A model generated the notes under the pieces. It did not search any database, was not told where the DNA came from, and saw only the letters and a program-made list of their open reading frames with translations. A program made the translations under genes and the position numbers. A stretch of DNA of 64,000 bases. It comes from Brachyspira hampsonii 30446 (lineage in GTDB: Bacteria > Spirochaetota > Brachyspiria > Brachyspirales > Brachyspiraceae). Shown here one piece after another: positions 1 to 64,000 of the stretch. The stretch covers positions 766,885 through 830,884 of the forward strand of contig NZ_JH994111.1 in assembly GCF_000316195.1 (NCBI RefSeq), read 5' to 3'. Position 1 is the stretch's first letter, and each line of letters opens with the position of its first letter.

Positions 1-42
1 GTTTTTGAATACTATAAAATCCAAATATAAAAATTGTGAGCC

Positions 43-75
43 TATAGCAAAGTCATTTGCTATATATTTTTAGCG
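43..75 (+). terminator. Candidate rho-independent terminator
   Basis: A perfect 9-bp stem (TATAGCAAA at 43-51, TTTGCTATA at 56-64) with a GTCA loop is followed by TATTTTT on the plus strand. It would end a plus-strand gene lying left of the window. It also sits just beyond the end of the minus-strand TPR gene. Confidence 0.55.
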
Positions 76-102
76 AACAATTTTTATTAGCAATAATAAG
101 TA

Positions 103-1992
103 TTAATACATAAGTTCTTTTTTGCTGAGTACCTGTCTTAAACCGTCTTTAGCCTGAGAATTTCCGCTGTCATAGCTTAAAGCATTTCTATAACTTTCTT
201 CAGCATTATCAAGCTCATTCATTCTGTAATAACATTTACCCAAAACTAAATTAATATCAAACATATCCCTTTTTGATGATGCCAAATTTAAAGCTTCATT
301 ATATGCATATATAGCTTCATTGTATTGAAGTCTTCTATAAGAAAATGAACCGTAAAGCATGTAATTTTCAACACTAGGAGACATCTCTACTAATTGTCTG
401 TAATAGGCAGAAGCATCATTATAAGAGCGTATTTCTTCCATCATTGTAGCCAATGTTATCCAAGCATTTTCTCTTACCAATGTAGTATTATTTTCATCAT
501 TAGCAGCTATTAGTAATGATTCTTTTGATTTTTCATAATTCTTAGTTTTATAATAAAGCATTCCTGCTCTGTATATACTTTCTCTGTCTTTAGGGTATTT
601 AGAAAGAGTGTAATTATAATAATTTAATGCCTCATTATTATTACCTATACTTTCATAATAAATAGCTAATGTTCTGCTAGGGAAGGCATTTCCAACATCT
701 TCTGCAATAGAGTCTTTTAATAATTTTATTCCTTTATCAGAGTTTCCATAGTATAATTCTAATTCTCCAAGTCTAGGCATAAATATTGCATTATTAGTTT
801 CTATGCTGTATATTTCCTGATAGTATCTTAAAGATGAGATAAAATCTTTTTGTCTGTATGTGATATCTCCAAGTCTTTCCAATGCAGTTTTATATAAATC
901 ATCTTTATTATCAGCCATTATAATTTTTTTATAATTTGATTCTGATTCTTTTAACATACTTCCTTTGTAGTATGCATTAGCAAGCAAACCTATAGCTTCA
1001 TAAGTATTGGTATAATCTTTCATTTTTACCAATTTTAAATAATATTTTATAGCCCTGTCATAAGCATTTTCTTTTTCATATAATTCACCCAATGCAAGTA
1101 TTGTATCCACATCATTAGGATTTTGTTCTAATATCTGCTCATATACTTTTTTTATGCCGTCATAATCTTCAACCTGCTCATATATTTTCACAAGTCTTTT
1201 TATAGAGTCTGGTTTTGTATCTGAATTAGCCAAACTTTTCAAATACATTTCTATAGCACTGTCAGTATCTCCGGATATTACATATATATCACCTAATATT
1301 GTAGCAGCCTTATCAGCATATTCTCCTTTGCTTCTTCTCACTAATTTAGTTAAAGTATCATAAGCAACACTTTGGAAGCCTTCATTAAGTGCTATTAATC
1401 CTACATAAAATAAAGCCTCATCATTTTCTTCTAAATTTAAAACTCTCTCATAATATCCTTTAGCCAAACGAGGCAGATCTCTTTCCATATAAAATCTTCC
1501 CAATGTGAGCAGGCTAGGTATATAATTGCTGTTTATTGATAATGAAGTTTCTAATGATACTAAAGCTTCATCATACATTTCTTTTTTGAGATATGATATT
1601 CCTAAATTATGTTTTAACTGCTCATCTAAATACAATGAATTTGTCATAGTATTAAATACTTTTATAGCATCATCATAATCTTTAGTTTCATTGTATATTT
1701 TTCCTAGAAGTATATTAGCTTCATATTCTTTTTTAGGATCTATTGTGTTTCTTATTTCTTTTTTCAATATGGATTTGGCTTTATTATAATCTTTATTTTT
1801 ATAATATTCTTTAGCCAAAGTATAATCATCTACAATTTGAGAATTTAGTTTTACTTTTCCCTGTATTATTGCTACATTTAAAGATATTATAGCTATTAAA
1901 CCTAATGCCCCTATAGATAATATAAAAACTATCATCTGAATATTTTTATATTTGGCTAATCTTTTATTGTATGTCTTTTTCTTGTATACCAT
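103..1992 (-). CDS. Membrane-anchored TPR-repeat protein
   Basis: The 629-aa protein has a basic N-terminus, one hydrophobic segment at about residues 20-42 (no cleavable site evident), and then about fifteen tetratricopeptide repeats to the C-terminus. The repeats show the usual A/Y/A spacing, for example YYERVLNLEENDEALFYVG. TPR arrays are protein-protein scaffolds, and the topology predicts a periplasm-facing repeat domain anchored in the inner membrane. The ATG overlaps the 3' end of nusB by 29 nt, so the two are probably cotranscribed and translationally coupled. The partner cannot be told from sequence. Confidence 0.85.
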   Translation of the reverse strand: MVYKKKTYNKRLAKYKNIQMIVFILSIGALGLIAIISLNVAIIQGKVKLNSQIVDDYTLAKEYYKNKDYNKAKSILKKEIRNTIDPKKEYEANILLGKIYNETKDYDDAIKVFNTMTNSLYLDEQLKHNLGISYLKKEMYDEALVSLETSLSINSNYIPSLLTLGRFYMERDLPRLAKGYYERVLNLEENDEALFYVGLIALNEGFQSVAYDTLTKLVRRSKGEYADKAATILGDIYVISGDTDSAIEMYLKSLANSDTKPDSIKRLVKIYEQVEDYDGIKKVYEQILEQNPNDVDTILALGELYEKENAYDRAIKYYLKLVKMKDYTNTYEAIGLLANAYYKGSMLKESESNYKKIIMADNKDDLYKTALERLGDITYRQKDFISSLRYYQEIYSIETNNAIFMPRLGELELYYGNSDKGIKLLKDSIAEDVGNAFPSRTLAIYYESIGNNNEALNYYNYTLSKYPKDRESIYRAGMLYYKTKNYEKSKESLLIAANDENNTTLVRENAWITLATMMEEIRSYNDASAYYRQLVEMSPSVENYMLYGSFSYRRLQYNEAIYAYNEALNLASSKRDMFDINLVLGKCYYRMNELDNAEESYRNALSYDSGNSQAKDGLRQVLSKKELMY

Positions 1993-2509
1993 CTAAAATC
2001 CCATTTACAAATTTATAAGAATCTTTATCGCTAAAAATTTTAGAAATTTCTACAGCCTCATCTATTACTACAGATTTAGGTATATCTTTCAAAAATATTA
2101 GCGAATATATTGACATTCTAATAATTGATTTATCTACATATTGTATTCTTTTTATATCCCAATTATTAGAATATTTTTCTATTAAATTATCTATTCTTTC
2201 TAAATTATTTATAGTTCCTTCTACCAAAGTTCTAGTGAATGCAAATATATTTTGAGGTATTTTTTTATCATAATCAAAACTAAGTATTTCATCTATATTT
2301 TCTTTTCTATCATTAATTTCATAGGAATATAATGACATAACAGCATATATTCTAGCCTGTCTTCTTGCTCCGTAAGATGATAAATCCAAATCTTTGATAT
2401 TTTCTTTATTTTTAGATTTTATTATCATTTTTTTCTTAACAGCTTTTCTAGGGAGAGCTTCAGTATTTTCAATTTCATTATTATTATTTATCTCTTTTTC
2501 TTCAGACAT
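1964..2509 (-). CDS. nusB: Transcription antitermination factor NusB
   Basis: The 181-aa protein carries NusB family signatures. These are an N-terminal RRQARIYAVMSLY helix, then VDKSIIRMSIYSLIFLKDIP, VVIDEAVEISK and a terminal KFVNGILD. NusB with NusE binds boxA RNA and supports rRNA antitermination. A Lys/Asn/Glu-rich extension of about 45 residues precedes the fold, which is longer than in typical family members. ATG 2509 is preferred over the in-frame TTG two codons upstream because AGGT lies about 8 nt before it. It is followed by the overlapping TPR gene and preceded by the adk terminator. Confidence 0.92.
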   Translation of the reverse strand: MSEEKEINNNNEIENTEALPRKAVKKKMIIKSKNKENIKDLDLSSYGARRQARIYAVMSLYSYEINDRKENIDEILSFDYDKKIPQNIFAFTRTLVEGTINNLERIDNLIEKYSNNWDIKRIQYVDKSIIRMSIYSLIFLKDIPKSVVIDEAVEISKIFSDKDSYKFVNGILDGIQEKDIQ

Positions 2510-2583
2510 ACACAAACCTGCTGATAATATTTCTTTTTTATATTTTCGGAATATATATCATAAAAATAATTTGCATATAAAAA

Positions 2584-2608
2584 AGGCTATGATTATAAAT
2601 CATAGCCT
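2584..2608 (-). terminator. Terminator of adk
   Basis: A perfect 9-bp inverted repeat (GGCTATGAT / ATCATAGCC, 5-nt loop) has a run of T on the minus strand immediately beyond it. It lies 20 nt after the adk stop and separates adk from nusB. Confidence 0.85.
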
Positions 2609-2628
2609 AAAAATATAATAATTATAAA

Positions 2629-3186
2629 TTATAATACATCTAATTCTTTTTTTATTTTGGCATACACTTCTTCAGGAGTGCCTATACTTTCTATTTTTAT
2701 TATTTTTGCTTTATCTTTATAATAATCTAATACAGGCTTGCTCTGATTTTCAAACACTTTTAATCTGTTTTTAATTGTTTCTTCATTATCATCAGCACGG
2801 CCTCTTTTTAATAATCTTTCTATGATTACCTCTTCTGAAACATATATATCTATTACCGCAGATATTTTATAGTTAAGACTTTCTAATATATTAGATAATT
2901 CTTTAGCTTGTTCTATAGTTCTAGGGAAACCATCAAGCATAAATCCGTTTTTACAGTCATCTTTTTTTATTCTGTCTTTAAGCATATCAATTACTAAACT
3001 GTCAGGCACCAATTCACCTTTATCCATATATGATTTAGCTGTTTTTCCTAATTCTGTACCATTTGAAATATTATCTCTTAACATATCGCCTGTAGCAATA
3101 TGTGATATGTGATAATCTTTTTCTATTAAGGCAGATTGAGTTCCCTTTCCAACTCCGGGAGCTCCTATAAAAATTATATTAAGCAT
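2629..3186 (-). CDS. adk: Adenylate kinase
   Basis: The 185-aa cytoplasmic enzyme catalyses ATP + AMP = 2 ADP. The P-loop GAPGVGKGT spans residues 8-16. The AMP-binding segment [10 protein letters not shown] and the [13 protein letters not shown] motif follow. The lid is the short form ([17 protein letters not shown]) without the Zn-binding insert of long-type enzymes, which fits the length. TTAGGAG precedes the ATG. A sigma-70-type promoter lies upstream and a strong terminator follows, so it is probably a single-gene unit. Confidence 0.97.
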
Positions 3187-3219
3187 ATTATAACTCCTAA
3201 AATTATATATTATGTTAGT

Positions 3220-3247
3220 AGTATAGTAAATAATAATGTTTTGTCAA
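3220..3247 (-). promoter_or_regulatory. Sigma-70-type promoter of adk
   Basis: On the minus strand TTGACA (3242-3247) and TATACT (3220-3225) are separated by 16 nt. They lie about 34 nt upstream of the adk ATG. Confidence 0.65.
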
Positions 3248-3278
3248 ATATAATTTAGAATTTTATTTATGTAGGAAG

Positions 3279-4877
3279 CTACCACCGCCAGGCATACATG
3301 AGGTTAACTCCGCTGTAATCTGCATTAAATGAAAGTTCCTCAACAGAAAAATTGCTTTCATTTATCCAAAGCATATAATATACTCCGGTAGTTAAAGCAA
3401 AAGCACCTGTTATTACCATTCCAGCTATATATATATTCATCGCTGTATTATAATTATTTAAATTTATAGGCGGTCTGTTAGCGGCATTTTTATATTGATC
3501 ATAATAGTTAACCATAGTAGAATCTAATATTTCCCCAGCATATATATATGTTCCGACTGTGAATATGGCACTTGCTATAGTAAGTCCTAAAAATATTTTT
3601 GTGTTTCTTTCATAATTTTTAAATATTTTGTCAGCTAAAGTAGGTTCATGATATTTTTTCATATTAGGTGTGAGAACTAGAGAGTTCGTACTGTCTACTG
3701 TAAATGTTCCATAATAATCTATATAATTTGTGTTTGTTATTTTTATAGAATATGTTCCGAATCCGAAATATCTATTTATTACATTAGTTGGCGTTTCTTT
3801 TATTCCATTAATAACTACAGAACTTTCTTCTTCTCCGGGTATATTTATCTGAACCCTTGCACTTTCACTTAGTTCTTTTAATTTGAAATTAAGAAGAATG
3901 TTTTCATTGGTTTTTTCAAATGAAAGCATAGTATCTATGGTTTCATAATATTCTTTTTTTATTGTGAATCTGTGATTATTTGTTGTTAATGCCGGCACAT
4001 ATAATGTTTGTCCGCTTTTTCCTATAAATACATCATCTACATATACAAAAGCATCTTCCGGACTTACATCTATTGCTATAACTCCTGTTTTATCTAAGTA
4101 ACTTATTTTGTTTGCTATTTCCAATGCATAATTTGGTATTTGCTCGTCAATCTTTGCTTCCGGTATCGTTATGGAATACGATGTTATTTTTCTATCTTTA
4201 ATATATGCTATGTATGTTACAACATTTATATTTGGTCTATCATATTTTATTGAGCCGAATATAGCTATATCAGAATCTCTAGTGAATATATATTTTTTTA
4301 TATCATCTCCGAAATATTCATAGTAAGTTTTACCTATATCTACTTTTTGGATAAAATCATTGGTGCCTTTTAATATTACATTACTTCCATTATAGTCAAA
4401 TAGCATTTCATTGGTTTCTAAGAAAAAACCTTCAGTATCTGGAGTAATTAATTGAACATTACTTCTTACATCTCCCCAATTAGTATAAGTTGTGGTTTCA
4501 TAATTAGTGATAATAGTTATATTGCTCCCTTCGCTTCTGCTGGTATAAGTTATGTTTGTAAATTTAAATACTTTGTAATCGTATGCTTTTTCAAAATCTA
4601 CAGGAATAATTGTGTAGTTAGTTTCTGACTGAAGTCTTAATGTTTTATTATATTCTATTTGATTTGCAACCGCATCAGCTACTGCGAAGCATAAATAATT
4701 ATAATTTGTATTATCTCCTAAATTAGTATATACAAATATGTCTATTTTTACATTTTCTTCAGTTGTATAATAAGGTCTTACTTTTTCTATTGTAATTGGT
4801 TTTCCGCCGAAAGGGTATAGCGGAATACATAGTAAAACAGCTGCGATTATTAATGTTATAATTTTTTTTATATGCAT
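3279..4877 (-). CDS. Exported PEGA-domain protein of unknown function
   Basis: The 532-aa protein has an N-terminal signal segment (residues 1-25). A long beta-rich region of unknown family follows. Residues of about 265-405 contain two PEGA-like modules (VIAIDVSPEDAFVYVDDVFIG and the INIPGEEESSVVINGIKETP stretch). Two hydrophobic segments lie near the C-terminus (about 427-447 and 487-510). PEGA modules are common in surface and periplasmic proteins and are not enzymatic. AGGT directly abuts the only plausible ATG, an unusually short ribosome-binding-site spacing. It is read divergently from the aminotransferase at 5198. I do not recognise a specific function. Confidence 0.8.
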   Translation of the reverse strand: MHIKKIITLIIAAVLLCIPLYPFGGKPITIEKVRPYYTTEENVKIDIFVYTNLGDNTNYNYLCFAVADAVANQIEYNKTLRLQSETNYTIIPVDFEKAYDYKVFKFTNITYTSRSEGSNITIITNYETTTYTNWGDVRSNVQLITPDTEGFFLETNEMLFDYNGSNVILKGTNDFIQKVDIGKTYYEYFGDDIKKYIFTRDSDIAIFGSIKYDRPNINVVTYIAYIKDRKITSYSITIPEAKIDEQIPNYALEIANKISYLDKTGVIAIDVSPEDAFVYVDDVFIGKSGQTLYVPALTTNNHRFTIKKEYYETIDTMLSFEKTNENILLNFKLKELSESARVQINIPGEEESSVVINGIKETPTNVINRYFGFGTYSIKITNTNYIDYYGTFTVDSTNSLVLTPNMKKYHEPTLADKIFKNYERNTKIFLGLTIASAIFTVGTYIYAGEILDSTMVNYYDQYKNAANRPPINLNNYNTAMNIYIAGMVITGAFALTTGVYYMLWINESNFSVEELSFNADYSGVNLMYAWRW

Positions 4878-5197
4878 ACCTAAAATTCATTTTTTTATTT
4901 TATCGGTCATTTTATATCAAAAAACATCTTTTATCAATATTTTTTAATATTTTATTGACTTACATAAAAAAATAATTTACAGCTATTGTAATTTAATAAT
5001 TATAATACTATTTTTTTCACTTTATAATGTTATTTATATAATTTTAATATAGTTTTTATTCACAGATAATGTTGTATTTAATGATTTTTTTTATTTATTT
5101 ATTAATAATGAAATAAAATATCTTGACAATTTTTAATGTTTCGTATATATTTAATTAGTTAAAAAATTACTATTTATAATAATTACGGAGAGCCATC
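4878..5197. other. Divergent intergenic region, 320 nt
   Basis: This very AT-rich spacer separates the minus-strand PEGA gene from the plus-strand aminotransferase. Besides the promoter noted at 5123 it holds only poly-A/T tracts. On the minus strand ACCGATAA (4900-4907) resembles a sigma-28 -10 box but has no matching -35. No small gene was found. Confidence 0.5.
5123..5151 (+). promoter_or_regulatory. Sigma-70-type promoter of aminotransferase 1
   Basis: TTGACA (5123-5128), a 17-nt spacer and TATATT (5146-5151) lie about 45 nt before the ATG at 5198. The ATG itself is preceded by GGAGAG. Confidence 0.6.
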
Positions 5198-6394
5198 ATG
5201 GATATATCTAAAAGAATTCAGAGATTAAAAGTTTCACCTGTTAGAAAGTTAAATCCTTATGCTGAAGACGCTGTAAAAAGAGGTATAAAAATATATCATC
5301 TTAATGTAGGTCAGCCTGATATAGAAACACCTAAGATATTTTTTGAAGCTATATCTAAATACAGCGGAAAAACTCTTAAATATGAACATTCAAGAGGTAT
5401 GAAGCCGCTTATTAATAAAATTCAAGCATATTATGATAAATTAGGTGCTCATTATGAGGAAGAAGATATAGTAATTACAAGCGGAGGTTCTGAGGCTATA
5501 TCTTTTGCTATGCTTGCTATATTCGATGAGGGTGATGAAATATTAGTATCTGAGCCTTTATATGCGAATTATAAAAGTTTTTATGATGTTTATGATATAA
5601 AATATAATGCGGTAAGAACTTATGCTGAAGACGGTTTCCATCTTCCTAGCCGTGAAGAGATAGAAAAACATATTACTCCTAAAACTAAAGCATTTATGCT
5701 TGCTAATCCTTCTAACCCTACAGGTGTTGTTTATACTCAAAGAGAGTTAGACGATATTGCTTATATTGCTAAGAAATATGATTTATATATTATAAGCGAT
5801 GAGGTATACAGAGAATTTGTATATGGAGATAGAAAAGCTATTAGTTTTTGTACTTATAAAGATTTAGAAGAAAATGTTATTATAATAGATTCTATATCAA
5901 AAAGATTTTCAGCATGCGGAGCTAGAGTGGGCTGTCTTATAAGTAAAAATAAAAAATTGATGACAGCTGTATTTAGAGAATGTCAGGCTAGATTATGTCT
6001 TCCTACATTGGATATGATAGGAGCTGCTGCTTTATATGATTTGCCTGATAACTATTTCGACGAGGCTTTAAAAGAGTACGATCATAGAAGAAAGATCATA
6101 TTTGAAGAGCTTGCTACTATGGAAGGTGTTGTTGCTAAGGAACCTGAAGGTGCTTTTTATGTACTTGCTAAACTTCCTGTAAAAAATGCTGAAAATTTCA
6201 TAATTTGGCTTTTAAAAGATTTCAATATTAATGGAGAGACTATAATGTTCGCGCCGGGCGAAGGTTTTTATGCCACTGAGGGATTAGGAAGAGATGAAGT
6301 GAGAATCTCTTATGCATTAGATGCGAATGATTTGAGAAAATCTATGCATATACTTAGAGAAGCGTTGATTAAGTATAGGGAAATAGATAAATAA
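5198..6394 (+). CDS. Class I/II PLP-dependent aminotransferase, copy 1
   Basis: The 398-aa fold-type I aminotransferase of the AspC/AlaT-like group has HLNVGQPDIETP at the N-terminus and a PSNPTG loop (171-176). DEVY spans 201-204, and the PLP-binding Lys235 lies in SISKRFSACGAR. Family members transfer amino groups between amino acids and 2-oxo acids; substrate cannot be assigned from sequence. A terminator follows at 6421, and a close paralogue starts 160 nt downstream, so this is a tandem duplication with separate transcription units. Confidence 0.9.
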   Translation: MDISKRIQRLKVSPVRKLNPYAEDAVKRGIKIYHLNVGQPDIETPKIFFEAISKYSGKTLKYEHSRGMKPLINKIQAYYDKLGAHYEEEDIVITSGGSEAISFAMLAIFDEGDEILVSEPLYANYKSFYDVYDIKYNAVRTYAEDGFHLPSREEIEKHITPKTKAFMLANPSNPTGVVYTQRELDDIAYIAKKYDLYIISDEVYREFVYGDRKAISFCTYKDLEENVIIIDSISKRFSACGARVGCLISKNKKLMTAVFRECQARLCLPTLDMIGAAALYDLPDNYFDEALKEYDHRRKIIFEELATMEGVVAKEPEGAFYVLAKLPVKNAENFIIWLLKDFNINGETIMFAPGEGFYATEGLGRDEVRISYALDANDLRKSMHILREALIKYREIDK

Positions 6395-6420
6395 TAGTCT
6401 TATGAATATGAAGAGAATTA

Positions 6421-6459
6421 AAAGGGGCTGTAATTTATCTTATAGCTCCTTTATTTTTT
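6421..6459 (+). terminator. Terminator after aminotransferase 1
   Basis: AAAGGGGCT pairs imperfectly with AGCTCCTTT (stem at 6421-6452), followed by ATTTTTTT. It separates the two aminotransferase paralogues. Confidence 0.8.
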
Positions 6460-6556
6460 TATATAGCATATATTAAAATATTACTTATTATTAATAAATA
6501 ATTTTTTATATTATTAAAATTTTATTTATTATGTATATAACAAATTGGAGTTTATC

Positions 6557-7756
6557 ATGTATCTATCTAAAAGAGTACAGCAGCTTAAAGCTTCGCCTAT
6601 AAGAAGATTAAATATTTATGCTGAAGAAGCTGCAAAAAGAGGAATAAAAATACATCATCTTAATATAGGGCAGCCTGATATAGAGACGCCTAGTGTATTT
6701 TTTAATGCCATTGCTAATTGCAATATGAAAACAGTTAAATATGAACATTCAAGAGGAACAAAAGAACTCATAAGAAAAATTCAGGCATATTATAAAAGAT
6801 TAGGACTTCATTATGAGGAAGATGAAATAATAATAACCAATGGAGGAAGCGAGGCGATACTTCTGAGTTTGATTGCAATATTTGATGAAGGCGATGAGAT
6901 GCTAGTGGCAGAACCTTATTATGCTAATTACAATAGCTTTTATGATATACTTAATATAAAAAGGAATATTATTAGAACTTATGCTGAAGATGGATTTCAT
7001 TTGCCGAGCCGTGATATAATAGAAAAAAGTATTACAAAAAAAACTAAGGGGTATTTATTTTCAAACCCTTCCAATCCTACGGGGGTTGTATCTACAAAAA
7101 GGGAATTAGATGATATTGCATATTTGGCTAAAAAACATGATTTTTTTGTTATAAGTGATGAAGTATATAGAGAATTTGTTTATGGGGATAAAAAGGCTAT
7201 AAGTTTTGGAAGTTACAATGATATAGCGGAGAATGTTATTCTAATAGATTCTATATCGAAAAGATTTTCTGCATGCGGAGCTAGGATAGGGTGTATAATT
7301 AGTAAGAATAAGGAATTTATGGAGGCTATTTTTAAAGAATGTCAGGCTAGATTATCAGTACCTACGCTTGAAATGATAGGGGCATCTGCTTTATACGATC
7401 TGCCTGCGGATTATTTTGAATCTTCAAGAAAAGAATATGATAGCAGAAGAAAGATTCTTTTTGAGGAGCTTACAAAAATGGATGGGGTGTTTATGAGAGA
7501 GCCTGAGGGGGCTTTTTATGTTCTTGCTAAACTTCCTGTTAAGGATGCTGAGGATTTTGCTATTTGGCTTCTTAAAGATTTTAATATTGATAATGAAACT
7601 GTGATGTTTGCTCCTGCTGAAGGTTTTTATGCTACTGAAGGACTTGGAAAGAATGAGGTAAGAATGTGTTATGTAATTGATTCAAAAGATTTGAAAAAGG
7701 CTATGAGAATTCTAAAAGAGGGTTTGATTAAATATAAAAGAGAAGTAGAGAAGTAA
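6557..7756 (+). CDS. Class I/II PLP-dependent aminotransferase, copy 2
   Basis: The 399-aa paralogue of the preceding gene keeps every catalytic block: HLNIGQPDIETP, SNPTGV, DEVYREF and the PLP lysine in SISKRFSACGAR. It is colinear with copy 1 over its full length, with most differences in the middle third. ATG 6557 is chosen because TTGGAG sits at the right distance; the in-frame TTG at 6545 would be inside that ribosome-binding site. Retention of all active-site residues argues that it is functional. Divergence may reflect a different substrate or simply dosage. Confidence 0.9.
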   Translation: MYLSKRVQQLKASPIRRLNIYAEEAAKRGIKIHHLNIGQPDIETPSVFFNAIANCNMKTVKYEHSRGTKELIRKIQAYYKRLGLHYEEDEIIITNGGSEAILLSLIAIFDEGDEMLVAEPYYANYNSFYDILNIKRNIIRTYAEDGFHLPSRDIIEKSITKKTKGYLFSNPSNPTGVVSTKRELDDIAYLAKKHDFFVISDEVYREFVYGDKKAISFGSYNDIAENVILIDSISKRFSACGARIGCIISKNKEFMEAIFKECQARLSVPTLEMIGASALYDLPADYFESSRKEYDSRRKILFEELTKMDGVFMREPEGAFYVLAKLPVKDAEDFAIWLLKDFNIDNETVMFAPAEGFYATEGLGKNEVRMCYVIDSKDLKKAMRILKEGLIKYKREVEK

Positions 7757-8281
7757 ATAATTATTTTATTTTTAAAAATGATGGGAGAGATTAATTTTAT
7801 ACCCTATTTTTATATTAGAGTTGTTTAAAAACTACTTGAAAATATTATTTATAAAATTGTACGATCTGTTGATTTAGTGTATAAATAGATAGTTATTTAC
7901 CTGACAACTGCTGATGTAAGAATTATTAGTGATGTATACTTTATCTGCACATAGGGTCATACTTACCTAGTATGTGGCACCAACTAGTATTTATCTTTCC
8001 TATGGCCGTAAATTTATATGTTACAATATGGGTAGGCTTTGCATTAATTAATAAATAAAATTAGTTTTAAAATAAGTCTAAAGCTAAGGATTATGCAGCT
8101 TTAATTTATATATTGGAGGCTTGTAATGTATAAATATATTAGAAAATATGAATAAAGTATGTTCTAAAATAATAAATTAATATAATTATTTATGAAAGTT
8201 TAATAAAATATATTTTTACATTTTTTTATATTTTGGTATTATTTTATATAAGTTTTAATTTTTATATAAAAAGGAGTTAAT
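7757..8281. other. Intergenic region between aminotransferase 2 and proC, 525 nt
   Basis: About half of this gap is the degenerate repeat element at 7816-8080. The remaining 200 nt before proC is AT-rich, with no recognisable gene or hairpin terminator. AAAAGGAG immediately upstream of 8282 is the proC ribosome-binding site. Confidence 0.6.
7816..8080. repeat. Degenerate MITE-like element, copy A
   Basis: The left end TAGAGTTGTTTAAAAACTAC and right end TTAGTTTTAAAATAAGTCTA are decayed versions of the terminal inverted repeats of the elements at 22047, 57060 and 60856. Sub-terminal ACTTGAAAATATTATTTATA and AATAAATAAAATTAG match copy B in the same orientation. The 265-bp element has no coding potential, and its interior (TATGTGGCACC and similar) has lost the GC-rich modules. 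It fills most of the 525-nt gap before proC. Confidence 0.75.
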
Positions 8282-9073
8282 ATGATAATAGGATTTATTG
8301 GTGCCGGAGCTATGGGCGGAGCTTTAATAGAAGGCTTTATCAAATCCGGAATAGAGTATACCAATATTGTAGCAAGCGTAAAAACTATGGAAAAGAAAGA
8401 TTATCTTGAAAAGAATCTAGGAATAAAAGTTTATACTGATAATAGAAAAGTAGCCAGCGAAGCAGATGTTTTATTTTTGGCAGTAAAGCCTTATATGATT
8501 CCTGCTGTTGCTGCTGAGATATCATCATCTATTAAGGTTGGTGCTACTATTATAAGTGTGGCTGCTTCTGTATCTAAAAAGGACTTATCCAGATATTTTA
8601 GCGGAAGCAGAATAGTGAGGATAATGCCTAATACTCCTGTTAAAACATGTAATGGTTTTACATCTGTTGTTGAAACAGAAAATAAGGTTGTTGAGAATGG
8701 TGTTGTAGAATTGATGAAAAAAGTAGGAATGGTTAAGGTAATTAAAGAAGAAGAAATACATGCTTATAATGCTATGGCTGGCTGTTCACCTGCTTTTATG
8801 TACATATTAATAGAAGCTATGAGCGATGCAGGAGTTGTTATGGGAATAGACAGAAAAACATCTATAGAAATGGCAGCACAGGTTTTTAAGGGAACAGGAG
8901 CTATGGTATTGGAATCAGGAAAGCACCCTGCTCAATTAAAAGATGGTGTATGCACTCCTGGAGGACTTACTATAAAGGGAGTTGAGGTTTTGGAAGAAAA
9001 GGGACTTAGAAGCGGTATTATAGAAAGTGTTATTGCAAGCTATAATAAATCTATAGAAAGTGAAAAAAAGTAA
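8282..9073 (+). CDS. proC: Pyrroline-5-carboxylate reductase
   Basis: The 263-aa enzyme performs the NAD(P)H-dependent last step of proline synthesis. The Rossmann motif GFIGAGAMGGAL lies at residues 4-15. MPNTPV and the C-terminal family signature CTPGGLTIKGVEVLE are present, as is the GCSPAFMYILIEAM helix of the dimer domain. Length is normal and AAAAGGAG precedes the ATG. proB lies 1.5 kb downstream on the other strand. proA is not in the window. Confidence 0.95.
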   Translation: MIIGFIGAGAMGGALIEGFIKSGIEYTNIVASVKTMEKKDYLEKNLGIKVYTDNRKVASEADVLFLAVKPYMIPAVAAEISSSIKVGATIISVAASVSKKDLSRYFSGSRIVRIMPNTPVKTCNGFTSVVETENKVVENGVVELMKKVGMVKVIKEEEIHAYNAMAGCSPAFMYILIEAMSDAGVVMGIDRKTSIEMAAQVFKGTGAMVLESGKHPAQLKDGVCTPGGLTIKGVEVLEEKGLRSGIIESVIASYNKSIESEKK

Positions 9074-9156
9074 AAATTGTAGTATAAAATGCCGTTTTTT
9101 TATAATCGTTTATTGATAAAAAATATAATTGTAATAATCAAATTAAAAAATTCTAT

Positions 9157-9184
9157 TTGACTTTTTTAACTCAATTATTATAAT
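9157..9184 (+). promoter_or_regulatory. Promoter of the receiver-domain gene
   Basis: TTGACT (9157-9162), a 16-nt spacer and TATAAT (9179-9184). The -10 directly abuts the upstream in-frame ATG at 9185, which therefore cannot be in the transcript. This supports the start at 9212. Confidence 0.65.
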
Positions 9185-9211
9185 ATGAATATAAGATACT
9201 TGGAGAATACT

Positions 9212-9574
9212 ATGGCTAAGAAGACAATTTTAGTTTTAGATGATGAAAAAAGCATTAGAACTCTTTTTGAAGAAGAGTTTAAAGATGAAGGATATGATGT
9301 TGTATCCACAGATAGCGGGGAGGAAGCTTTAGAAATGCTTGATAAAGGTACTCCTCATATTGATCTAATAACTTTAGACATAAAAATGCCTAAAATGGAC
9401 GGCTTGGATTTTTTGGCTAAGGTTAGAGAAAAACATAGAGAATTACCTATCATAATATGTACAGCATATAACAATTACAGACATGAGTTTTCTGTTTGGA
9501 ATGCTGACGGCTATATATTAAAATCAGGAAATCTTACAGAGATTAAAGATAAGATAAAAAGATTAATAGGTTGA
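9212..9574 (+). CDS. CheY-like single-domain response regulator
   Basis: The 120-aa protein is a bare receiver domain without an output domain. The acidic pair is D10-D11 (VLDDEKS) and the predicted phosphoacceptor is Asp56 in TLDIKMPKMDG. The conserved Thr is in IICTAYN and the Lys in LKSGN. The TTGGAG at -6 selects ATG 9212, and the promoter position excludes the upstream ATG. The GalT-like gene begins 8 nt after its stop, so they probably share a transcript. No cognate kinase is adjacent. Confidence 0.9.
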   Translation: MAKKTILVLDDEKSIRTLFEEEFKDEGYDVVSTDSGEEALEMLDKGTPHIDLITLDIKMPKMDGLDFLAKVREKHRELPIIICTAYNNYRHEFSVWNADGYILKSGNLTEIKDKIKRLIG

Positions 9575-9581
9575 TATTTTT

Positions 9582-10583
9582 ATGCCGCATATTCGTAAAG
9601 ACCCTGTAACAAAGCAGTCTGTAATTATTTCATCTGAGAGAACAGGAAGACCTAGTGATTATGTTAATTTAGATAAAAATCATATAGTTAATTCTGAGCT
9701 CAGTTGTCCTTTTTGCAGAGGGCATGAGATGAAAACTCCGGATCCTGTTTATACTGTTTATGCTGAACAAGAAGAAATTTGGCAGGTTAGAATTGTACCT
9801 AATAAATACCCTATAATATCTGAAACTCATGAGAATGAATTGCCTAAAGAAAATAAGCTTTTTCATGCCAGCAGTTCTAAGGGGTTTCATGATGTAATTA
9901 TAGAACATCCTAATCATTATTTTAATTTTTATCATGCACAAACAGAAGATTTTTTCTATATTTTTAAAGCTGTTATGATGAGGCTTAAGGATTTAGGAAA
10001 AAATGAAGATATGATGTATAGTCTTTATTTTAAAAATTTCGGACCAGAGGCAGGAGCTAGTCTTTATCATTCACATTCTCAGATTATAACAACTCCTTTT
10101 ATACCAGTTCAAATGTACGAGGAGATTAGCGGTGCTTTAGAATATTATACTGAAAATGAAAGATGCGTATACTGTGATATAATAAAAGAAGAAAAATCTT
10201 TAAATGAAAGGGTAATATGTGAAAATGAAAACTTTATAGCTATATGTCCGTTTGCTTCAAGATCTCCGTATCAGATATATGTCATTCCTAAAGAGCATGC
10301 CGACAGCATTATACATGTTTCTAGTTCTAATATTTTGGATTTTTCAAGTATATTAAAAGATATATTCGACAGATTATATAAACTTTTGGGTGAAGTTAGC
10401 TTTAATTATGTGCTTCATACTCTTTTGCCTACACTTGAAAATAAATATAAAAATTCAAGTCATTGGTTTTTAGATATAATGCCTAAAATGAGTAAATTGG
10501 CAGGCTATGAATTGGGAAGCGGAGTATTTATCAATTCTATTACTCCTGAAGATGCCGCCAATCAATTAAGAACTATATTATAA
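9582..10583 (+). CDS. GalT-like HIT-superfamily nucleotidylyltransferase, divergent
   Basis: The 333-aa protein has the two-lobed galactose-1-phosphate uridylyltransferase architecture. An N-terminal CPFC (C42, C45) is a probable metal site. The catalytic motif is H163-S-H-S-Q167 rather than the canonical HPHGQ. A second Cys pair occurs in VYCDII, and a C-terminal ITPEDAANQLR block resembles the end of the other copy at 58832. HSHSQ-type proteins include archaeal/Thermotoga-like GalTs and other sugar-phosphate nucleotidylyltransferases, so the substrate is uncertain. It is convergent and nearly overlapping with proB. Confidence 0.8.
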   Translation: MPHIRKDPVTKQSVIISSERTGRPSDYVNLDKNHIVNSELSCPFCRGHEMKTPDPVYTVYAEQEEIWQVRIVPNKYPIISETHENELPKENKLFHASSSKGFHDVIIEHPNHYFNFYHAQTEDFFYIFKAVMMRLKDLGKNEDMMYSLYFKNFGPEAGASLYHSHSQIITTPFIPVQMYEEISGALEYYTENERCVYCDIIKEEKSLNERVICENENFIAICPFASRSPYQIYVIPKEHADSIIHVSSSNILDFSSILKDIFDRLYKLLGEVSFNYVLHTLLPTLENKYKNSSHWFLDIMPKMSKLAGYELGSGVFINSITPEDAANQLRTIL

Positions 10584-11723
10584 TAATACTATATAATCTC
10601 TTGTAATAACAGCGTCATAATTTTTATAGCCTAGTATTTTTAATATATCATCAGAGTGATGTCCAATTATTTTCTCTACATCATTAGAATTGTAATTAAT
10701 TATCCCTCTAGCAAATTCATTTCCGTTTTCATCTATTATACTTACAATATCGCCTTTTTTGAAAGTGTTAATTACTTTTGTTATACCTATAGGAAGAAGG
10801 CTTGATTCTTTTTCTAAAACTGCCTTTTTAGCTCCAGCATTAACCATTAATTTACCTATTATTGTTGTGGCATAAGCAATCCATCTTTTTTTTGTAGAAA
10901 GCTCATCATGCTCTTCAACAGGATAGAATATTGTTTTATCTTTTGTTTCAAAAATATCATTAAGTACATTAGGTTTTTTACCATTTGCTATGAATAATGC
11001 ACATCCGGATCTTGTAACTATTTTAGCAGCCTGAAGTTTTGTTTTCATTCCGCCTCTTCCGCCTTTTGAAGCATCGAGTCCTAAATCTTCTATTTCCTTT
11101 GTAACTTCAAATACTTCATGTATGAATTTAGCATTAGGATTGGTTTTAGGATTATCATCATAAAGCCCATTTATATCTGATAGTATTATAAGTAAATCCG
11201 CATCCAATTCGCTTGCTACCAAGGCAGAAAGTTTATCATTATCAGAAAAACTTATCTGGGTAACATCATATAATTGTTTAAGCTCATCGCTTGATACTGT
11301 ATCATTTTCATTTATGATAGGTATAACTTTATATTTTAAAAGCATACTCAAAGTAGAATGCAAGTTTAAATATCTTCTTCTGTTGGAGAAATCTTCTTCG
11401 GTTAGAAGTATTTGTGCAGTGATTATATCAAATTTTGAAAATCCGTCTTCATATATTGACATAAGCTGCGACTGTCCTATAGCGGCACAAGCCTGTTTTA
11501 AAGCCACTTCATCTAAATCTACGGCATTAATTTTTTTAGCACCTAATCCCACAGCTCCTGAAGTAACTATTAAAACTTCTTTTCCCATTTTATGAAATTT
11601 GGCAATGGCTTCTATAAATGAATATATTCTAGCTAAAGATATATAACCGTCATCATTTCTCAAAACATTAGTACCGAATTTGAATACTATTCTATTTATC
11701 TTGTTTAAATCTATACTTTTCAT
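10578..11723 (-). CDS. proB: Glutamate 5-kinase with PUA domain
   Basis: The 381-aa enzyme phosphorylates glutamate in the first step of proline synthesis. Kinase motifs are FGTNVLRNDDG, VTSGAVGLG, INENDTVS, SDINGLYDDNPKTNP and GRGGMKTKLQAAKI. A C-terminal PUA domain occupies about residues 285-375. The 3' end overlaps the plus-strand GalT-like gene by 6 nt. A TATAAT lies 7 nt upstream of the ATG with no Shine-Dalgarno, so the mRNA may be leaderless. Confidence 0.95.
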   Translation of the reverse strand: MKSIDLNKINRIVFKFGTNVLRNDDGYISLARIYSFIEAIAKFHKMGKEVLIVTSGAVGLGAKKINAVDLDEVALKQACAAIGQSQLMSIYEDGFSKFDIITAQILLTEEDFSNRRRYLNLHSTLSMLLKYKVIPIINENDTVSSDELKQLYDVTQISFSDNDKLSALVASELDADLLIILSDINGLYDDNPKTNPNAKFIHEVFEVTKEIEDLGLDASKGGRGGMKTKLQAAKIVTRSGCALFIANGKKPNVLNDIFETKDKTIFYPVEEHDELSTKKRWIAYATTIIGKLMVNAGAKKAVLEKESSLLPIGITKVINTFKKGDIVSIIDENGNEFARGIINYNSNDVEKIIGHHSDDILKILGYKNYDAVITRDYIVLL

Positions 11724-11730
11724 GCGAAGT

Positions 11731-11736
11731 ATTATA
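11731..11736 (-). promoter_or_regulatory. -10 box adjacent to the proB start
   Basis: TATAAT on the minus strand ends 7 nt before the ATG of proB, and no ribosome-binding site fits between. The -35 is weak. It is consistent with a leaderless transcript. Confidence 0.45.
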
Positions 11737-11786
11737 AACTATATAATAAAAAAATAAAGATTTTATTTTTAATTATTTTTAATAGT

Positions 11787-13112
11787 TTATTTATTACCCC
11801 ATACTCCTCCGAATTTAAAACTTAACCCTAAATAAAAATCATTATCTACAGTATAATGTCCGTTTTTTTCATTATAAGAAATAACCCCAACCTGATTTCT
11901 ATTTTCTAATTCATAATATTGATAATTATTTTTATATACAGGATCATAAGTAAATGTATCTGAAATCATTATTTTAAAGTCATCAGTTACATTAAAAGTT
12001 ATTTTTAAGAAAGCTCTGTATTTAAGCTGATAAATATCTTCGGCATCAGAAAATATATTATTATCATGTATACCGAAATGAGCAGTTATATCGAATTTCC
12101 ATAATCTTCTAGCCTCAAAAAATATGAATCCGCTCATACCATAATATGGTTTTCCGCCATTAAAAGTTTGTACTGAAAAATCTGTATAATATCCATTATT
12201 GAAGTTAGGCGTATTTGTGTTTGCTTCTCCGGGAAAATATTCATTATCCACTCTTATACCATGTCTGAACCAAAAGCCTTCTATTCCGACCGTAAATCTT
12301 CCGTCTCTTCCGTTCTTAAAATAGAAAAATGCATTAACACTGTCGCCCCATTCTTTAATAGGCTGAGAACCTATTTCTGTAATAATGCCTGCTACACCTG
12401 TATTAATATAATCATTGCTGTATGCCACTTTAGCCATTAAGCCTTTAGATGAATTGGCATCAAGTCCCATTTCTCCATTGATTAAACCAACTCCAATAAA
12501 AACTCCAAAGAAATTTGCTTCTACCATCAAACCTGTATCATATCTTGGTATAAATTGTGTTTCATAACCTATAGGCATGTCTCTTGGTCCTGAAAGTACC
12601 GTTGCTTTATTGCTGCTTACGGTGTGATAATAAAATAATGTAGGGAAGTATGATGTCATGGGTATATTTTTTGTGTACGGCTCCAGAACTCCTGCTCTTA
12701 TTCCTACATATTTAAAATTGATAAATATATTCATTTTAGAGAAATCAAAAACAGGAGGAGACATGTTTTGATAAAATCTTGCTTTATGTGATAATGGCTC
12801 ATAGAATCTGGCATTAAATTCTGCTTCTATTGATGCATATTTATATTCTTTTATGTAATGCAAATCTCCGTATAATAAAACTCCTAATGTATCTTCATTT
12901 CCTGTCTGTTCTATTAAATCGCTCATTCTTCCGTAAGCGACCATTTCTAAAGATGCTGATAATTGTCCGTATCTTTTTATATCATTGGTATTTGTAGTTT
13001 GAGAATATGCTTTAATATTTAAGCTAATTAACATAATACAAAAAATAGAGAAATAAAAAAAATTAATTTTACTAATCAACTTTTTATAGTGTTTTTTATT
13101 ATACTTATTCAT
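11787..13112 (-). CDS. Probable outer-membrane beta-barrel protein
   Basis: The 441-aa protein has a basic N-terminus and hydrophobic signal segment (about residues 15-36, ending KAYSQ). The mature part is rich in aromatic and glycine residues in alternating strands, and it ends with a glycine/aromatic strand (GLSFKFGGVWGNK). This is typical of spirochaete outer-membrane barrels; I do not recognise a specific porin family. AAGGAG precedes the ATG. It is transcribed divergently from the ankyrin gene, with only 155 nt between them. Confidence 0.65.
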   Translation of the reverse strand: MNKYNKKHYKKLISKINFFYFSIFCIMLISLNIKAYSQTTNTNDIKRYGQLSASLEMVAYGRMSDLIEQTGNEDTLGVLLYGDLHYIKEYKYASIEAEFNARFYEPLSHKARFYQNMSPPVFDFSKMNIFINFKYVGIRAGVLEPYTKNIPMTSYFPTLFYYHTVSSNKATVLSGPRDMPIGYETQFIPRYDTGLMVEANFFGVFIGVGLINGEMGLDANSSKGLMAKVAYSNDYINTGVAGIITEIGSQPIKEWGDSVNAFFYFKNGRDGRFTVGIEGFWFRHGIRVDNEYFPGEANTNTPNFNNGYYTDFSVQTFNGGKPYYGMSGFIFFEARRLWKFDITAHFGIHDNNIFSDAEDIYQLKYRAFLKITFNVTDDFKIMISDTFTYDPVYKNNYQYYELENRNQVGVISYNEKNGHYTVDNDFYLGLSFKFGGVWGNK

Positions 13113-13267
13113 AAAAAGAATCTCCTTTTTTTAAATATTTAGATATATTAGTTTATATGTTATAATATATCAAGTAGTAAAATATGAAAATTATTATATT
13201 AATTGTTGTATATTTTTAAATATATACTATAATTTTATAAAAATATAATATAGTTGAGGGTATTTCT

Positions 13268-14143
13268 ATGAAAAAAATGTTTGTTGCGGTTAGTTTGTTT
13301 TTATTTAATTTTATATTATATTCACAAAATATGACAAATTCCGAAACTTTGGAAAATAATACACTTACCAACTCCAACAATGAATTTTTTGATTATATAG
13401 AAAAAGGTGATATTAATAAAGTCAGAGAATTGTTATCAAAAGGAACAAATGTTAATAGCACTAATTCTGAAGGCTGGTCTGCACTACATTTGGCAGTTAA
13501 ATCTGATAATGCTTTAGTGGTAAAAGAATTATTATCTCATAAAAGGATCAATATGAATCCTGTACTTCCTGCTGATACAATATTAATTGATGAAGAAAAT
13601 AATAATGGAGAAAATAAATGGTATGCTGATGGTCAGACCCCTCTTTTGCTTGCTTCATATTACGGATATGCGGATATAGTGAGTATGCTTTTGAGCTATG
13701 GTGCCGATGTACTTGCTAAAGATAATATAGATAATGCTATGTCTATTCATATTGCTTCAGCAAGGGGATATCCAAATGCAGTTGCTACAATATTAGAATC
13801 TGCTGCTGCAAAAAACTCAGGTATAGATATAGTTAATGTCGGCGACAGTACAGGTACTACTCCCTTAATGTGGGCTTCTATGAATAATCAGGTAACAGTT
13901 ATAGCAGTATTAATTAGATATAAGGCAGATGTTAATATTCAAGATGATGATGGTTGGACTGCTTTGCATTTTGCTGCTGCTTCTGATAGTTATAGAGCTG
14001 TAGAGATTCTTTTGAAAAATAATGCAGATGCCAATATAGCCGATATAGAAGGTAAAAAACCTGTGGAGCTTACTACTGATACCGATATAAAAGCTTTGCT
14101 CAATAAATATACTTCAGAAGAATCTGTAAATAATAATGAATAA
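13268..14143 (+). CDS. Exported ankyrin-repeat protein
   Basis: The 291-aa protein has a signal peptide (residues 1-19, ending LYSQ). About six ankyrin repeats follow, seen in EGWSALHLAVKSDNALVVKELL, GQTPLLLASYYGYADIVSMLL, GTTPLMWASMNNQVTVIAVLI and GWTALHFAAASDSYRAVEILL. Ankyrin repeats mediate protein binding, and the signal predicts a periplasmic or surface location. GAGGGT lies 8 nt before the ATG. It is apparently monocistronic. Confidence 0.88.
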   Translation: MKKMFVAVSLFLFNFILYSQNMTNSETLENNTLTNSNNEFFDYIEKGDINKVRELLSKGTNVNSTNSEGWSALHLAVKSDNALVVKELLSHKRINMNPVLPADTILIDEENNNGENKWYADGQTPLLLASYYGYADIVSMLLSYGADVLAKDNIDNAMSIHIASARGYPNAVATILESAAAKNSGIDIVNVGDSTGTTPLMWASMNNQVTVIAVLIRYKADVNIQDDDGWTALHFAAASDSYRAVEILLKNNADANIADIEGKKPVELTTDTDIKALLNKYTSEESVNNNE

Positions 14144-14210
14144 TTTAAATAATTGTTAGTGTCATGCAAGTATATTTGCAGGCAATTTTTATTAGTAATA
14201 ATAAAAAATT

Positions 14211-15041
14211 ATGGAAGCTAAGAAGTTACAAAGATTTAGTGAATACAGCATGTCTACATATTTGCTTTGTCCTAGAAAGTATAGATATACTTATATAGAA
14301 AAACCTTTTAAAAAACAAAAAAGAAGTGTTAATGTTTATTTTATATTTGGTAATGCTATACATTTAGCTTGTAAAGAGTTTTATGAACAGAGGGCTGAAG
14401 AAAGAACTTTAGATAATTTATATAATATATTCAGAAATGTATGGAAAAGAAGCGGTATAAGGGCATTTTTCAATAGCAGGGAAGAAGAGAAGGAACTTGG
14501 TGAGAGAGGTCTTTATATGCTTTCTAATTTCTTTAATTCATTCGGACAGAAAGTACCTTATAAAATAGAAAGCTATATGGAAAATAGGGTTAGGGATTAT
14601 ATTTTATTTGGAAGAATAGACAGAATAGATTTATCTGCTGATGGAACATTACAGATTGTAGATTATAAAACAACAAAGTATTATGATGTCGGTGAAGATA
14701 ACGAGGAGAGAGAAAGAAAGACAATACAGCTGAAATTATATGCCTGTATATTGGACGGACTTAAATGTAAGGTTACAAGCGGTTCTTATTATCATTTTGA
14801 AGATGACAAATTAGATACTATAGAGTTTACTCCTCAATCCATTAATTATTTAAGAGAATGGTTTGATGAGATAGTTGATGATATAAGATATGACAGAGCT
14901 TTTGATAAAAAGGTTGGAAGACATTGCGAGTTTTGTGATTTCTTTAAATTATGTCAGGGAAAAGAAGATAATATTGAAAATTTAGTTCTTCCTTCAGATG
15001 AGTTATTTATGGCAAGTATAGAAAATTCAGAAAATAATTGA
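14211..15041 (+). CDS. Cas4/RecB-like PD-(D/E)XK exonuclease with Fe-S cysteines
   Basis: The 276-aa protein begins with STYLLCPRKYRY (Cys20), the usual start of AddB/Cas4-type PDDEXK_1 nucleases. The catalytic core is GRIDRID followed by the IVDYKTT motif near residue 150, with a downstream IQLKLYA helix. The C-terminus has HCEFCDFFKLC (Cys239, Cys242, Cys248), which with Cys20 makes a predicted [4Fe-4S] clamp. Family members process single- or double-stranded DNA ends. There are no cas genes or CRISPR repeats here, so a general repair role is more likely. No clear ribosome-binding site precedes the ATG. Confidence 0.82.
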   Translation: MEAKKLQRFSEYSMSTYLLCPRKYRYTYIEKPFKKQKRSVNVYFIFGNAIHLACKEFYEQRAEERTLDNLYNIFRNVWKRSGIRAFFNSREEEKELGERGLYMLSNFFNSFGQKVPYKIESYMENRVRDYILFGRIDRIDLSADGTLQIVDYKTTKYYDVGEDNEERERKTIQLKLYACILDGLKCKVTSGSYYHFEDDKLDTIEFTPQSINYLREWFDEIVDDIRYDRAFDKKVGRHCEFCDFFKLCQGKEDNIENLVLPSDELFMASIENSENN

Positions 15042-15095
15042 CGGCAATTTATTTATATTAACTATGTATTATGTAAGATAATAGGTACAAAATTA

Positions 15096-16364
15096 ATGAG
15101 CGTTCATAATAATAAAGATAATATAATCAAGAAGAAAAAAGATAAATTTAGAATAAGATATTTAACATTAGAAGATTTAGATGATTTTAACAATCTATTA
15201 AGATATGCATTTCAAGTGAGCAATAATGAGCTTATAAATTTAGGCTATGATATTGATGAAATAAAACAGGCAAAATCTGCTGTATTAAGTAAGGCTAAAG
15301 TTTTGGGCTGGTTTGACGGTGAAAAGTTAGCTTCTCAAATTGCTGTTTATCCTATGAAAATGAATATACATGGGGTTATATATAAAATGGGAGGAGTTAC
15401 CGGGGTTGCTACTTATCCTGAATATTCTAATCTCGGACTTATGAATGATTTAATGATAAAGAGTATCGAGAATATGAAAAAGGAAGGTCAAACTATATCT
15501 GTTTTATATCCTTATTCAATACCATTTTATAGAAGAAAGGGCTGGGAAATTATTTCTGATAAGATGAGTTTTGAAATAAAAGATACTCAGCTTCCAAAAA
15601 ACATAACAGATAGGGGAAGGGTAGAGAGAGTTTCTTCTGACAGCGAAGATTTAATAAATCTTTATAATGAATTTTCTAATACAAGACATGGTTCTCTAAT
15701 CAGAGGAGATTTAGAATGGGAAGAGTATTGGCGATGGGAAGTAGATGATACTATAGTTGCAATATATTATGATGAAAAAGAAGAGGCTAAAGGTTTTTTG
15801 GTTTATGTTATAGAAAATGATGTGTTTCATATAAAAGAACTTGTTTATCTTAATTTTGAAGCGAGACTCGGACTTTGGAATTATATATCGGCACATTTCT
15901 CTATGGTAGATAAAGTTCAAGGTTATAATTATACTAATGAGCCTATAGCATTTTTGCTTGAGGACAGCGAAATAAAAGAAACCATAAGACCTTATATAAT
16001 GGCAAGAATTACTGATGTTAAGGCATTTATTAATGATTATCCTTTTTTAAGAAAGCCTAAAAATAAAAAAATCAATTTAATAATAAAAGATAATATGGCT
16101 AAATGGAATAACGGAAGTTTTTTAATTTATTGGGATGAGAATAAAAATACTGTTTGTAAAAGACTTAATAAAGAATATAAAAGAAATGGTAAAGACAGAT
16201 ATATTATAAGAATGAATATTCAAACTCTTACAACAATGCTTATGAGTTATAAATCTCCTTCTTACTTGTACAAAATAGGAAGAATAGAATCTAGTTTAAA
16301 AGGAATAAATTTATTGGAATCTATTATACCGAAAGAACAGGTTTATTTTTCTGATTATTTTTAA
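15096..16364 (+). CDS. Eis-like GNAT N-acetyltransferase
   Basis: The 422-aa protein has an N-terminal GNAT domain with the acetyl-CoA motif GVATYPEYSNLGLMNDLM. SVLYPYSIPFYRRKGWE follows. A second GNAT-like half and a C-terminal sterol-carrier-like domain match the tripartite Eis architecture (about 400 aa). The chain ends in an aromatic residue (YFSDYF), as in Eis enzymes, where the terminal carboxylate takes part in catalysis. Known members acetylate lysines or aminoglycosides; the substrate here is unknown. Confidence 0.82.
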   Translation: MSVHNNKDNIIKKKKDKFRIRYLTLEDLDDFNNLLRYAFQVSNNELINLGYDIDEIKQAKSAVLSKAKVLGWFDGEKLASQIAVYPMKMNIHGVIYKMGGVTGVATYPEYSNLGLMNDLMIKSIENMKKEGQTISVLYPYSIPFYRRKGWEIISDKMSFEIKDTQLPKNITDRGRVERVSSDSEDLINLYNEFSNTRHGSLIRGDLEWEEYWRWEVDDTIVAIYYDEKEEAKGFLVYVIENDVFHIKELVYLNFEARLGLWNYISAHFSMVDKVQGYNYTNEPIAFLLEDSEIKETIRPYIMARITDVKAFINDYPFLRKPKNKKINLIIKDNMAKWNNGSFLIYWDENKNTVCKRLNKEYKRNGKDRYIIRMNIQTLTTMLMSYKSPSYLYKIGRIESSLKGINLLESIIPKEQVYFSDYF

Positions 16365-16379
16365 TATTAAAATATTATT

Positions 16380-16408
16380 TTGACAAACTTTATGATTTTC
16401 AGTATAAT
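16380..16408 (+). promoter_or_regulatory. Promoter giving a leaderless transcript
   Basis: TTGACA (16380-16385), a 17-nt spacer and TATAAT (16403-16408). The ATG at 16415 begins 7 nt after the -10, so the transcription start should coincide with the start codon. Confidence 0.75.
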
Positions 16409-16414
16409 ATATTT

Positions 16415-17320
16415 ATGAGAAAAAATTTAAATACTGCAAAAACTTTTAATCCTTTAAATGATTATTTTATGCGTTATATGTTTGCCAAGGAAGGACATGA
16501 ACATATATTAAAAAATCTCATTAATTCTGTGAGAATAGACTCTAATCAAGAGCCTTTTGAAGATATAGAAGTTTTGAATACTTTTAACTTAAAAGAAAAT
16601 GTTTTTGATAAAGAATCAATAGCAGATGTTAAGGCTAAAACTAAATCAGGCGAAACTATCATAATAGAAATACAAAGAATAGGTAATCATTCATTTATAT
16701 ATAGAAGTTTATACTATTGGGCTAAAAATTATTTTACAAATTTAAAATCTAAAGATATATATTCAGATTTAACACCTGTGATAAGTATTAATATTCTTGA
16801 TTTTAATTTGATAAAAGATATAGATAAGCCTCATAGCTGTTATTTTATTAAAGAGTTAGAAACCAATCATATATTAACTAATCATTTGGAGATTCATTTT
16901 CTTGAATTGAAAAAATTTGTTAATAATAATAATTTATATAAAGATTTATCAGATTGGTTTGAGTTTTTAAATTCAAAAGATAAATTGGAGGATACTATGG
17001 AAATATTAGTGAAGAAAAACCCTATAATGAAAGAAGTATATGATGAATATAATAAATTTGTTAATAGCAATGATTTGTATAATGGATACACTAATTATGA
17101 GAGAGATTATTTTAATGTTCTAATGCTTAATGAAGAGCGTATAAAGGGTATTGAGGAAGGAATGAAAAAAGGTATAGAACAAGGTATAGAACAAGGTATA
17201 GAACAAGGAGAAAAAAATAAGGCATTATCTATAGCTAGAAGTCTTAAAAAATCAGGTTTGGATGTAAAATTTATAAGAGATAATACAGGATTAACTATAG
17301 AGGAAATAGATAAACTTTGA
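16415..17320 (+). CDS. Rpn/PD-(D/E)XK nuclease-family transposase-like protein
   Basis: The 301-aa protein belongs to the PD-(D/E)XK nuclease-family transposase group (PDDEXK_2/Rpn-like). It has FNPLNDYFMRYMFA at the N-terminus and a catalytic block IADVKAKTKSGETIIIEIQ (D...ExQ). An YYWAKNYF helix follows. The C-terminal part is charged, with a GIEQ repeat encoded by a 12-bp tandem repeat near 17170-17208. Rpn proteins are associated with RecA-independent recombination. There are no terminal inverted repeats around it. A decayed relative lies at 36284-37229. It appears leaderless. Confidence 0.8.
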   Translation: MRKNLNTAKTFNPLNDYFMRYMFAKEGHEHILKNLINSVRIDSNQEPFEDIEVLNTFNLKENVFDKESIADVKAKTKSGETIIIEIQRIGNHSFIYRSLYYWAKNYFTNLKSKDIYSDLTPVISINILDFNLIKDIDKPHSCYFIKELETNHILTNHLEIHFLELKKFVNNNNLYKDLSDWFEFLNSKDKLEDTMEILVKKNPIMKEVYDEYNKFVNSNDLYNGYTNYERDYFNVLMLNEERIKGIEEGMKKGIEQGIEQGIEQGEKNKALSIARSLKKSGLDVKFIRDNTGLTIEEIDKL

Positions 17321-17329
17321 TATAAATTT

Positions 17330-18526
17330 ATGGAAGTTAAAATTATAGACACTGCTTACGGCGGATATGGAATTGCAAAGGATGAAAACGGAAAGGTTAT
17401 ATTTGTAGTCCATAGTGTTGAAGGCGATATATTAGATATTACTATAACTAAAGAAAGCAAAAAATTTTCTTATGCATCTATAAATAGAATAATAGAATCT
17501 TCTAAGTATAGAATAAAACCAAAATGCAAGTATGCTGGTATATGCGGAGGGTGTTTATTTAATCATATAGAATATAATAAGCAATTAGATATAAAAAAGA
17601 ATATAGTTTTAAATGCTCTTAGAAATATTAATTTTAACAAAGAGATAAAAATAATTTGCAGTAAAAATTTTAATTACAGACTTAGAGTTAATATGATAGC
17701 CCATAACGGCAAAATTGGTTTTTATAGATTTAAAAGCAATGATTTTGTAAATATTGATGAATGCATTATTTTAAAAGAGAGTTTATTTGAAAGAATAAAA
17801 AATTTTGCATCTGAAAACAATATAACAGGAAATATTTATGCTATAGAAAATAATAACATCGAAGCTCTTGCTTTTATTGAACTTAATAAAAAAATAAATA
17901 TAAAGCCTTTTGAAAAATATTTTAAAGGAATAACAGTAAAGTATAATAAAAATATTAAAAGTTACGGAGCTGACACTATACTTTATAAAACTAAATACGG
18001 TAATATTCCAATAGGGCATAAAACATTTTTTCAAAGTAATTTATATCTCCTTGATGATTTTCAATATAATGTTATTAAGTATTTAAATGATAATGACAGC
18101 AGCATAATTGAGCTTTATGCAGGAAGCGGGTTTTTTACAGCAGCTTTAGAAAATAGAATAAAAAGTTTTAATAATAATTATAGATTTATTTCTTCAGAGA
18201 TAAATAATGATTCTGTACTTATAGCAAATAAATATGGTTTTGATATAAAAAATGAAGATGCTTTAATAACATTAAAAAATATCAATTATAATATTGATGT
18301 TTTAATATTAGATCCGCCTAGAGAGGGAATTAATAAAAAAGTAATAGATGAAATAATAAGAATTAAGCCTAAAAAAATCATATATGTTTCATGCGATCCT
18401 ATGACTTTTGCCCGTGATGTCAACCTATTAAAAGAGTATTATAATTTATCAGATTTAAATATTATAGATATGTTTGCTGATACTTATCATATAGAGCTTA
18501 TTTCTTTTTTAGAATATAAAGTTTAA
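17330..18526 (+). CDS. RlmD/TrmA-family uracil-5 RNA methyltransferase
   Basis: The 398-aa SAM-dependent RNA methyltransferase has an N-terminal TRAM domain (about residues 1-57). The Fe-S cysteines are C66, C72 and C75 (CKYAGICGGC), with a fourth probably in NIDECIIL. The SAM motif is IELYAGSGFFT. DPPREG and YVSCDPMTFARD follow, the latter with the catalytic cysteine. Family members make m5U in 23S rRNA or tRNA, and the exact target cannot be assigned. It starts 9 nt after the transposase-like gene without an obvious ribosome-binding site, so it is probably translationally coupled. Confidence 0.92.
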   Translation: MEVKIIDTAYGGYGIAKDENGKVIFVVHSVEGDILDITITKESKKFSYASINRIIESSKYRIKPKCKYAGICGGCLFNHIEYNKQLDIKKNIVLNALRNINFNKEIKIICSKNFNYRLRVNMIAHNGKIGFYRFKSNDFVNIDECIILKESLFERIKNFASENNITGNIYAIENNNIEALAFIELNKKINIKPFEKYFKGITVKYNKNIKSYGADTILYKTKYGNIPIGHKTFFQSNLYLLDDFQYNVIKYLNDNDSSIIELYAGSGFFTAALENRIKSFNNNYRFISSEINNDSVLIANKYGFDIKNEDALITLKNINYNIDVLILDPPREGINKKVIDEIIRIKPKKIIYVSCDPMTFARDVNLLKEYYNLSDLNIIDMFADTYHIELISFLEYKV

Positions 18527-18619
18527 CTAATTATTTATTAAGTTTATTTTGATTCTTGTTATTAATATGTTACATGATATAATTAATATCATAAATATAA
18601 AAATTGGAATAAATCAATA

Positions 18620-19081
18620 ATGATAAATAAAAAACTCATAGAAAGAAATAATTTAGACACTGTATTAAATAAATATAGAGAAGAGAATAAAAAGATAGTA
18701 TTTACAAACGGCTGTTTCGACATACTTCATCGCGGACATGTTGAGTATTTGCAGAAGGCTAGAGAGCTTGGGGATTTACTCATATTGGGACTTAATAGTG
18801 ATGATTCTGTAAAGCGTTTAAAAGGAAATGACAGACCTATTAATAATGAAATTGACAGAGCTATTGTTCTTTCTGCTTTAGAATGCATTAATTATATATC
18901 TATATTTGATGAAGATACACCGCTTGAACTTATAAAAATAGTAAGACCGGATATTTTGGTAAAGGGCGGCGATTATAAAATAGAAAATGTTGTCGGAAGA
19001 GAATATTCAAAAGAAACTGTATTAATTGATTTTGTTGATGGATATTCTACTACTAATATTATAAAAAAAATTAATAGTTAA
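18620..19081 (+). CDS. hldE: Heptose 1-phosphate adenylyltransferase (HldE C-terminal type)
   Basis: The 153-aa nucleotidylyltransferase matches the C-terminal domain of bifunctional HldE (RfaE domain II). It has TNGCFDILHRGH with the HxGH motif at residues 37-40 and LGLNSDDSVKRLKG. VKGGDYK and the terminal YSTTNIIKKI are also present. It would form ADP-heptose from heptose-1-phosphate and ATP. The kinase domain is absent here and must be encoded elsewhere. hldD follows 31 nt downstream, so the pair supplies ADP-L-glycero-D-manno-heptose for envelope glycans. Confidence 0.92.
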   Translation: MINKKLIERNNLDTVLNKYREENKKIVFTNGCFDILHRGHVEYLQKARELGDLLILGLNSDDSVKRLKGNDRPINNEIDRAIVLSALECINYISIFDEDTPLELIKIVRPDILVKGGDYKIENVVGREYSKETVLIDFVDGYSTTNIIKKINS

Positions 19082-19112
19082 TAATAAAATTATAAGAATC
19101 GGAGGATTTAAT

Positions 19113-20069
19113 ATGATTATAGTAACAGGAGGAGCCGGATTTATTGGTTCTAATATAGTAAGGGGATTAAATGATTTAGGGATTGATGATATATTAATAG
19201 TAGATAATTTGAAAAACGCTTCTAAACATAAGAATTTAAATAGAATTAAATTCAGAGATTATATTGATAAAGAAGATTTTAACTCGGATTATTTAAATTC
19301 ATTTGTAAATGATAATAAAGTTGAGGCTGTATTTCATCAGGGAGCTTGTTCTGATACTATGGAGACAGACGGCAAATATATGATGAAAAATAATTATGAA
19401 TATACAAAAAATATTTTACATGTATGTTTGGATAAGAAAATAAGATTTTTATATGCTTCAAGTGCTTCAGTATATGGTAATGGTGAAAATGGTTTTGAAG
19501 AGAATGAAAAAAATGAATATCCTTTGAATGTTTATGCTTTTTCAAAATATCAGTTTGACAGATATTTAAATAAATTATTCAAAGAAAATAAAGTTCAAAG
19601 TCAGGTTGTAGGACTTAGATATTTCAATGTTTATGGACCGCAGGAGAATCATAAGGGAAGAATGGCTTCTGTTGCTTTTCATTTGTTTAATCAGATAAAA
19701 GCAGGGGAGAGAATGAAAATATTTGAAGGAAGTGAGAATTTCCTTAGGGATTTTATACATATAGATGATGTTGTATCTGTTAATAATTTCTTTTTTGAGA
19801 ATGAAAATAAATCCGGTATATTCAACTGCGGCACAGGAAATGCTGAGAGTTTTGTAGAGATTGCTAAGGCACTAAAAGAAGTTTATAAATCAGCTGAAAT
19901 AGAGTATATAGCATTCCCAGATGCTTTGAAAGGTAAATATCAGAAATATACACAGGCGGATTTAAAGAAATTAAGAGCTATTGGTTATGATAAGAGTTTT
20001 ATGAATGTTAATACGGGAGTAAAAAAATATGCTGAAGTTTTAGAAAAAAGCGGCGGCTATTTGATGTAA
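19113..20069 (+). CDS. hldD: ADP-L-glycero-D-manno-heptose 6-epimerase
   Basis: The 318-aa extended short-chain dehydrogenase has GGAGFIGSN (residues 6-14), an SSASVYG strand and catalytic YAFSK (about 141-145). GLRYFNVYGPQENHKG and a C-terminal YTQADLKKLRAIGY match HldD/RfaD. It epimerises ADP-D-glycero- to ADP-L-glycero-manno-heptose. A strong GGAGG precedes the ATG. It is in an operon with the heptose adenylyltransferase. Confidence 0.95.
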   Translation: MIIVTGGAGFIGSNIVRGLNDLGIDDILIVDNLKNASKHKNLNRIKFRDYIDKEDFNSDYLNSFVNDNKVEAVFHQGACSDTMETDGKYMMKNNYEYTKNILHVCLDKKIRFLYASSASVYGNGENGFEENEKNEYPLNVYAFSKYQFDRYLNKLFKENKVQSQVVGLRYFNVYGPQENHKGRMASVAFHLFNQIKAGERMKIFEGSENFLRDFIHIDDVVSVNNFFFENENKSGIFNCGTGNAESFVEIAKALKEVYKSAEIEYIAFPDALKGKYQKYTQADLKKLRAIGYDKSFMNVNTGVKKYAEVLEKSGGYLM

Positions 20070-20141
20070 AAATAGTATAAAGTCTTTTACGATTATGATT
20101 AATCATGATTATATATTATATAAATATTTCAGGATTTTATT

Positions 20142-20588
20142 ATGAAAAAAATTATTTTAATCACATTTAGTATTTTATTTTTAGCATTGCCTTTATTTTC
20201 TCAAGACCCTGAGCAGTCTGCAAAACTTCTTAAGTTAATAAATGAGGAGAGACAAAGAGCAGGGCTTGAAGCATATCAAACAAGTGAAGATTTGCAAAAA
20301 GTAGCAGCTATTAGAGCAGAAGAGATATCAAAAGTTTTTGAATCTAAAAGACCTGACGGAAGAGAAATGCATACTGTATATTTAGAAAATGGTATAAAAG
20401 TAGCTTATTACGGAGAATCTATAAGAACGGGATATGAAACAGCAAGCGGTATATTCAAAGCTATGATTGAAGACCCAAGCGATTCTTCTTCTATATTAGA
20501 TATGGATTATACTCATATTGGCATTGGAATATATAAGAATGCTAAAAATACTTATTGGGCTATACTTTACTGTTCATTAGCAGAATAA
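20142..20588 (+). CDS. Secreted CAP-domain (SCP/PR-1-like) protein
   Basis: The 148-aa protein has a signal peptide (residues 1-20, ending LPLFSQ). A compact CAP domain follows: LLKLINEERQRAGLEAYQTS, then LQKVAAIRAEEI, a YYGESIR core and YTHIGIGIY near the C-terminus. The usual pair of zinc histidines is only partly apparent. Bacterial CAP proteins are extracytoplasmic with mostly unknown function. CAGGA precedes the ATG, and the small lipoprotein gene starts 23 nt later. Confidence 0.85.
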   Translation: MKKIILITFSILFLALPLFSQDPEQSAKLLKLINEERQRAGLEAYQTSEDLQKVAAIRAEEISKVFESKRPDGREMHTVYLENGIKVAYYGESIRTGYETASGIFKAMIEDPSDSSSILDMDYTHIGIGIYKNAKNTYWAILYCSLAE

Positions 20589-20611
20589 AATATTTTAGGA
20601 GTGAAAACTTT

Positions 20612-20821
20612 ATGAAAAAAATTATTTTTATTTTTTGTATAATATTTTCAATGATTTTTGTATCTTGTGAAGATGATAAGGTTGAAAAAAGTATAGATAA
20701 AGTTACTGACAAGATAGAAAAGTCAATGGATAAAGCCGAAGAAAATATGGAAAAAGCTGGTGAAAAGGCTGAAAAGGCATTAGATGAAGCAGGAGAAAAG
20801 ATAGAGAATCTTTTTGATTGA
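20612..20821 (+). CDS. Small helical lipoprotein
   Basis: The 69-aa protein has a signal peptide with lipobox IFVSC (Cys about residue 18). The mature part is one Lys/Glu/Ala-rich amphipathic helix with heptad-like DKxEKxxDKAEE repeats, reminiscent of Lpp-type or stress-related small lipoproteins. ATG 20612 is chosen because TAGGAG lies upstream and the signal peptide starts there. It ends just before a bidirectional terminator. Function unknown. Confidence 0.8.
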   Translation: MKKIIFIFCIIFSMIFVSCEDDKVEKSIDKVTDKIEKSMDKAEENMEKAGEKAEKALDEAGEKIENLFD

Positions 20822-20844
20822 TTTGTTATATTTTGCTATGAAAA

Positions 20845-20888
20845 TAAAAAAGGCTTAAGTTTTTAATAAACTCAAGCCTTTTATTATT
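20845..20888. terminator. Bidirectional terminator
   Basis: AAAAAGGCTTAAGTTT pairs with AAACTCAAGCCTTTT around a short loop, flanked by A-rich and T-rich runs on opposite sides. It serves the plus-strand lipoprotein operon and the convergent glycosyltransferase. A near-identical hairpin occurs at 22433-22469. Confidence 0.85.
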
Positions 20889-20900
20889 ATTTATTTATAA

Positions 20901-21869
20901 CTATTTATTATTTTTTAGTATATTATCAAATTCTTCATTAAATTTATTAAATAATGAATTTTGTTCTGCTTTCGTATTCCATTGATTATGCCAATGATAT
21001 GCATAACATCCGCTGAAGAATTCTTTATATGATGTTATATTTCCAGAATAATTTTGAAAAAAATCTTCAAAAGATAATATTGGATAGTCGTATTTAGTTT
21101 TATCTGTTATATTCCAAATAGGATCAAAATAAGAACAAGGAAGCACTGTCAAATCTTCTAATTCTTTATTTGAATAATTGAATATCACCCAAGGTAAAAC
21201 AGATTGATGTATTTTTATTAAAGTATCAGTTTTCTCTATTATTTTTTTATCATTAAAAAACAATATTGCTGTATTAGCATAAGGCTGTTTTTCCCACTGA
21301 TAACAAAAACTATTATTTAGTATATTAGAAAAATCTCTTAAAAATAATACATCTAAATCAAAATATATTATTCCATCATATTTGTTTTCAAGTAGATACT
21401 TATATGGTATTAATAATCTGAATGCATCTGCTCTAGCTGGTAAATTTTTTTTTTGATTAAATATATAATCAAATTTTTCAAAGCATGTATTTTTTATTTC
21501 TATTTTAGGATTGTAAGTTTTTATTTCAATATAATTTTCTATTTCTTTAATATATTTGTTATTTAAATTATCTTTTGTAGTCTTTTTATCAATCCATAAG
21601 TATACTTTTTTATTATTTTGAGTGCATAAAAGAGATTTTATTGAAAAAACATGTTTTTCATTTATTTTTCCGTACCAATAGGCATGATATGAAATGTTTT
21701 TTGTGTTTACAGCACCATCATCTATATTATTTTTTAAAAACTCCAATGCATATTCATTGTCATTGTATAATTTTTCATCATTGATATGTTTAAAGTTTGT
21801 ATATGGTGAACCTGAAGAAGGCTGATTTGGAAATTTCGCTTTCTTATATAACTTACCTAATAGGAACAT
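20901..21869 (-). CDS. Glycosyltransferase with DXD motif
   Basis: The 322-aa protein resembles the TcdA/TcdB-OCH1-type sugar-transferase fold. It has VYLWIDKKT early, then ARADAFRLLIPYKYLLE and the metal-binding YFDLDVLFLRDF. A conserved YAYHWHNQW lies near the C-terminus. ATG 21869 is chosen because GGAGGA sits 4 nt upstream of it; upstream in-frame starts (ATG 21881, TTG 21920) lack a ribosome-binding site. No signal or membrane segment, so it is cytoplasmic. Acceptor and sugar unknown. Confidence 0.78.
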   Translation of the reverse strand: MFLLGKLYKKAKFPNQPSSGSPYTNFKHINDEKLYNDNEYALEFLKNNIDDGAVNTKNISYHAYWYGKINEKHVFSIKSLLCTQNNKKVYLWIDKKTTKDNLNNKYIKEIENYIEIKTYNPKIEIKNTCFEKFDYIFNQKKNLPARADAFRLLIPYKYLLENKYDGIIYFDLDVLFLRDFSNILNNSFCYQWEKQPYANTAILFFNDKKIIEKTDTLIKIHQSVLPWVIFNYSNKELEDLTVLPCSYFDPIWNITDKTKYDYPILSFEDFFQNYSGNITSYKEFFSGCYAYHWHNQWNTKAEQNSLFNKFNEEFDNILKNNK

Positions 21870-22046
21870 ATATTCCTCCATAAAAGCAAAATGGAATGAT
21901 TGTTTTTTTATCAACCTCAAACTTATAGTTTAGAATAATAAAATTATACATATATTTTATTATATATCATATATCTTATTATGTCAATTTTTTAATATTT
22001 TTATAAAAGTATAAAGTACTTTACAAACAATTTTATGCTAAATTAT

Positions 22047-22274
22047 TAGACTTGTTTCAAAAGTACTTGACAAATAATTTTATGAGTTTGTTATTTTATG
22101 GTAAATTGTATAATATTAGTTGTTATACCAATAGTATGTTTTACATGTTGTATAATTTATCGTTTTTAATATATAAATATGCAGTCTTTTTGCTTCTTTG
22201 GGTCACCAAAAGAAGTGGGGGTGCGGGGGCTAGTCCCCGCAATTATAAATAAAAATAGTTTTGAAACAAGTCTA
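22047..22274 (-). repeat. MITE-like element, copy B
   Basis: This 228-bp element is bounded by TAGACTTGTTTCAAAA and the inverted TTTTGAAACAAGTCTA with TA at each outer edge. Its orientation is opposite to copies C and D: its left end GTACTTGACAAATAATTTTA is the reverse complement of their right end. The interior carries the shared AAAGACTGCATATT and CCCCACTTCTTTTG blocks (on the minus strand) and two hairpins, TTTGG-GTCA-CCAAA and GCGGGG..CCCCGC. It has no transposase gene. Confidence 0.85.
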
Positions 22275-22342
22275 TTATAATAATAAATGTTTTTGAATAT
22301 TGTATTCTAATATACTATTTTTAATTGCTATAAATAGTTATT

Positions 22343-22364
22343 AAAATAGTTTTGAAATAACTCT
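22343..22364. repeat. Solo terminal repeat relic
   Basis: AATAGTTTTGAAATAACTCTA is a slightly degenerate copy of the MITE right end, 70 nt beyond copy B, with no matching left end. Confidence 0.55.
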
Positions 22365-22432
22365 ATTATAAAATATATTATTAATAAATATTATTTAAAA
22401 TAGCATTATAGAATCTTATGAATATAATAAGA

Positions 22433-22469
22433 AAAAGGCTTTAAGTTTTTTATGAAACTCAAGCCTTTT
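22433..22469 (-). terminator. Terminator of the receiver gene / gltX operon
   Basis: AAAAGGCTTTAAGTTT and AAACTCAAGCCTTTT form a long stem. It lies 21 nt past the stop of the minus-strand receiver gene, with a T-run in that direction. Confidence 0.85.
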
Positions 22470-22490
22470 TTATTTTTATAATGAAATTAA

Positions 22491-22883
22491 TTATTTATTT
22501 TCCTGATCTTTCTTATATTCTATAGCTTCATTTACTATAGGAATTAATATGTCAAAATCCAATGGTTTTTCTATTAGTCTGAAAACACCCTCGGCAATAA
22601 TCTCTTTTACCATTTCAGTATTACCATAAGCTGTAATTATTATAATAGGTATAGAACTTTTTCTTTTTTTCATTTCTCTTATAAGAGCAAGCCCTGTCAT
22701 AGAAGGCATTAGCAAATCTGTAATAATAACATCAACAGGGTTATGTTCTAATATAGTTATAGCTGATTTACCATTTTCTGCTGTAACGATTTCAAAATCA
22801 TGAGGCTCAAAAGTATATTTAATAAGATTCCTAATAGATTCTTCATCATCTACAGCAAGTATTAAAGGTTTACCATTAATCAT
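22491..22883 (-). CDS. CheY-like single-domain response regulator
   Basis: The 130-aa receiver domain has D12-D13 (AVDDEES), the phosphoacceptor Asp56 in IITDLLMPSMTG, Thr in IIITAYG and Lys in IEKPLDFD. There is no output domain; a short charged tail follows. GGGGT precedes the ATG. It starts 18 nt after gltX on the same strand, so it is probably cotranscribed with it. The input kinase is not in the window. Confidence 0.9.
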   Translation of the reverse strand: MINGKPLILAVDDEESIRNLIKYTFEPHDFEIVTAENGKSAITILEHNPVDVIITDLLMPSMTGLALIREMKKRKSSIPIIIITAYGNTEMVKEIIAEGVFRLIEKPLDFDILIPIVNEAIEYKKDQENK

Positions 22884-22900
22884 ATTTTACCCCAATTATA

Positions 22901-24346
22901 TTAAATGTATTTAGATAATCTGTATAGAACATTTTTTTTGCCCAGAAGCTCACATATATGAGATAATTCGCTTCCTGCGGCACTTCCTGTTAATACATAG
23001 CGTATTGGGTGATATAGATTAGGACCTTTTAATCCTGTTTCTTTCTGAGCTTTTTTAATGAGGGCTTTCATATATTCATCAGTGATTTCATCAGTATTTT
23101 CTATGTCATTTTTAATGAATTGAAGAAGTTTTTTGCTTTCTTCTTTATTTACAGCTTCTTTCATTTCATCTGTAAGTTCAAAATCATTTTCAAAGAAAAC
23201 AGGAACATATTTTACAATATCTGATAAAACAACGCAGTTATGTCTTATAACGGATACTAATTTTTTAGCCCAAGCATGTTCTTCTTCAGTATAATTTTCT
23301 TTTAAAAATCCGCTTTTTACTAGATATGGTATGAATAGTTCAGTAATTTCATCTAAATTTGTATTTTTAATATGCCAAGCATTCAAATGCCTTAATTTAG
23401 CAGTATCAAAGATTGCAGGACTTTTAGAGAAACGGTCTAATTTAAAAGCTTTAATCATATCATCATCAACCATAGTCTCTAAAGCATCTGGGTGAGTCCA
23501 GCCAAGCAATGCTAAGAAGTTTCTCATAGCCTGAGGGAGGAATCCCTCATCTTTATATTCCATTAAAGTTGCAGCGCCATGTCTTTTTGATAATTTTTTT
23601 CTGTCATTACCAAGTATTGAAGAAGTATGAGCAAATCTAGGAACTTCAGAACCTAATGCCTCATATATAAGTATTTGTTTAGGAGTATTTGATATATGAT
23701 CTTCTCCTCTTATTACATGAGAAATTTTCATAAGCATATCATCTATAACAACAGCATAGTTGTAAGTAGGAAATCCATTCTCTCTTACGATAATGATATC
23801 ACCTATTTCATCACTATTTGTCTTTACAACGCCCCTTACATAGTCATTAAAAGTAATTGTTTGATTTTTTGGAACTCTGAATCTTATTTTAGCAGGCTCT
23901 CCATTAGCAACCCTTCTTTTAGCCTCTTCTAAAGGTATATCCCTGCATTTGCCGTCATAAATAATAGGCTGATTGAGAGTTCTCTGCATATTAGATTTTT
24001 TTTCTAATTCTTCGGAAGTACAAAAACAATAGTATGCTTTACCTTCTTCCATTAGTTTTTCAGTGTATTTTTTATATATATCAAGTCTTTCAGACTGAAA
24101 ATACGGACCGTAATCTCCTCCTACTTCAGGACCTTCGTCCCAATCTATTCCAAGCCATTTTAATGATTTTATAGCCATGTCAACAGCTTCTTTAGTGCTT
24201 CTTTCTTGGTCTGTATCTTCTATTCTTAAAATTAATTTTCCTTTTATAGCTTTGGCATACAGCCAATTAAATAATGCAGTTCTGGCATTTCCTATATGTA
24301 AAAAACCTGTTGGAGACGGAGCGAAACGAACTCTAACTTCTGACAT
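22901..24346 (-). CDS. gltX: Glutamyl-tRNA synthetase
   Basis: The 481-aa class I synthetase has HIGN at residues 17-20 within FAPSPTGFLHIGNARTALFN. The KMSKS-loop variant KLSKR is at 251-255. RIEDTDQERS and VIRGEDHISNTPKQ are typical for GluRS. The C-terminal anticodon-binding region is complete. Whether it is discriminating (Glu only) or also charges tRNA-Gln cannot be read reliably from sequence. AAGGGG precedes the ATG. Confidence 0.96.
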   Translation of the reverse strand: MSEVRVRFAPSPTGFLHIGNARTALFNWLYAKAIKGKLILRIEDTDQERSTKEAVDMAIKSLKWLGIDWDEGPEVGGDYGPYFQSERLDIYKKYTEKLMEEGKAYYCFCTSEELEKKSNMQRTLNQPIIYDGKCRDIPLEEAKRRVANGEPAKIRFRVPKNQTITFNDYVRGVVKTNSDEIGDIIIVRENGFPTYNYAVVIDDMLMKISHVIRGEDHISNTPKQILIYEALGSEVPRFAHTSSILGNDRKKLSKRHGAATLMEYKDEGFLPQAMRNFLALLGWTHPDALETMVDDDMIKAFKLDRFSKSPAIFDTAKLRHLNAWHIKNTNLDEITELFIPYLVKSGFLKENYTEEEHAWAKKLVSVIRHNCVVLSDIVKYVPVFFENDFELTDEMKEAVNKEESKKLLQFIKNDIENTDEITDEYMKALIKKAQKETGLKGPNLYHPIRYVLTGSAAGSELSHICELLGKKNVLYRLSKYI

Positions 24347-24579
24347 AAAATAACCCCTTGATTTTTGAACTTGAATTATTATACATTAAAATAAATAAAT
24401 ATCAATTAATATAATAGTTTTATGCAGAAATAAATTTTTAAGCAAACTAGCTTATTTAATGTATGATATGTATGATATATTAGTAGCAGATGTGTAAATA
24501 TATGAATATTTTTAATATAAAACTTGAAATATTTTTATTAATATAATATAATAAGATGCAATTCTATATTTGGTGTATT

Positions 24580-25131
24580 ATGAGCAATATCGTTGTTATT
24601 ACAGCCCCTTCAGCAGCCGGCAAAACTACTTTAATAAAGAAGTATATGGCTAATCATTCGAATGCAGTTTTCAGTGTTTCGCATACCACTAGAACTAAAA
24701 GAGAAAATGAAGTTGACGGTAAAGACTATTATTTCATAGATAAAGAAAAATTCGAGGCTATGATATCTGATGGAGAGTTCATAGAATGGGCATTAGTTCA
24801 TGATAATTATTACGGAACTTCATTTAGGGAATTAGAAAAAGCTGATGATGAAAATAATATTTTGATACTAGATATAGATATTCAAGGTGCCTTATATATA
24901 AAAGAAAAAGGAATAGAGGCTAATTATATATTCATAACTCCTCCTTCTATGGAAATTCTAAAAAAAAGACTAGAAGATAGAGGAACTGAAACTGAAGAAA
25001 GTATAAAACTCAGAATTTGGAATGCCAAAAGAGAATTAGAATATAAAGATCAATTTGATGTTATCATAGAAAATGATGATATTGAAGAAGCTTATAAAAA
25101 ATTAGAAGAAGCAATCAATTCAAAATTATAA
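24580..25131 (+). CDS. gmk: Guanylate kinase
   Basis: The 183-aa enzyme phosphorylates GMP to GDP. The P-loop is APSAAGKTT near the N-terminus. HTTRTKRENEVDGKDYYFI is the GMP-binding block, and LDIDIQGA and FITPPSMEILKKRLEDRG follow. ATG 24580 is preferred, with GGTG at about -8 and the family-typical start just before VVITAPS; an upstream in-frame ATG at 24556 has no ribosome-binding site. It heads a gmk - omega-like - miaA cluster. Confidence 0.95.
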   Translation: MSNIVVITAPSAAGKTTLIKKYMANHSNAVFSVSHTTRTKRENEVDGKDYYFIDKEKFEAMISDGEFIEWALVHDNYYGTSFRELEKADDENNILILDIDIQGALYIKEKGIEANYIFITPPSMEILKKRLEDRGTETEESIKLRIWNAKRELEYKDQFDVIIENDDIEEAYKKLEEAINSKL

Positions 25132-25161
25132 ATTTAAATTATATATAATGGAGTTTAATAT

Positions 25162-25578
25162 ATGGGTATAATACCGTTAGAGAAACTTATAGAATATAAA
25201 GGAAACCGCTATGAACTTAGCAAAGCTATGATTGAATTAGCTAAAAACGGCGGTACGCTTCTTAAAGGTGAAACTAAATACAGAGGCGGAAAATATATAC
25301 CTACTGTTATGAAGAACATACTTGACGGAAAAATTAAGTATGAATATGAAGAAGGTGTAGATATGATTGTAGATGAAGAAGCACCTTTTAAACATTCTGA
25401 GGCTGCTTATGATGAAAGTGAATATGCTTCAGAAGATGATTCTTCAGAAGAGGAAAATGATTCTGAATATGCAGCTTCCGATTCAGATGATGCCGATGAT
25501 GATTATGATGACGATTATTCTGAAGATGAAGAAAAATCCAAAAAGAAGAAAAAATCTTCAAAGAAAAAAGATGAATAA
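25162..25578 (+). CDS. rpoZ: RNA polymerase omega-like (RpoZ) protein with acidic tail
   Basis: The 138-aa protein has an N-terminal IPLEKLIEYKGNRYELSKAMI followed by a short helical core, matching omega/Rpb6 proteins. Position directly after gmk is the usual rpoZ location. The last 55 residues or so are a Ser/Asp/Glu-rich acidic tail ending in a lysine-rich KSKKKKKSSKKKDE, which is unusual in length for omega. Omega assists RNA polymerase assembly. GGAG precedes the ATG. Confidence 0.7.
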   Translation: MGIIPLEKLIEYKGNRYELSKAMIELAKNGGTLLKGETKYRGGKYIPTVMKNILDGKIKYEYEEGVDMIVDEEAPFKHSEAAYDESEYASEDDSSEEENDSEYAASDSDDADDDYDDDYSEDEEKSKKKKKSSKKKDE

Positions 25579-25585
25579 ATAAATA

Positions 25586-26512
25586 GTGAAAAAGATAGTA
25601 TTTATATCAGGGGCAACAGCTTCAGGTAAAAGCAGTTTTGCCCATAAATTAATAGATAACTATTTCAATAATGCCGCCATAATATCTATAGACTCCATAC
25701 AAGTTTATAGATATATGGATATAGGCTCTGCCAAACCTTCCAATCAAGAAATAAAAAAATACAATTATAAAATGGTAGATATATTAGAACCTTCAGTCAA
25801 TTTTAATATAAAAGAATACCTTGATATATTTAAAAATGTAATAAACAGCATAGATAATGTTCCTATATTCGGTGTTGGAGGTACAGGTTTTTATATAGAT
25901 GCTATAAAGTATGGTATTTTTGATGAAGAAAATGATAATCAGGAATCCTCGCAAAAAATTAGAAAAGAGCTTTATAAAAGAATAGATAGATACGGACTTG
26001 AAAGTTTATATTTAGAACTTTTGAGTATAGATAAAGAGGCTGCTGAAAATATAGACAGATTTAATGCAAGACGAGTTGTAAGGGCTTTGGAAGTTTATTA
26101 TAATACAGGAAAAAAATTCTCTGAGTTAAAAAAATTAAGAAAACCTGTAATTGATTTGAATTATTTAAGCTATGTTATCGATATTGATAGAGAAACTCTT
26201 TATGATAATATTAATAAGCGAGTTGATATAATGTTTGAAAAAGGCTTACTTGATGAGGTAAAAAGAATTATTGATATGGGAATAAATAATACTTATACAT
26301 CAATGCAGGCTATTGGTTATAAGGAGATTTATGATTATTTAATTAATCAATCTATGAGTTTAGAAGATACTGTTGAGCTTATAAAAAAAAGAACTAGAAA
26401 TTTTGCTAAAAGACAGCTTACTTGGTTTAGAAGAGAAGAGCATAGAAGAATAAATGAAAATGATTTGCATAAAACTGCAGATGAAATAAAAAAATTTTAC
26501 AATATAAATTAA
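25586..26512 (+). CDS. miaA: tRNA dimethylallyltransferase
   Basis: The 308-aa enzyme adds dimethylallyl to A37 of tRNAs reading U-initial codons. GATASGKS at residues 9-16 is the P-loop. DSIQVYRYMDIGSAKPS and VGGTGFYIDAI are signature blocks, and the C-terminal KRTRNFAKRQLTWFRR is the RNA-binding region. The start is a GTG 7 nt after the preceding stop. It is in an operon with gmk and the omega-like gene. Confidence 0.95.
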   Translation: MKKIVFISGATASGKSSFAHKLIDNYFNNAAIISIDSIQVYRYMDIGSAKPSNQEIKKYNYKMVDILEPSVNFNIKEYLDIFKNVINSIDNVPIFGVGGTGFYIDAIKYGIFDEENDNQESSQKIRKELYKRIDRYGLESLYLELLSIDKEAAENIDRFNARRVVRALEVYYNTGKKFSELKKLRKPVIDLNYLSYVIDIDRETLYDNINKRVDIMFEKGLLDEVKRIIDMGINNTYTSMQAIGYKEIYDYLINQSMSLEDTVELIKKRTRNFAKRQLTWFRREEHRRINENDLHKTADEIKKFYNIN

Positions 26513-26537
26513 AAATTATAATATATAAAAAATAATT

Positions 26538-26565
26538 TTGACAAAGAATAAAAAATATTTATAAT
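26538..26565 (+). promoter_or_regulatory. Promoter of the CinA-C gene
   Basis: TTGACA (26538-26543), a 16-nt spacer and TATAAT (26560-26565) lie 29 nt before the ATG at 26595. Confidence 0.7.
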
Positions 26566-26594
26566 TATATTATATTAAAATTTAGGTGTTAATT

Positions 26595-27128
26595 ATGAAT
26601 AATGAAACAAGTGAAATAAATGAAGTAATGAAAGCCATAGAATCAAAATCAATAGAAGAAAAATCTATTGAAGTTGTAAAACTTTTAATAAATAGAAAAT
26701 TAAAGATAACATCAGCCGAATCATGTACAGGCGGATTATTTGCTTCAAGCATAACATCAGTTGCAGGTTCTTCTGAATGTTTTGAAGGTTCTTTCGTAAC
26801 TTATTCCAATGAAATTAAGCATAGGATTATAAATGTTAAGAAGCAGACATTAGAAAAATACGGAGCTGTAAGTGAAGAATGCGTATTAGAAATGGCAGAA
26901 AATACTAGAAAAATAATGAAAAGTGATATATCAATAGCAATAAGCGGAATAGCAGGACCTTCAGGCGGAAGCGATGAAAAACCTGTTGGTTTGGTGTGGA
27001 TATGTATAGCAGCAGAGGGCTATATTAAGGCTTATAAAAATATATTTTCAGGTGACAGACAATCAGTAAGGGAACAAAGCGTGTTATTTTCTTTGAGTTT
27101 AGCTGAGAATTTTATAAAAAAATGTTAG
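26595..27128 (+). CDS. pncC: CinA C-terminal domain protein (nicotinamide-nucleotide amidase type)
   Basis: The 177-aa protein has the core SAESCTGGLFASSITSVAGSS and the FVTYSNEIKHRII block. ISGIAGPSGGSDEKPVGLVWI follows. It matches stand-alone PncC/YgaD proteins that hydrolyse NMN to NaMN in pyridine-nucleotide recycling. The N-terminal MoCF domain of long CinA is absent; a charged 35-residue lead replaces it. ATG 26595 is chosen because TAGGTG lies upstream; the in-frame GTG at 26586 is part of that site. Confidence 0.88.
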   Translation: MNNETSEINEVMKAIESKSIEEKSIEVVKLLINRKLKITSAESCTGGLFASSITSVAGSSECFEGSFVTYSNEIKHRIINVKKQTLEKYGAVSEECVLEMAENTRKIMKSDISIAISGIAGPSGGSDEKPVGLVWICIAAEGYIKAYKNIFSGDRQSVREQSVLFSLSLAENFIKKC

Positions 27129-27203
27129 TCTATAATAACATTAATATTAAATGATTAAATTTAAGAAAAAATTCTAAAAAGTCCAATATAAATTTGAAAA
27201 ATA

Positions 27204-27303
27204 TTATGTTTACTTGTTGACAAAAATAATTATGTAAACTAATATTCATAAAAAAAGAAAAATAGTTATGTAACCTCATAATTTTTTCATAAAGTAAACA
27301 TAA
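27204..27303. promoter_or_regulatory. Four-box motif cluster upstream of fliF
   Basis: TTATGTTTAC (27204-27213), TTATGTAAAC (27230-27239), TTATGTAACC (27266-27275) and the inverted GTAAACATAA (27294-27303) surround and overlap the fliF promoters. The inverted partner of the first box is exact. The arrangement looks like operator sites for a dimeric regulator; the regulator is unknown. Confidence 0.55.
27217..27245 (+). promoter_or_regulatory. Candidate sigma-70 promoter of the fliF operon
   Basis: TTGACA (27217-27222), a 17-nt spacer and TAATAT (27240-27245). One of the TTATGT boxes occupies the spacer. Confidence 0.5.
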
Positions 27304-27316
27304 CTATATCCGATAA
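27290..27316 (+). promoter_or_regulatory. Sigma-28 (FliA-type) promoter of the fliF operon
   Basis: TAAAGTAA (27290-27297), an 11-nt spacer and TCCGATAA (27309-27316) match the known sigma-28 consensus TAAAGTTT-N11-GCCGATAA at 6/8 and 7/8 positions with exact spacing. It lies 33 nt before the fliF start codon. Confidence 0.75.
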
Positions 27317-27349
27317 ATTCTAAAGATAACTTTTATTAGGTGGTTTCTA

Positions 27350-29053
27350 ATGCAGGACTTTATAAATAAATTAACAAGTCAAATAAAGAATATTTTTGCT
27401 AAAACAACAACATTGCAAAAAGCCGTTTTAATAGGTATTTTAGTAATAGGTCTAGGAGCAATAATAGCAACAATAATGCTTACATCAAGAAGAACAGGAA
27501 CATTATTGTTTCAGCAGCCATTGACTCAGGAAGATGCTAGAAATGTTATAGCAGTTTTGGATGCAAATAACATAAGATATCAATACAGAAACGGATTCAT
27601 TACACTTAATAGCGAAGCTGATAAGGCTAAAGCAGAATTAGAATTAGTAAAAGAGGGAAGAATGCCTACAGGAGTTGACGGCTGGGAATTATTTGATGCC
27701 CCTCGTATCGGTATAACAGATGTTGAACTTGATATTAATAAAAGAAGATCATTAACTAAAGCTATAACTCAGCTTTTAACTAAATTAGACTTTGTACAGG
27801 AAGCTACAGTTGATTTGGCATTTCCTAAAAAAGAATATTTAACAGATATAGATTCACCTGTTACAGCATCAGTAGTTATTAGAGCACAGCCTTTTAAAGA
27901 GGATATTTTAAGAGATCCTAAAACAGTGAGAGGCTTGCAGCAATTAATAGCAATGGGTGTTGATAAATTAAAACCAGAGTATGTAACAATTACAGACAGT
28001 ACAGGTTATGTATTAACTGACTTTACAGATGAAGCTGCAAATTTAAAATTAAAAGTAGCTCAGGAAGAGTTAAAAATAGTTGACAGAGAAAGAAAAAAGA
28101 TAGAAAATAAAATAAGACAAACATTAGGAAGAATATATACTAACAGAGTAGAAACAACAATAGCATTAGAACTTATATGGGACGATGTTAGTATAACAAA
28201 TAATTTAGTTCTTCCAATCATATTGAAAGAAGATGATCCTACAACACCTTATGATGATAGTCAGTTTACTAATAAGGTTCAAGTATCAAGCCGTACAGTA
28301 ACAGAGGATTGGAAAGGTCAGCAATTTATACCTCAAGGTGCTGCAGGTGCTGAAGAGAATGTACCTCCGGGATATAAAGATAAAAGCGACAGATGGCAGA
28401 CATATACAAAAACTGATTCGCAGGACAATTATGAATTAAGCAAAAGATATGAAGCTATCAAGAAAGGAAGTTATCAAATAGGAAAAATATCTGCTGCAGT
28501 TGCTTTAGACGGAAGATGGACTAAGGCTTATGATCAGAATGGAGATCCTATCATAACTAATGGAAATAGTTATGTGAGAGAGTATCACCCTGTAACTACA
28601 GAGGAGATAAGAAATGTTACATCATTGGTACAGGCTGCTATTGGTTACGATTTGAAAAGAGGAGACCAAGTAAGTGTAACACATATTCAGTTTGACCATT
28701 GGGATAGATTTAATGCTGAAGATGCCAAACTTATGCGTGACAGATTTATAAGAAAGACATTAATCATAACAATGATTTCTTTACTTATACTGTTTGTATT
28801 AGCATTAGCAATAAGAGCTATACAGAAAGAACTTGCTAGAAGACGCAGACTTAGAGAAGAAGAGCTTGAACGCAAACAGATGGAAATGCGCAGACAGGCT
28901 ATGATGAATGCTAATGAAGAGCCTATAAGCGAAATGAGTTTAGAAGATGCAGCTCGTAAGAAACTTATGGACGAAGTTATAAGAGTAAGTCATGAAAGAC
29001 CTGATGATGTTGCTCAGTTGCTTCGTACTTGGATGGCTGATGATAAAAGCTAA
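27350..29053 (+). CDS. fliF: Flagellar M-ring protein FliF
   Basis: The 567-aa protein has a TM segment at about residues 22-44 and a YscJ/FliF ring-building domain (FQQPLTQEDARNVIAVLDAN, ELFDAPRIGITDVE). A large periplasmic region and a second TM at about 463-485 follow. The basic, then acidic cytoplasmic tail ends in DDVAQLLRTWMADD, the FliG-binding end. It forms the MS-ring in the inner membrane. GGTGG precedes the ATG. It is first in the operon fliF-fliG-fliH-fliI-fliJ-lytic transglycosylase. Confidence 0.97.
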   Translation: MQDFINKLTSQIKNIFAKTTTLQKAVLIGILVIGLGAIIATIMLTSRRTGTLLFQQPLTQEDARNVIAVLDANNIRYQYRNGFITLNSEADKAKAELELVKEGRMPTGVDGWELFDAPRIGITDVELDINKRRSLTKAITQLLTKLDFVQEATVDLAFPKKEYLTDIDSPVTASVVIRAQPFKEDILRDPKTVRGLQQLIAMGVDKLKPEYVTITDSTGYVLTDFTDEAANLKLKVAQEELKIVDRERKKIENKIRQTLGRIYTNRVETTIALELIWDDVSITNNLVLPIILKEDDPTTPYDDSQFTNKVQVSSRTVTEDWKGQQFIPQGAAGAEENVPPGYKDKSDRWQTYTKTDSQDNYELSKRYEAIKKGSYQIGKISAAVALDGRWTKAYDQNGDPIITNGNSYVREYHPVTTEEIRNVTSLVQAAIGYDLKRGDQVSVTHIQFDHWDRFNAEDAKLMRDRFIRKTLIITMISLLILFVLALAIRAIQKELARRRRLREEELERKQMEMRRQAMMNANEEPISEMSLEDAARKKLMDEVIRVSHERPDDVAQLLRTWMADDKS

Positions 29054-29100
29054 TTAATGTAAATAATAAAATTGAGTATAATAAAAATTAGGAGTAAATT

Positions 29101-30132
29101 ATGCCTGCAGAGAAAGAAAAAGATAAAAAACAACGAGTGCTAAGCGGCCGTCAAAAAGTTGCTATATTTTTAGTATCTCTCGGAATGGAAACTTCAAGTG
29201 AAATATTTAAACATTTGAGAGAGGAAGAAATAGAGCAGATAACATTTGATATCGCGAGACTTGAAAATATAGAATCCGCTGATAAGGATGCAGTATTTAG
29301 AGAATTCCAAGAGATGATGATAGCTCAGGACTTTATCACTCAAGGCGGTATAGATTATGCAAGAGACTTGCTTGAAAGATCTGTGGGTAGTCAGAAAGCC
29401 AGCGATATAATCAATAGATTAACTTCTTCATTACAGGTAAGACCTTTTGATTTTATACGCCGTACAGACCCTGCACACTTGCTTAACTTCATACAGGGTG
29501 AGCACCCTCAGACTATAGCACTTATTTTGGCTTATTTGGAAGCCCAGAAAGCTGCTAGTATATTGGGAGCTTTGCCTACAGAGATTCAGCCTGATGTAGC
29601 TAAAAGAATTGCTATAATGGACAGAACATCTCCGGAAGTTTTAAGAGAGGTTGAAAGGGTACTTGAGAGAAAACTTTCTACTCTTGCTAGTGAAGACTTT
29701 ACTTCTGCCGGCGGTATTGACTCTATAGTAGAAATTATTAACAGTGTTGATAGATCTACTGAGAAAAGTATTATTGAGAGTTTGGAAGAGGATGATCCGG
29801 AACTTGCAGAAGAGATTAAGAAGCGTATGTTTGTATTCGAAGATATTGTATTGCTTGATGACAGAGCTATACAGAAGGTACTTCGTGAGGTTGATTCAAG
29901 CGATTTGGCTAAGGCACTTAAAAGTGTTGATACTGATGCTCAGGATAAAGTTTACAGAAACATGTCCAAACGCGCTGCGGCATTGCTTAAAGAGGATATG
30001 GACTTTATGGGACCTGTTCGTCTTAAAGATGTTGAAGAAGCTCAGCAGAAAATCGTTAATATTATTCGTAAGCTTGAAGAGCAAGGTGATATCGTTGTTG
30101 CCCGTGCCGGTGAAGATGAAATGGTTGTGTGA
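29101..30132 (+). CDS. fliG: Flagellar motor switch protein FliG
   Basis: The 343-aa protein has the three armadillo-type FliG domains. The N-terminal LSGRQKVAIFLVSLGME binds FliF, and the middle-domain EHPQT motif is at residues 134-138. The C-terminal torque helix region contains VLLDDRAIQKVLREVDSSDLAKALK with alternating charges, and then MSKRAAALLKEDMDFMGPVR. It is the cytoplasmic rotor component that interacts with stators. It has a good AGGAG and belongs to the flagellar operon. Confidence 0.97.
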   Translation: MPAEKEKDKKQRVLSGRQKVAIFLVSLGMETSSEIFKHLREEEIEQITFDIARLENIESADKDAVFREFQEMMIAQDFITQGGIDYARDLLERSVGSQKASDIINRLTSSLQVRPFDFIRRTDPAHLLNFIQGEHPQTIALILAYLEAQKAASILGALPTEIQPDVAKRIAIMDRTSPEVLREVERVLERKLSTLASEDFTSAGGIDSIVEIINSVDRSTEKSIIESLEEDDPELAEEIKKRMFVFEDIVLLDDRAIQKVLREVDSSDLAKALKSVDTDAQDKVYRNMSKRAAALLKEDMDFMGPVRLKDVEEAQQKIVNIIRKLEEQGDIVVARAGEDEMVV

Positions 30133-30172
30133 TTTTTTAGGATAATAATATAATAATAATTGGGAGTAAATT

Positions 30173-31075
30173 ATGCCAGAAAAGGTTTTTAAATCCAGAA
30201 GTATTGTTGAACTTACTCAGAAAGTAAATATTGCTGTACCTCATCATAAATCGCAGGAAGAATTAGATTATGAAGAGGCCCAAGAAGAATACAAAGGTCC
30301 TTCTATTGAAGAGATTGAAGCTGAGATTGCAGGACTTAGAGCCCAATGGGAAGAAGATCTAAGAGATATGAGAAGAAAGGCCGTTGATGAGGCAGACAGA
30401 ATTATTGAAGATGCTAAAACACAGGCTTTTGAGATATTTAAATCCAAGCAAAATGAAGCACATGTTATTTCTGAGCAGGCTAAAGTTGATGCTTCAAGAA
30501 TAATACAAGATGCTAATGCTGAAAAAGAAAAAATACAAAGCGAATCTGAATCTATAAAAGATGCAGCATACAAAGAAGGTTATGCAAAAGGATATGATGA
30601 AGGTTTTGAAAAATCTTTCTCTGACAGCAATAATGATTTAATAAAATTAACAGAAAAGATGAAAAAAATCTTGGCAGAAACTATTAATAAAAGAAATGAA
30701 ATAATAGATGCAGCAGAATCTCAAGTTATTGAAGTAGCCGTACTTATAGCTAAACGCGTAGTAAAAATGCTTACAGAAAGAGATAAAGGTATAGTTATTA
30801 GAAATATTCAGGAAGCTTTAAGGAGAATTAAAGGAAGAACAAAAATCACTATCAGAGTTAATATTGATGATTTGGAAGTTTCTGCTAGACATAAAGATGA
30901 GTTTTATCAAATGCTTGATAAGATTGAGGGTGTAACAGTATTGGAAGACCCTAATGTTGATGTAGGCGGCTGTATGATAGAAACTGACTTCGGAGATATT
31001 GATGCTAGAATAAATACTCAATTAAATGAAATAGAAACTGCTATTAAAGAAGTAGAGCCTATAAAAGGTTTCTAA
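30173..31075 (+). CDS. fliH: Flagellar export apparatus protein FliH
   Basis: The 300-aa protein has a long charged coiled-coil (about residues 40-175), including the YKEGYAKGYDEGFEK glycine-spaced repeat typical of FliH. A C-terminal FliH/YscL domain follows (VIEVAVLIAKRVVKMLTERDKGIV, then DPNVDVGGCMIETDFGDIDARI). FliH binds and regulates the FliI ATPase. Longer than the enterobacterial protein because of the N-terminal coiled-coil. GGGAG precedes the ATG. Confidence 0.93.
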   Translation: MPEKVFKSRSIVELTQKVNIAVPHHKSQEELDYEEAQEEYKGPSIEEIEAEIAGLRAQWEEDLRDMRRKAVDEADRIIEDAKTQAFEIFKSKQNEAHVISEQAKVDASRIIQDANAEKEKIQSESESIKDAAYKEGYAKGYDEGFEKSFSDSNNDLIKLTEKMKKILAETINKRNEIIDAAESQVIEVAVLIAKRVVKMLTERDKGIVIRNIQEALRRIKGRTKITIRVNIDDLEVSARHKDEFYQMLDKIEGVTVLEDPNVDVGGCMIETDFGDIDARINTQLNEIETAIKEVEPIKGF

Positions 31076-31106
31076 TTTGTAATAATTTATTTTAGGGCTT
31101 GATAAT

Positions 31107-32567
31107 ATGATGGTTAAAGATGAAAATGTAGATTTTGATAAAGAAGTAAAAAAGACATTTGAGAAATATAGAAAAGTAGTTGATGATGTAGCTTTATTAA
31201 AATCTTACGGAAAAGTTAAAGAAGTTATAGGTTCATTGGTAATTAGCGAAGGACCTTTCTGCCGGCTTGGCGATATGTGCCGTATATATATGAATGATAA
31301 TACTTATGTTGATGCTGAGGCTATAGGTTTTAGAAATCAAGATGTATTATTGGCTACTTACGGACCTGTTAATGGAATAACTTTCGGTAATATGGTTTAT
31401 TCTTTTGAAAGACCATTATCTGTCATGTGCTGCGATGAGATATTAGGTACAGTTCTCGATGCCAGAGGGAAACCTCTTGCAGGGGGCGGACATAATTTTT
31501 ATGAAACACCTGTTCCTGTATCGCATAATGCTGTAAACCCTATGAACAGACCTAGAATAAAAAAGCATATACAGACAGGGGTGAGAGCTATAGACGGACT
31601 TCTTACTGTAGGACAGGGGCAGCGTATGGCTATAATGAGCGGTACGGGTGTAGGTAAATCTACACTTTTGTCTATGATAGCTAGAAATACTAATGCTGAT
31701 GTTAATGTTATAGCATTAATTGGTGAAAGAAGAAGAGAGGTAAGAGATTTTATAGAAAGAGACCTTGGAGAAGAGGGATTAAAAAGAAGCATATTAGTAG
31801 TTGCTACAAGCGATGATGCTCCGCTTTTGAGAGTGCGTGCTGCTTATACTGCCACTACCATAGCTGAATACTTCAGAGATAAAGGCAAGAATGTTATGTT
31901 TATGGTTGACTCTGTAACTCGTTTTGCTTTGGCTCAAAGAGAGATAGGGCTTTCAAGAGGCGAGCCTCCTACAACCAGAGGTTATACTCCAAGTGTATTT
32001 TCTGAACTTGCTAAACTTTTGGAGCGTACTGGTACTTCTAATAAAGGAACTATTACTGCTTTTTATAATGTATTAGTTGAAGGTGATGATTTGGACGAAC
32101 CTATTACTGATACTGTTAGAGGTATATTAGACGGGCATATAGTTTTATCAAGAGATTTAGCCAATAGAGGGCATTTTCCTGCTATTGATGTTAATAAAAG
32201 CATATCGAGGATTATGAATGAAGTAGTTTCCAATATGCATAAAAAGGCAGCAAGAGAATTTTTAAAGATGAGTGCTGACTATAATGAGGCTAAAGAACTT
32301 ATAATGATTGGCGGTTATGCTAAGGGCAGTATGCCTGATGTTGACAGAGCTATTGATTATAAGCCTATGATGGATAGATATTTGCAGCAAGATGTATATG
32401 AGGTTTCAAGTTTTGCTGACAGTAAAGAGGCTCTTCTATCTATGTTCTATTCTAAGGAAGAGATAGAAGAAGATTTAGTAAACAGCGGAGATGTAAAAAG
32501 AGCAGAAGAGAGAACAAATATTTCCGACAATGTAGAATATGCTAATAATGATGTTGTTATACTTTAG
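31107..32567 (+). CDS. fliI: Flagellar protein export ATPase FliI
   Basis: The 486-aa ATPase has Walker A GTGVGKST at residues 179-186 and the GERRREVRDFIERDLG block. Walker B is in NVMFMVDSVTRFALAQREIG, and ALERT-like GEPPTTRGYTPSVFSELAKLLERTG follows. It is related to F1-beta. It powers and orders flagellar type III export at the base of the motor. A short extra acidic tail follows the conserved domain. AGGGC precedes the ATG. Confidence 0.97.
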   Translation: MMVKDENVDFDKEVKKTFEKYRKVVDDVALLKSYGKVKEVIGSLVISEGPFCRLGDMCRIYMNDNTYVDAEAIGFRNQDVLLATYGPVNGITFGNMVYSFERPLSVMCCDEILGTVLDARGKPLAGGGHNFYETPVPVSHNAVNPMNRPRIKKHIQTGVRAIDGLLTVGQGQRMAIMSGTGVGKSTLLSMIARNTNADVNVIALIGERRREVRDFIERDLGEEGLKRSILVVATSDDAPLLRVRAAYTATTIAEYFRDKGKNVMFMVDSVTRFALAQREIGLSRGEPPTTRGYTPSVFSELAKLLERTGTSNKGTITAFYNVLVEGDDLDEPITDTVRGILDGHIVLSRDLANRGHFPAIDVNKSISRIMNEVVSNMHKKAAREFLKMSADYNEAKELIMIGGYAKGSMPDVDRAIDYKPMMDRYLQQDVYEVSSFADSKEALLSMFYSKEEIEEDLVNSGDVKRAEERTNISDNVEYANNDVVIL

Positions 32568-32598
32568 ATAAATTAAAAATTGTTGGATTTATTTTAGT

Positions 32599-33051
32599 AT
32601 GAAGAGATTTGATTTTAAGCTTGAGCCTTTATATAAACTTAGAAAAAATATAGAAAAGCAAAAACAGGCTGAGGTAGCTGAGGTTTCTGCTTTATATAAT
32701 AAAGAAAAAGATGGAAAAGAAAGCTGCATTTCAAAAATTAATGATGGAATAAGGATAGTAGATAGTATTGAAGATGATAATGAAATGCTTACTATGAGTA
32801 TTTATTTGGGAGAATATATAACGGCTTTAAACTCACAGATAACTATTCATGAAGATAATATGGCTGAAATAAGTGTGGAGCTTAGAAAAAGGCAGGAAGT
32901 TTTGCAGGAGGCTTCAAGACAGAGAAGGGCTGTTGAACTTTTGAAAGAAAAGAAATTGTTAGAATATAAAAAATTGATGAATAAAGAAGAACAAGCTAAG
33001 CTGGATGAATGGAAAAAAGAGTATATTGCCGGCGATGCTTATGAATATTAA
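32599..33051 (+). CDS. fliJ: FliJ-like flagellar export chaperone
   Basis: The 150-aa protein is almost entirely coiled-coil with Lys/Glu heptads, beginning MKRFDFKLEPLYKLRKNIEKQ. That is the usual FliJ start (F-LE-LL-R) and helix-rich length. Identification rests on this and on its position directly after fliI. FliJ acts as a central stalk and escort in the export ATPase complex. The ribosome-binding site is weak. Confidence 0.82.
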   Translation: MKRFDFKLEPLYKLRKNIEKQKQAEVAEVSALYNKEKDGKESCISKINDGIRIVDSIEDDNEMLTMSIYLGEYITALNSQITIHEDNMAEISVELRKRQEVLQEASRQRRAVELLKEKKLLEYKKLMNKEEQAKLDEWKKEYIAGDAYEY

Positions 33052-33062
33052 GAGGTATTATT

Positions 33063-33794
33063 ATGATAGAATCTGTACAAAGAATACAAGCAAGAATAGG
33101 GGAGATTCAGGAAACTTTTAATAAACTTGGATTTGCTCCTATTAATACTCCGCTTCCTTCAAAACCATTTGCTGAACATTTAAATGAAGCTATGGCTGAA
33201 AATAAAGTTAATAGTGTAGAAGCTAATAATAATTTGGACGGTTCTGTTATTAATGATACTAATAAAAAATTAGATAATGGCAAAGTTATTAATGGAGATA
33301 CTTCTTCAGATGCTTTTAAAGGAAAAATATCTTTTGGAGTTTATGAAGGAAATACAAATAATTTTGCTAAGGCTATTAATGCATATAAAAAGGCTTCAGT
33401 AGAAAGTTTCCCTACTAAGTATGATGATATAATTAAAGAGGCAGCTGAAAAATATTCTTTGCCGGAGAATTTGATTAAAGCTGTTATAAAACAGGAATCA
33501 AACTATGTACCAAATGCTGTTAGTCATAAGGGTGCTGTAGGTTTGATGCAGATAATGCCGCAAACTGGTGTAGGCTTGGGTATTACAGATGAAGAAATGC
33601 TTAAAGATCCGTATACTAATATTATGGCTGGAAGCAAGTATTTATCTCAAATGTTAAACAGATATGATGGAAGACTTGATTTGTCTCTGTCTGCTTATAA
33701 TGCAGGACCTAATTTGGTCGACAGACTTAAAAGGATTCCTAACATTGAGGAAACACAAAATTATGTTAAAAATATTATAGGATATATAAAGTAA
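33063..33794 (+). CDS. Flagellar-operon lytic transglycosylase (SLT domain)
   Basis: The 243-aa protein has an unstructured N-terminal half. From about residue 118 a soluble-lytic-transglycosylase domain follows: NLIKAVIKQESNYVPNAVS with the catalytic Glu, KGAVGLMQIMPQTG, and LSLSAYNAGPNLVDRLKRIP. It cleaves peptidoglycan, probably to let the rod or export structure cross the wall, the job FlgJ does elsewhere. There is no classical signal peptide, so it may be exported by the flagellar apparatus. It is last in the fliF operon. Confidence 0.88.
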   Translation: MIESVQRIQARIGEIQETFNKLGFAPINTPLPSKPFAEHLNEAMAENKVNSVEANNNLDGSVINDTNKKLDNGKVINGDTSSDAFKGKISFGVYEGNTNNFAKAINAYKKASVESFPTKYDDIIKEAAEKYSLPENLIKAVIKQESNYVPNAVSHKGAVGLMQIMPQTGVGLGITDEEMLKDPYTNIMAGSKYLSQMLNRYDGRLDLSLSAYNAGPNLVDRLKRIPNIEETQNYVKNIIGYIK

Positions 33795-33825
33795 AGTTAA
33801 CATAACTAAAAAATAATTAGTTTGC

Positions 33826-33854
33826 TTGACTTTTTTATTCTGTAATTTTATAAT
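33826..33854 (+). promoter_or_regulatory. Promoter of tRNA-Thr
   Basis: TTGACT (33826-33831), a 17-nt spacer and TATAAT (33849-33854) lie 13 nt upstream of the mature tRNA 5' end. Confidence 0.7.
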
Positions 33855-33867
33855 ATTTTACAAAACT

Positions 33868-33940
33868 GCCCGCTTAGCTCAGCAGGTAGAGCATCACCAT
33901 GGTAAGGTGAGGGTCATCGGTTCAATCCCGATAGCGGGCT
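33868..33940 (+). tRNA. tRNA-Thr (GGT anticodon)
   Basis: This is a full cloverleaf. The acceptor stem is GCCCGCT/AGCGGGC, the D-arm has TAGCTCAGCAGGTAGAGCA, and the anticodon stem-loop TCACC-ATGGTAA-GGTGA has anticodon GGT. The T-arm is ATCGG-TTCAATC-CCGAT. CCA is not encoded. It reads ACC and ACU codons. Confidence 0.97.
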
Positions 33941-33989
33941 TTTGTTCACTATTATAAAGCAAAATATCACAAACTATAAAAGAGGATTT

Positions 33990-36092
33990 ATGAGAATAAA
34001 ACTTCTAGCGGTTATAGTTTTATTTTTAATGACTATATCGCTTTCATACACTTTCGACAAAACTCCGTATTATGTAAACACAGAAACTTATGACTCATAC
34101 AGAGAGTTATTAAGAGGTGTGCATTATTATAATCAGGAACGATATGATGCATCCATAGCTAGTTTTAGAAACTCTCTTAATACAAATCCTACTGACAAGT
34201 TCATAAGATATTGGTATAGTAAGGCTTTATATAAAGCAGGATATATGTCTTTGGCGATTAATGAATGGCTTAATATTACCAGAATGGGTTATGAAGATCC
34301 TATAATACTTTCTAAAATTAATAAATATGATTCGGCGAATGTCGTTGAAGAGAAAAAGGATACTTTGAGTAATTTTATATATTTAAAAGCGTTCTCTACT
34401 AATCTTAATTTTAGAAAAAATATAAATCAGCCCATACAGATAAAAGTAATGCCTGATGGAAGTTTATATGTGTTGGATTACAGTGATTCTGCTTTGAAAA
34501 AATTTGATATTAACGGAAATTTAATTGGCAAGATATCTCATGGAAAAAGGTTAGAAAAACAGCAGACTAGCTGGTGGAGAAATGTACTTCAGTTTGTAGC
34601 TAAAGTTTATCCTTATGAAAAGTTGGAAAATCCTAGAGGTTTTGATATAGATGCAAACGGATATATATATATAGCAAATACAAAAAAAGATAAAATATTA
34701 AAATATGATTCTAATCATAATTATATTACAAATATCGGAGTATCTGGTGTAAGTAATGGACAGCTTCTTGGTCCTTCTTCAGTTGCTCTTGATAAAGATG
34801 GTAATTTATATGTTTCTGATACAGGAAATAATAGAATAGTGGTATTTGATGTTGATGGAAATTTCTTATTTAGTTTTGGAAAACTTGGTGAAAATGAAGG
34901 AGAGTTCTTTTCTCCTGCCGGAATAGCGGTTAATGAGCAATATATTTATGTTGCAGATATGGGTAATAAAAGAATACAGCAATTTGATTTGAGCGGTAAC
35001 TATATTCAAACTATCAGACATAATTTATTTAATGAGCCTAGAGGTTTATCTTTTGCCAGAGATGGAAACCTTTATATAGCTGATGGAAGCAAAGTTTTTT
35101 ATTATGATATAATTGAATCTGATTTTACAGTATTTAATAATTCTGAGAGATATACTGTAACTCCTACTTCTGTTGCTGAGGGGGCTAATGGAAATATATA
35201 TTTGACAGATTTTATGTCTGGAAGAATAGATGTATATACTAGAAAAGAAGAGTATTATGCTAACTTGGATGTGTTTGTAGACAGGGAGTATTTGAATAGA
35301 TTTCCTGTTGTTGTAGCTTCTGTTACAGTAAGAGACAGAGCTATGAATCCTGTTATTGGATTAACTCCGGAAAATTTCTTCGTTACTGAGAATTCAACTG
35401 TAGCTCATAAAGTTAATTTCTATGATGCTCCTGAATTGCATGAGTACAGATTTATATATTTGATAGAGGATAGTCTTGCTGCTAAACCTTATGAAAGTAA
35501 AATAAAAGATGAAATCAGCAACTTCACTATGAGTTTAACTAATAATGATGAAGTTTTAGTTATACATTATAATGATCAAGTTTATAAGGCTGATAATTAT
35601 GATGCAAGAAATTTAAGAATACTTGAAAATGCTAATGCTTTCCATTTTACAGGTGGAATATCAGCTTTAGATGATGCTTATTATGAAGCTGTAAGACTTT
35701 CAGGAAATAGTTTCAAGAAAACTGCTATTATACATTTTTCAGTAACTAGTCCTGATGACAGAGTATTTGATATGATGAATTTTAATGATGTGGCAAGTTT
35801 CGCTAAAAATAACGCTGTATCGTTAAACCAAGTTTATATCGGTACGAATAAATCTAATTATTTCTTGGATTTAATGACTAAAAGTACTTATGGCTATATT
35901 ATAAATGCTGATCACTCTATAAATTATACCGGTGAGCTTAACAAAATGAAGAATATAGATTTTGGAAGATATTTCATATATTTTAATAGTTTTAAAAATT
36001 TAGCTCAGTCGGGACAGTTTAGGGCTTTGAATGTAAAAGTACAGTATAGAGATATGTATGGTGAAGAAGAAGTTGGTTATGTAGTGCCATAA
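33990..36092 (+). CDS. Exported TPR / NHL-repeat / VWA-like protein
   Basis: The 700-aa protein has a signal peptide (residues 1-21). TPR-like helices follow (LLRGVHYYNQERYDASIASFR). Then come about five NHL beta-propeller repeats (about 130-420), such as LENPRGFDIDANGYIYIAN, GPSSVALDKDGNLYVSDTGNNR and SPAGIAVNEQYIYVADMGNKR. The C-terminal third resembles a von Willebrand A-like fold (FIYLIEDSLAAKPYESKIKDE). ATG 33990 is preferred for AGAGGA at -6 and the signal peptide. Periplasmic or surface scaffold; partner unknown. A terminator follows. Confidence 0.82.
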   Translation: MRIKLLAVIVLFLMTISLSYTFDKTPYYVNTETYDSYRELLRGVHYYNQERYDASIASFRNSLNTNPTDKFIRYWYSKALYKAGYMSLAINEWLNITRMGYEDPIILSKINKYDSANVVEEKKDTLSNFIYLKAFSTNLNFRKNINQPIQIKVMPDGSLYVLDYSDSALKKFDINGNLIGKISHGKRLEKQQTSWWRNVLQFVAKVYPYEKLENPRGFDIDANGYIYIANTKKDKILKYDSNHNYITNIGVSGVSNGQLLGPSSVALDKDGNLYVSDTGNNRIVVFDVDGNFLFSFGKLGENEGEFFSPAGIAVNEQYIYVADMGNKRIQQFDLSGNYIQTIRHNLFNEPRGLSFARDGNLYIADGSKVFYYDIIESDFTVFNNSERYTVTPTSVAEGANGNIYLTDFMSGRIDVYTRKEEYYANLDVFVDREYLNRFPVVVASVTVRDRAMNPVIGLTPENFFVTENSTVAHKVNFYDAPELHEYRFIYLIEDSLAAKPYESKIKDEISNFTMSLTNNDEVLVIHYNDQVYKADNYDARNLRILENANAFHFTGGISALDDAYYEAVRLSGNSFKKTAIIHFSVTSPDDRVFDMMNFNDVASFAKNNAVSLNQVYIGTNKSNYFLDLMTKSTYGYIINADHSINYTGELNKMKNIDFGRYFIYFNSFKNLAQSGQFRALNVKVQYRDMYGEEEVGYVVP

Positions 36093-36107
36093 TAATTTAT
36101 AATAAAA

Positions 36108-36142
36108 AAAGGTTTTTCATAATATGTGAAAAGCCTTTTTTA
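36108..36142 (+). terminator. Terminator of the NHL protein gene
   Basis: AAAGGTTTTTCA and GTGAAAAGCCTTT pair around TAATAT and are followed by TTTTATTT. Confidence 0.8.
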
Positions 36143-36186
36143 TTTATGTATTATAAATTGTTATTTTGAATATTAATGCTATATAA

Positions 36187-36208
36187 TAGAGTTGTTTCAA
36201 AATTATTT
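36187..36208. repeat. Solo terminal repeat of the MITE family
   Basis: TAGAGTTGTTTCAAAATTAT matches the left end of the MITE family (TAGACTTGTTTCAAAA) with one mismatch. No right end was found nearby. It lies 76 nt from the end of the transposase-family pseudogene. Confidence 0.5.
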
Positions 36209-36678
36209 ATATATATGGCAAACTTATTGACTGAAATATTTATAAATTGATTTTGGTCATTTTTAGTAGAACTTAAAACACTCTTATAGTTCTTCTATTT
36301 CTTCTACACTTATCCTGTATATTTAGAGATTGTATTAAAATCTACTTTATCTTTTTTCATATTTCTAGCCATAGATATTGCTTTATTTTTTTCGCCTTGT
36401 TCTATACCTTCTTCTTTGGCTTTTTTTAGATCTAATTCTATACTCCTATCAAAGAAATATGCATCTATTTCACGCTTTTTATATTTATCCATTACAGAAG
36501 TATTATTGACGAAAGTATGGCATTTCTTTTCAACTTCTTCAAATATAGTATTTTCTTTCATTAAAACAGACATATTTTCCCACTTAAAAAATTTTACCCA
36601 AGAAATAAATTCTTTATGTATATTGTCTAAATTTTCTCTTTCATTAATATCTTCTAAATTGAATTTAGGAAGTTCAAG

Positions 36679-36698
36679 GCACAGCCCACCTTCGGTGC
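36679..36698. repeat. GC-rich miniature hairpin insert, 20 bp
   Basis: GCACCGAAGGTGGGCTGTGC (minus strand) interrupts the frame between LHF and LELP of the pseudogene, where the intact relative reads IHFLELK without a gap. The CACC-GAA-GGTG core is a hairpin. Confidence 0.75.
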
Positions 36699-36974
36699 AA
36701 AATGTAATTTACAATGATCCGTTAGAATTTTATTATTGTTTAATTCTTTTAAAACATAACAGCTATGTACTTTATCTTCATCTGTTAATATAAAATTTGT
36801 AATATTTATACTTACAGTAGGTTTTAATTCATCATAAAAAGAACCTCTATTTACACTAGAACTATAATTATAAGCCCAATAATATAGAGTTCTTTTGATA
36901 AAATCTTCATTACCTCTAGCCTAAATTTCTATTAATACCGTTATTCCTGTTTCTGTAGTAGCCTTAATATCTAG

Positions 36975-36995
36975 GTGTCTGCCCACCTTCGGTGC
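36975..36995. repeat. GC-rich miniature hairpin insert, 21 bp
   Basis: The minus-strand block beginning GCACCGAAGGTGGGC encodes an extra APKVGRH between KESV and LDIKA. The intact relative reads KESIADVKA here. The first 15 bases are identical to the insert at 36679. Confidence 0.75.
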
Positions 36996-37235
36996 CACGG
37001 ATTCTTTTTCATCATAATTTTCTGCAATATTAAAAGGATTTAATATTTCTATCTTCTTAAAAGTTTCAAAATCTAAATCTTTAAATACTGCATTAATAAA
37101 GTTTAAAACTATATTTTCATTACCTGAATGCGAAAATAGATAGCGTATAAAATAGTCATTGATTCTATTTAAATTATCAACTGTAACAGGTTCATTTAAT
37201 ATTTGTTTTAATCTATCCAAATCTTTCATAGTATT

Positions 37236-37264
37236 ATTATACAAAAAATAATTATAAAAGTAAA
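37236..37264 (-). promoter_or_regulatory. Promoter of the transposase-family pseudogene
   Basis: TTTACT (37259-37264), a 17-nt spacer and TATAAT (37236-37241) on the minus strand, 6 nt before the ATG. The geometry matches that of the intact relative at 16380. Confidence 0.65.
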
Positions 37265-37294
37265 GTTCATTAAATTTAGATATTTTTAACGATA

Positions 37295-37327
37295 AAAAAG
37301 TGCATACATATAATGCATACACTTTTT
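37295..37327 (-). terminator. Terminator of lipoprotein 37345-39324
   Basis: AAAAAGTGCAT and ATGCATACACTTTTT form a stem with a small bulge. A closely similar hairpin ends the neighbouring lipoprotein gene (39401-39437). Confidence 0.75.
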
Positions 37328-37344
37328 ATTGAAACTATTAAAAA

Positions 37345-39324
37345 TTATTGTATATTCAAAATCTTAAGCATTTCAGCTTCTATTAATTTAATATCTCCTT
37401 TTGCTTCTTGAATAGCTTTTATTTCTGCTCTTCTTTGCTCCAACAATTCTTCCTGACCTTGTTTATCCAAAGTAGACCTTTTAGCAAAATACGTATCGCT
37501 TATAAGTTTGTCAGCTACTCGCAAAGTTCTGTCGGATACTATTGCTTTATCTGATGCATTCTCTGCTTTAGACATATCAAAGCTGGCATCAGTTTTTAAA
37601 GTTCCTTCAGGTACTCCATTAAGTATGCTTCCTTTCCATTCCAATTTGGGCTGATAACTATATGTAATATAATCAAAAACTTCTGCATTCTTTATTTCAT
37701 TATTATCAACGAATATATCAAATGCTTCATTATTAAGAGTATCCAATAAAAGCATTTTATTTTTGCCGTTTTCTGTGTATGTTTTTTGAGTACATCCCAA
37801 ATGTTGAAAATCAGGATTATTAATAAGCAGTCCTGTTTCTGAATCAAAATCTACTTCCAAATTATCTTTTAAAAGTAAAGTATAATGTGCTATACCGCCT
37901 CTTCCTGCAGAACTTGTATATTCGCCTGAAAGCATTAATTCATCCTTGCCGTCATTATTGATATCACATAAGAAGAAAGATACGCTATGCAAAGGATAAT
38001 ATATGTTGCTGGCCATATAAGATGAATATTGTTCTATATCAAAGTTTCCTGAATCTATAAATTTGGAGTCTTTAGTATAATCTTTCAAATCATTTGTAGA
38101 AATTGAATTAATTTTGGCAGATTCTACATTATCTATATCTCCAAGTCTGAAATTATAATTTTTTATCTCTTTAAATGAAGCATATAAATTATCTTTTATG
38201 AACTCAGGATTATAATAATGCATATTTACTAATCCGTTCATAGTGCTTTCAATTAAAAATGTATTCTTTTTAAACTCAAGTAAATTAAGGTTATTCCAAC
38301 CATCATAACAATAAACGGCATTAATATTGTAATAATTTTGATAATATTCTAAATAGTCTCGTATATCATCATTAGATAATCTATTATTTACATAAGTTTT
38401 TATATATTTGTTCATTATATTTGTATTGCCTATTTCTCCTGCTATTTCTACTGAAGATAAACGGGCTGTACCTTCCAATTCAATTGAAGTTAAAGAATAA
38501 TTATTTTCATTGAATAAATCTATATATCCATTATCTTTTACAATGTATCTATAGAAATTATCTTTATAAGCATCAGCAGCTAATTTTTCTGCTCTTAAAG
38601 AATCAGGAGCTTCTATTATATAATTAATTAAATTCATCTTTTGTATATAACTACTCTCATTATCATTTTTTCTCATCATCATAGCAATATTACTGCCGCC
38701 TGCTTTTTTCCATTCTGTTAAATATTTTTTCTCTTCTTCAAAATAATAAAGCGAATCGCAGGCAAAATGAGATAAGAATAATGCTAAATAAACATCAGCA
38801 TCTTTTTTATTTAATTTTAATAATTCTTCTCTTGCTTTTTTTAATGCTAAATTTTGATCAACATATAAATATTCAACAGCATAATAATCATATTCATCAG
38901 GTCTATAGAAGTCTGCTTCAAAAGTAGAATGATTAACATTTGATATAAACTCTATAGAATATTTTTTTCTTTCATCATCATTGGCAAATTTCCTATTTAG
39001 AAAATCAAAATTTCTTTTTGCATATTCATTATTTTCTCTTAATTTTTTAAGCTTCTCATCAAATTTTGTTTTATCTGCTCTAACACATTTATATACATAT
39101 TTCATATCAAAGAATTCTTTTTGATTATTTGTTTGTTTACTTTGATTAGCTGAAGTATTATTTTGAGTATTTTGAACTTGTGTATTGTTGTTTTGTGATG
39201 TTTGATTAGTTTGAGTATTTTGTTCTGATTGATTTGTTTCTTTATTTCCGCTGTTTCCACCGCCGCATGAAATTACAGCAATAACTAAAATAAATGCTGC
39301 AATTATAGAAATAATATTTTTCAT
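37345..39324 (-). CDS. Large lipoprotein of unknown function
   Basis: The 659-aa protein has a signal peptide with lipobox AVISC followed by GGG, and then a low-complexity Asn/Gln/Thr linker to about residue 70. The body is an alpha-rich region I do not recognise. An FG-GAP/EF-hand-like stretch FFLCDINNDGKDELMLSGEY lies around residues 450-470, and a charged C-terminal helix ends the chain. The signal peptide and linker are nearly the same as in the next gene upstream, but the bodies are unrelated. GGGT precedes the ATG. Confidence 0.75.
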   Translation of the reverse strand: MKNIISIIAAFILVIAVISCGGGNSGNKETNQSEQNTQTNQTSQNNNTQVQNTQNNTSANQSKQTNNQKEFFDMKYVYKCVRADKTKFDEKLKKLRENNEYAKRNFDFLNRKFANDDERKKYSIEFISNVNHSTFEADFYRPDEYDYYAVEYLYVDQNLALKKAREELLKLNKKDADVYLALFLSHFACDSLYYFEEEKKYLTEWKKAGGSNIAMMMRKNDNESSYIQKMNLINYIIEAPDSLRAEKLAADAYKDNFYRYIVKDNGYIDLFNENNYSLTSIELEGTARLSSVEIAGEIGNTNIMNKYIKTYVNNRLSNDDIRDYLEYYQNYYNINAVYCYDGWNNLNLLEFKKNTFLIESTMNGLVNMHYYNPEFIKDNLYASFKEIKNYNFRLGDIDNVESAKINSISTNDLKDYTKDSKFIDSGNFDIEQYSSYMASNIYYPLHSVSFFLCDINNDGKDELMLSGEYTSSAGRGGIAHYTLLLKDNLEVDFDSETGLLINNPDFQHLGCTQKTYTENGKNKMLLLDTLNNEAFDIFVDNNEIKNAEVFDYITYSYQPKLEWKGSILNGVPEGTLKTDASFDMSKAENASDKAIVSDRTLRVADKLISDTYFAKRSTLDKQGQEELLEQRRAEIKAIQEAKGDIKLIEAEMLKILNIQ

Positions 39325-39400
39325 ATAGTACCCAATGTATGTATTATTGTTTTCGCATTATAAATTAAAATGAGTGAAATTTCAATTATAGAATATTAAT

Positions 39401-39437
39401 AAAAAAGTGCGTACATATATAATGCATGCACTTTTTT
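39401..39437 (-). terminator. Terminator of the ankyrin lipoprotein
   Basis: AAAAAAGTGC and GCACTTTTTT form the outer stem, with an inner partial stem CAT/ATG. It lies 20 nt beyond the stop codon and is a sister of the hairpin at 37295. Confidence 0.8.
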
Positions 39438-39456
39438 ATTTTATTGTTTTTTATAT

Positions 39457-41124
39457 TTATATAGTAAGATAGTATTCTAAAGTGTCTGGATTATTTAAAT
39501 GATGAAGTGCTGCTTTGTCATCTTCTTCTATAACAATATCCATAGCTGTTTTTCCTTCTTTGTTTTTAATGTTATAATCGGCTCCCATATTTATAATAAC
39601 TCCTAACATACCATAACTTCCAACAACATTTTCTACGGCAACTATTAATGGAGTATCTCCGTTATCATTTTTTTTATTTACATCAGCACCGTTTTTTATC
39701 ATATAGTAACAAGCATCTGTCCCAAACCAAACTTCACGTACTAAATATGTTAAAGGAGTATCTCCTGTTGCTGAACATATAGCATTTAAATCAGGCTTCA
39801 AATCAATAATATCTTTAACTAAACCAATATTACGATACTTCATTGCTATTATTAAGGGAGTATATCCATATCCGTCTTCTAAATTTATATCAGCGCCTTT
39901 CTCTGCTAAAAATTTAACCATTTCTTTATCATTTCTAGCAGCAGCTAAGCCAAGAGGTGTAATCTTATCATATTGTTTATTCAAATCAGTATCATCTTTT
40001 ATAAGTTTTTCTAATGCTTTCATATCACCTTTAGATACAGCATTCATTAATTCATCATATCCGTCTATATTATTTGAATCTTCACTTGATAATAATTTTT
40101 CTATTTCATAATATTTGCTATCTTTTACTAATTCTATAGCTTCTTCTCTAGTTGTATTAGTATTAAGGTTAAAAACATCATTATCTACTAATAATTTAGT
40201 TATATCATAATTATTATACGCATAAAGCATATAATCATCAGCTGAGTTTAAATTAGCTCCTTCATCAATTAAAAATTTAGCCATTTCTATATATCCGTTT
40301 TCAGCAGCTACTTTCAAAGGAGAATCAACCCAAAATCCGTCATAAAATATCTGAGCATTTATATCTTGTCCTATAGATAATAAATATTTAACCATTTCTA
40401 TGTTATTTTCTCGTACTGCTTCTGGAATTAAAGTTTCTTTTGAATCTCCTCTTTTTACAAGAAGTTTAAGTATATCAAGATTGTTGTTGCCAATAGCAAT
40501 ATCTGTCAAATAAGTAGAATATTCATAACCATAATCTCTATTTTTATCAAGTCCTTTATCAATTAAGATTTTAGTCATTTCAGGATTATTATTTCTAACA
40601 GCATAGTAAAGCATATCAACACCGCCTTCTGTTTCCATATCATCTACTCTGGCATTAACATCAGCACCTTCTTTTATAAGCTCTTTTGCTAAATCATTGT
40701 ATCCGAATTGTACTGCCAAAAATAAAGGAGTAGAATCTTTAAATATATATTTATCACCAAAATTTGTCATTTCAGTAATTTTTCCTTCTAGTCCTTCCTC
40801 TGCTATTAGTTTTGATATTTCGTATATTGGTGCTTTATATTTATATTCATTAAGTATTTCATCTATTTTTTTATATCCTGTAGGCATAGGGTCTAACTCT
40901 GTACCTTGAATATATTCATTGGTATATTTAGTTGTATCAAAGTTAATATCAATATCTGTATTATTATTTTCATTTGTAGTTGTTGGATTGATATATACTT
41001 TATTAGTTTCTGTTTGATTAGTTTGAGTATTTTCTGTTTGTTCTGTTTCTTTATTACCGCCTCCGCAGGAAATTATAGAAATCATTAAAATAAATATTAG
41101 AATTATGGAAATAATATTTTTCAT
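39457..41124 (-). CDS. Ankyrin-repeat lipoprotein
   Basis: The 555-aa protein has a lipobox SIISC followed by GGG and a Thr/Asn/Glu linker. About twelve ankyrin repeats then run to the C-terminus, for example TPLFLAVQFGYNDLAKELIKEG, TPLGLAAARNDKEMVKFLAEKG and TPLIIAMKYRNIGLVKDIIDL. It is predicted to be membrane-anchored in the envelope with a protein-binding solenoid. Its leader, 5' flank and terminator resemble those of the downstream lipoprotein, so the two seem to be a duplicated frame with exchanged bodies. Confidence 0.88.
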   Translation of the reverse strand: MKNIISIILIFILMISIISCGGGNKETEQTENTQTNQTETNKVYINPTTTNENNNTDIDINFDTTKYTNEYIQGTELDPMPTGYKKIDEILNEYKYKAPIYEISKLIAEEGLEGKITEMTNFGDKYIFKDSTPLFLAVQFGYNDLAKELIKEGADVNARVDDMETEGGVDMLYYAVRNNNPEMTKILIDKGLDKNRDYGYEYSTYLTDIAIGNNNLDILKLLVKRGDSKETLIPEAVRENNIEMVKYLLSIGQDINAQIFYDGFWVDSPLKVAAENGYIEMAKFLIDEGANLNSADDYMLYAYNNYDITKLLVDNDVFNLNTNTTREEAIELVKDSKYYEIEKLLSSEDSNNIDGYDELMNAVSKGDMKALEKLIKDDTDLNKQYDKITPLGLAAARNDKEMVKFLAEKGADINLEDGYGYTPLIIAMKYRNIGLVKDIIDLKPDLNAICSATGDTPLTYLVREVWFGTDACYYMIKNGADVNKKNDNGDTPLIVAVENVVGSYGMLGVIINMGADYNIKNKEGKTAMDIVIEEDDKAALHHLNNPDTLEYYLTI

Positions 41125-41208
41125 AGTAAACCGTCCATAGTATTTTGATTTTTATATCATAAATTAAAATAAGTAAAATTTCAATTATTTATTATAATAT
41201 AAATATTT

Positions 41209-41237
41209 TTGACAAATATTATATTTTTTTATATAAT
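41209..41237 (+). promoter_or_regulatory. Sigma-70 promoter of the antiporter gene
   Basis: TTGACA (41209-41214), a 17-nt spacer and TATAAT (41232-41237), a consensus promoter. It predicts an untranslated leader of about 110 nt before the ATG at 41356. I see no known riboswitch fold in that leader. Confidence 0.75.
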
Positions 41238-41355
41238 GGCATACATCAAAATATTTGTTTTTAATAATCAATATGTTTTTTGAAATAACTGTTAGGTTAT
41301 CAATTTATTATAATCTATATTTTTATTAAAATATTATTTACACAATGGGATTTTT

Positions 41356-42951
41356 ATGAATATATCAATACTGCTTTCTTCTATAATTATTATTCTTTGT
41401 ATAATAGTGAGTAAAATTTCAACTAAGGTTGGAGTTCCGTCTCTTTTGCTTTTTTTAGTTTTAGGTATGATATTTGGTACTGATGGGCTTTTAAAAATAG
41501 AGTTCGACGATTATAAGGTTGCTGAACAATTATGTACTATAACATTGATATTTATAATGTTTTACGGCGGATTTGGTACTAATTGGAAGGCAGCAAAACC
41601 CGTTGCAAATAAGGCATTTCTTCTATCTTTTATAGGAACATTTATAACCTCTATGATAACAGGAGCTTTATGTCATTATATTCTTAAATTCAATTTTTTT
41701 GAAAGTTTTTTAATAGGTTCTGTTATAGGTTCAACGGATGCAGCCTCTGTGTTTTCAATACTTCGTTCTAGAAATTTGAACCTTAAAGATGGACTTGCTT
41801 CATTGCTTGAGCTTGAAAGCGGAAGTAATGACCCTATGTCATATATGCTTACAGTTATATTTCTTGGACTTATAGGAAGAACTTTAACTAGTCCTCTTTC
41901 TATTTTGTATATGGTTTTTGCCCAGATAGTTTTTGCCTTGATAGTTGCAGCATTAGTATCATTTTTAGCTTATAATATGCTTAGGAAATTTAAATTTCCT
42001 GTAAACGGATTAGATACCATATTCACATTAGCAGTGGCACTTCTTTCATATTCTCTTTCTTCTACTATAGGCGGAAACGGATATTTAACAGTTTATATAG
42101 TTGGAATAGTATTAGGAAACAGCAAGATTAAGAATAAAGTTACTTTGGTTCATTTCTTTGACGGAGTTACAGGACTTATGCAAATGGTACTATTTTTCTT
42201 GTTAGGGCTTTTATCATTTCCTTCAAGAATATTCAATGTAGCTCCTACAGCTCTATATGTAGCATTATTTGTAACATTTGTGGCAAGACCTATAGCGGTA
42301 TTTTCCATATTAACGCCATTTAAAGTTTCATTAAAAAAACAGATTCTTGTTATGTGGGCTGGACTTAGAGGGGCAGCTTCTATTGTATTTGCAATATTTG
42401 TAATAGTTAATAATAATTCTATAAGCTATGATATATTTCATGTAGTATTTGTACTTGCTATTTTATCCGTATTACTTCAAGGTACACTACTTCCTCTCAT
42501 AGCCAAAAAGCTGGATCTTGTAGATTCTGGAGAAAATGTACTTAAAACTTTTAACGACTATGTAGATGATTCAGATATGGAGCTTATACAAGTGAAAATA
42601 CCAAATAATCACCATTGGATTGGAAGACCTATAATGGAAATAGAGCTTCCAGAAGATTCAATCATAGTAACAATAGAAAGGGGAGGGGATACTATTATTC
42701 CTCATGGAAATACAATTATTGAAAAAGGAGATATTGTAATACTTAATGCTAAAAGAACAAAATATTATGATATGAGTTTAAGAGAGGTTAATATTAATAG
42801 TAATCACCCTTGGAAAAATAAGGAATTAAAGGATTTAAATCTCCCTAAAAATAATTTGGTAGTGATGATAAAAAGAGAAGGAGGAAGTGTTATACCTAGG
42901 GGAAATACTGTTATTAAAGATAAGGATATTGTTTTAATTAAAGATGTATAA
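41356..42951 (+). CDS. CPA1-type cation/proton antiporter with RCK_C domains
   Basis: The 531-aa protein has about twelve TM helices to about residue 385 with the family block LLELESGSNDPMSYML (the Asn-Asp ion site) and VMWAGLRGAASIVFA. The cytoplasmic C-terminus holds two tandem TrkA-C/RCK_C-like modules with parallel sequences (ELPEDSIIVTIERGGDTIIPHGNT and NLPKNNLVVMIKREGGSVIPRGNT). This resembles NhaP2/CvrA-type K+/H+ antiporters. Ligand gating by the RCK_C part is inferred. It is monocistronic with a strong promoter and terminator. Confidence 0.88.
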   Translation: MNISILLSSIIIILCIIVSKISTKVGVPSLLLFLVLGMIFGTDGLLKIEFDDYKVAEQLCTITLIFIMFYGGFGTNWKAAKPVANKAFLLSFIGTFITSMITGALCHYILKFNFFESFLIGSVIGSTDAASVFSILRSRNLNLKDGLASLLELESGSNDPMSYMLTVIFLGLIGRTLTSPLSILYMVFAQIVFALIVAALVSFLAYNMLRKFKFPVNGLDTIFTLAVALLSYSLSSTIGGNGYLTVYIVGIVLGNSKIKNKVTLVHFFDGVTGLMQMVLFFLLGLLSFPSRIFNVAPTALYVALFVTFVARPIAVFSILTPFKVSLKKQILVMWAGLRGAASIVFAIFVIVNNNSISYDIFHVVFVLAILSVLLQGTLLPLIAKKLDLVDSGENVLKTFNDYVDDSDMELIQVKIPNNHHWIGRPIMEIELPEDSIIVTIERGGDTIIPHGNTIIEKGDIVILNAKRTKYYDMSLREVNINSNHPWKNKELKDLNLPKNNLVVMIKREGGSVIPRGNTVIKDKDIVLIKDV

Positions 42952-43024
42952 ATTTTTCATTTTATTTTTTACCATACTATGTATGAATGGTTATAATATA
43001 TAGTATTTTTCATAAATAATCTCC

Positions 43025-43074
43025 CACTTTTATTTAGCTTTATTTTATAAAGCTAAATAAAAGTGACTTTTTTA
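43025..43074 (+). terminator. Strong terminator after the antiporter gene
   Basis: A perfect 19-bp stem (43025-43043 with 43047-43065) and a 3-nt TTT loop is followed by ACTTTTTT. It is the longest perfect hairpin in the window. Confidence 0.85.
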
Positions 43075-43105
43075 TTAACTATTAAGATTATTGATTCTTA
43101 ATCAT

Positions 43106-43933
43106 TTATAAATCTAATATTACAGACTTATTTCTTCCTGTTTCTTTGGCATTATATAGTGATTGATCCGCTTTATTTATAAATGTTCTTAATTCTGTAT
43201 TTTTTTCTTTTATTGCTCCTCCCAAAGAAGCTGTTGCTTTAAGGGAATATTCTTCAGTAGAAAAATCAGTTTCTGTAATAAATTTTCTTATTTTCTCCAT
43301 AGCATTAAAAAGTTCATTTTTATCTTGTATATCAAATACAACTATAAATTCTTCTCCGCCGTATCTTGCGAGTACAGATTTATTTTCTATTCTTTTTAGA
43401 GAATCCTTCATCACTTTTGAGGCTAATTTTAATACATGATCTCCTATATTATGACCATAAGTATCATTATAATGCTTGAATTTATCTAAATCTATTATTA
43501 CTATAGAATATATTTCATCTGAAGTCTCTTTTTCTTGAAGATATTTAATAATATATCCTCTGTTGTATAGTCCTGTAAGTTTATCTCTGTTTGCTAAAAA
43601 CGATAATTTTTCACTATATAGTATTATTGCAAGGTAATTAATAAGTATTAATATTTCATTTTTCTTTTTATTTGTATTTATTATTATAGAACCAAATCTA
43701 TTTCCTCTTGCAGATAATATATACTCTCTATTGTTTTCTTTTTCATTGATAACTAATTTATTTTCTGATACATACCATAATCTTGATTCTGCAGTATTAT
43801 CTTTATGAAAATATATTGCAAAACTTTTTACAAAATCTTTAGTACTAGCTTCAAAAGTTTTTATTATTCCATCTACAGAAAATGGTTCTGGTATTTCATT
43901 TAATATGTTTATTACTTTAATAATGTCATTCAT
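43106..43933 (-). CDS. GGDEF-domain diguanylate cyclase
   Basis: The 275-aa protein has an N-terminal half without a recognised domain (possibly a small sensor fold). The GGDEF domain follows: NRDKLTGLYNRGYII, DLDKFKHYNDTYGHNIGDHVLK and the active site ARYGGEEFIVVF. GGEEF is a catalytically competent variant. No RxxD inhibitory site is evident upstream of it. It makes c-di-GMP from GTP. No membrane segment. ATG 43933 is preferred; it has no ribosome-binding site and a -10 just upstream. Confidence 0.9.
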   Translation of the reverse strand: MNDIIKVINILNEIPEPFSVDGIIKTFEASTKDFVKSFAIYFHKDNTAESRLWYVSENKLVINEKENNREYILSARGNRFGSIIINTNKKKNEILILINYLAIILYSEKLSFLANRDKLTGLYNRGYIIKYLQEKETSDEIYSIVIIDLDKFKHYNDTYGHNIGDHVLKLASKVMKDSLKRIENKSVLARYGGEEFIVVFDIQDKNELFNAMEKIRKFITETDFSTEEYSLKATASLGGAIKEKNTELRTFINKADQSLYNAKETGRNKSVILDL

Positions 43934-43942
43934 AATGAAAGT

Positions 43943-43970
43943 ATTATACAAAAATAAATATAATTGTAAA
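43943..43970 (-). promoter_or_regulatory. Promoter close to the GGDEF gene start
   Basis: On the minus strand TTTACA (43965-43970), a 16-nt spacer and TATAAT (43943-43948), with only 9 nt to the ATG. A leader of 0-3 nt is expected. Confidence 0.6.
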
Positions 43971-44008
43971 TAGTATATAATAAAAATATATAAATTATAT
44001 CAATATTA

Positions 44009-44040
44009 AAAAATAGAGGGACTCTTGAAAAGAATCCCTC
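44009..44040 (-). terminator. Terminator of the M23 peptidase gene
   Basis: GAGGGATTCTT and AAGAGTCCCTC (minus strand, TTTC loop) are followed by TATTTTTT, 25 nt past the stop codon. Confidence 0.85.
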
Positions 44041-44064
44041 TAATTAGTTTTAATTTAACAGTTT

Positions 44065-45303
44065 TTATCTTCTTCCTCTTAGAAATTTCTTTATAGGTAT
44101 AAAGTCAGCCGGATTAAGTGCGACACCATTTCTTCTAACCTCAAAGTGTAAATGGCTTCCTGTAGATCTTCCTGTACTTCCCATTCTTCCTATCATAACA
44201 CCAACTCCTACAGTAGCACCGGATCTTGTAGTAATAGAGTTAAGATGTGCGTAGTATGTAGTATAACCCTTATCATGTCTTACTATTACTAAATTTCCAT
44301 ATCCTCCGCTGTATCCTGCGAATATTACCTTTCCTTTTCTTGCTGCATATACAGGAGTATTGAGTCTTCCAGGTATATCAACACCCATATGTTTAGTTCT
44401 TACCCCTGTGATAGGGTGAACTCTATATCCAAATACACTGCTTATTCTAGTTATAGTTGTAGGAATGCTGAACATTTGTCCGAACTTATCTATTCTTTCA
44501 TCTAATGTATATTTAGCGCCAGGTAAGAATATATCATCACCTTCTTCTATGGAAGAAGTATCAGATATTTTATTTAGATTAAGAATTCTGCTCAATGAAA
44601 CATCATATCTTTCTGCAACATCTTCGATAGTTTCATTTTTTTTCATTGTATATAATAATCCGTTACGATTAGGTATAACAATTTTTTGTCCGGGTCTTAA
44701 TCTATTTGCATTACTCATCTTATTGACACTTACTAATGTATCTAAATTAACACCTATTTTTTTTGATATTACTGTAAGATTATCTCCCTCTTCTATTATA
44801 TATTCATCATATTTCATTCCTATAGTTCCGTCTCCAACTAAAGTGTTATCGGAGGTTATATAGTTATAAAATATATCTGTAGCATTCTCTAAAGTTACTG
44901 CTGATGTTACAGTAGGAACTTCGGATATACTTGAGGTATTATAACTCACTTCCTCAGGAGATATTTCATCTAATACTTTAGAATATGCAGCACTAACAGG
45001 CATTTTATCTTTAGGAAGAATTGCGGCATTGGAAGTATGGCGTATATTCATTATTAAAAAGTTAGATAAAATTATAAATAATGACAGCGATGCTGCAGCC
45101 AGCGAAAATTTCTTGATTATTGATATAAAAATATTATTTTTTTTACCTGTATATCTTGTAGAATGTACATAAGTTGTTCTTATTCTTTGAATACTATTTG
45201 ATTTAGCAAATTGAGATTTGATTTTAAATAGAATATCCTCTATTTTAGAAAAAATATTATTATTTTTTCGAATTTTGGTGTACTTAAATTTGTTATTTTT
45301 CAT
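44065..45303 (-). CDS. Membrane-anchored LysM-M23 peptidoglycan peptidase
   Basis: The 412-aa protein has a basic cytoplasmic N-terminus and one TM at about residues 57-80. A linker leads to two LysM domains (YIIEEGDNLTVISKKIG and YTMKKNETIEDVAERYD). The C-terminal peptidase M23 domain has zinc ligands in KHMGVDI and HLHFE, and also YGNLVIVRHDKGYTTYYAHL. The catalytic residues look intact, so it could be an active endopeptidase or an EnvC/NlpD-like activator. There is no ribosome-binding site at the ATG. A terminator follows. Confidence 0.9.
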   Translation of the reverse strand: MKNNKFKYTKIRKNNNIFSKIEDILFKIKSQFAKSNSIQRIRTTYVHSTRYTGKKNNIFISIIKKFSLAAASLSLFIILSNFLIMNIRHTSNAAILPKDKMPVSAAYSKVLDEISPEEVSYNTSSISEVPTVTSAVTLENATDIFYNYITSDNTLVGDGTIGMKYDEYIIEEGDNLTVISKKIGVNLDTLVSVNKMSNANRLRPGQKIVIPNRNGLLYTMKKNETIEDVAERYDVSLSRILNLNKISDTSSIEEGDDIFLPGAKYTLDERIDKFGQMFSIPTTITRISSVFGYRVHPITGVRTKHMGVDIPGRLNTPVYAARKGKVIFAGYSGGYGNLVIVRHDKGYTTYYAHLNSITTRSGATVGVGVMIGRMGSTGRSTGSHLHFEVRRNGVALNPADFIPIKKFLRGRR

Positions 45304-45402
45304 GTTTTTACTGTTAAATTAATACTTACTTTGATTACTAATAAATAATACATTCTAATATACAAATATTTTATAGTATTGTCAAGTATATAATTTTTTA
45401 AA

Positions 45403-46065
45403 TTAAAATTTTTTATTAATTATATAATCGGCAATCTCATTGAATGAATTTAAATAATAATTGTTTTTTAATTCTAACAAAATATTTTTATTTGTTATTC
45501 CGTATAATACTAATAAGCATTTTATATTTGAATTACATGCAAATTCATAATCCGGTATTCCGTCTCCAATCATGACAGTTTCATCTTCTATTAGGTTATA
45601 CTCTTTTTTCAAATTGTACCATATATTTGGATCAGGTTTCCTATATGCGTAAATACCATCTCCTATAACTGCTTTGAAATATTTTAGTATATTTAGTTTT
45701 TCTACTGTTTTTATTGCCATTTTATTAGGTTTATTGCTTATAACAAACATATTAATATTATGATTATATAATAATTCTAAAGTTTCATAAACTCCATTAT
45801 ATGCTTTAGTGCTGTCTACACAATGCTCTTCATAGTATTTTATATAGTATTTATATACTTCTTCTTCTATTTTCTCATCATGACTGTATTTATTAACAGC
45901 TCTTTTTATAAGAAGTTTTGCCCCATTTCCTACAAAATTATGTGTATCTTCAATTGATATTGTTTCTAAGTTAAAATGTTTCAAAGATGCATTAACACAA
46001 TTATATATGTCTGATATAGAATCTGCTAAAGTTCCGTCTAAATCGAATATTATATTTTTTATCAT
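45403..46065 (-). CDS. HAD-superfamily phosphatase (Gph/PGP-like)
   Basis: The 220-aa hydrolase has motif I FDLDGTLADS and motif II VISNKPNK. Motif IV is VMIGDGIPDYEFA, and the helical cap lies between. Closest in form to phosphoglycolate phosphatase/pyrophosphatase PpaX types; the substrate is not assignable. It starts 6 nt after def with no obvious ribosome-binding site, so it is translationally coupled in a def-HAD operon. Confidence 0.88.
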   Translation of the reverse strand: MIKNIIFDLDGTLADSISDIYNCVNASLKHFNLETISIEDTHNFVGNGAKLLIKRAVNKYSHDEKIEEEVYKYYIKYYEEHCVDSTKAYNGVYETLELLYNHNINMFVISNKPNKMAIKTVEKLNILKYFKAVIGDGIYAYRKPDPNIWYNLKKEYNLIEDETVMIGDGIPDYEFACNSNIKCLLVLYGITNKNILLELKNNYYLNSFNEIADYIINKKF

Positions 46066-46071
46066 AATTAA

Positions 46072-46635
46072 TCAGCTATTTTTTAACATTTCTCTGTTTT
46101 GTACTTTTTTTATTTCTCTAACAGTATTATTTCTAAGTTCTTTTAATTCTCTTTTTAACCTTCTTTTTTGATATGATTCTAATCTGTCTATAAATGATAT
46201 GCCGTTTGTATGATCTATCTCATGCTGAAGCACTTTAGCTATATAATTTTCAGCATCGAGTATCTGTTCATTTCCTTCTTTATCCATATATTTAACTTTT
46301 ATTTGAGTATATCTAGCAACATCATCTCTTATTTCAGGAAATGATAAGCATCCCTCCTCCAATATTTCTTTTTCTTCTCCATGCCATATTATTTCCGGAT
46401 TTATTAAAGCCAACTTAAAATCCGGTTTTGTTTCATCATCAAAATCAGGTACAGATATTACTATTAGTCTCTTAAGCACACCTATTTGAACAGCAGCAAG
46501 TCCTACGCCTTTCTCTTTATACATAGTTTCAAACATATCATCTATTAAAGTGAGTATTTCATCATCTATTTTTTCTATCTTTTCTGATACTTTCTGCAGT
46601 CTTTCATCTCCGTATATTACTAATTTTCTTAGCAT
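46072..46635 (-). CDS. def: Peptide deformylase
   Basis: The 187-aa metalloenzyme removes formyl from nascent N-terminal Met. All three motifs are intact: GVGLAAVQ (43-50), EGCLS (94-98, metal Cys96) and QHEIDH (137-142). The C-terminal 25 residues are a basic helix. TTAGGAG precedes the ATG. Confidence 0.96.
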   Translation of the reverse strand: MLRKLVIYGDERLQKVSEKIEKIDDEILTLIDDMFETMYKEKGVGLAAVQIGVLKRLIVISVPDFDDETKPDFKLALINPEIIWHGEEKEILEEGCLSFPEIRDDVARYTQIKVKYMDKEGNEQILDAENYIAKVLQHEIDHTNGISFIDRLESYQKRRLKRELKELRNNTVREIKKVQNREMLKNS

Positions 46636-46793
46636 ATTGTCTCCTAAAATTATCTTTAATAAGATATTATTTATAATTATTATTAATTAATATTAAATCT
46701 AATATATAATATTAAATTTTTTATTTATAGTCAAGTGATTTTTTAGTTTACATAATTTTTTGGTTAATTGCAGTTTAAAATTATAAAATTCCT

Positions 46794-46821
46794 TTGACAA
46801 ATGATTTTTTTGTAGTAGAAT
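46794..46821 (+). promoter_or_regulatory. Promoter giving a leaderless transcript (HAD-IB gene)
   Basis: TTGACA (46794-46799), a 16-nt spacer and TAGAAT (46816-46821). The ATG starts 8 nt after the -10 and no ribosome-binding site is present. Confidence 0.65.
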
Positions 46822-46828
46822 AAACTTT

Positions 46829-47488
46829 ATGATGAGAGTTGCTTATTTTGATTTGGATAAAACTATATTAAATAAAGATTCTATATTTCCATTTATGATA
46901 TTCTATTTGAAAAAGAATCCTTCAAGTATAATACATTATATAGCTTTGCTGCCTTATTTTTTATTATTTTGCTTTAAAATAATAGATAATCAAAGTATGA
47001 AGTATAGAATAGCTCATATATTTACAAATATAAATATAGAATTTGGAGACAGTATAGGAAAAGAGTTTGCTGATAAGATTGTACCAAAATTATACTATAA
47101 AGATGCTTTAGAAGAGATAAATAAATTAAAAAAACAGGGCTATACATTAATTATGGTTACAGCAAGTTTTGAAATTTATGCTAAGTATATAGCATCAAAT
47201 TTAGGCTTTGACAGATGTATGGGTACTGAATTATGGACTTTCAGGGGAAAATATACAGGATATATGTACGGTAAGAATTGTTATGGTGCTGCTAAAAGAT
47301 ACAGATTATTCACCGAGCATTTTTTTCCGCATCATAGCAATAAAAATATAGCATATAGTGATTCTATAAGTGATTTACCTCTTTTTAATTTTGCCGACAC
47401 TAAAGTATGCGTTAATCCAGATAAAAAATTAAAAGATTATGCTTTAAAAAATAAGGATAAAGGCTTTACTATAGTTAATTGGAGATAA
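46829..47488 (+). CDS. HAD-IB (SerB/CicA-like) phosphatase
   Basis: The 219-aa protein has motif I YFDLDKTILNKDS and motif II MVTASFEIYAKYIA. The C-terminal motif IV is AYSDSISDLPLF. The pattern matches HAD-IB hydrolases related to phosphoserine phosphatase, but the substrate is unknown. A hydrophobic stretch at about residues 32-52 (SIIHYIALLPYFLLF) forms the cap helices. The TPR gene starts 4 nt downstream and has its own TTGGAG. Confidence 0.87.
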   Translation: MMRVAYFDLDKTILNKDSIFPFMIFYLKKNPSSIIHYIALLPYFLLFCFKIIDNQSMKYRIAHIFTNINIEFGDSIGKEFADKIVPKLYYKDALEEINKLKKQGYTLIMVTASFEIYAKYIASNLGFDRCMGTELWTFRGKYTGYMYGKNCYGAAKRYRLFTEHFFPHHSNKNIAYSDSISDLPLFNFADTKVCVNPDKKLKDYALKNKDKGFTIVNWR

Positions 47489-47492
47489 AATT

Positions 47493-48569
47493 ATGTTAGC
47501 TAGCGAAACTATAAATAATATTAATGCTGATGATGAAATTAAAGAGATTATAAAAGAAAGTAATGATATTGTAATAGAAAAGATAAATAATTTAATAGAT
47601 ATAAATAATATTTCTTATGCTAAAAAGCTAGCTTTAGAGCTGATAAAAAAAGATCATAAATATAAATACGGCTATTTAGTCTTATCGGATATATATTATG
47701 AAGAAGAGGATTATAAATCTGTAATAGAACTTATTAATAATGCTCTTAATTATATCAAAAATGATAAAGATTTGCTTGAAAACAAGATAGAAGCTCTTAT
47801 CAGTGTATACGAATATGAAGAAGCAAAGAATGTTATAGAAAAATTGATATCTTTAGGAGATGTTAATTCTAGTGTTTATGGGCAGTATGGTATAATACTT
47901 TCTATGGAAGGTAAACATCATGATGCTATAGAAAAGTACCAAAAGGCTGTATCAATAGATAATAATGATGTTTTGTCTATGATTAATATGTCTGTAGCAT
48001 ATAAGGCTATATACGATTATGATAAATCACTAGATATTTTGGAGAGAGCATTAACTATAAATAAAAATGATTCAAATATTATAAATAGAATTAATAATAC
48101 AAAATATTTAAAAGAAAGTTCTCAATTTCATATTGATAAGCTAGTACCTATTAAAGCTAATCCAGACAGATTTAATTTATTAGTTCCAGAAAATTTTGAT
48201 GCTTCTATAGACGGCTCAGTATTAAAAATAGAAAGTCCTGATAAAAGAATATCAATAATAATAAGTTATAGCGATAAAAAATACGATGATAAGGCTATAA
48301 AAGAGCTTTTTGACGGATTTAGAGATAGAAGAGGAGAGCTATACTCCATAATTACTCCTATATCTATAAAAAAAAGAGAAAAACATAATGATTTATTTGC
48401 CGAGTATATATTCACTTCTAGGATAAATAAAAATGATTTCTTTAATGCCATAGCTGTAGTTGGTAAAGGTGAAGAATCAATAATACTGACAATATCTTCT
48501 ACCGTTGCTATAAGCGATAGATTAATATCATTTGCTAAAGAAGTCATGAATAGTTTGTATTTCAAATAA
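47493..48569 (+). CDS. TPR-repeat protein
   Basis: The 358-aa protein has no signal peptide. About five tetratricopeptide repeats span residues 30-205 (YGQYGIILSMEGKHHDAIEKYQKAV and similar). A C-terminal alpha/beta domain of about 140 residues, which I do not recognise, contains RFNLLVPENFDASIDGSVLK and FTSRINKNDFFNAIAVVG. It is probably cotranscribed with the HAD-IB phosphatase. Confidence 0.8.
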   Translation: MLASETINNINADDEIKEIIKESNDIVIEKINNLIDINNISYAKKLALELIKKDHKYKYGYLVLSDIYYEEEDYKSVIELINNALNYIKNDKDLLENKIEALISVYEYEEAKNVIEKLISLGDVNSSVYGQYGIILSMEGKHHDAIEKYQKAVSIDNNDVLSMINMSVAYKAIYDYDKSLDILERALTINKNDSNIINRINNTKYLKESSQFHIDKLVPIKANPDRFNLLVPENFDASIDGSVLKIESPDKRISIIISYSDKKYDDKAIKELFDGFRDRRGELYSIITPISIKKREKHNDLFAEYIFTSRINKNDFFNAIAVVGKGEESIILTISSTVAISDRLISFAKEVMNSLYFK

Positions 48570-48591
48570 AAATATAATGTAAAAATTGGTA

Positions 48592-48619
48592 TTTACAAAG
48601 TTTCAAAAAAATGTATACT
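48592..48619 (+). promoter_or_regulatory. Promoter of the AAA ATPase / RloB-like pair
   Basis: TTTACA (48592-48597), a 16-nt spacer and TATACT (48614-48619). A leader of about 38 nt contains AAGGA, but 14 nt from the ATG. Confidence 0.55.
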
Positions 48620-48663
48620 AATTTCTATTATTTGAATAAAAGACAAGGATTATTATATAAAAA

Positions 48664-50079
48664 ATGTTAGTTAAATTTTCAGTAGAAAATTATAAATCTA
48701 TTTATGATAAAATAGAATTAGACTTTAGAATAAATCCAGAAAATTATGATAATGAGGAAAGTATTAATAATAATCCTTTTGTACTAAAGATAAATAATGA
48801 TTATATTTCAAAATTATGTTTATTTTATGGGCATAATGGTTCAGGTAAAACCAATATATTTGAGGCTGTATTAAATTTATGTCTGTCCAATGTTAATAAT
48901 AGTTTTTTATATAATATGTATAAACCTAATATTATTTATGGAGAAAATGAAGAGTCTAAATTTGAAATAGAATTTTATTCTAATGTCTTGAATGAAAATA
49001 AAAATGAGTATTCATTATATAATTACAAGTTAAATGTAAAAAATAAAGAAATAGATGATGAATATAAGAAAAGCATACAAATTACAAAAGAAATTCTTAC
49101 AGAAAATGGTAATATAGTTTTTGAAAGAAAAAATAATGATTTGATAAAAAATAAAATAGCAAGTGATAAAAAAAGTGGAATACGTTCTGATGAAACATTT
49201 ATATTATTTTTAATGAATATTTATACAAAAGAAGAAAAAGAAATTGATACTATAGTAAAATATAGAAAACTTATGACTTCTATATTATCTACTAATTTAG
49301 GTATCAATTATTTAGAAACTCCCGATTTTACTAATACTTTTTTTAATGAAATATATAATGATTTAGATGAAATTAATTTATTAGAATTTTATATAAGTTT
49401 AATAAAAATAGCTGATGTTGGCATAGATAATATTGTTTTTGAATTATATGAAAATACTCAGAATATTTATGATGTAAAAAAATCTATGGATTCATTAAAA
49501 AAAGATGGGATAAAATCAAAGAAAAATATTTCTAAAGAAGAAAAAGCTATTATTTCTATAATAAAGAATTTAGAATTTTTAAGCAGTAAAAATAATGATT
49601 TTATAAAAAAACGTAAAAAAGTTATTTCATATAGAAATGGTAAAAAAGCTCCGTTTGATGAGATAGAATCGGATGGGACTAAAATATATGCTTTTCATAT
49701 GTACAATATCGTAAAGTCTTTAAAAAACGGTTCTCTATCGTTACATGATGAATTTTACGGAGTTCAGCCTGATTTAATAAAAACAGCATTTTTGTTATTT
49801 AAAAAAAATAGATATAAAGAGATTGAACAAACTGCTCAGTTATTTATGACTACTCATGATGTAGTGCTTATGGAGTTTAAATATTTACTTTTAGAACAAA
49901 TTAAATTTGTTGTAAAAGAAGATAATAAGACTTATGTTTATTCTGCCTCTGATATAAAAGGATTAAAAAAAGAAAATTTAATTGAAAATTATAAAAATAA
50001 TAAATTAGGTGCAAAATATTTTCCTAGAGCTTATGATTTACCTATAAAAATGTATGTTAATAATAATAGTGAGTTGTAA
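48664..50079 (+). CDS. OLD/AAA-type ATPase, AbiLi/RloA-like defence candidate
   Basis: The 471-aa protein starts MLVKFSVENYKSI, typical of AAA_15/AAA_21 ATPases. Walker A GHNGSGKT is at residues 56-63. An ABC-like signature region SDGTKIYAFHM and Walker B-like LSLHDEF (D362-E363) follow, and then a TTHD switch. The centre is a long Lys/Asn/Asp-rich helical insert. With its partner, whose ATG directly follows its TAA, it resembles the lactococcal AbiL and RloA/RloB pairs. ATP-driven sensing of phage is the family hypothesis. Its codon usage is even more AA/AT-rich than its neighbours'. Confidence 0.8.
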   Translation: MLVKFSVENYKSIYDKIELDFRINPENYDNEESINNNPFVLKINNDYISKLCLFYGHNGSGKTNIFEAVLNLCLSNVNNSFLYNMYKPNIIYGENEESKFEIEFYSNVLNENKNEYSLYNYKLNVKNKEIDDEYKKSIQITKEILTENGNIVFERKNNDLIKNKIASDKKSGIRSDETFILFLMNIYTKEEKEIDTIVKYRKLMTSILSTNLGINYLETPDFTNTFFNEIYNDLDEINLLEFYISLIKIADVGIDNIVFELYENTQNIYDVKKSMDSLKKDGIKSKKNISKEEKAIISIIKNLEFLSSKNNDFIKKRKKVISYRNGKKAPFDEIESDGTKIYAFHMYNIVKSLKNGSLSLHDEFYGVQPDLIKTAFLLFKKNRYKEIEQTAQLFMTTHDVVLMEFKYLLLEQIKFVVKEDNKTYVYSASDIKGLKKENLIENYKNNKLGAKYFPRAYDLPIKMYVNNNSEL

Positions 50080-50793
50080 ATGAGTTTTACCATACCTGAT
50101 CTTTTAAAAGAAAGTAAAAAAAATAAATTAATATGTCTTTCAACTGGTATTTATGAGAAGAAATATTTATATTTTTTATTAGAGAATCATAGAGAAATAA
50201 TAGACTATATTTGTAATCCTAGTGAATTAGAATTAATAGATAATATAAGAAAATATCCTAATTTTAATAAAGATTTTGAGCAGATAGATGGTCGTTATAA
50301 AAATGCAGATGAGGCTTCTAAAGCAATAAATGAAATATTAGAAATTGTACAATTAAAACTTGAAGATCAGTTTGCATTAGTGAATGATAATTCTAATTAT
50401 ATATTAGCTATGATAACAGATTGTGATAAGGGTCCTTTAGATGCTTTTAATAAATTAAAAAATGATGTAATGGAAACTATAAATAGAAATAATTATAACA
50501 TTGATTATTATTTTATATTTTCTTATAGAGGCTTTGAAGATTGGATGAAATTCTATCTTGAAAATGGAGAATGCATTTCTAATCTTCAGAATATAAAGGA
50601 TAATATTAAATCTATGATAAAAGAAAAACATTCTACTATTTTTAATAGGCATAGAGACGCTATAAATAAATATAGGCAATTAACAAATTATAATTCACCA
50701 TTAGATAATTATGAAAGTATAATTGATTATCCATATTCTGATTTTCCGTATTTTTTAGAATATTTAGAACAACAATATAATATACCTATATAA
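50080..50793 (+). CDS. RloB-like (AbiLii) putative Toprim-fold effector
   Basis: The 237-aa protein has features expected of RloB-type proteins. An N-terminal strand is followed by a G-x-x-E loop (STGIYEKKYL, E26). A central MITDCDKGPLDAF has acidic residues D114 and D116, and SYRGFEDWMKFYLE (E153, W155) matches the family S-x-x-FE-x-W block. These could form a metal-binding Toprim-like site. Overall similarity is weak, so the call depends partly on the coupled ATPase gene (stop and start adjoin). No ribosome-binding site of its own is evident. Confidence 0.65.
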   Translation: MSFTIPDLLKESKKNKLICLSTGIYEKKYLYFLLENHREIIDYICNPSELELIDNIRKYPNFNKDFEQIDGRYKNADEASKAINEILEIVQLKLEDQFALVNDNSNYILAMITDCDKGPLDAFNKLKNDVMETINRNNYNIDYYFIFSYRGFEDWMKFYLENGECISNLQNIKDNIKSMIKEKHSTIFNRHRDAINKYRQLTNYNSPLDNYESIIDYPYSDFPYFLEYLEQQYNIPI

Positions 50794-50821
50794 TTTACAT
50801 AATATAATCCCAAAAAAATAT

Positions 50822-50848
50822 TAAAGCACTTTTTATTAAAACCGAAAA
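50822..50848 (+). promoter_or_regulatory. Sigma-28 (FliA-type) promoter of the flgB operon
   Basis: TAAAGCAC (50822-50829), an 11-nt spacer and ACCGAAAA (50841-50848) have the same spacing as the fliF sigma-28 promoter. They match TAAAGTTT and GCCGATAA at 5/8 and 6/8. It lies 39 nt before the flgB ATG. Confidence 0.6.
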
Positions 50849-50887
50849 TAATTGTAAGTATAATTTTATAATTTAGGACTTATAACT

Positions 50888-51316
50888 ATGAGTATGTTTG
50901 CTGATACAACCTATGCTAAAACTATGACAGTAGCAAAAAAGCTTTTAAATGTTTACGGACTTAGAGCTGAAGTTATAGCGGATAATATAGCAAATGTATC
51001 TACACCTAATTTCAAAAGAAGTGATGTAACTTTTGAATATCAGCTTGCAAGGGCGTTGGATAGTGAAAATTATAATGGTATGGAAGCTAAAAGAACAGAT
51101 TCCAGACATTTTCCTTTTAATATGCCTATGGACTATAAGCAAGTTGCACCAACTCTTACAGTAGATTATGATACTAGCTATAGAAATGATAAAAATAATG
51201 TTGATATAGATAAAGAAATGGCAGAAGAAGCTAAAAACACTTTAAGGTATCAAATGTTTACACAAATAGTAAATGCTCAATATAGAGAAATAAGAAGAAT
51301 GATAGGCAATGCTTAA
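50888..51316 (+). CDS. flgB: Flagellar basal-body rod protein FlgB
   Basis: The 142-aa rod protein has the N-terminal flagellar-rod signature LRAEVIADNIANVSTPNFKRSDV. The C-terminal helix is NTLRYQMFTQIVNAQYREIRRMIG. It forms the proximal rod in the periplasm, exported by the flagellar apparatus (no signal peptide). AGGA precedes the ATG. It is first in flgB-flgC-fliE-membrane protein. Confidence 0.96.
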   Translation: MSMFADTTYAKTMTVAKKLLNVYGLRAEVIADNIANVSTPNFKRSDVTFEYQLARALDSENYNGMEAKRTDSRHFPFNMPMDYKQVAPTLTVDYDTSYRNDKNNVDIDKEMAEEAKNTLRYQMFTQIVNAQYREIRRMIGNA

Positions 51317-51351
51317 TTTGTACTGCTTAAATTCTTGAAGGAGTAACAGAA

Positions 51352-51813
51352 ATGGGAATATTTTCAATTATCAATACATCAGGAAGCGGTTTAACAGCAC
51401 AGAGAACCAGACTTGATGTTATAGCAGATAACATAGCAAATGTTAATACAACAAGAACAACAGAAGGCGGAGCTTTTAGAAGAAGCAGAGTAATATTCAA
51501 GCCTAGAGATGACGGCAACAAATATAGAAGTCCGTTTTTACCAGAGGCTTTGCAGCCTAATGTAGGTACAGGAGTAAGAGTATTCAGCATAGAAAAGGAT
51601 ATGGAAACTGCAACTAGATTTGTTTATGATCCTTCTCACCCTGATGCCATAAAATATGGTGAAAAAGCAGGTTATGTGGAAATGCCTAATGTCAATCCTG
51701 TTACAGAAATGGTTGATATGATGGAGGCTTCAAGAGCTTATGAGGCAAACTCTACTATGATTCAGTCTGCTAAAACTATGTTTGGAAGTGCTTTGAATAT
51801 TATTAGATATTAA
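51352..51813 (+). CDS. flgC: Flagellar basal-body rod protein FlgC
   Basis: The 153-aa protein has the N-terminal signature GLTAQRTRLDVIADNIANVNT. The C-terminal NPVTEMVDMMEASRAYEAN and FGSALNIIRY are typical of FlgC. It is a proximal rod subunit. AAGGAG precedes the ATG. It is in the flgB operon. Confidence 0.97.
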   Translation: MGIFSIINTSGSGLTAQRTRLDVIADNIANVNTTRTTEGGAFRRSRVIFKPRDDGNKYRSPFLPEALQPNVGTGVRVFSIEKDMETATRFVYDPSHPDAIKYGEKAGYVEMPNVNPVTEMVDMMEASRAYEANSTMIQSAKTMFGSALNIIRY

Positions 51814-51838
51814 TTTTTTATAATGGTAAGGATATTTT

Positions 51839-52207
51839 ATGAATATTAATAGTGTAATGAACTCTTATAGTGCTACTACAAAAACAGGAAATGTGGGTGA
51901 TAATTACGGATTTGTACTTAAAACTACAGATCCTAGACATTACGGACCTGCTCAGCAATTAAGAAGAAGTTCAAGCAATGATTTAATAAGTAATTTTGGA
52001 ACAATGTTAAGCGATGCTATTGATACTGTAAATCAGAAGCAGGTTGACAGAGATAATATAATAGTTCAGGCAGGCATTAGACCAGATCAGGTTGATGTAT
52101 CCGATGTGATGAATGCTATTGCTGAAGCCGAATTATCTCTCAGCTTTACAAAGGCTGTAATTGACAGAGCGGTTAGAGCTTATCAAGAAGTAACAACTTA
52201 CAGATAA
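51839..52207 (+). CDS. fliE: Flagellar hook-basal body protein FliE
   Basis: The 122-aa protein has a disordered N-terminal half. The FliE C-terminal helices follow: FGTMLSDAIDTVNQKQVDRDN, then VDVSDVMNAIAEAELSLSFTKAVIDRAVRAYQEV. It joins the MS-ring to the rod. AAGGA precedes the ATG. In many spirochaetes fliF follows directly, but here it lies about 24 kb away. Confidence 0.93.
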   Translation: MNINSVMNSYSATTKTGNVGDNYGFVLKTTDPRHYGPAQQLRRSSSNDLISNFGTMLSDAIDTVNQKQVDRDNIIVQAGIRPDQVDVSDVMNAIAEAELSLSFTKAVIDRAVRAYQEVTTYR

Positions 52208-52228
52208 TTAATAATTTAGTTAGTAATA

Positions 52229-53014
52229 ATGAACAATAATAAGCTGTTCTCCTTCAAAAAAGAGTTATTAAGGGCAAGCATCTATGGTGTAATAGCCATA
52301 GTGTTTGCCAACTTAATTTTCTTTTCAATCTATAACAATAATCAAATATATATAATCATAACATTAATAATACTTGAAATAATCACAATAGTTTTTTTAT
52401 ATCTTGATATTGCTAATATTAATAATAGAAAATTAATATTCATCAAAAATAATTCTGTATTGGAACATAATATAAATAAAACGGTAAGCAAAGATAATAT
52501 AATAGACAGATTAAAATATTTTGGATATAGTATGTATTCTATTAACTCTTCAAGAGTTTTCATAAATGCTGATGTTATAAAAAATAAAAAATCTATTATA
52601 ATACATGCATACTATTTCTTTTTAGTTGATATAGACAAATACGGAGAGGCTGTACTTAATAATATAAAAAATGAGATAAATGAAATATTTGATTTATATG
52701 TTGATGATAATCAAAAACTTTTTCAAAAAGATAATGCCAATAATAATAAAGATAAAATATTAAAAGCTAAATTATATAATCATGCAGTTTTTATTTTTTA
52801 TGGAGATAATATACCAAGCAGAATAATAGAAATGTCTGAATACGGATATACTAAAGAAAAATTATTAAACAGCAATTCCCAAATATTCACTGTATCATAT
52901 TTGCCAAGTAATAATAAATTATACTTTGCCGATGCTATAGAAAATGTGGTCAATATAAATAAGTTTCCTAAGAATGATTTTGTTTATATTATAAAAGATA
53001 TATTTTCTTTATAA
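52229..53014 (+). CDS. Membrane protein of unknown function in the flgB operon
   Basis: The 261-aa protein has two adjacent TM helices (about residues 13-33 and 36-58). A cytoplasmic or periplasmic alpha/beta domain of about 200 residues follows, in which I recognise no family. It contains SIIIHAYYFFLVDIDKYG and HAVFIFYGDNIPSRI. It begins 22 nt after fliE on the same strand, so it is probably cotranscribed, but nothing in the sequence proves a flagellar role. No clear ribosome-binding site. Confidence 0.7.
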   Translation: MNNNKLFSFKKELLRASIYGVIAIVFANLIFFSIYNNNQIYIIITLIILEIITIVFLYLDIANINNRKLIFIKNNSVLEHNINKTVSKDNIIDRLKYFGYSMYSINSSRVFINADVIKNKKSIIIHAYYFFLVDIDKYGEAVLNNIKNEINEIFDLYVDDNQKLFQKDNANNNKDKILKAKLYNHAVFIFYGDNIPSRIIEMSEYGYTKEKLLNSNSQIFTVSYLPSNNKLYFADAIENVVNINKFPKNDFVYIIKDIFSL

Positions 53015-53015
53015 A

Positions 53016-53363
53016 TCAATAGTTTAAATTTACATCGAATCTGTCATTTAAAAGCGGGATAATATTTATAACAGGCTCCTCATAAGGGTGAACTTCTTTC
53101 ATAACTTTTATAATATTTTCTATATTTTTGGCATCTGTTGAAAACTCTACCTTATCTTCAGGAGCTTCTGATATCTCATTAACTTTTCCGTCAAAAGGAT
53201 TAGCATTTTCTAAAGGACGCCAATAACCTGTAATTTTTGTTACAGACATTACATTATCATAATTTCCAACACCTAATGCCCCTATATCATTCAATGCTTC
53301 TCTTAATTTTTGAGTGTATTCTTCCGGTATGTATATTTCTATTTTTACTTTTTTTATATTCAT
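53016..53363 (-). CDS. Stand-alone NIF3-insert / CutA-like domain protein
   Basis: The 115-aa protein corresponds to the PII/CutA-like domain inserted in NIF3/YqfO proteins. It has KIEIYIPEEYTQKLREAL, a GALGVGNYDNVMSVTKITGYWRP core and the diagnostic VHPYEEPVINIIPL. The metal-binding NIF3 halves are missing, and such single-domain proteins are known but uncharacterised. ATG 53363 is chosen for GGAG at -6. Its stop lies 1 nt from the convergent membrane-protein gene. Confidence 0.8.
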   Translation of the reverse strand: MNIKKVKIEIYIPEEYTQKLREALNDIGALGVGNYDNVMSVTKITGYWRPLENANPFDGKVNEISEAPEDKVEFSTDAKNIENIIKVMKEVHPYEEPVINIIPLLNDRFDVNLNY

Positions 53364-53383
53364 AAATACTCCATTATTTAAAA

Positions 53384-53418
53384 TAAAGAGCATAGTAAAA
53401 ATACCATGCTCTTTTTTT
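53384..53418 (-). terminator. Terminator of lipoprotein 53436-54188
   Basis: AAAGAGCATGGTA and TACTATGCTCTTT form a long stem on the minus strand. It lies between the lipoprotein stop and the next minus-strand gene. Confidence 0.8.
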
Positions 53419-53435
53419 AATCATATTAAATTATA

Positions 53436-54188
53436 TTATTTTACTTCTGTTAAAGTACCATTAAGTTTTATTATATTATTTTCAAAAGTAGCTTGAAGAT
53501 CACCTTTCCAATAAGGATTTCCTTCTTTAGCTTTATCAACTATTAAAAGAGCAGAATCTGTATTAAAATCAAAATCATTTGTAAGAGCAGTTTCGCTTCT
53601 TTTGAAGTTTTCAGTACCGGCACCGATTTGGAATACTCCATTAGCATCAGATTTCATTTCAAATACATAAGGATCAACTGTTTTACCGCCTGCATGTACA
53701 AATCTTATAGTAATAACTCCGTCATCACCTTTTGTAATACCTGTACCTGTAACTTTAGGACCTGTAGTACCATCAACAGTTCTTTGAGCTATACCGGAAC
53801 CAGACATACCGTCATCAATATATCTTGATGAATTAGCTGTACCAAATAATAAGAATTGTCCCATACTTACTTCTATTCTGTTATTTAATACATTGTTGTC
53901 AGCAGATCTGTATTTGTTTAATAAGTCTGGTGTTCTAGTAGGAACAGAAGCTCCTGTAGCAGCATCTATTTTACCGTCTATGTCTCCATAAGAACCTGTA
54001 ATTTTTAAATAAGAGTTGCTGCTTATTGTGGTATTGTTAGTATCCCCAATTATAGCTTGGAAATCAATAGTTAATGTTGCAGCTTCTGCATTATTAGCTG
54101 CATCATTAGCAGTAGTTGTTTCTGTTTTTTGACCGCCGCATGCGATAGCTAAAACAGAGATGACAAAAATAATAAGAATCTTTTTCAT
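53436..54188 (-). CDS. Lipoprotein of unknown function
   Basis: The 250-aa protein has a signal peptide with lipobox AIAC followed by GG (Cys about residue 17). The mature part is Asn/Thr/Gly-rich and beta-type, containing FLLFGTANSSRYIDDGMSG and VTIRFVHAGG-like strands. No family is recognised; a surface lipoprotein is likely. ATG 54188 is chosen for GAGG at -7. The in-frame GTG at 54200 overlaps that site. Confidence 0.78.
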   Translation of the reverse strand: MKKILIIFVISVLAIACGGQKTETTTANDAANNAEAATLTIDFQAIIGDTNNTTISSNSYLKITGSYGDIDGKIDAATGASVPTRTPDLLNKYRSADNNVLNNRIEVSMGQFLLFGTANSSRYIDDGMSGSGIAQRTVDGTTGPKVTGTGITKGDDGVITIRFVHAGGKTVDPYVFEMKSDANGVFQIGAGTENFKRSETALTNDFDFNTDSALLIVDKAKEGNPYWKGDLQATFENNIIKLNGTLTEVK

Positions 54189-54348
54189 TTTTACCCTCAC
54201 TTTTATTAAAATATTTTACATTATTGTAATATATTGTTTATTTTATGTCAAAAAATTATCAATATTTTATTATAAATATAATTTATTTATTTAAAAAAAT
54301 GCAATTTTATAATAGAATTAGCCTATAATTTAACTTTTAGGAGAATAT

Positions 54349-55383
54349 ATGCAGTATTTAAAAGAAACGATTATTTGGAATAATAGTTTATTAAGGTACT
54401 TAATATCTTTATCTGTATTTATTATTAGTTTAATACTAATGAATATTATATTAATATTTTTTATGAAGATATTATTAAAAGTAAATACAAAATTTCAAAG
54501 CCCATTTTTATCAGAGCTTGTTAATAGTATTAAAAAAAGAGTAAGACCTATTATATTTATGATATCTTTATCTTTTGGAAGGGTGGGGTTAATACTTAGT
54601 AAAGAGGTTGGAACATATTGGATAAGAATACTCATTGTACTTATAATAATATTTGTAATAATGTTTATATGCGATATTATAAGCAATTTCAGTAATAATT
54701 ATCTGTCTAATAAAAAAGGCGTTGTAATATCTGACGGTATTATCACTATATTAAAGGCTTTGGTATGGATAATTGGTTTTTTAACTATACTTTCAAATTT
54801 AGGTGTTAATGTTAATACTTTTATAGCCGGACTTGGTATTGGAGGTGTGGCAGTTGCTTTTGCTGCACAAAGTATAATAGCCGATTTATTTAATTATTTT
54901 GTTATAGTATTTGATAAGCCTTTTTTGAAAGGTGATTATATACAAATAGATGTTGATAAAGGGGTAGTTGAATATATTGGTATAAAGTCCACTCGTATAA
55001 GAAGAAACAGCGGTGAGCAGCTTTTGATATCAAATACTAATTTGCTTGCCTCAAGAATACAAAACTATAGAATATTAGAAAAGAGAAGACAGTATATGAT
55101 GTTAGGAGTTGAGTATTCTACACCTTTAGAGAAATTAAAAGTGATACCTGAACTTTTAAAGACAATTATAGAAACTAATGATACTGAATTCGTAAGTGCC
55201 AGATTTATAGAGTTTGCAGATTCTTCTCTAAATTTTGAAGTAATATACTATGTAAATACAGCAGAGTATAATGAGTTTGTAAGAGTAGTTGAGGATATAA
55301 ATTATAAAATAATAGATGAGTTTAATAAACTTGGAGTAGGATTTGCATTCCCTTCAAGGACTTTGTATATAAGCAAAGAATAA
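54349..55383 (+). CDS. MscS-family mechanosensitive channel
   Basis: The 344-aa protein has four to five TM helices. The pore-lining helix is NVNTFIAGLGIGGVAVAFAAQSIIADLFNYF. FLKGDYIQI and TRIRRNSGEQLLISNTNL form the beta domain, and the C-terminal FAFPSRTLYI is the family end motif. It releases solutes under hypo-osmotic stress. Similar in length to YnaI/YbdG-type small channels. TTAGGAG precedes the ATG. The aldo/keto reductase gene follows after 38 nt. Confidence 0.92.
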   Translation: MQYLKETIIWNNSLLRYLISLSVFIISLILMNIILIFFMKILLKVNTKFQSPFLSELVNSIKKRVRPIIFMISLSFGRVGLILSKEVGTYWIRILIVLIIIFVIMFICDIISNFSNNYLSNKKGVVISDGIITILKALVWIIGFLTILSNLGVNVNTFIAGLGIGGVAVAFAAQSIIADLFNYFVIVFDKPFLKGDYIQIDVDKGVVEYIGIKSTRIRRNSGEQLLISNTNLLASRIQNYRILEKRRQYMMLGVEYSTPLEKLKVIPELLKTIIETNDTEFVSARFIEFADSSLNFEVIYYVNTAEYNEFVRVVEDINYKIIDEFNKLGVGFAFPSRTLYISKE

Positions 55384-55421
55384 TATTTTATAAAAATCAA
55401 AGAATTATTAAGGAATTATTT

Positions 55422-56276
55422 ATGAATTATACTTTAAAATCTTCAAATATAATGCCTAAATTCGGAATAGGCACTTGGTGTATGGGTGAAGTTGAAACGG
55501 AATTTAAAAAAGAGTCTGAGGCTATAGCTTTTGCTTTAGAAAATGGGGTAAGGCTTATAGATACTGCTGAGATGTACGGAGAAGGAAAGGCTGAATCTAT
55601 AATCGGAGATGCATTAAAAATATCAAATATCAAAAGAGAAGAACTTTTTATAGTTTCCAAAGTGTATCCTCATAATGCTGGAAGAGATAAATTATTTAAA
55701 AGTTTGGAAGCCTCATTGAATCGTATGGGGTTAGATTATTTGGATATGTATCTTCTTCATTGGAGGGGAAGAGTACCTTTAAGTGAGACTGTAGAATGTA
55801 TGGAAGAAGCAAATAGAGAAGGGCTTATAAAAGATTGGGGCGTTTCTAATTTTGATATTGATGACATGAAAGAACTTGAAGCAGTAAAATACGGCGATAA
55901 ATGTACAGTTAATCAGGTATTGTACCATTTAGGCTCTAGGGGGGCAGATTATTCTTTAGCTCCTTATATGGAAGAGAGAAATATTGCTTTGATGGCCTAT
56001 TGTCCTTTGGCTCAGGCTGGTAATTTAGGTAAGGATATATTAAAAAATAATACTATTTTAAGCATAGCAAAAAAACATAATGCTGCACCTTCTCAAATAG
56101 CTTTAGCATTTATTATGGGGTTTAATAATAAAATAGCTATTCCTAAAAGCTCTAACAAAAAACATATAATAGAAAATATAGAGTCTCAAAAAATTAAACT
56201 CGATGATGAAGATATAGCACTTATAAATAAAGAGTTTCCAAAACCAAATAGAAAAATGCCTTTGGATATAGTTTAG
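55422..56276 (+). CDS. Aldo/keto reductase
   Basis: The 284-aa NADPH-dependent oxidoreductase has a complete catalytic tetrad: D47, Y52 (LIDTAEMYGEGKAE), K80 (VSKVYP) and H113 (LLHWRG). WGVSNFDIDDM, VNQVLYHLGSRG and AIPKSSNKKHIIEN are typical. The substrate is not predictable. AAGGA precedes the ATG. It probably shares a transcript with mscS. Confidence 0.92.
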   Translation: MNYTLKSSNIMPKFGIGTWCMGEVETEFKKESEAIAFALENGVRLIDTAEMYGEGKAESIIGDALKISNIKREELFIVSKVYPHNAGRDKLFKSLEASLNRMGLDYLDMYLLHWRGRVPLSETVECMEEANREGLIKDWGVSNFDIDDMKELEAVKYGDKCTVNQVLYHLGSRGADYSLAPYMEERNIALMAYCPLAQAGNLGKDILKNNTILSIAKKHNAAPSQIALAFIMGFNNKIAIPKSSNKKHIIENIESQKIKLDDEDIALINKEFPKPNRKMPLDIV

Positions 56277-56363
56277 TTGTTTTTTTACTATAGTAATATA
56301 TAATATTTATGGTATATCATTTTTTATTTATATAATTATATTTTTTATTATGGATATAGTAGT

Positions 56364-57062
56364 ATGATAGATATAAATGTATGTTTTGCTTCAAATGATG
56401 CTTATGCTCCGTATATGGCAGCGGCAATAGCTTCTTTACTTTCAAATTCAAAAGATGATGAAAACATTAATATATATATAATATCTGAAAATATTAATAA
56501 TTCTAACATAGAAAAGATATTATCATTAAAGAAAATAAGAGAATGCCATATAGACTTTATTAAACCTAAAGAAGAAATTTTTAAATATATTTCAAAATAC
56601 AATATGAAAGCCAATTCCACTTGGTTTAGATTGTCTATTCCGTCATTAATACCAAATGCTGATAAGATAGTATATTTAGATGGCGATATGATAATTAATT
56701 CAAGTTTAAGAGAATTATTTTTAGATGATATGTCAGATTATTATGCTTATGTAGTAGAAGATCTTATGGATAAAATAAATGAAGTAAAAGCTTCTATAGG
56801 TTTTAGTAAATCAGATAAATATTTTAATGCAGGCTTCTTGATGATAAATAATAAACTTTGGATAAAAGATAATTTAGAAGATAAATTCTATAATACTATA
56901 GATAATATGCCTATATTTACATTTAAAGATCAGGATACGCTTAATTATTATTTAAATGGAAGAGTGAAATTTATAGATAAAAAATGGAATTTTTTGGATT
57001 CTAAATTTTGTCATGAATACACGATTAGTTGTGATATAAAAGATGTTAATATTATACATTAG
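56364..57062 (+). CDS. Glycosyltransferase family 8, 3'-truncated by a repeat element
   Basis: The 232-aa reading frame has GT8 motifs. INVCFASNDAYAPYMAAAI leads, the metal-binding DGD is at residues 96-98 (KIVYLDGDMII), and YFNAGFLMINNKLW and FKDQDTLNYYLNGRVKFID follow. GT8 proteins usually continue past the final ..VNIIH with a YxGxxKPW segment and 30-60 more residues. Here the frame stops exactly where the MITE begins: the TAG is the first three bases of the element. The missing C-terminus was not found beyond the element. Probably inactive. Confidence 0.8.
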   Translation: MIDINVCFASNDAYAPYMAAAIASLLSNSKDDENINIYIISENINNSNIEKILSLKKIRECHIDFIKPKEEIFKYISKYNMKANSTWFRLSIPSLIPNADKIVYLDGDMIINSSLRELFLDDMSDYYAYVVEDLMDKINEVKASIGFSKSDKYFNAGFLMINNKLWIKDNLEDKFYNTIDNMPIFTFKDQDTLNYYLNGRVKFIDKKWNFLDSKFCHEYTISCDIKDVNIIH

Positions 57063-57470
57063 ACTTGTTTCAAAACTCAATTTCTTAATACTTATAGTTT
57101 TTTAATTTAATATTTTTTTTAATTATAGTTGGGGCTTTGCTGCGAAGCACACAGTCGTGCACCGCTCTGCGTGCTTACGCAAAACCCCACTTCTTTTGCC
57201 GAATAGGCACCTACTCGGTGGTGACCCATACGAAGTACGCCTCGCTGTGCGTGCCGACGAAGTCCACCTTTGGTGTCGGCAGGCGAGAAGCATACGAAGT
57301 ACGCCTCACTGTGTGTGCCGACGAAGTCCACCTTTGGTGTCGGCAGGCGAAAGACTGCATATTTATATACTAAAATAATATGTTATAAAACATGTAAGAC
57401 ATTATTTTATAATTGACTATTACTAATTTTTTTATATATAATTTTGTCAAGTAGTTTTGAAACAAGTCTA
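57060..57470 (+). repeat. MITE-like element, copy C
   Basis: The 411-bp element has ends TAGACTTGTTTCAAAA and TTTTGAAACAAGTCTA, bounded by TA. AT-rich arms enclose a GC-rich centre (about 57130-57354) that includes two 64-bp tandem units (57227-57290 and 57291-57354), each with GTCCACCTTTGGTGTCGGC. CCCCACTTCTTTTG and AAAGACTGCATATT are shared with copies B and D. No transposase. Open frames inside are repeat artefacts. Confidence 0.88.
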
Positions 57471-57531
57471 TTAATATATTTTAAACTAATACCATTAATT
57501 ACCGTTAATATTTTATATATTTGGTGGTTTC

Positions 57532-58578
57532 ATGTATAAAAATAGAAAAATATATTTATTATCTTTTTATAGTTTTAATCTTTATCCTTCATCGCTTAGA
57601 TTTTTACATCAGGCTGAAGAGTTTAACATTTTTGATGATATTTATATATATAATCAATATACTTTACCAAAAGATGAACAATTTGATAAAATTTTAAAAG
57701 ACAAATTAAAGTCAGATATAAGAGGGTTTGGGTATTGGTGCTGGAAGCCTTTTGTTGTATTAAAGACTTTAGAAAAAATTGAGTATGGGGATATATTATT
57801 ATATGCTGATATAGGATGTTACTTAAGCAAAAAAGGTATAAATCGTTTTTATGAGTATTTAGATATTGTTATTGAAAATAAGAATATGTGTTCTGAAATG
57901 AGTATAAATGAAAAAATGTATACTAAATCAGACTTATTTAATTATTTTAATGTTTTAGATGATAAAAATATTACAGATACATTTCAAAGACCGGCTACTT
58001 TTTTTATTTTAGAAAAAAATGACATCAATATGGAATTAGTAAGAAAATGGCTTCAGGTATTTTATGATGATTTTTCTTTAGTAGATGATAGCCCATCAAA
58101 GATCCCTAATTTAGATGGTTTTATTGAAAATAGACATGATCAAAGTGCATTTTCAATACTTTCAAAAATTTACAATATGAAAGTTATTAAATCTTTTGAA
58201 TTTGACTCTAAAAATCCAATATATCCAATATTATTTATGAGAGATAAAAAAGACATATACGATTTTATTATAGAAATTTCATGCGGAAAACTCATAAATA
58301 ATATTTGCTGGTATATTTCTTCTTTCAAATATAGAGAGATGCTTAAGAAATATTTTAAGCTTAATTTATATGAATTAATAAATATTTATTTTTTATATAA
58401 TAAAGATTTTAGTAAATTTAAATATATCAAATGTAATAATTTTATATTAGATACTATCATCAAATTATTTTTTAATAAACTAAAGAAGAAGCTGATAAAA
58501 TCCATAGAAAATAATGTTAATAATGTTCAAAATGTTATTGAGGCAATGTCAAAATATGGATGCCCATTTAATAAATAA
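57532..58578 (+). CDS. Putative glycosyltransferase
   Basis: The 348-aa protein has SDIRGFGYWCWKPFVVLKTLE followed by ILLYADIGC with a DIG at the nucleotide-sugar position. RHDQSAFSIL also occurs. This pattern is shared by uncharacterised polysaccharide-biosynthesis proteins. The C-terminal 90 residues are a Lys/Asn-rich hydrophobic extension (possible membrane contact). GGTGG lies at -4 from the ATG. It lies between copies C and D of the repeat, in the glycan cassette. Confidence 0.68.
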   Translation: MYKNRKIYLLSFYSFNLYPSSLRFLHQAEEFNIFDDIYIYNQYTLPKDEQFDKILKDKLKSDIRGFGYWCWKPFVVLKTLEKIEYGDILLYADIGCYLSKKGINRFYEYLDIVIENKNMCSEMSINEKMYTKSDLFNYFNVLDDKNITDTFQRPATFFILEKNDINMELVRKWLQVFYDDFSLVDDSPSKIPNLDGFIENRHDQSAFSILSKIYNMKVIKSFEFDSKNPIYPILFMRDKKDIYDFIIEISCGKLINNICWYISSFKYREMLKKYFKLNLYELINIYFLYNKDFSKFKYIKCNNFILDTIIKLFFNKLKKKLIKSIENNVNNVQNVIEAMSKYGCPFNK

Positions 58579-58831
58579 TATTTTATTGTTATTGCTGTAT
58601 ATAAACTTCTTTAAAACTTAGAAGATAAATACAGAAATTTTAAAAATATATAAAATTTATTCTATATAATCTTTTAGAGAACAATTTTTATTATAAGCAG
58701 TGGAAATGATAATAATTTTATATTTTTCAATTATAAATGTTTCATGTATTGTTTATTATCAAAAAAGGTATATAATAGATTTATATTAAAAAATGATACA
58801 ATGATATTAATCAATAATAGGAGAAATAAAT

Positions 58832-59806
58832 ATGGCAGAATTGCGTTATAATCCATTGCTTGGAGATTATGTTATGATAGCTAGTCATAGGCAGTCTCGT
58901 CCGCAGATGCCTAAAGACTATTGTCCGTTTTGTCCCGGCAGCGGAAAAGTACCGGATAATTATGAGGTTCTTTGTTATGATAATGACTTTCCTGCTTTAT
59001 CTTTTGAGCCTCCTTATCCCGATGAAGTAGATAATGGCAGAATGTTTAAAACAGCCCCTTCTATAGGTAAATGCGAGGTAATTTTATATTCTCCGGATCA
59101 TAATACTACTTTACCTGAACTTCCTGTAGAGCATATTGCTAAATTGGTAGCTTTATGGCAGGAAAGAATGAAAGTTATAGCAGAAAACAAAAAAATAAAA
59201 TATATTATGCCCTTTGAAAATAAAGGAGAAGTTGTAGGCGTTACAATGCCGCATCCTCATGGACAGATATACGGATACAGCTGGATACCTTTGAGAATTA
59301 AAAGAAAAATAGAAATGGCTTCAAGCTACTATAATACTAATTGCAGAAATCTTTTTATGGATATGATAGAGCAGGAGATTGAAGATAATAGAAGGGTAAT
59401 TTTTGAAAATGATCATTTTATATGTTTCCTTCCTTTTGCTACAGAATACCCTTATGGTATAATGATAATGCCTAAAAAGAAAACACTTTCAATAACTGAT
59501 TTTAATAAAGAAGAAAGTTTATCTCTTGCTGATGCTTTAAAAAAGGCTGCTTCTACATTAGATTTATTATTTGATATGAAGTTTCCATATATGATGTGTA
59601 TGTATAGTGCCCCTGTTAATGATGGATTTAATTACAGCAATATATGGAATTATCATATAGAATTTTTCCCTCCTATGAGAAGTAAGGAAAAACAAAAATT
59701 CAATGCTTCTTCTGAAACGGGAGCTTGGGCACCTTGCAATCCTACAAGCCCTGAGGAAATGGCAGCCCAATTAAGAACGGCATATATTAGATATATGGGA
59801 ATGTAA
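58832..59806 (+). CDS. galT: Galactose-1-phosphate uridylyltransferase
   Basis: The 324-aa enzyme exchanges UMP between UDP-glucose and galactose-1-phosphate. It has CPFC at the N-terminal metal site, canonical HPHGQ around residues 141-145 with the nucleophilic His, and ENDHFICFLPFATEYPYG. A second His/Glu metal block is in WNYHIEFFPP. TAGGAG precedes the ATG. The GT2 gene starts 3 nt after its stop. This is the canonical copy; a divergent HSHSQ paralogue is at 9582. Confidence 0.93.
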   Translation: MAELRYNPLLGDYVMIASHRQSRPQMPKDYCPFCPGSGKVPDNYEVLCYDNDFPALSFEPPYPDEVDNGRMFKTAPSIGKCEVILYSPDHNTTLPELPVEHIAKLVALWQERMKVIAENKKIKYIMPFENKGEVVGVTMPHPHGQIYGYSWIPLRIKRKIEMASSYYNTNCRNLFMDMIEQEIEDNRRVIFENDHFICFLPFATEYPYGIMIMPKKKTLSITDFNKEESLSLADALKKAASTLDLLFDMKFPYMMCMYSAPVNDGFNYSNIWNYHIEFFPPMRSKEKQKFNASSETGAWAPCNPTSPEEMAAQLRTAYIRYMGM

Positions 59807-59809
59807 AAC

Positions 59810-60802
59810 TTGCTGAAATTTACTATTATAATACCGCACAGAGTTGGTGAAAATATAGAAAAAACATTAGAAGGGGTATATCTGTCTAATTACCCTAAGG
59901 AATATATTGAAATCTTTCAAGCAGAAGGAACTCACCCTACAGTACAGAGAAATGAATGTATTAAACAATCATCAGGAGATATTGTATATTTTATAGATAA
60001 TGATTCTATTGTAAGTGCTGATAATATAAAAGAAGCTAGCATTATATTTGAAACTTATGAAAATGTTGCAGTAGTAGGGGGACCTGCTATTCATAAAGTT
60101 AATTCAATTACAGAAATGTATATTGATAAATGTATGAAATCTTATTATGCTGTAGGTCCTATAGCAAATAGATATAAATCTAATGATGGGGATATGAAAG
60201 AGGGTACTGATAGAGATGTTATACTTTGCAATTTGTTTGTAAGACGAAATGTGTTATTTGAGGCTGGGCTTTTTAATGAAAAATTATACCCAAATGAGGA
60301 AAATGCTCTAATAGATAAAATACTTTCTCTTGGATACAAATTAATATATAATCCGAAGATAATAGTGGAAAGACCTCCAAGAGCGAATTTGAAATTATAT
60401 ATAAAAATGCTTCTTAATTATGGGAGGGGCAGATTTGAGCAGTTATTCAGAGATTTTAATGTTAAAAATTTGATATTTATTTTACCTTCATTATTTGCAG
60501 TATATATACTTTTAAGTCCTATAGTGTTAGGTATTTATCATTTTTATAAATTAGATATATTGAAATTTTATTTTCTTCCATTATCAGTTTACATAATAAT
60601 GACTTTTTTTGCCGGAGTCGTATATTCTTTATGTGATAAAGGCTTTATATCAAAAATTTTTGGTATAATCATATATCCTTTTATGTTTTTTATTACGCAC
60701 TTTTTTTATGGGCTTGGATTTTTTTATGGAATTATTAGAATAATAACTAAATTTAAAAGAGTTGCCACTTTTTCTATAAAAAAATATAAATCTTTTGAGT
60801 AG
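59810..60802 (+). CDS. Family 2 glycosyltransferase, membrane-associated
   Basis: The 330-aa protein starts at TTG (GGGAA about 10 nt upstream) right after galT. The GT-A domain has FTIIIPHRVGENIEKTL, a VYFIDNDSIVS nucleotide site, VVGGPAIHKV and LYPNEENALIDKIL. Three TM helices occupy the C-terminus (about 222-315). This fits lipid-linked or cell-surface glycan glycosyltransferases. Coupled to galT. Confidence 0.83.
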   Translation: MLKFTIIIPHRVGENIEKTLEGVYLSNYPKEYIEIFQAEGTHPTVQRNECIKQSSGDIVYFIDNDSIVSADNIKEASIIFETYENVAVVGGPAIHKVNSITEMYIDKCMKSYYAVGPIANRYKSNDGDMKEGTDRDVILCNLFVRRNVLFEAGLFNEKLYPNEENALIDKILSLGYKLIYNPKIIVERPPRANLKLYIKMLLNYGRGRFEQLFRDFNVKNLIFILPSLFAVYILLSPIVLGIYHFYKLDILKFYFLPLSVYIIMTFFAGVVYSLCDKGFISKIFGIIIYPFMFFITHFFYGLGFFYGIIRIITKFKRVATFSIKKYKSFE

Positions 60803-60855
60803 AAATTTATTTTTTTGTTTAGCTATAATACAAGATTAAGTATATATTTTTATAT

Positions 60856-61237
60856 TAGACTTGTTTCAAAACTAAATTTATTAACATTTATAGTTTTTTA
60901 ATTTAATATTTTTTGATTATAGTTGGGGCTTTGCTGCGAAGCACACAGTCGTGCACCGCTCTGCGTACTTCGTAAAACCCCACTTCTTTTGTGACGCCTG
61001 TCCGCCTCGCTGTGCGTGCCTTTGGCAGGTGTGGCACATACGAAGTACGCCTCGCCGTGCGTGCCGACGAAGTCCACCTTTGGTGTCGGCAGGCGAAAGA
61101 CTGCATATTTATATATTAAAATAACAAATTATACAATATATAAAACATGTGATTTATTTAATAATTAATATTATATAATTTAGCATAAAATAAGAAACTC
61201 ATAAAATTATTTGTCAAGTAGTTTTGAAACAAGTCTA
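60856..61237 (+). repeat. MITE-like element, copy D
   Basis: The 382-bp element has ends TAGACTTGTTTCAAAA and TTTTGAAACAAGTCTA with TA borders, in the same orientation as copy C. Its left 100 bp or so is nearly identical to C. The GC-rich centre has one full 64-bp-type unit plus a diverged unit with GTGCCTTTGGCAGGTGTGG. It lies between the GT2 gene and cmk, so C and D bracket a 3.4-kb glycan cassette. Confidence 0.88.
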
Positions 61238-61483
61238 TTGTATTAATTTTATGTATATATTAAAATATAAGAAATTATTTGCAATTAAAATTTATTTTCT
61301 TTGAATTATTAAATTTATGATTATAGTTATTAGTATTATTTACACTAATAGTATACATTATTTATTAGAAAATATTTAAAAAATATAGTAAAGTTTGTTT
61401 TTTATTAAAATAAATATTTGCAAATTATAATTATTTATGATATACTCTATAGAAAATTATATTAATTAAAAAAAAGGTTATAG

Positions 61484-62155
61484 GTGTCAAGTACATACGA
61501 AATAATAACTTTAGATGGTCCTTCCGGGGCAGGTAAAAGTACAATAGCTAAATTATTAGCCAATAAATTATCTTTTAAATACTTAGATACAGGAGCTATG
61601 TACAGAGCCGTAACCCTATATATGATCAAACATAATATTAATATAAATGATAATAATGAAGTCATATCAGCTCTTAATAATTTAAGTATTAACTTTGATA
61701 ATGCCGGCAGAATATATTTAGATAATGAAGATGTAACAGAGGCTATAAGAAGTATGGAAGTTGTCAATCTTGTTTCTAAAGTTTCTTCTATAAGCATTGT
61801 AAGGCAGAATATGGTATCTCTGCAAAGAAAAATAGCAGAAGGCGGTAATTATGTGGTAGATGGCAGAGACATAGGCAGTGTGGTATTCCCAGATTCTAAA
61901 TATAAGTTTTATATGGATGCTTCTTTAGATGAAAGGGCTAAACGAAGATATAATGAGGAATTATCTAAGGGTAAGAATATCAGTTATGAAGATATTCGCG
62001 AGAGTATAAGAAAAAGAGATGAGTTTGACTCAAATAGAGAAGATAGTCCGCTTGTTGTAGCTAAAAATGCAAATATAATAGATACTACCAGCATGACTAT
62101 TGATGAAGTTGTTGAAAAAATCGCTAATGTGATTTTTAATATAAAATCTAATTAA
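61484..62155 (+). CDS. cmk: Cytidylate kinase
   Basis: The 223-aa kinase converts CMP/dCMP to the diphosphates. P-loop GPSGAGKS is at residues 12-19. KYLDTGAMYRAVTLY, VVDGRDIGSVVFPDS and the lid RKRDEFDSNREDSPL complete the signature. GTG is the start (AAGG upstream); no in-frame ATG precedes the P-loop. It is followed by rpsA, the common cmk-rpsA arrangement. Confidence 0.95.
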   Translation: MSSTYEIITLDGPSGAGKSTIAKLLANKLSFKYLDTGAMYRAVTLYMIKHNININDNNEVISALNNLSINFDNAGRIYLDNEDVTEAIRSMEVVNLVSKVSSISIVRQNMVSLQRKIAEGGNYVVDGRDIGSVVFPDSKYKFYMDASLDERAKRRYNEELSKGKNISYEDIRESIRKRDEFDSNREDSPLVVAKNANIIDTTSMTIDEVVEKIANVIFNIKSN

Positions 62156-62203
62156 ATATTAGATATTTTTTAACCTGTCAAAGTACAGGAGGGAGAAGGA
62201 ACA

Positions 62204-63868
62204 ATGGAAGATAATAAAAATTTATCAAATGATGAAATTGAATTTCGTAAGGCTTTAGAAGAAAGTGATAATACATTTTTAAGCCGAGGCAAAATCGTTA
62301 AAGGCAAAGTAGTGCAGTTTGATGACACTGATGTTTTTATAGATTTTGATTCTAAATCTGAAGGTAAAATAAAAAGAAGTGAATTTGATAAAGAACCTAC
62401 TATTGGAGAGGAAATAGAAGCTATTGTTTCAGGCGAAGATGATAAAGGTTATGTTATATTGTCTAAGAGTGAAATAGATAAGAGAAAATCTCAGGAATTA
62501 ATAGATAATGCTGTGAAAAATAATGCCTCAGTTACAGGAGTTGTTAAAGAGGTTATTAAAGGCGGATTTAAAGTATCTATAATGGGACATCAGGCATTCT
62601 GTCCTTTTTCTCAAATAGATTTGGCTAGAGGAATTAAAGAATCTGATTATATAGGTAAAGAATATGAGTTTAGAGTAATTAAGAAAAATGGAAGAGATGT
62701 TGTAGTTTCAAGAAGAGTTTTATTAGAAGAAGCTCAAAATGCCGGAATAGAAACATTCTTAAATAATCTTCAGGAAAATGATATTATTAATGGTAAGGTA
62801 AAAAATATAGAGAAATTCGGAGCTTTTGTTGAAATCACTCCGGGTTTTGACGGATTTCTTGCTATACCGAATATGTCTTGGGATAAAGTTGTAAATCCTA
62901 AATCTATAATATCAAAAGGTGAAGAGAGAATGTTTAAAGTTCTTCATATTGATAAAGAAAACAAAAAAGTTGATTTAGGTATTAAACAATTAGATGAAGA
63001 TCCTTGGGGCAAATTTGTTGAGCAGTATCATATAGGCGATGTTATTCAGGGTGAAGTTACTAATGTCAAAAAATTCGGAGCTTTTGTTAAAGTTACTGAT
63101 GGTATAGAGGGACTTGTTCATGTTTCAGATTTAAGTTGGAATTCTCATGTTAACAATCCTGCTGATTTCGTTAAAAAAGGTGCTTTCTTAGAGTGTAAAA
63201 TACTTGATATGAATGCTGCTGAAAGAAAACTTACTTTAGGATTAAAGCAGGTTAAAGAAAATCCTTGGGATACAGTTGAAAGAGATTTTCCTGTTAAATC
63301 TGCTGTAAAATGTAAAGTAAAAAGAATCATTAAAAACTTTGCTGTATTTGAACTTCCTAATGGCTTGGAAGGAATATGCGATATAAGCGACTTCGATTGG
63401 AGAAACAATATAGTTAATATGAAAGACTATGTAAAAGAAGGCGAAGAAGCTAATATGGTTATAATGTCTATAGACAGAGATAAGCAAAGAATTAAATTAA
63501 GTTATAAACACACTAAAGACAGTCCTTGGAGATTATTTGAAAAAGCACATCCTCAAGGTTCTATAGTTGATGGTACTGTAAAAGCTATAGTTGATTCAGG
63601 TGCCATTATTTCTTTAGAAGATGATTTGGAAGGATATATGCATGTTTCTCAGGTAGAAATTCCTAAAGGTAGCACTTTAGAAGATGTTCTAAAAGTAGGA
63701 GAAACTTATCCTTTTGTTGTAAGAGAAGTTAATAAAAGTAAAAGAAGAATCTCTCTATCCAGAAGAGAATACATGGAAGCTCAAAATAAAAAAGAAACAC
63801 AAAATTATATTTCTAAAGCAGAGCCTACTTCTCTCACTTACAATCCTTTTGATAATATTAATAACTAA
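62204..63868 (+). CDS. rpsA: 30S ribosomal protein S1
   Basis: The 554-aa protein contains six S1 RNA-binding repeats. The best preserved are GKVKNIEKFGAFVEITPGFDGFL and GEVTNVKKFGAFVKVTDGIEGLVHVSDLSW; the first (GKVVQFDDTDVFIDFDSKSEG) and fifth are more diverged. Length is close to the 557 aa of E. coli S1. S1 helps ribosomes bind mRNAs, relevant here because several genes look leaderless or lack Shine-Dalgarno sites. A very strong purine-rich GGAGGGAGAAGGA precedes the ATG. Confidence 0.96.
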   Translation: MEDNKNLSNDEIEFRKALEESDNTFLSRGKIVKGKVVQFDDTDVFIDFDSKSEGKIKRSEFDKEPTIGEEIEAIVSGEDDKGYVILSKSEIDKRKSQELIDNAVKNNASVTGVVKEVIKGGFKVSIMGHQAFCPFSQIDLARGIKESDYIGKEYEFRVIKKNGRDVVVSRRVLLEEAQNAGIETFLNNLQENDIINGKVKNIEKFGAFVEITPGFDGFLAIPNMSWDKVVNPKSIISKGEERMFKVLHIDKENKKVDLGIKQLDEDPWGKFVEQYHIGDVIQGEVTNVKKFGAFVKVTDGIEGLVHVSDLSWNSHVNNPADFVKKGAFLECKILDMNAAERKLTLGLKQVKENPWDTVERDFPVKSAVKCKVKRIIKNFAVFELPNGLEGICDISDFDWRNNIVNMKDYVKEGEEANMVIMSIDRDKQRIKLSYKHTKDSPWRLFEKAHPQGSIVDGTVKAIVDSGAIISLEDDLEGYMHVSQVEIPKGSTLEDVLKVGETYPFVVREVNKSKRRISLSRREYMEAQNKKETQNYISKAEPTSLTYNPFDNINN

Positions 63869-63895
63869 TTTTATAAATGATTATTTGAAATAAAA

Positions 63896-63934
63896 AAATC
63901 CTAGTATCATTATGGTATTAGGATTTTTTATTAT
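63896..63934 (+). terminator. Terminator of cmk-rpsA
   Basis: AATCCTAGTATC and GGTATTAGGATT pair around ATTAT and are followed by TTTTATT. Confidence 0.85.
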
Positions 63935-64000
63935 AATATTTTGATATTATTGACAAATGAATCAATTAAAGTATAATTATTAGATATATTTTTTGAGAAG

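Follow-up and report, generated by a model that had tools for sequence, protein, structure and literature searches.

Double-hairpin units of about 21 bp, probably mobile, at fixed sites in PDDEXK_2 nuclease genes of Brachyspira

Results

The DNA analyzed was a 64,000-nucleotide stretch of the Brachyspira hampsonii 30446 genome (contig NZ_JH994111.1, positions 766,885 to 830,884), referred to here as the window; the source genome is AT-rich and comprises 3.04 Mb. Positions 36285-37229 (minus strand) were assigned by Pfam (PF12784) and paralogue alignments to a decayed gene for a PDDEXK_2 (Rpn-like) nuclease. The nearest paralogue that is intact (L020; G000:C4:670090-670935) is shorter by exactly 21 and 20 bp at two sites, where this gene contains two additional double-hairpin units on the minus strand. 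The 21-bp unit CACCGAAGGTGGGCAGACACC occupies 36974-36994 at site B (36994 to 36974 as read on the coding strand), where it is in frame and lies directly 5' of the conserved Asp of the D-I-K motif. The 20-bp unit CACCGAAGGTGGGCTGTGCC occupies 36678-36697 at site C, between LHF and LELP (36697 to 36678 on the coding strand), and causes a frameshift. The gene has a second lesion, a TAG codon at 36921-36923 inside the ExQ motif. The original prediction, that this pseudogene carries two extra GC-rich blocks of 20 and 21 bp, was confirmed; it had placed each of the correct blocks one base off, which is immaterial. The gene that it used for comparison, an intact PDDEXK_2 paralogue at 16415-17320 (plus strand; Pfam and paralogue alignments), is indeed empty at both sites, as it is at a third (site A, below), but L020 is the sharper reference.

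Both window units consist of two adjacent hairpins, the first of which is CACC-GAA-GGTG in each. The second hairpin is GGC-AGAC-ACC in the 21-mer, with one imperfect stem pair, and GGC-TGT-GCC in the 20-mer. The general layout is of two adjoining mini-hairpins of 11 and 10 nucleotides; the 21-mer consensus CACCGAAGGTGGGCAGACGCC is predicted to fold as ((((...))))(((....))), and its complement as the mirror image. Among 22 variants, 95.5% of stem cells were paired, compared to 89.3% in shuffles, and two-sided (covarying) changes were present in each of the two stems. Two perfect hairpins were found in 15 of 24 inserts, taken mostly from empty/filled comparisons, and in 0.8% of shuffles. Twenty of these 24 inserts were open in all six frames, compared to 41% of shuffles, a difference to be read with the preselection of in-gene inserts for one open frame. 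Fold z-scores of the single main 20- to 21-mers were modest (about −1 to −2, and near 0 for the nested unit described below), and the assignment of hairpins is therefore based on the covariation and shuffle tests.

The units are far too frequent to have arisen by chance. The sequence CACCGAAGGTGG (≤1 mismatch) occurred 5 times in the window, with 0.00 expected from shuffles, and the hairpin CRCCGAAGGYG was present in 50 copies in the source genome, compared to 0 for the reversed control. CACCGAAGGTGG was detected in 14 of 26 Brachyspira genomes and the 21-bp consensus (≤2 mismatches) in 16 of the 26, with 0 for the control in each case. An exact consensus search of 84,980 species returned 51 stretches with matches, 19 of them from Brachyspira; the others were single hits in unrelated genomes, as chance would produce. 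Judged from these searches, the unit family does not extend beyond Brachyspira, chance singletons aside. Genomes with more PDDEXK_2 copies also had more hairpins (rho 0.72), but shared ancestry confounds this relationship and it was not counted as evidence. Full-text searches of the open literature on repeats and hairpins in Brachyspira turned up no account of such units.

Occupancy was then surveyed in 136 distinct PDDEXK_2 genes from across the genus, with hand correction from the sequences. Site A (between EIL[TN]P and FN) was filled in 17 of the 136 genes, site B (before D-[VI]-K) in 21, and site C in 5 (also occupied in L038, L056, L060, and L079), in a collection whose loci were partly found via their insert. 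Two gene sets, from the source genome and from G018, were collected by protein similarity alone, and in these the inserts were either canonical or absent. Each site has its own sequence type: CGCCRAAGGCGGGCAGTCGCC at site A, mostly CACCGAAGGTGGGCAGACGCC at site B, and the 20-mer at site C. The 21-mer of site B recurs at the identical codon in a second pseudogene of the source genome and in many genes of other species. A further unit, CACGCAAGGTGGACAGATGTC, is nested between positions 12 and 13 of A-type and B-type units alike, giving nested 42-mers.

On the gene tree, the minimum numbers of occupancy changes were 12 for site A, 20 for site B, and 5 for site C, of which well-supported branches forced 6, 13, and 3, respectively. 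The 20 changes at site B equaled the mean for shuffled labels (20), so that filled genes cluster no more strongly than at random. Genes filled at site B had a mean identity of 63% in the flanks and 93% in the inserts, and the two were uncorrelated.

Two observations concern larger rearrangements in these genes. In L060 (approximately 1470-1570), the 20-bp unit lies at the junction of two PDDEXK_2 subfamilies, the 5' part belonging to one and the 3' part to the other, as if the unit were a former recombination point. In L074, L077, and L090 (approximately 1740-1900), the middle of the gene has been replaced by a shared segment that includes GC-rich sequence (TACGGTGCGGG...), possibly a larger related rearrangement.

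Comparison of close relatives revealed precise differences. L045 and L180 are 98.1% identical over 1324 nucleotides, with a length difference of exactly 42 bp located at ATAG^TTGAT; in further pairs of filled and empty orthologues, the difference is exactly 21 bp. In the empty/filled pairs of PDDEXK_2 and prophage genes, target bases were neither duplicated nor lost. The identity of such pairs spans 98 to 99.95%, and any single pair fits gain and loss alike. The expectation that precise insertions, including insertions within genes, would be polymorphic among near-identical relatives was borne out.

The units are also found outside the nuclease family. One prophage tail gene contains 21-bp double hairpins of several kinds, inserted in either orientation, one of them nested in another, and each is present or absent between orthologues. 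The prophage contigs L296 and L302 have 3 mismatches in 6266 aligned bases (6263/6266 matching) and differ by one exact 21-bp unit; the same site is filled by slightly different units in L066 and L003. A GC-rich block of the double-hairpin kind is present in the prohead protease gene of L002. The tail gene had no match among phage and plasmid records, and the nested unit was absent from viral contigs. In galE of B. catarrhinii, an otherwise ordinary UDP-glucose epimerase gene, an in-frame candidate 21-bp unit (RQRRADA) was noted at L065:317-338.

The proposed likeness of the hairpin core to modules of MITEs proved correct: CACCAAAGGTGGACTTCGTC is itself a related 20-bp double hairpin, with three minus-strand copies in the window, two in the same MITE core (57256-57275 and 57320-57339) and one in another MITE (61066-61085). 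The MITE-like elements concerned (57052-57472 and 60848-61239) are bounded by terminal inverted repeats (TAGACTTGTTTCAAAAC...), and their GC-rich cores are pieced together from hairpin bricks in mosaic fashion. Eleven further MITE-like copies in the genome contain CACCGAAGGCGGACAGGCGTC in the core, with variable neighbors; these cores, too, are mosaics of related hairpins. Terminal inverted repeats and target duplication define MITEs; the 21-mers show neither, whereas the terminal inverted repeats are present in the larger elements (57 and 61 kb).

In many filled PDDEXK_2 genes, the reading frame is open over the full length. Units of 21 bp preserve it and seldom contain a stop in any frame, whereas the 20-mers at site C shift the 3' part of the gene into another frame, in many cases reaching a stop at once. 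Outside the inserts, dN/dS for L055 and L059 (both sites filled today) was 0.06, within the range of the empty pairs, and several filled genes look selectively constrained. In structure models (pLDDT of 61 and 73), the inserts were predicted to be low-confidence loops, with sites A and B placed near the nuclease core; a fold search with these models returned weak restriction-nuclease matches only. Most likely, the units do not serve the nuclease but are selfish or close to neutral, and the protein tolerates them as 7-residue loops.

Discussion

Comparison of genes and genomes suggests, with a probability of about three in four, that the two blocks are copies of a genus-wide family of mobile double-hairpin elements of approximately 21 bp. 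Exact gain or loss of unit length, recurrent targets, both orientations, and nesting were all demonstrated. The original prediction of a tiny unit inserted twice holds insofar as the unit is precise and behaves like a mobile one; its insertions, however, are not scattered but occur at fixed sites, which differ in the sequence type that they contain. Because the hairpins and the lack of target duplication fit a folded single strand, such a strand would be the substrate. The unit would move, or be copied from a homologue that already has it, into a small preferred target; the lagging strand and repair gaps are possible places of entry. Short-tract allelic recombination may help to spread filled sites inside a gene subfamily. 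Units of 3n length with open frames persist in working genes, and the 20-bp variant breaks the frame. The site-specific unit sequences argue against free transposition and are expected under copying from a filled homologue, which accounts for them better.

Two candidate mobilizers were unsupported by profile searches. The Y1 (IS200-like) transposase (PF01797) was found in 0 of 26 Brachyspira genomes, compared to 5 of 14 control genomes, and no RVT_1 reverse transcriptase was found in the source genome; reverse transcriptases do not follow the distribution of the units.

The units may instead have spread solely by gene conversion or allelic recombination among filled and empty PDDEXK_2 copies, with no present transposition. 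This is possible but doubtful as the whole explanation, and as a claim on mode it overlaps the mobile-element reading, so that the confidences in the two need not sum to one. Distant paralogues have site-specific unit sequences in common, and occupancy of site A is positively associated with that of site B (odds ratio, 5.25; P = 0.006). The A-B segments of L055 and L043 are closer to those of other genes than to that of the nearest empty gene, in a comparison with one misaligned row (L040) that inflates the A+B figure. There is also a parallel in yeast mitochondria, where GC clusters have been proposed to spread by recombination or conversion. They are reported as recombination hotspots (PMC4478555). 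On the other hand, the flanks of the junctions are subfamily specific, so that conversion tracts would have to be almost exactly unit sized, and prophage tail genes contain many different units at many sites.

A more speculative extension of the mobile-element reading, and one that we regard as unlikely, is that the units "home": every site in the nuclease genes would have a dedicated unit, copied precisely into empty homologous sites even between paralogues whose divergence precludes ordinary recombination. The targets would adjoin catalytic codons of Rpn-like nucleases, the nucleases may do the cutting, and filling would alter or shield the gene.

Elements that are bypassed during translation exist in yeast mitochondria. 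GC-rich hairpins inside otherwise intact genes could suggest that here, too, the ribosome bypasses the units, or that they are cut from the RNA, leaving the gene product unchanged. L038 and L079 keep an open 3' frame past the frameshifting 20-mers of site C, and the 20-mer of L038 has itself mutated. Bypass would be needless, however, for the in-frame, stop-free units of sites A and B; at site C, the unit leads straight to a stop in several genes, and another nonsense codon is present in the window copy. We consider bypass very improbable.

The original prediction had held that the same blocks at the same positions in relatives would make them ancestral coding sequence; other PDDEXK_2 family members do carry such blocks, but descent from an ancestral coding sequence lost by many members was rejected as scarcely credible, since it would require at least 20 tree changes at site B, insert identity stays level as the flanks diverge, near-identical orthologues are empty without a scar, and units are present in unrelated phage genes too. 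Recurrent gain (or loss) is the conclusion drawn from the tree, the empty orthologues, and the insert and flank identities.

The host genes themselves resemble genes of the Rpn (recombination-promoting nuclease) family. They encode a PD-(D/E)XK domain and, in 16415-17320 and its paralogues L007 to L031, variable C-terminal four-residue repeats, (E[QK]G[IM])n, similar to those of RpnS, an antitoxin of E. coli (PMC10327210). The host family is PDDEXK_2 (PF12784) and not PF04754 (PMC5350276), and the match of the host nuclease to RpnA (PDB 7th0) was weak. These features suggest that the host genes, at approximately 20 copies per genome, are Rpn-type toxin-antitoxin nucleases.

The original prediction knew of no described mechanism for such insertions; comparable very small mobile repeats are known in other organisms. 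Cyanobacterial SDRs are dispersed, mobile, and approximately 20 to 25 bp long, and the Brachyspira units, at 20 to 21 bp with clean presence/absence, are similar in description, in a different phylum. In the account of Elhai et al. (2008) given in PMC4390886, SDR5 is a very small mobile repeat inserted precisely at a defined position of the short target HIP1, a precision that the units nested between positions 12 and 13 of other units resemble. RPEs of Rickettsia are palindromic and are tolerated in frame in protein genes, but they measure 105 to 146 bp with one long stem (PMC2229807); in-frame insertion is found here in open PDDEXK_2 and prophage genes, in units that are much shorter and have two short stems. 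Mitochondrial GC clusters and double-hairpin elements are likewise GC-rich hairpins in an AT-rich genome, sporadic, and merged and shuffled as units; they belong to an organelle rather than a bacterium, and AG or ACT direct repeats border the GC clusters (PMC4478555), whereas the Brachyspira units show no target duplication. The REP/RAYT and IS200/IS605 systems have similar short hairpins and insert without target duplication. Their Y1 transposase, however, was found in none of the 26 genomes, and the Brachyspira units are without the unpaired GTAG or CGTC tag (PMC3733652). The best reading is of a spirochete family of very small mobile double-hairpin elements that resembles SDRs, RPEs, and GC clusters in its working. 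To our knowledge, the use of a single coding site across many paralogues is not known from SDRs.

Neither an enzyme nor a classical end structure fits into such short mobile DNA, which therefore probes both the lower size limit of mobile DNA and the nature of the mover. The units would rank among the smallest mobile DNA pieces known, and their most unusual trait is that the unit sequence is particular to the gene site. Brachyspira offers clean material for study, with exact filled/empty pairs, fixed targets, a constant nesting position, and genes that apparently still work with an in-frame unit. Such elements would also explain in-frame insertions, in phage tail genes, nucleases, and perhaps galE, that would otherwise be taken for lineage-specific adaptations.
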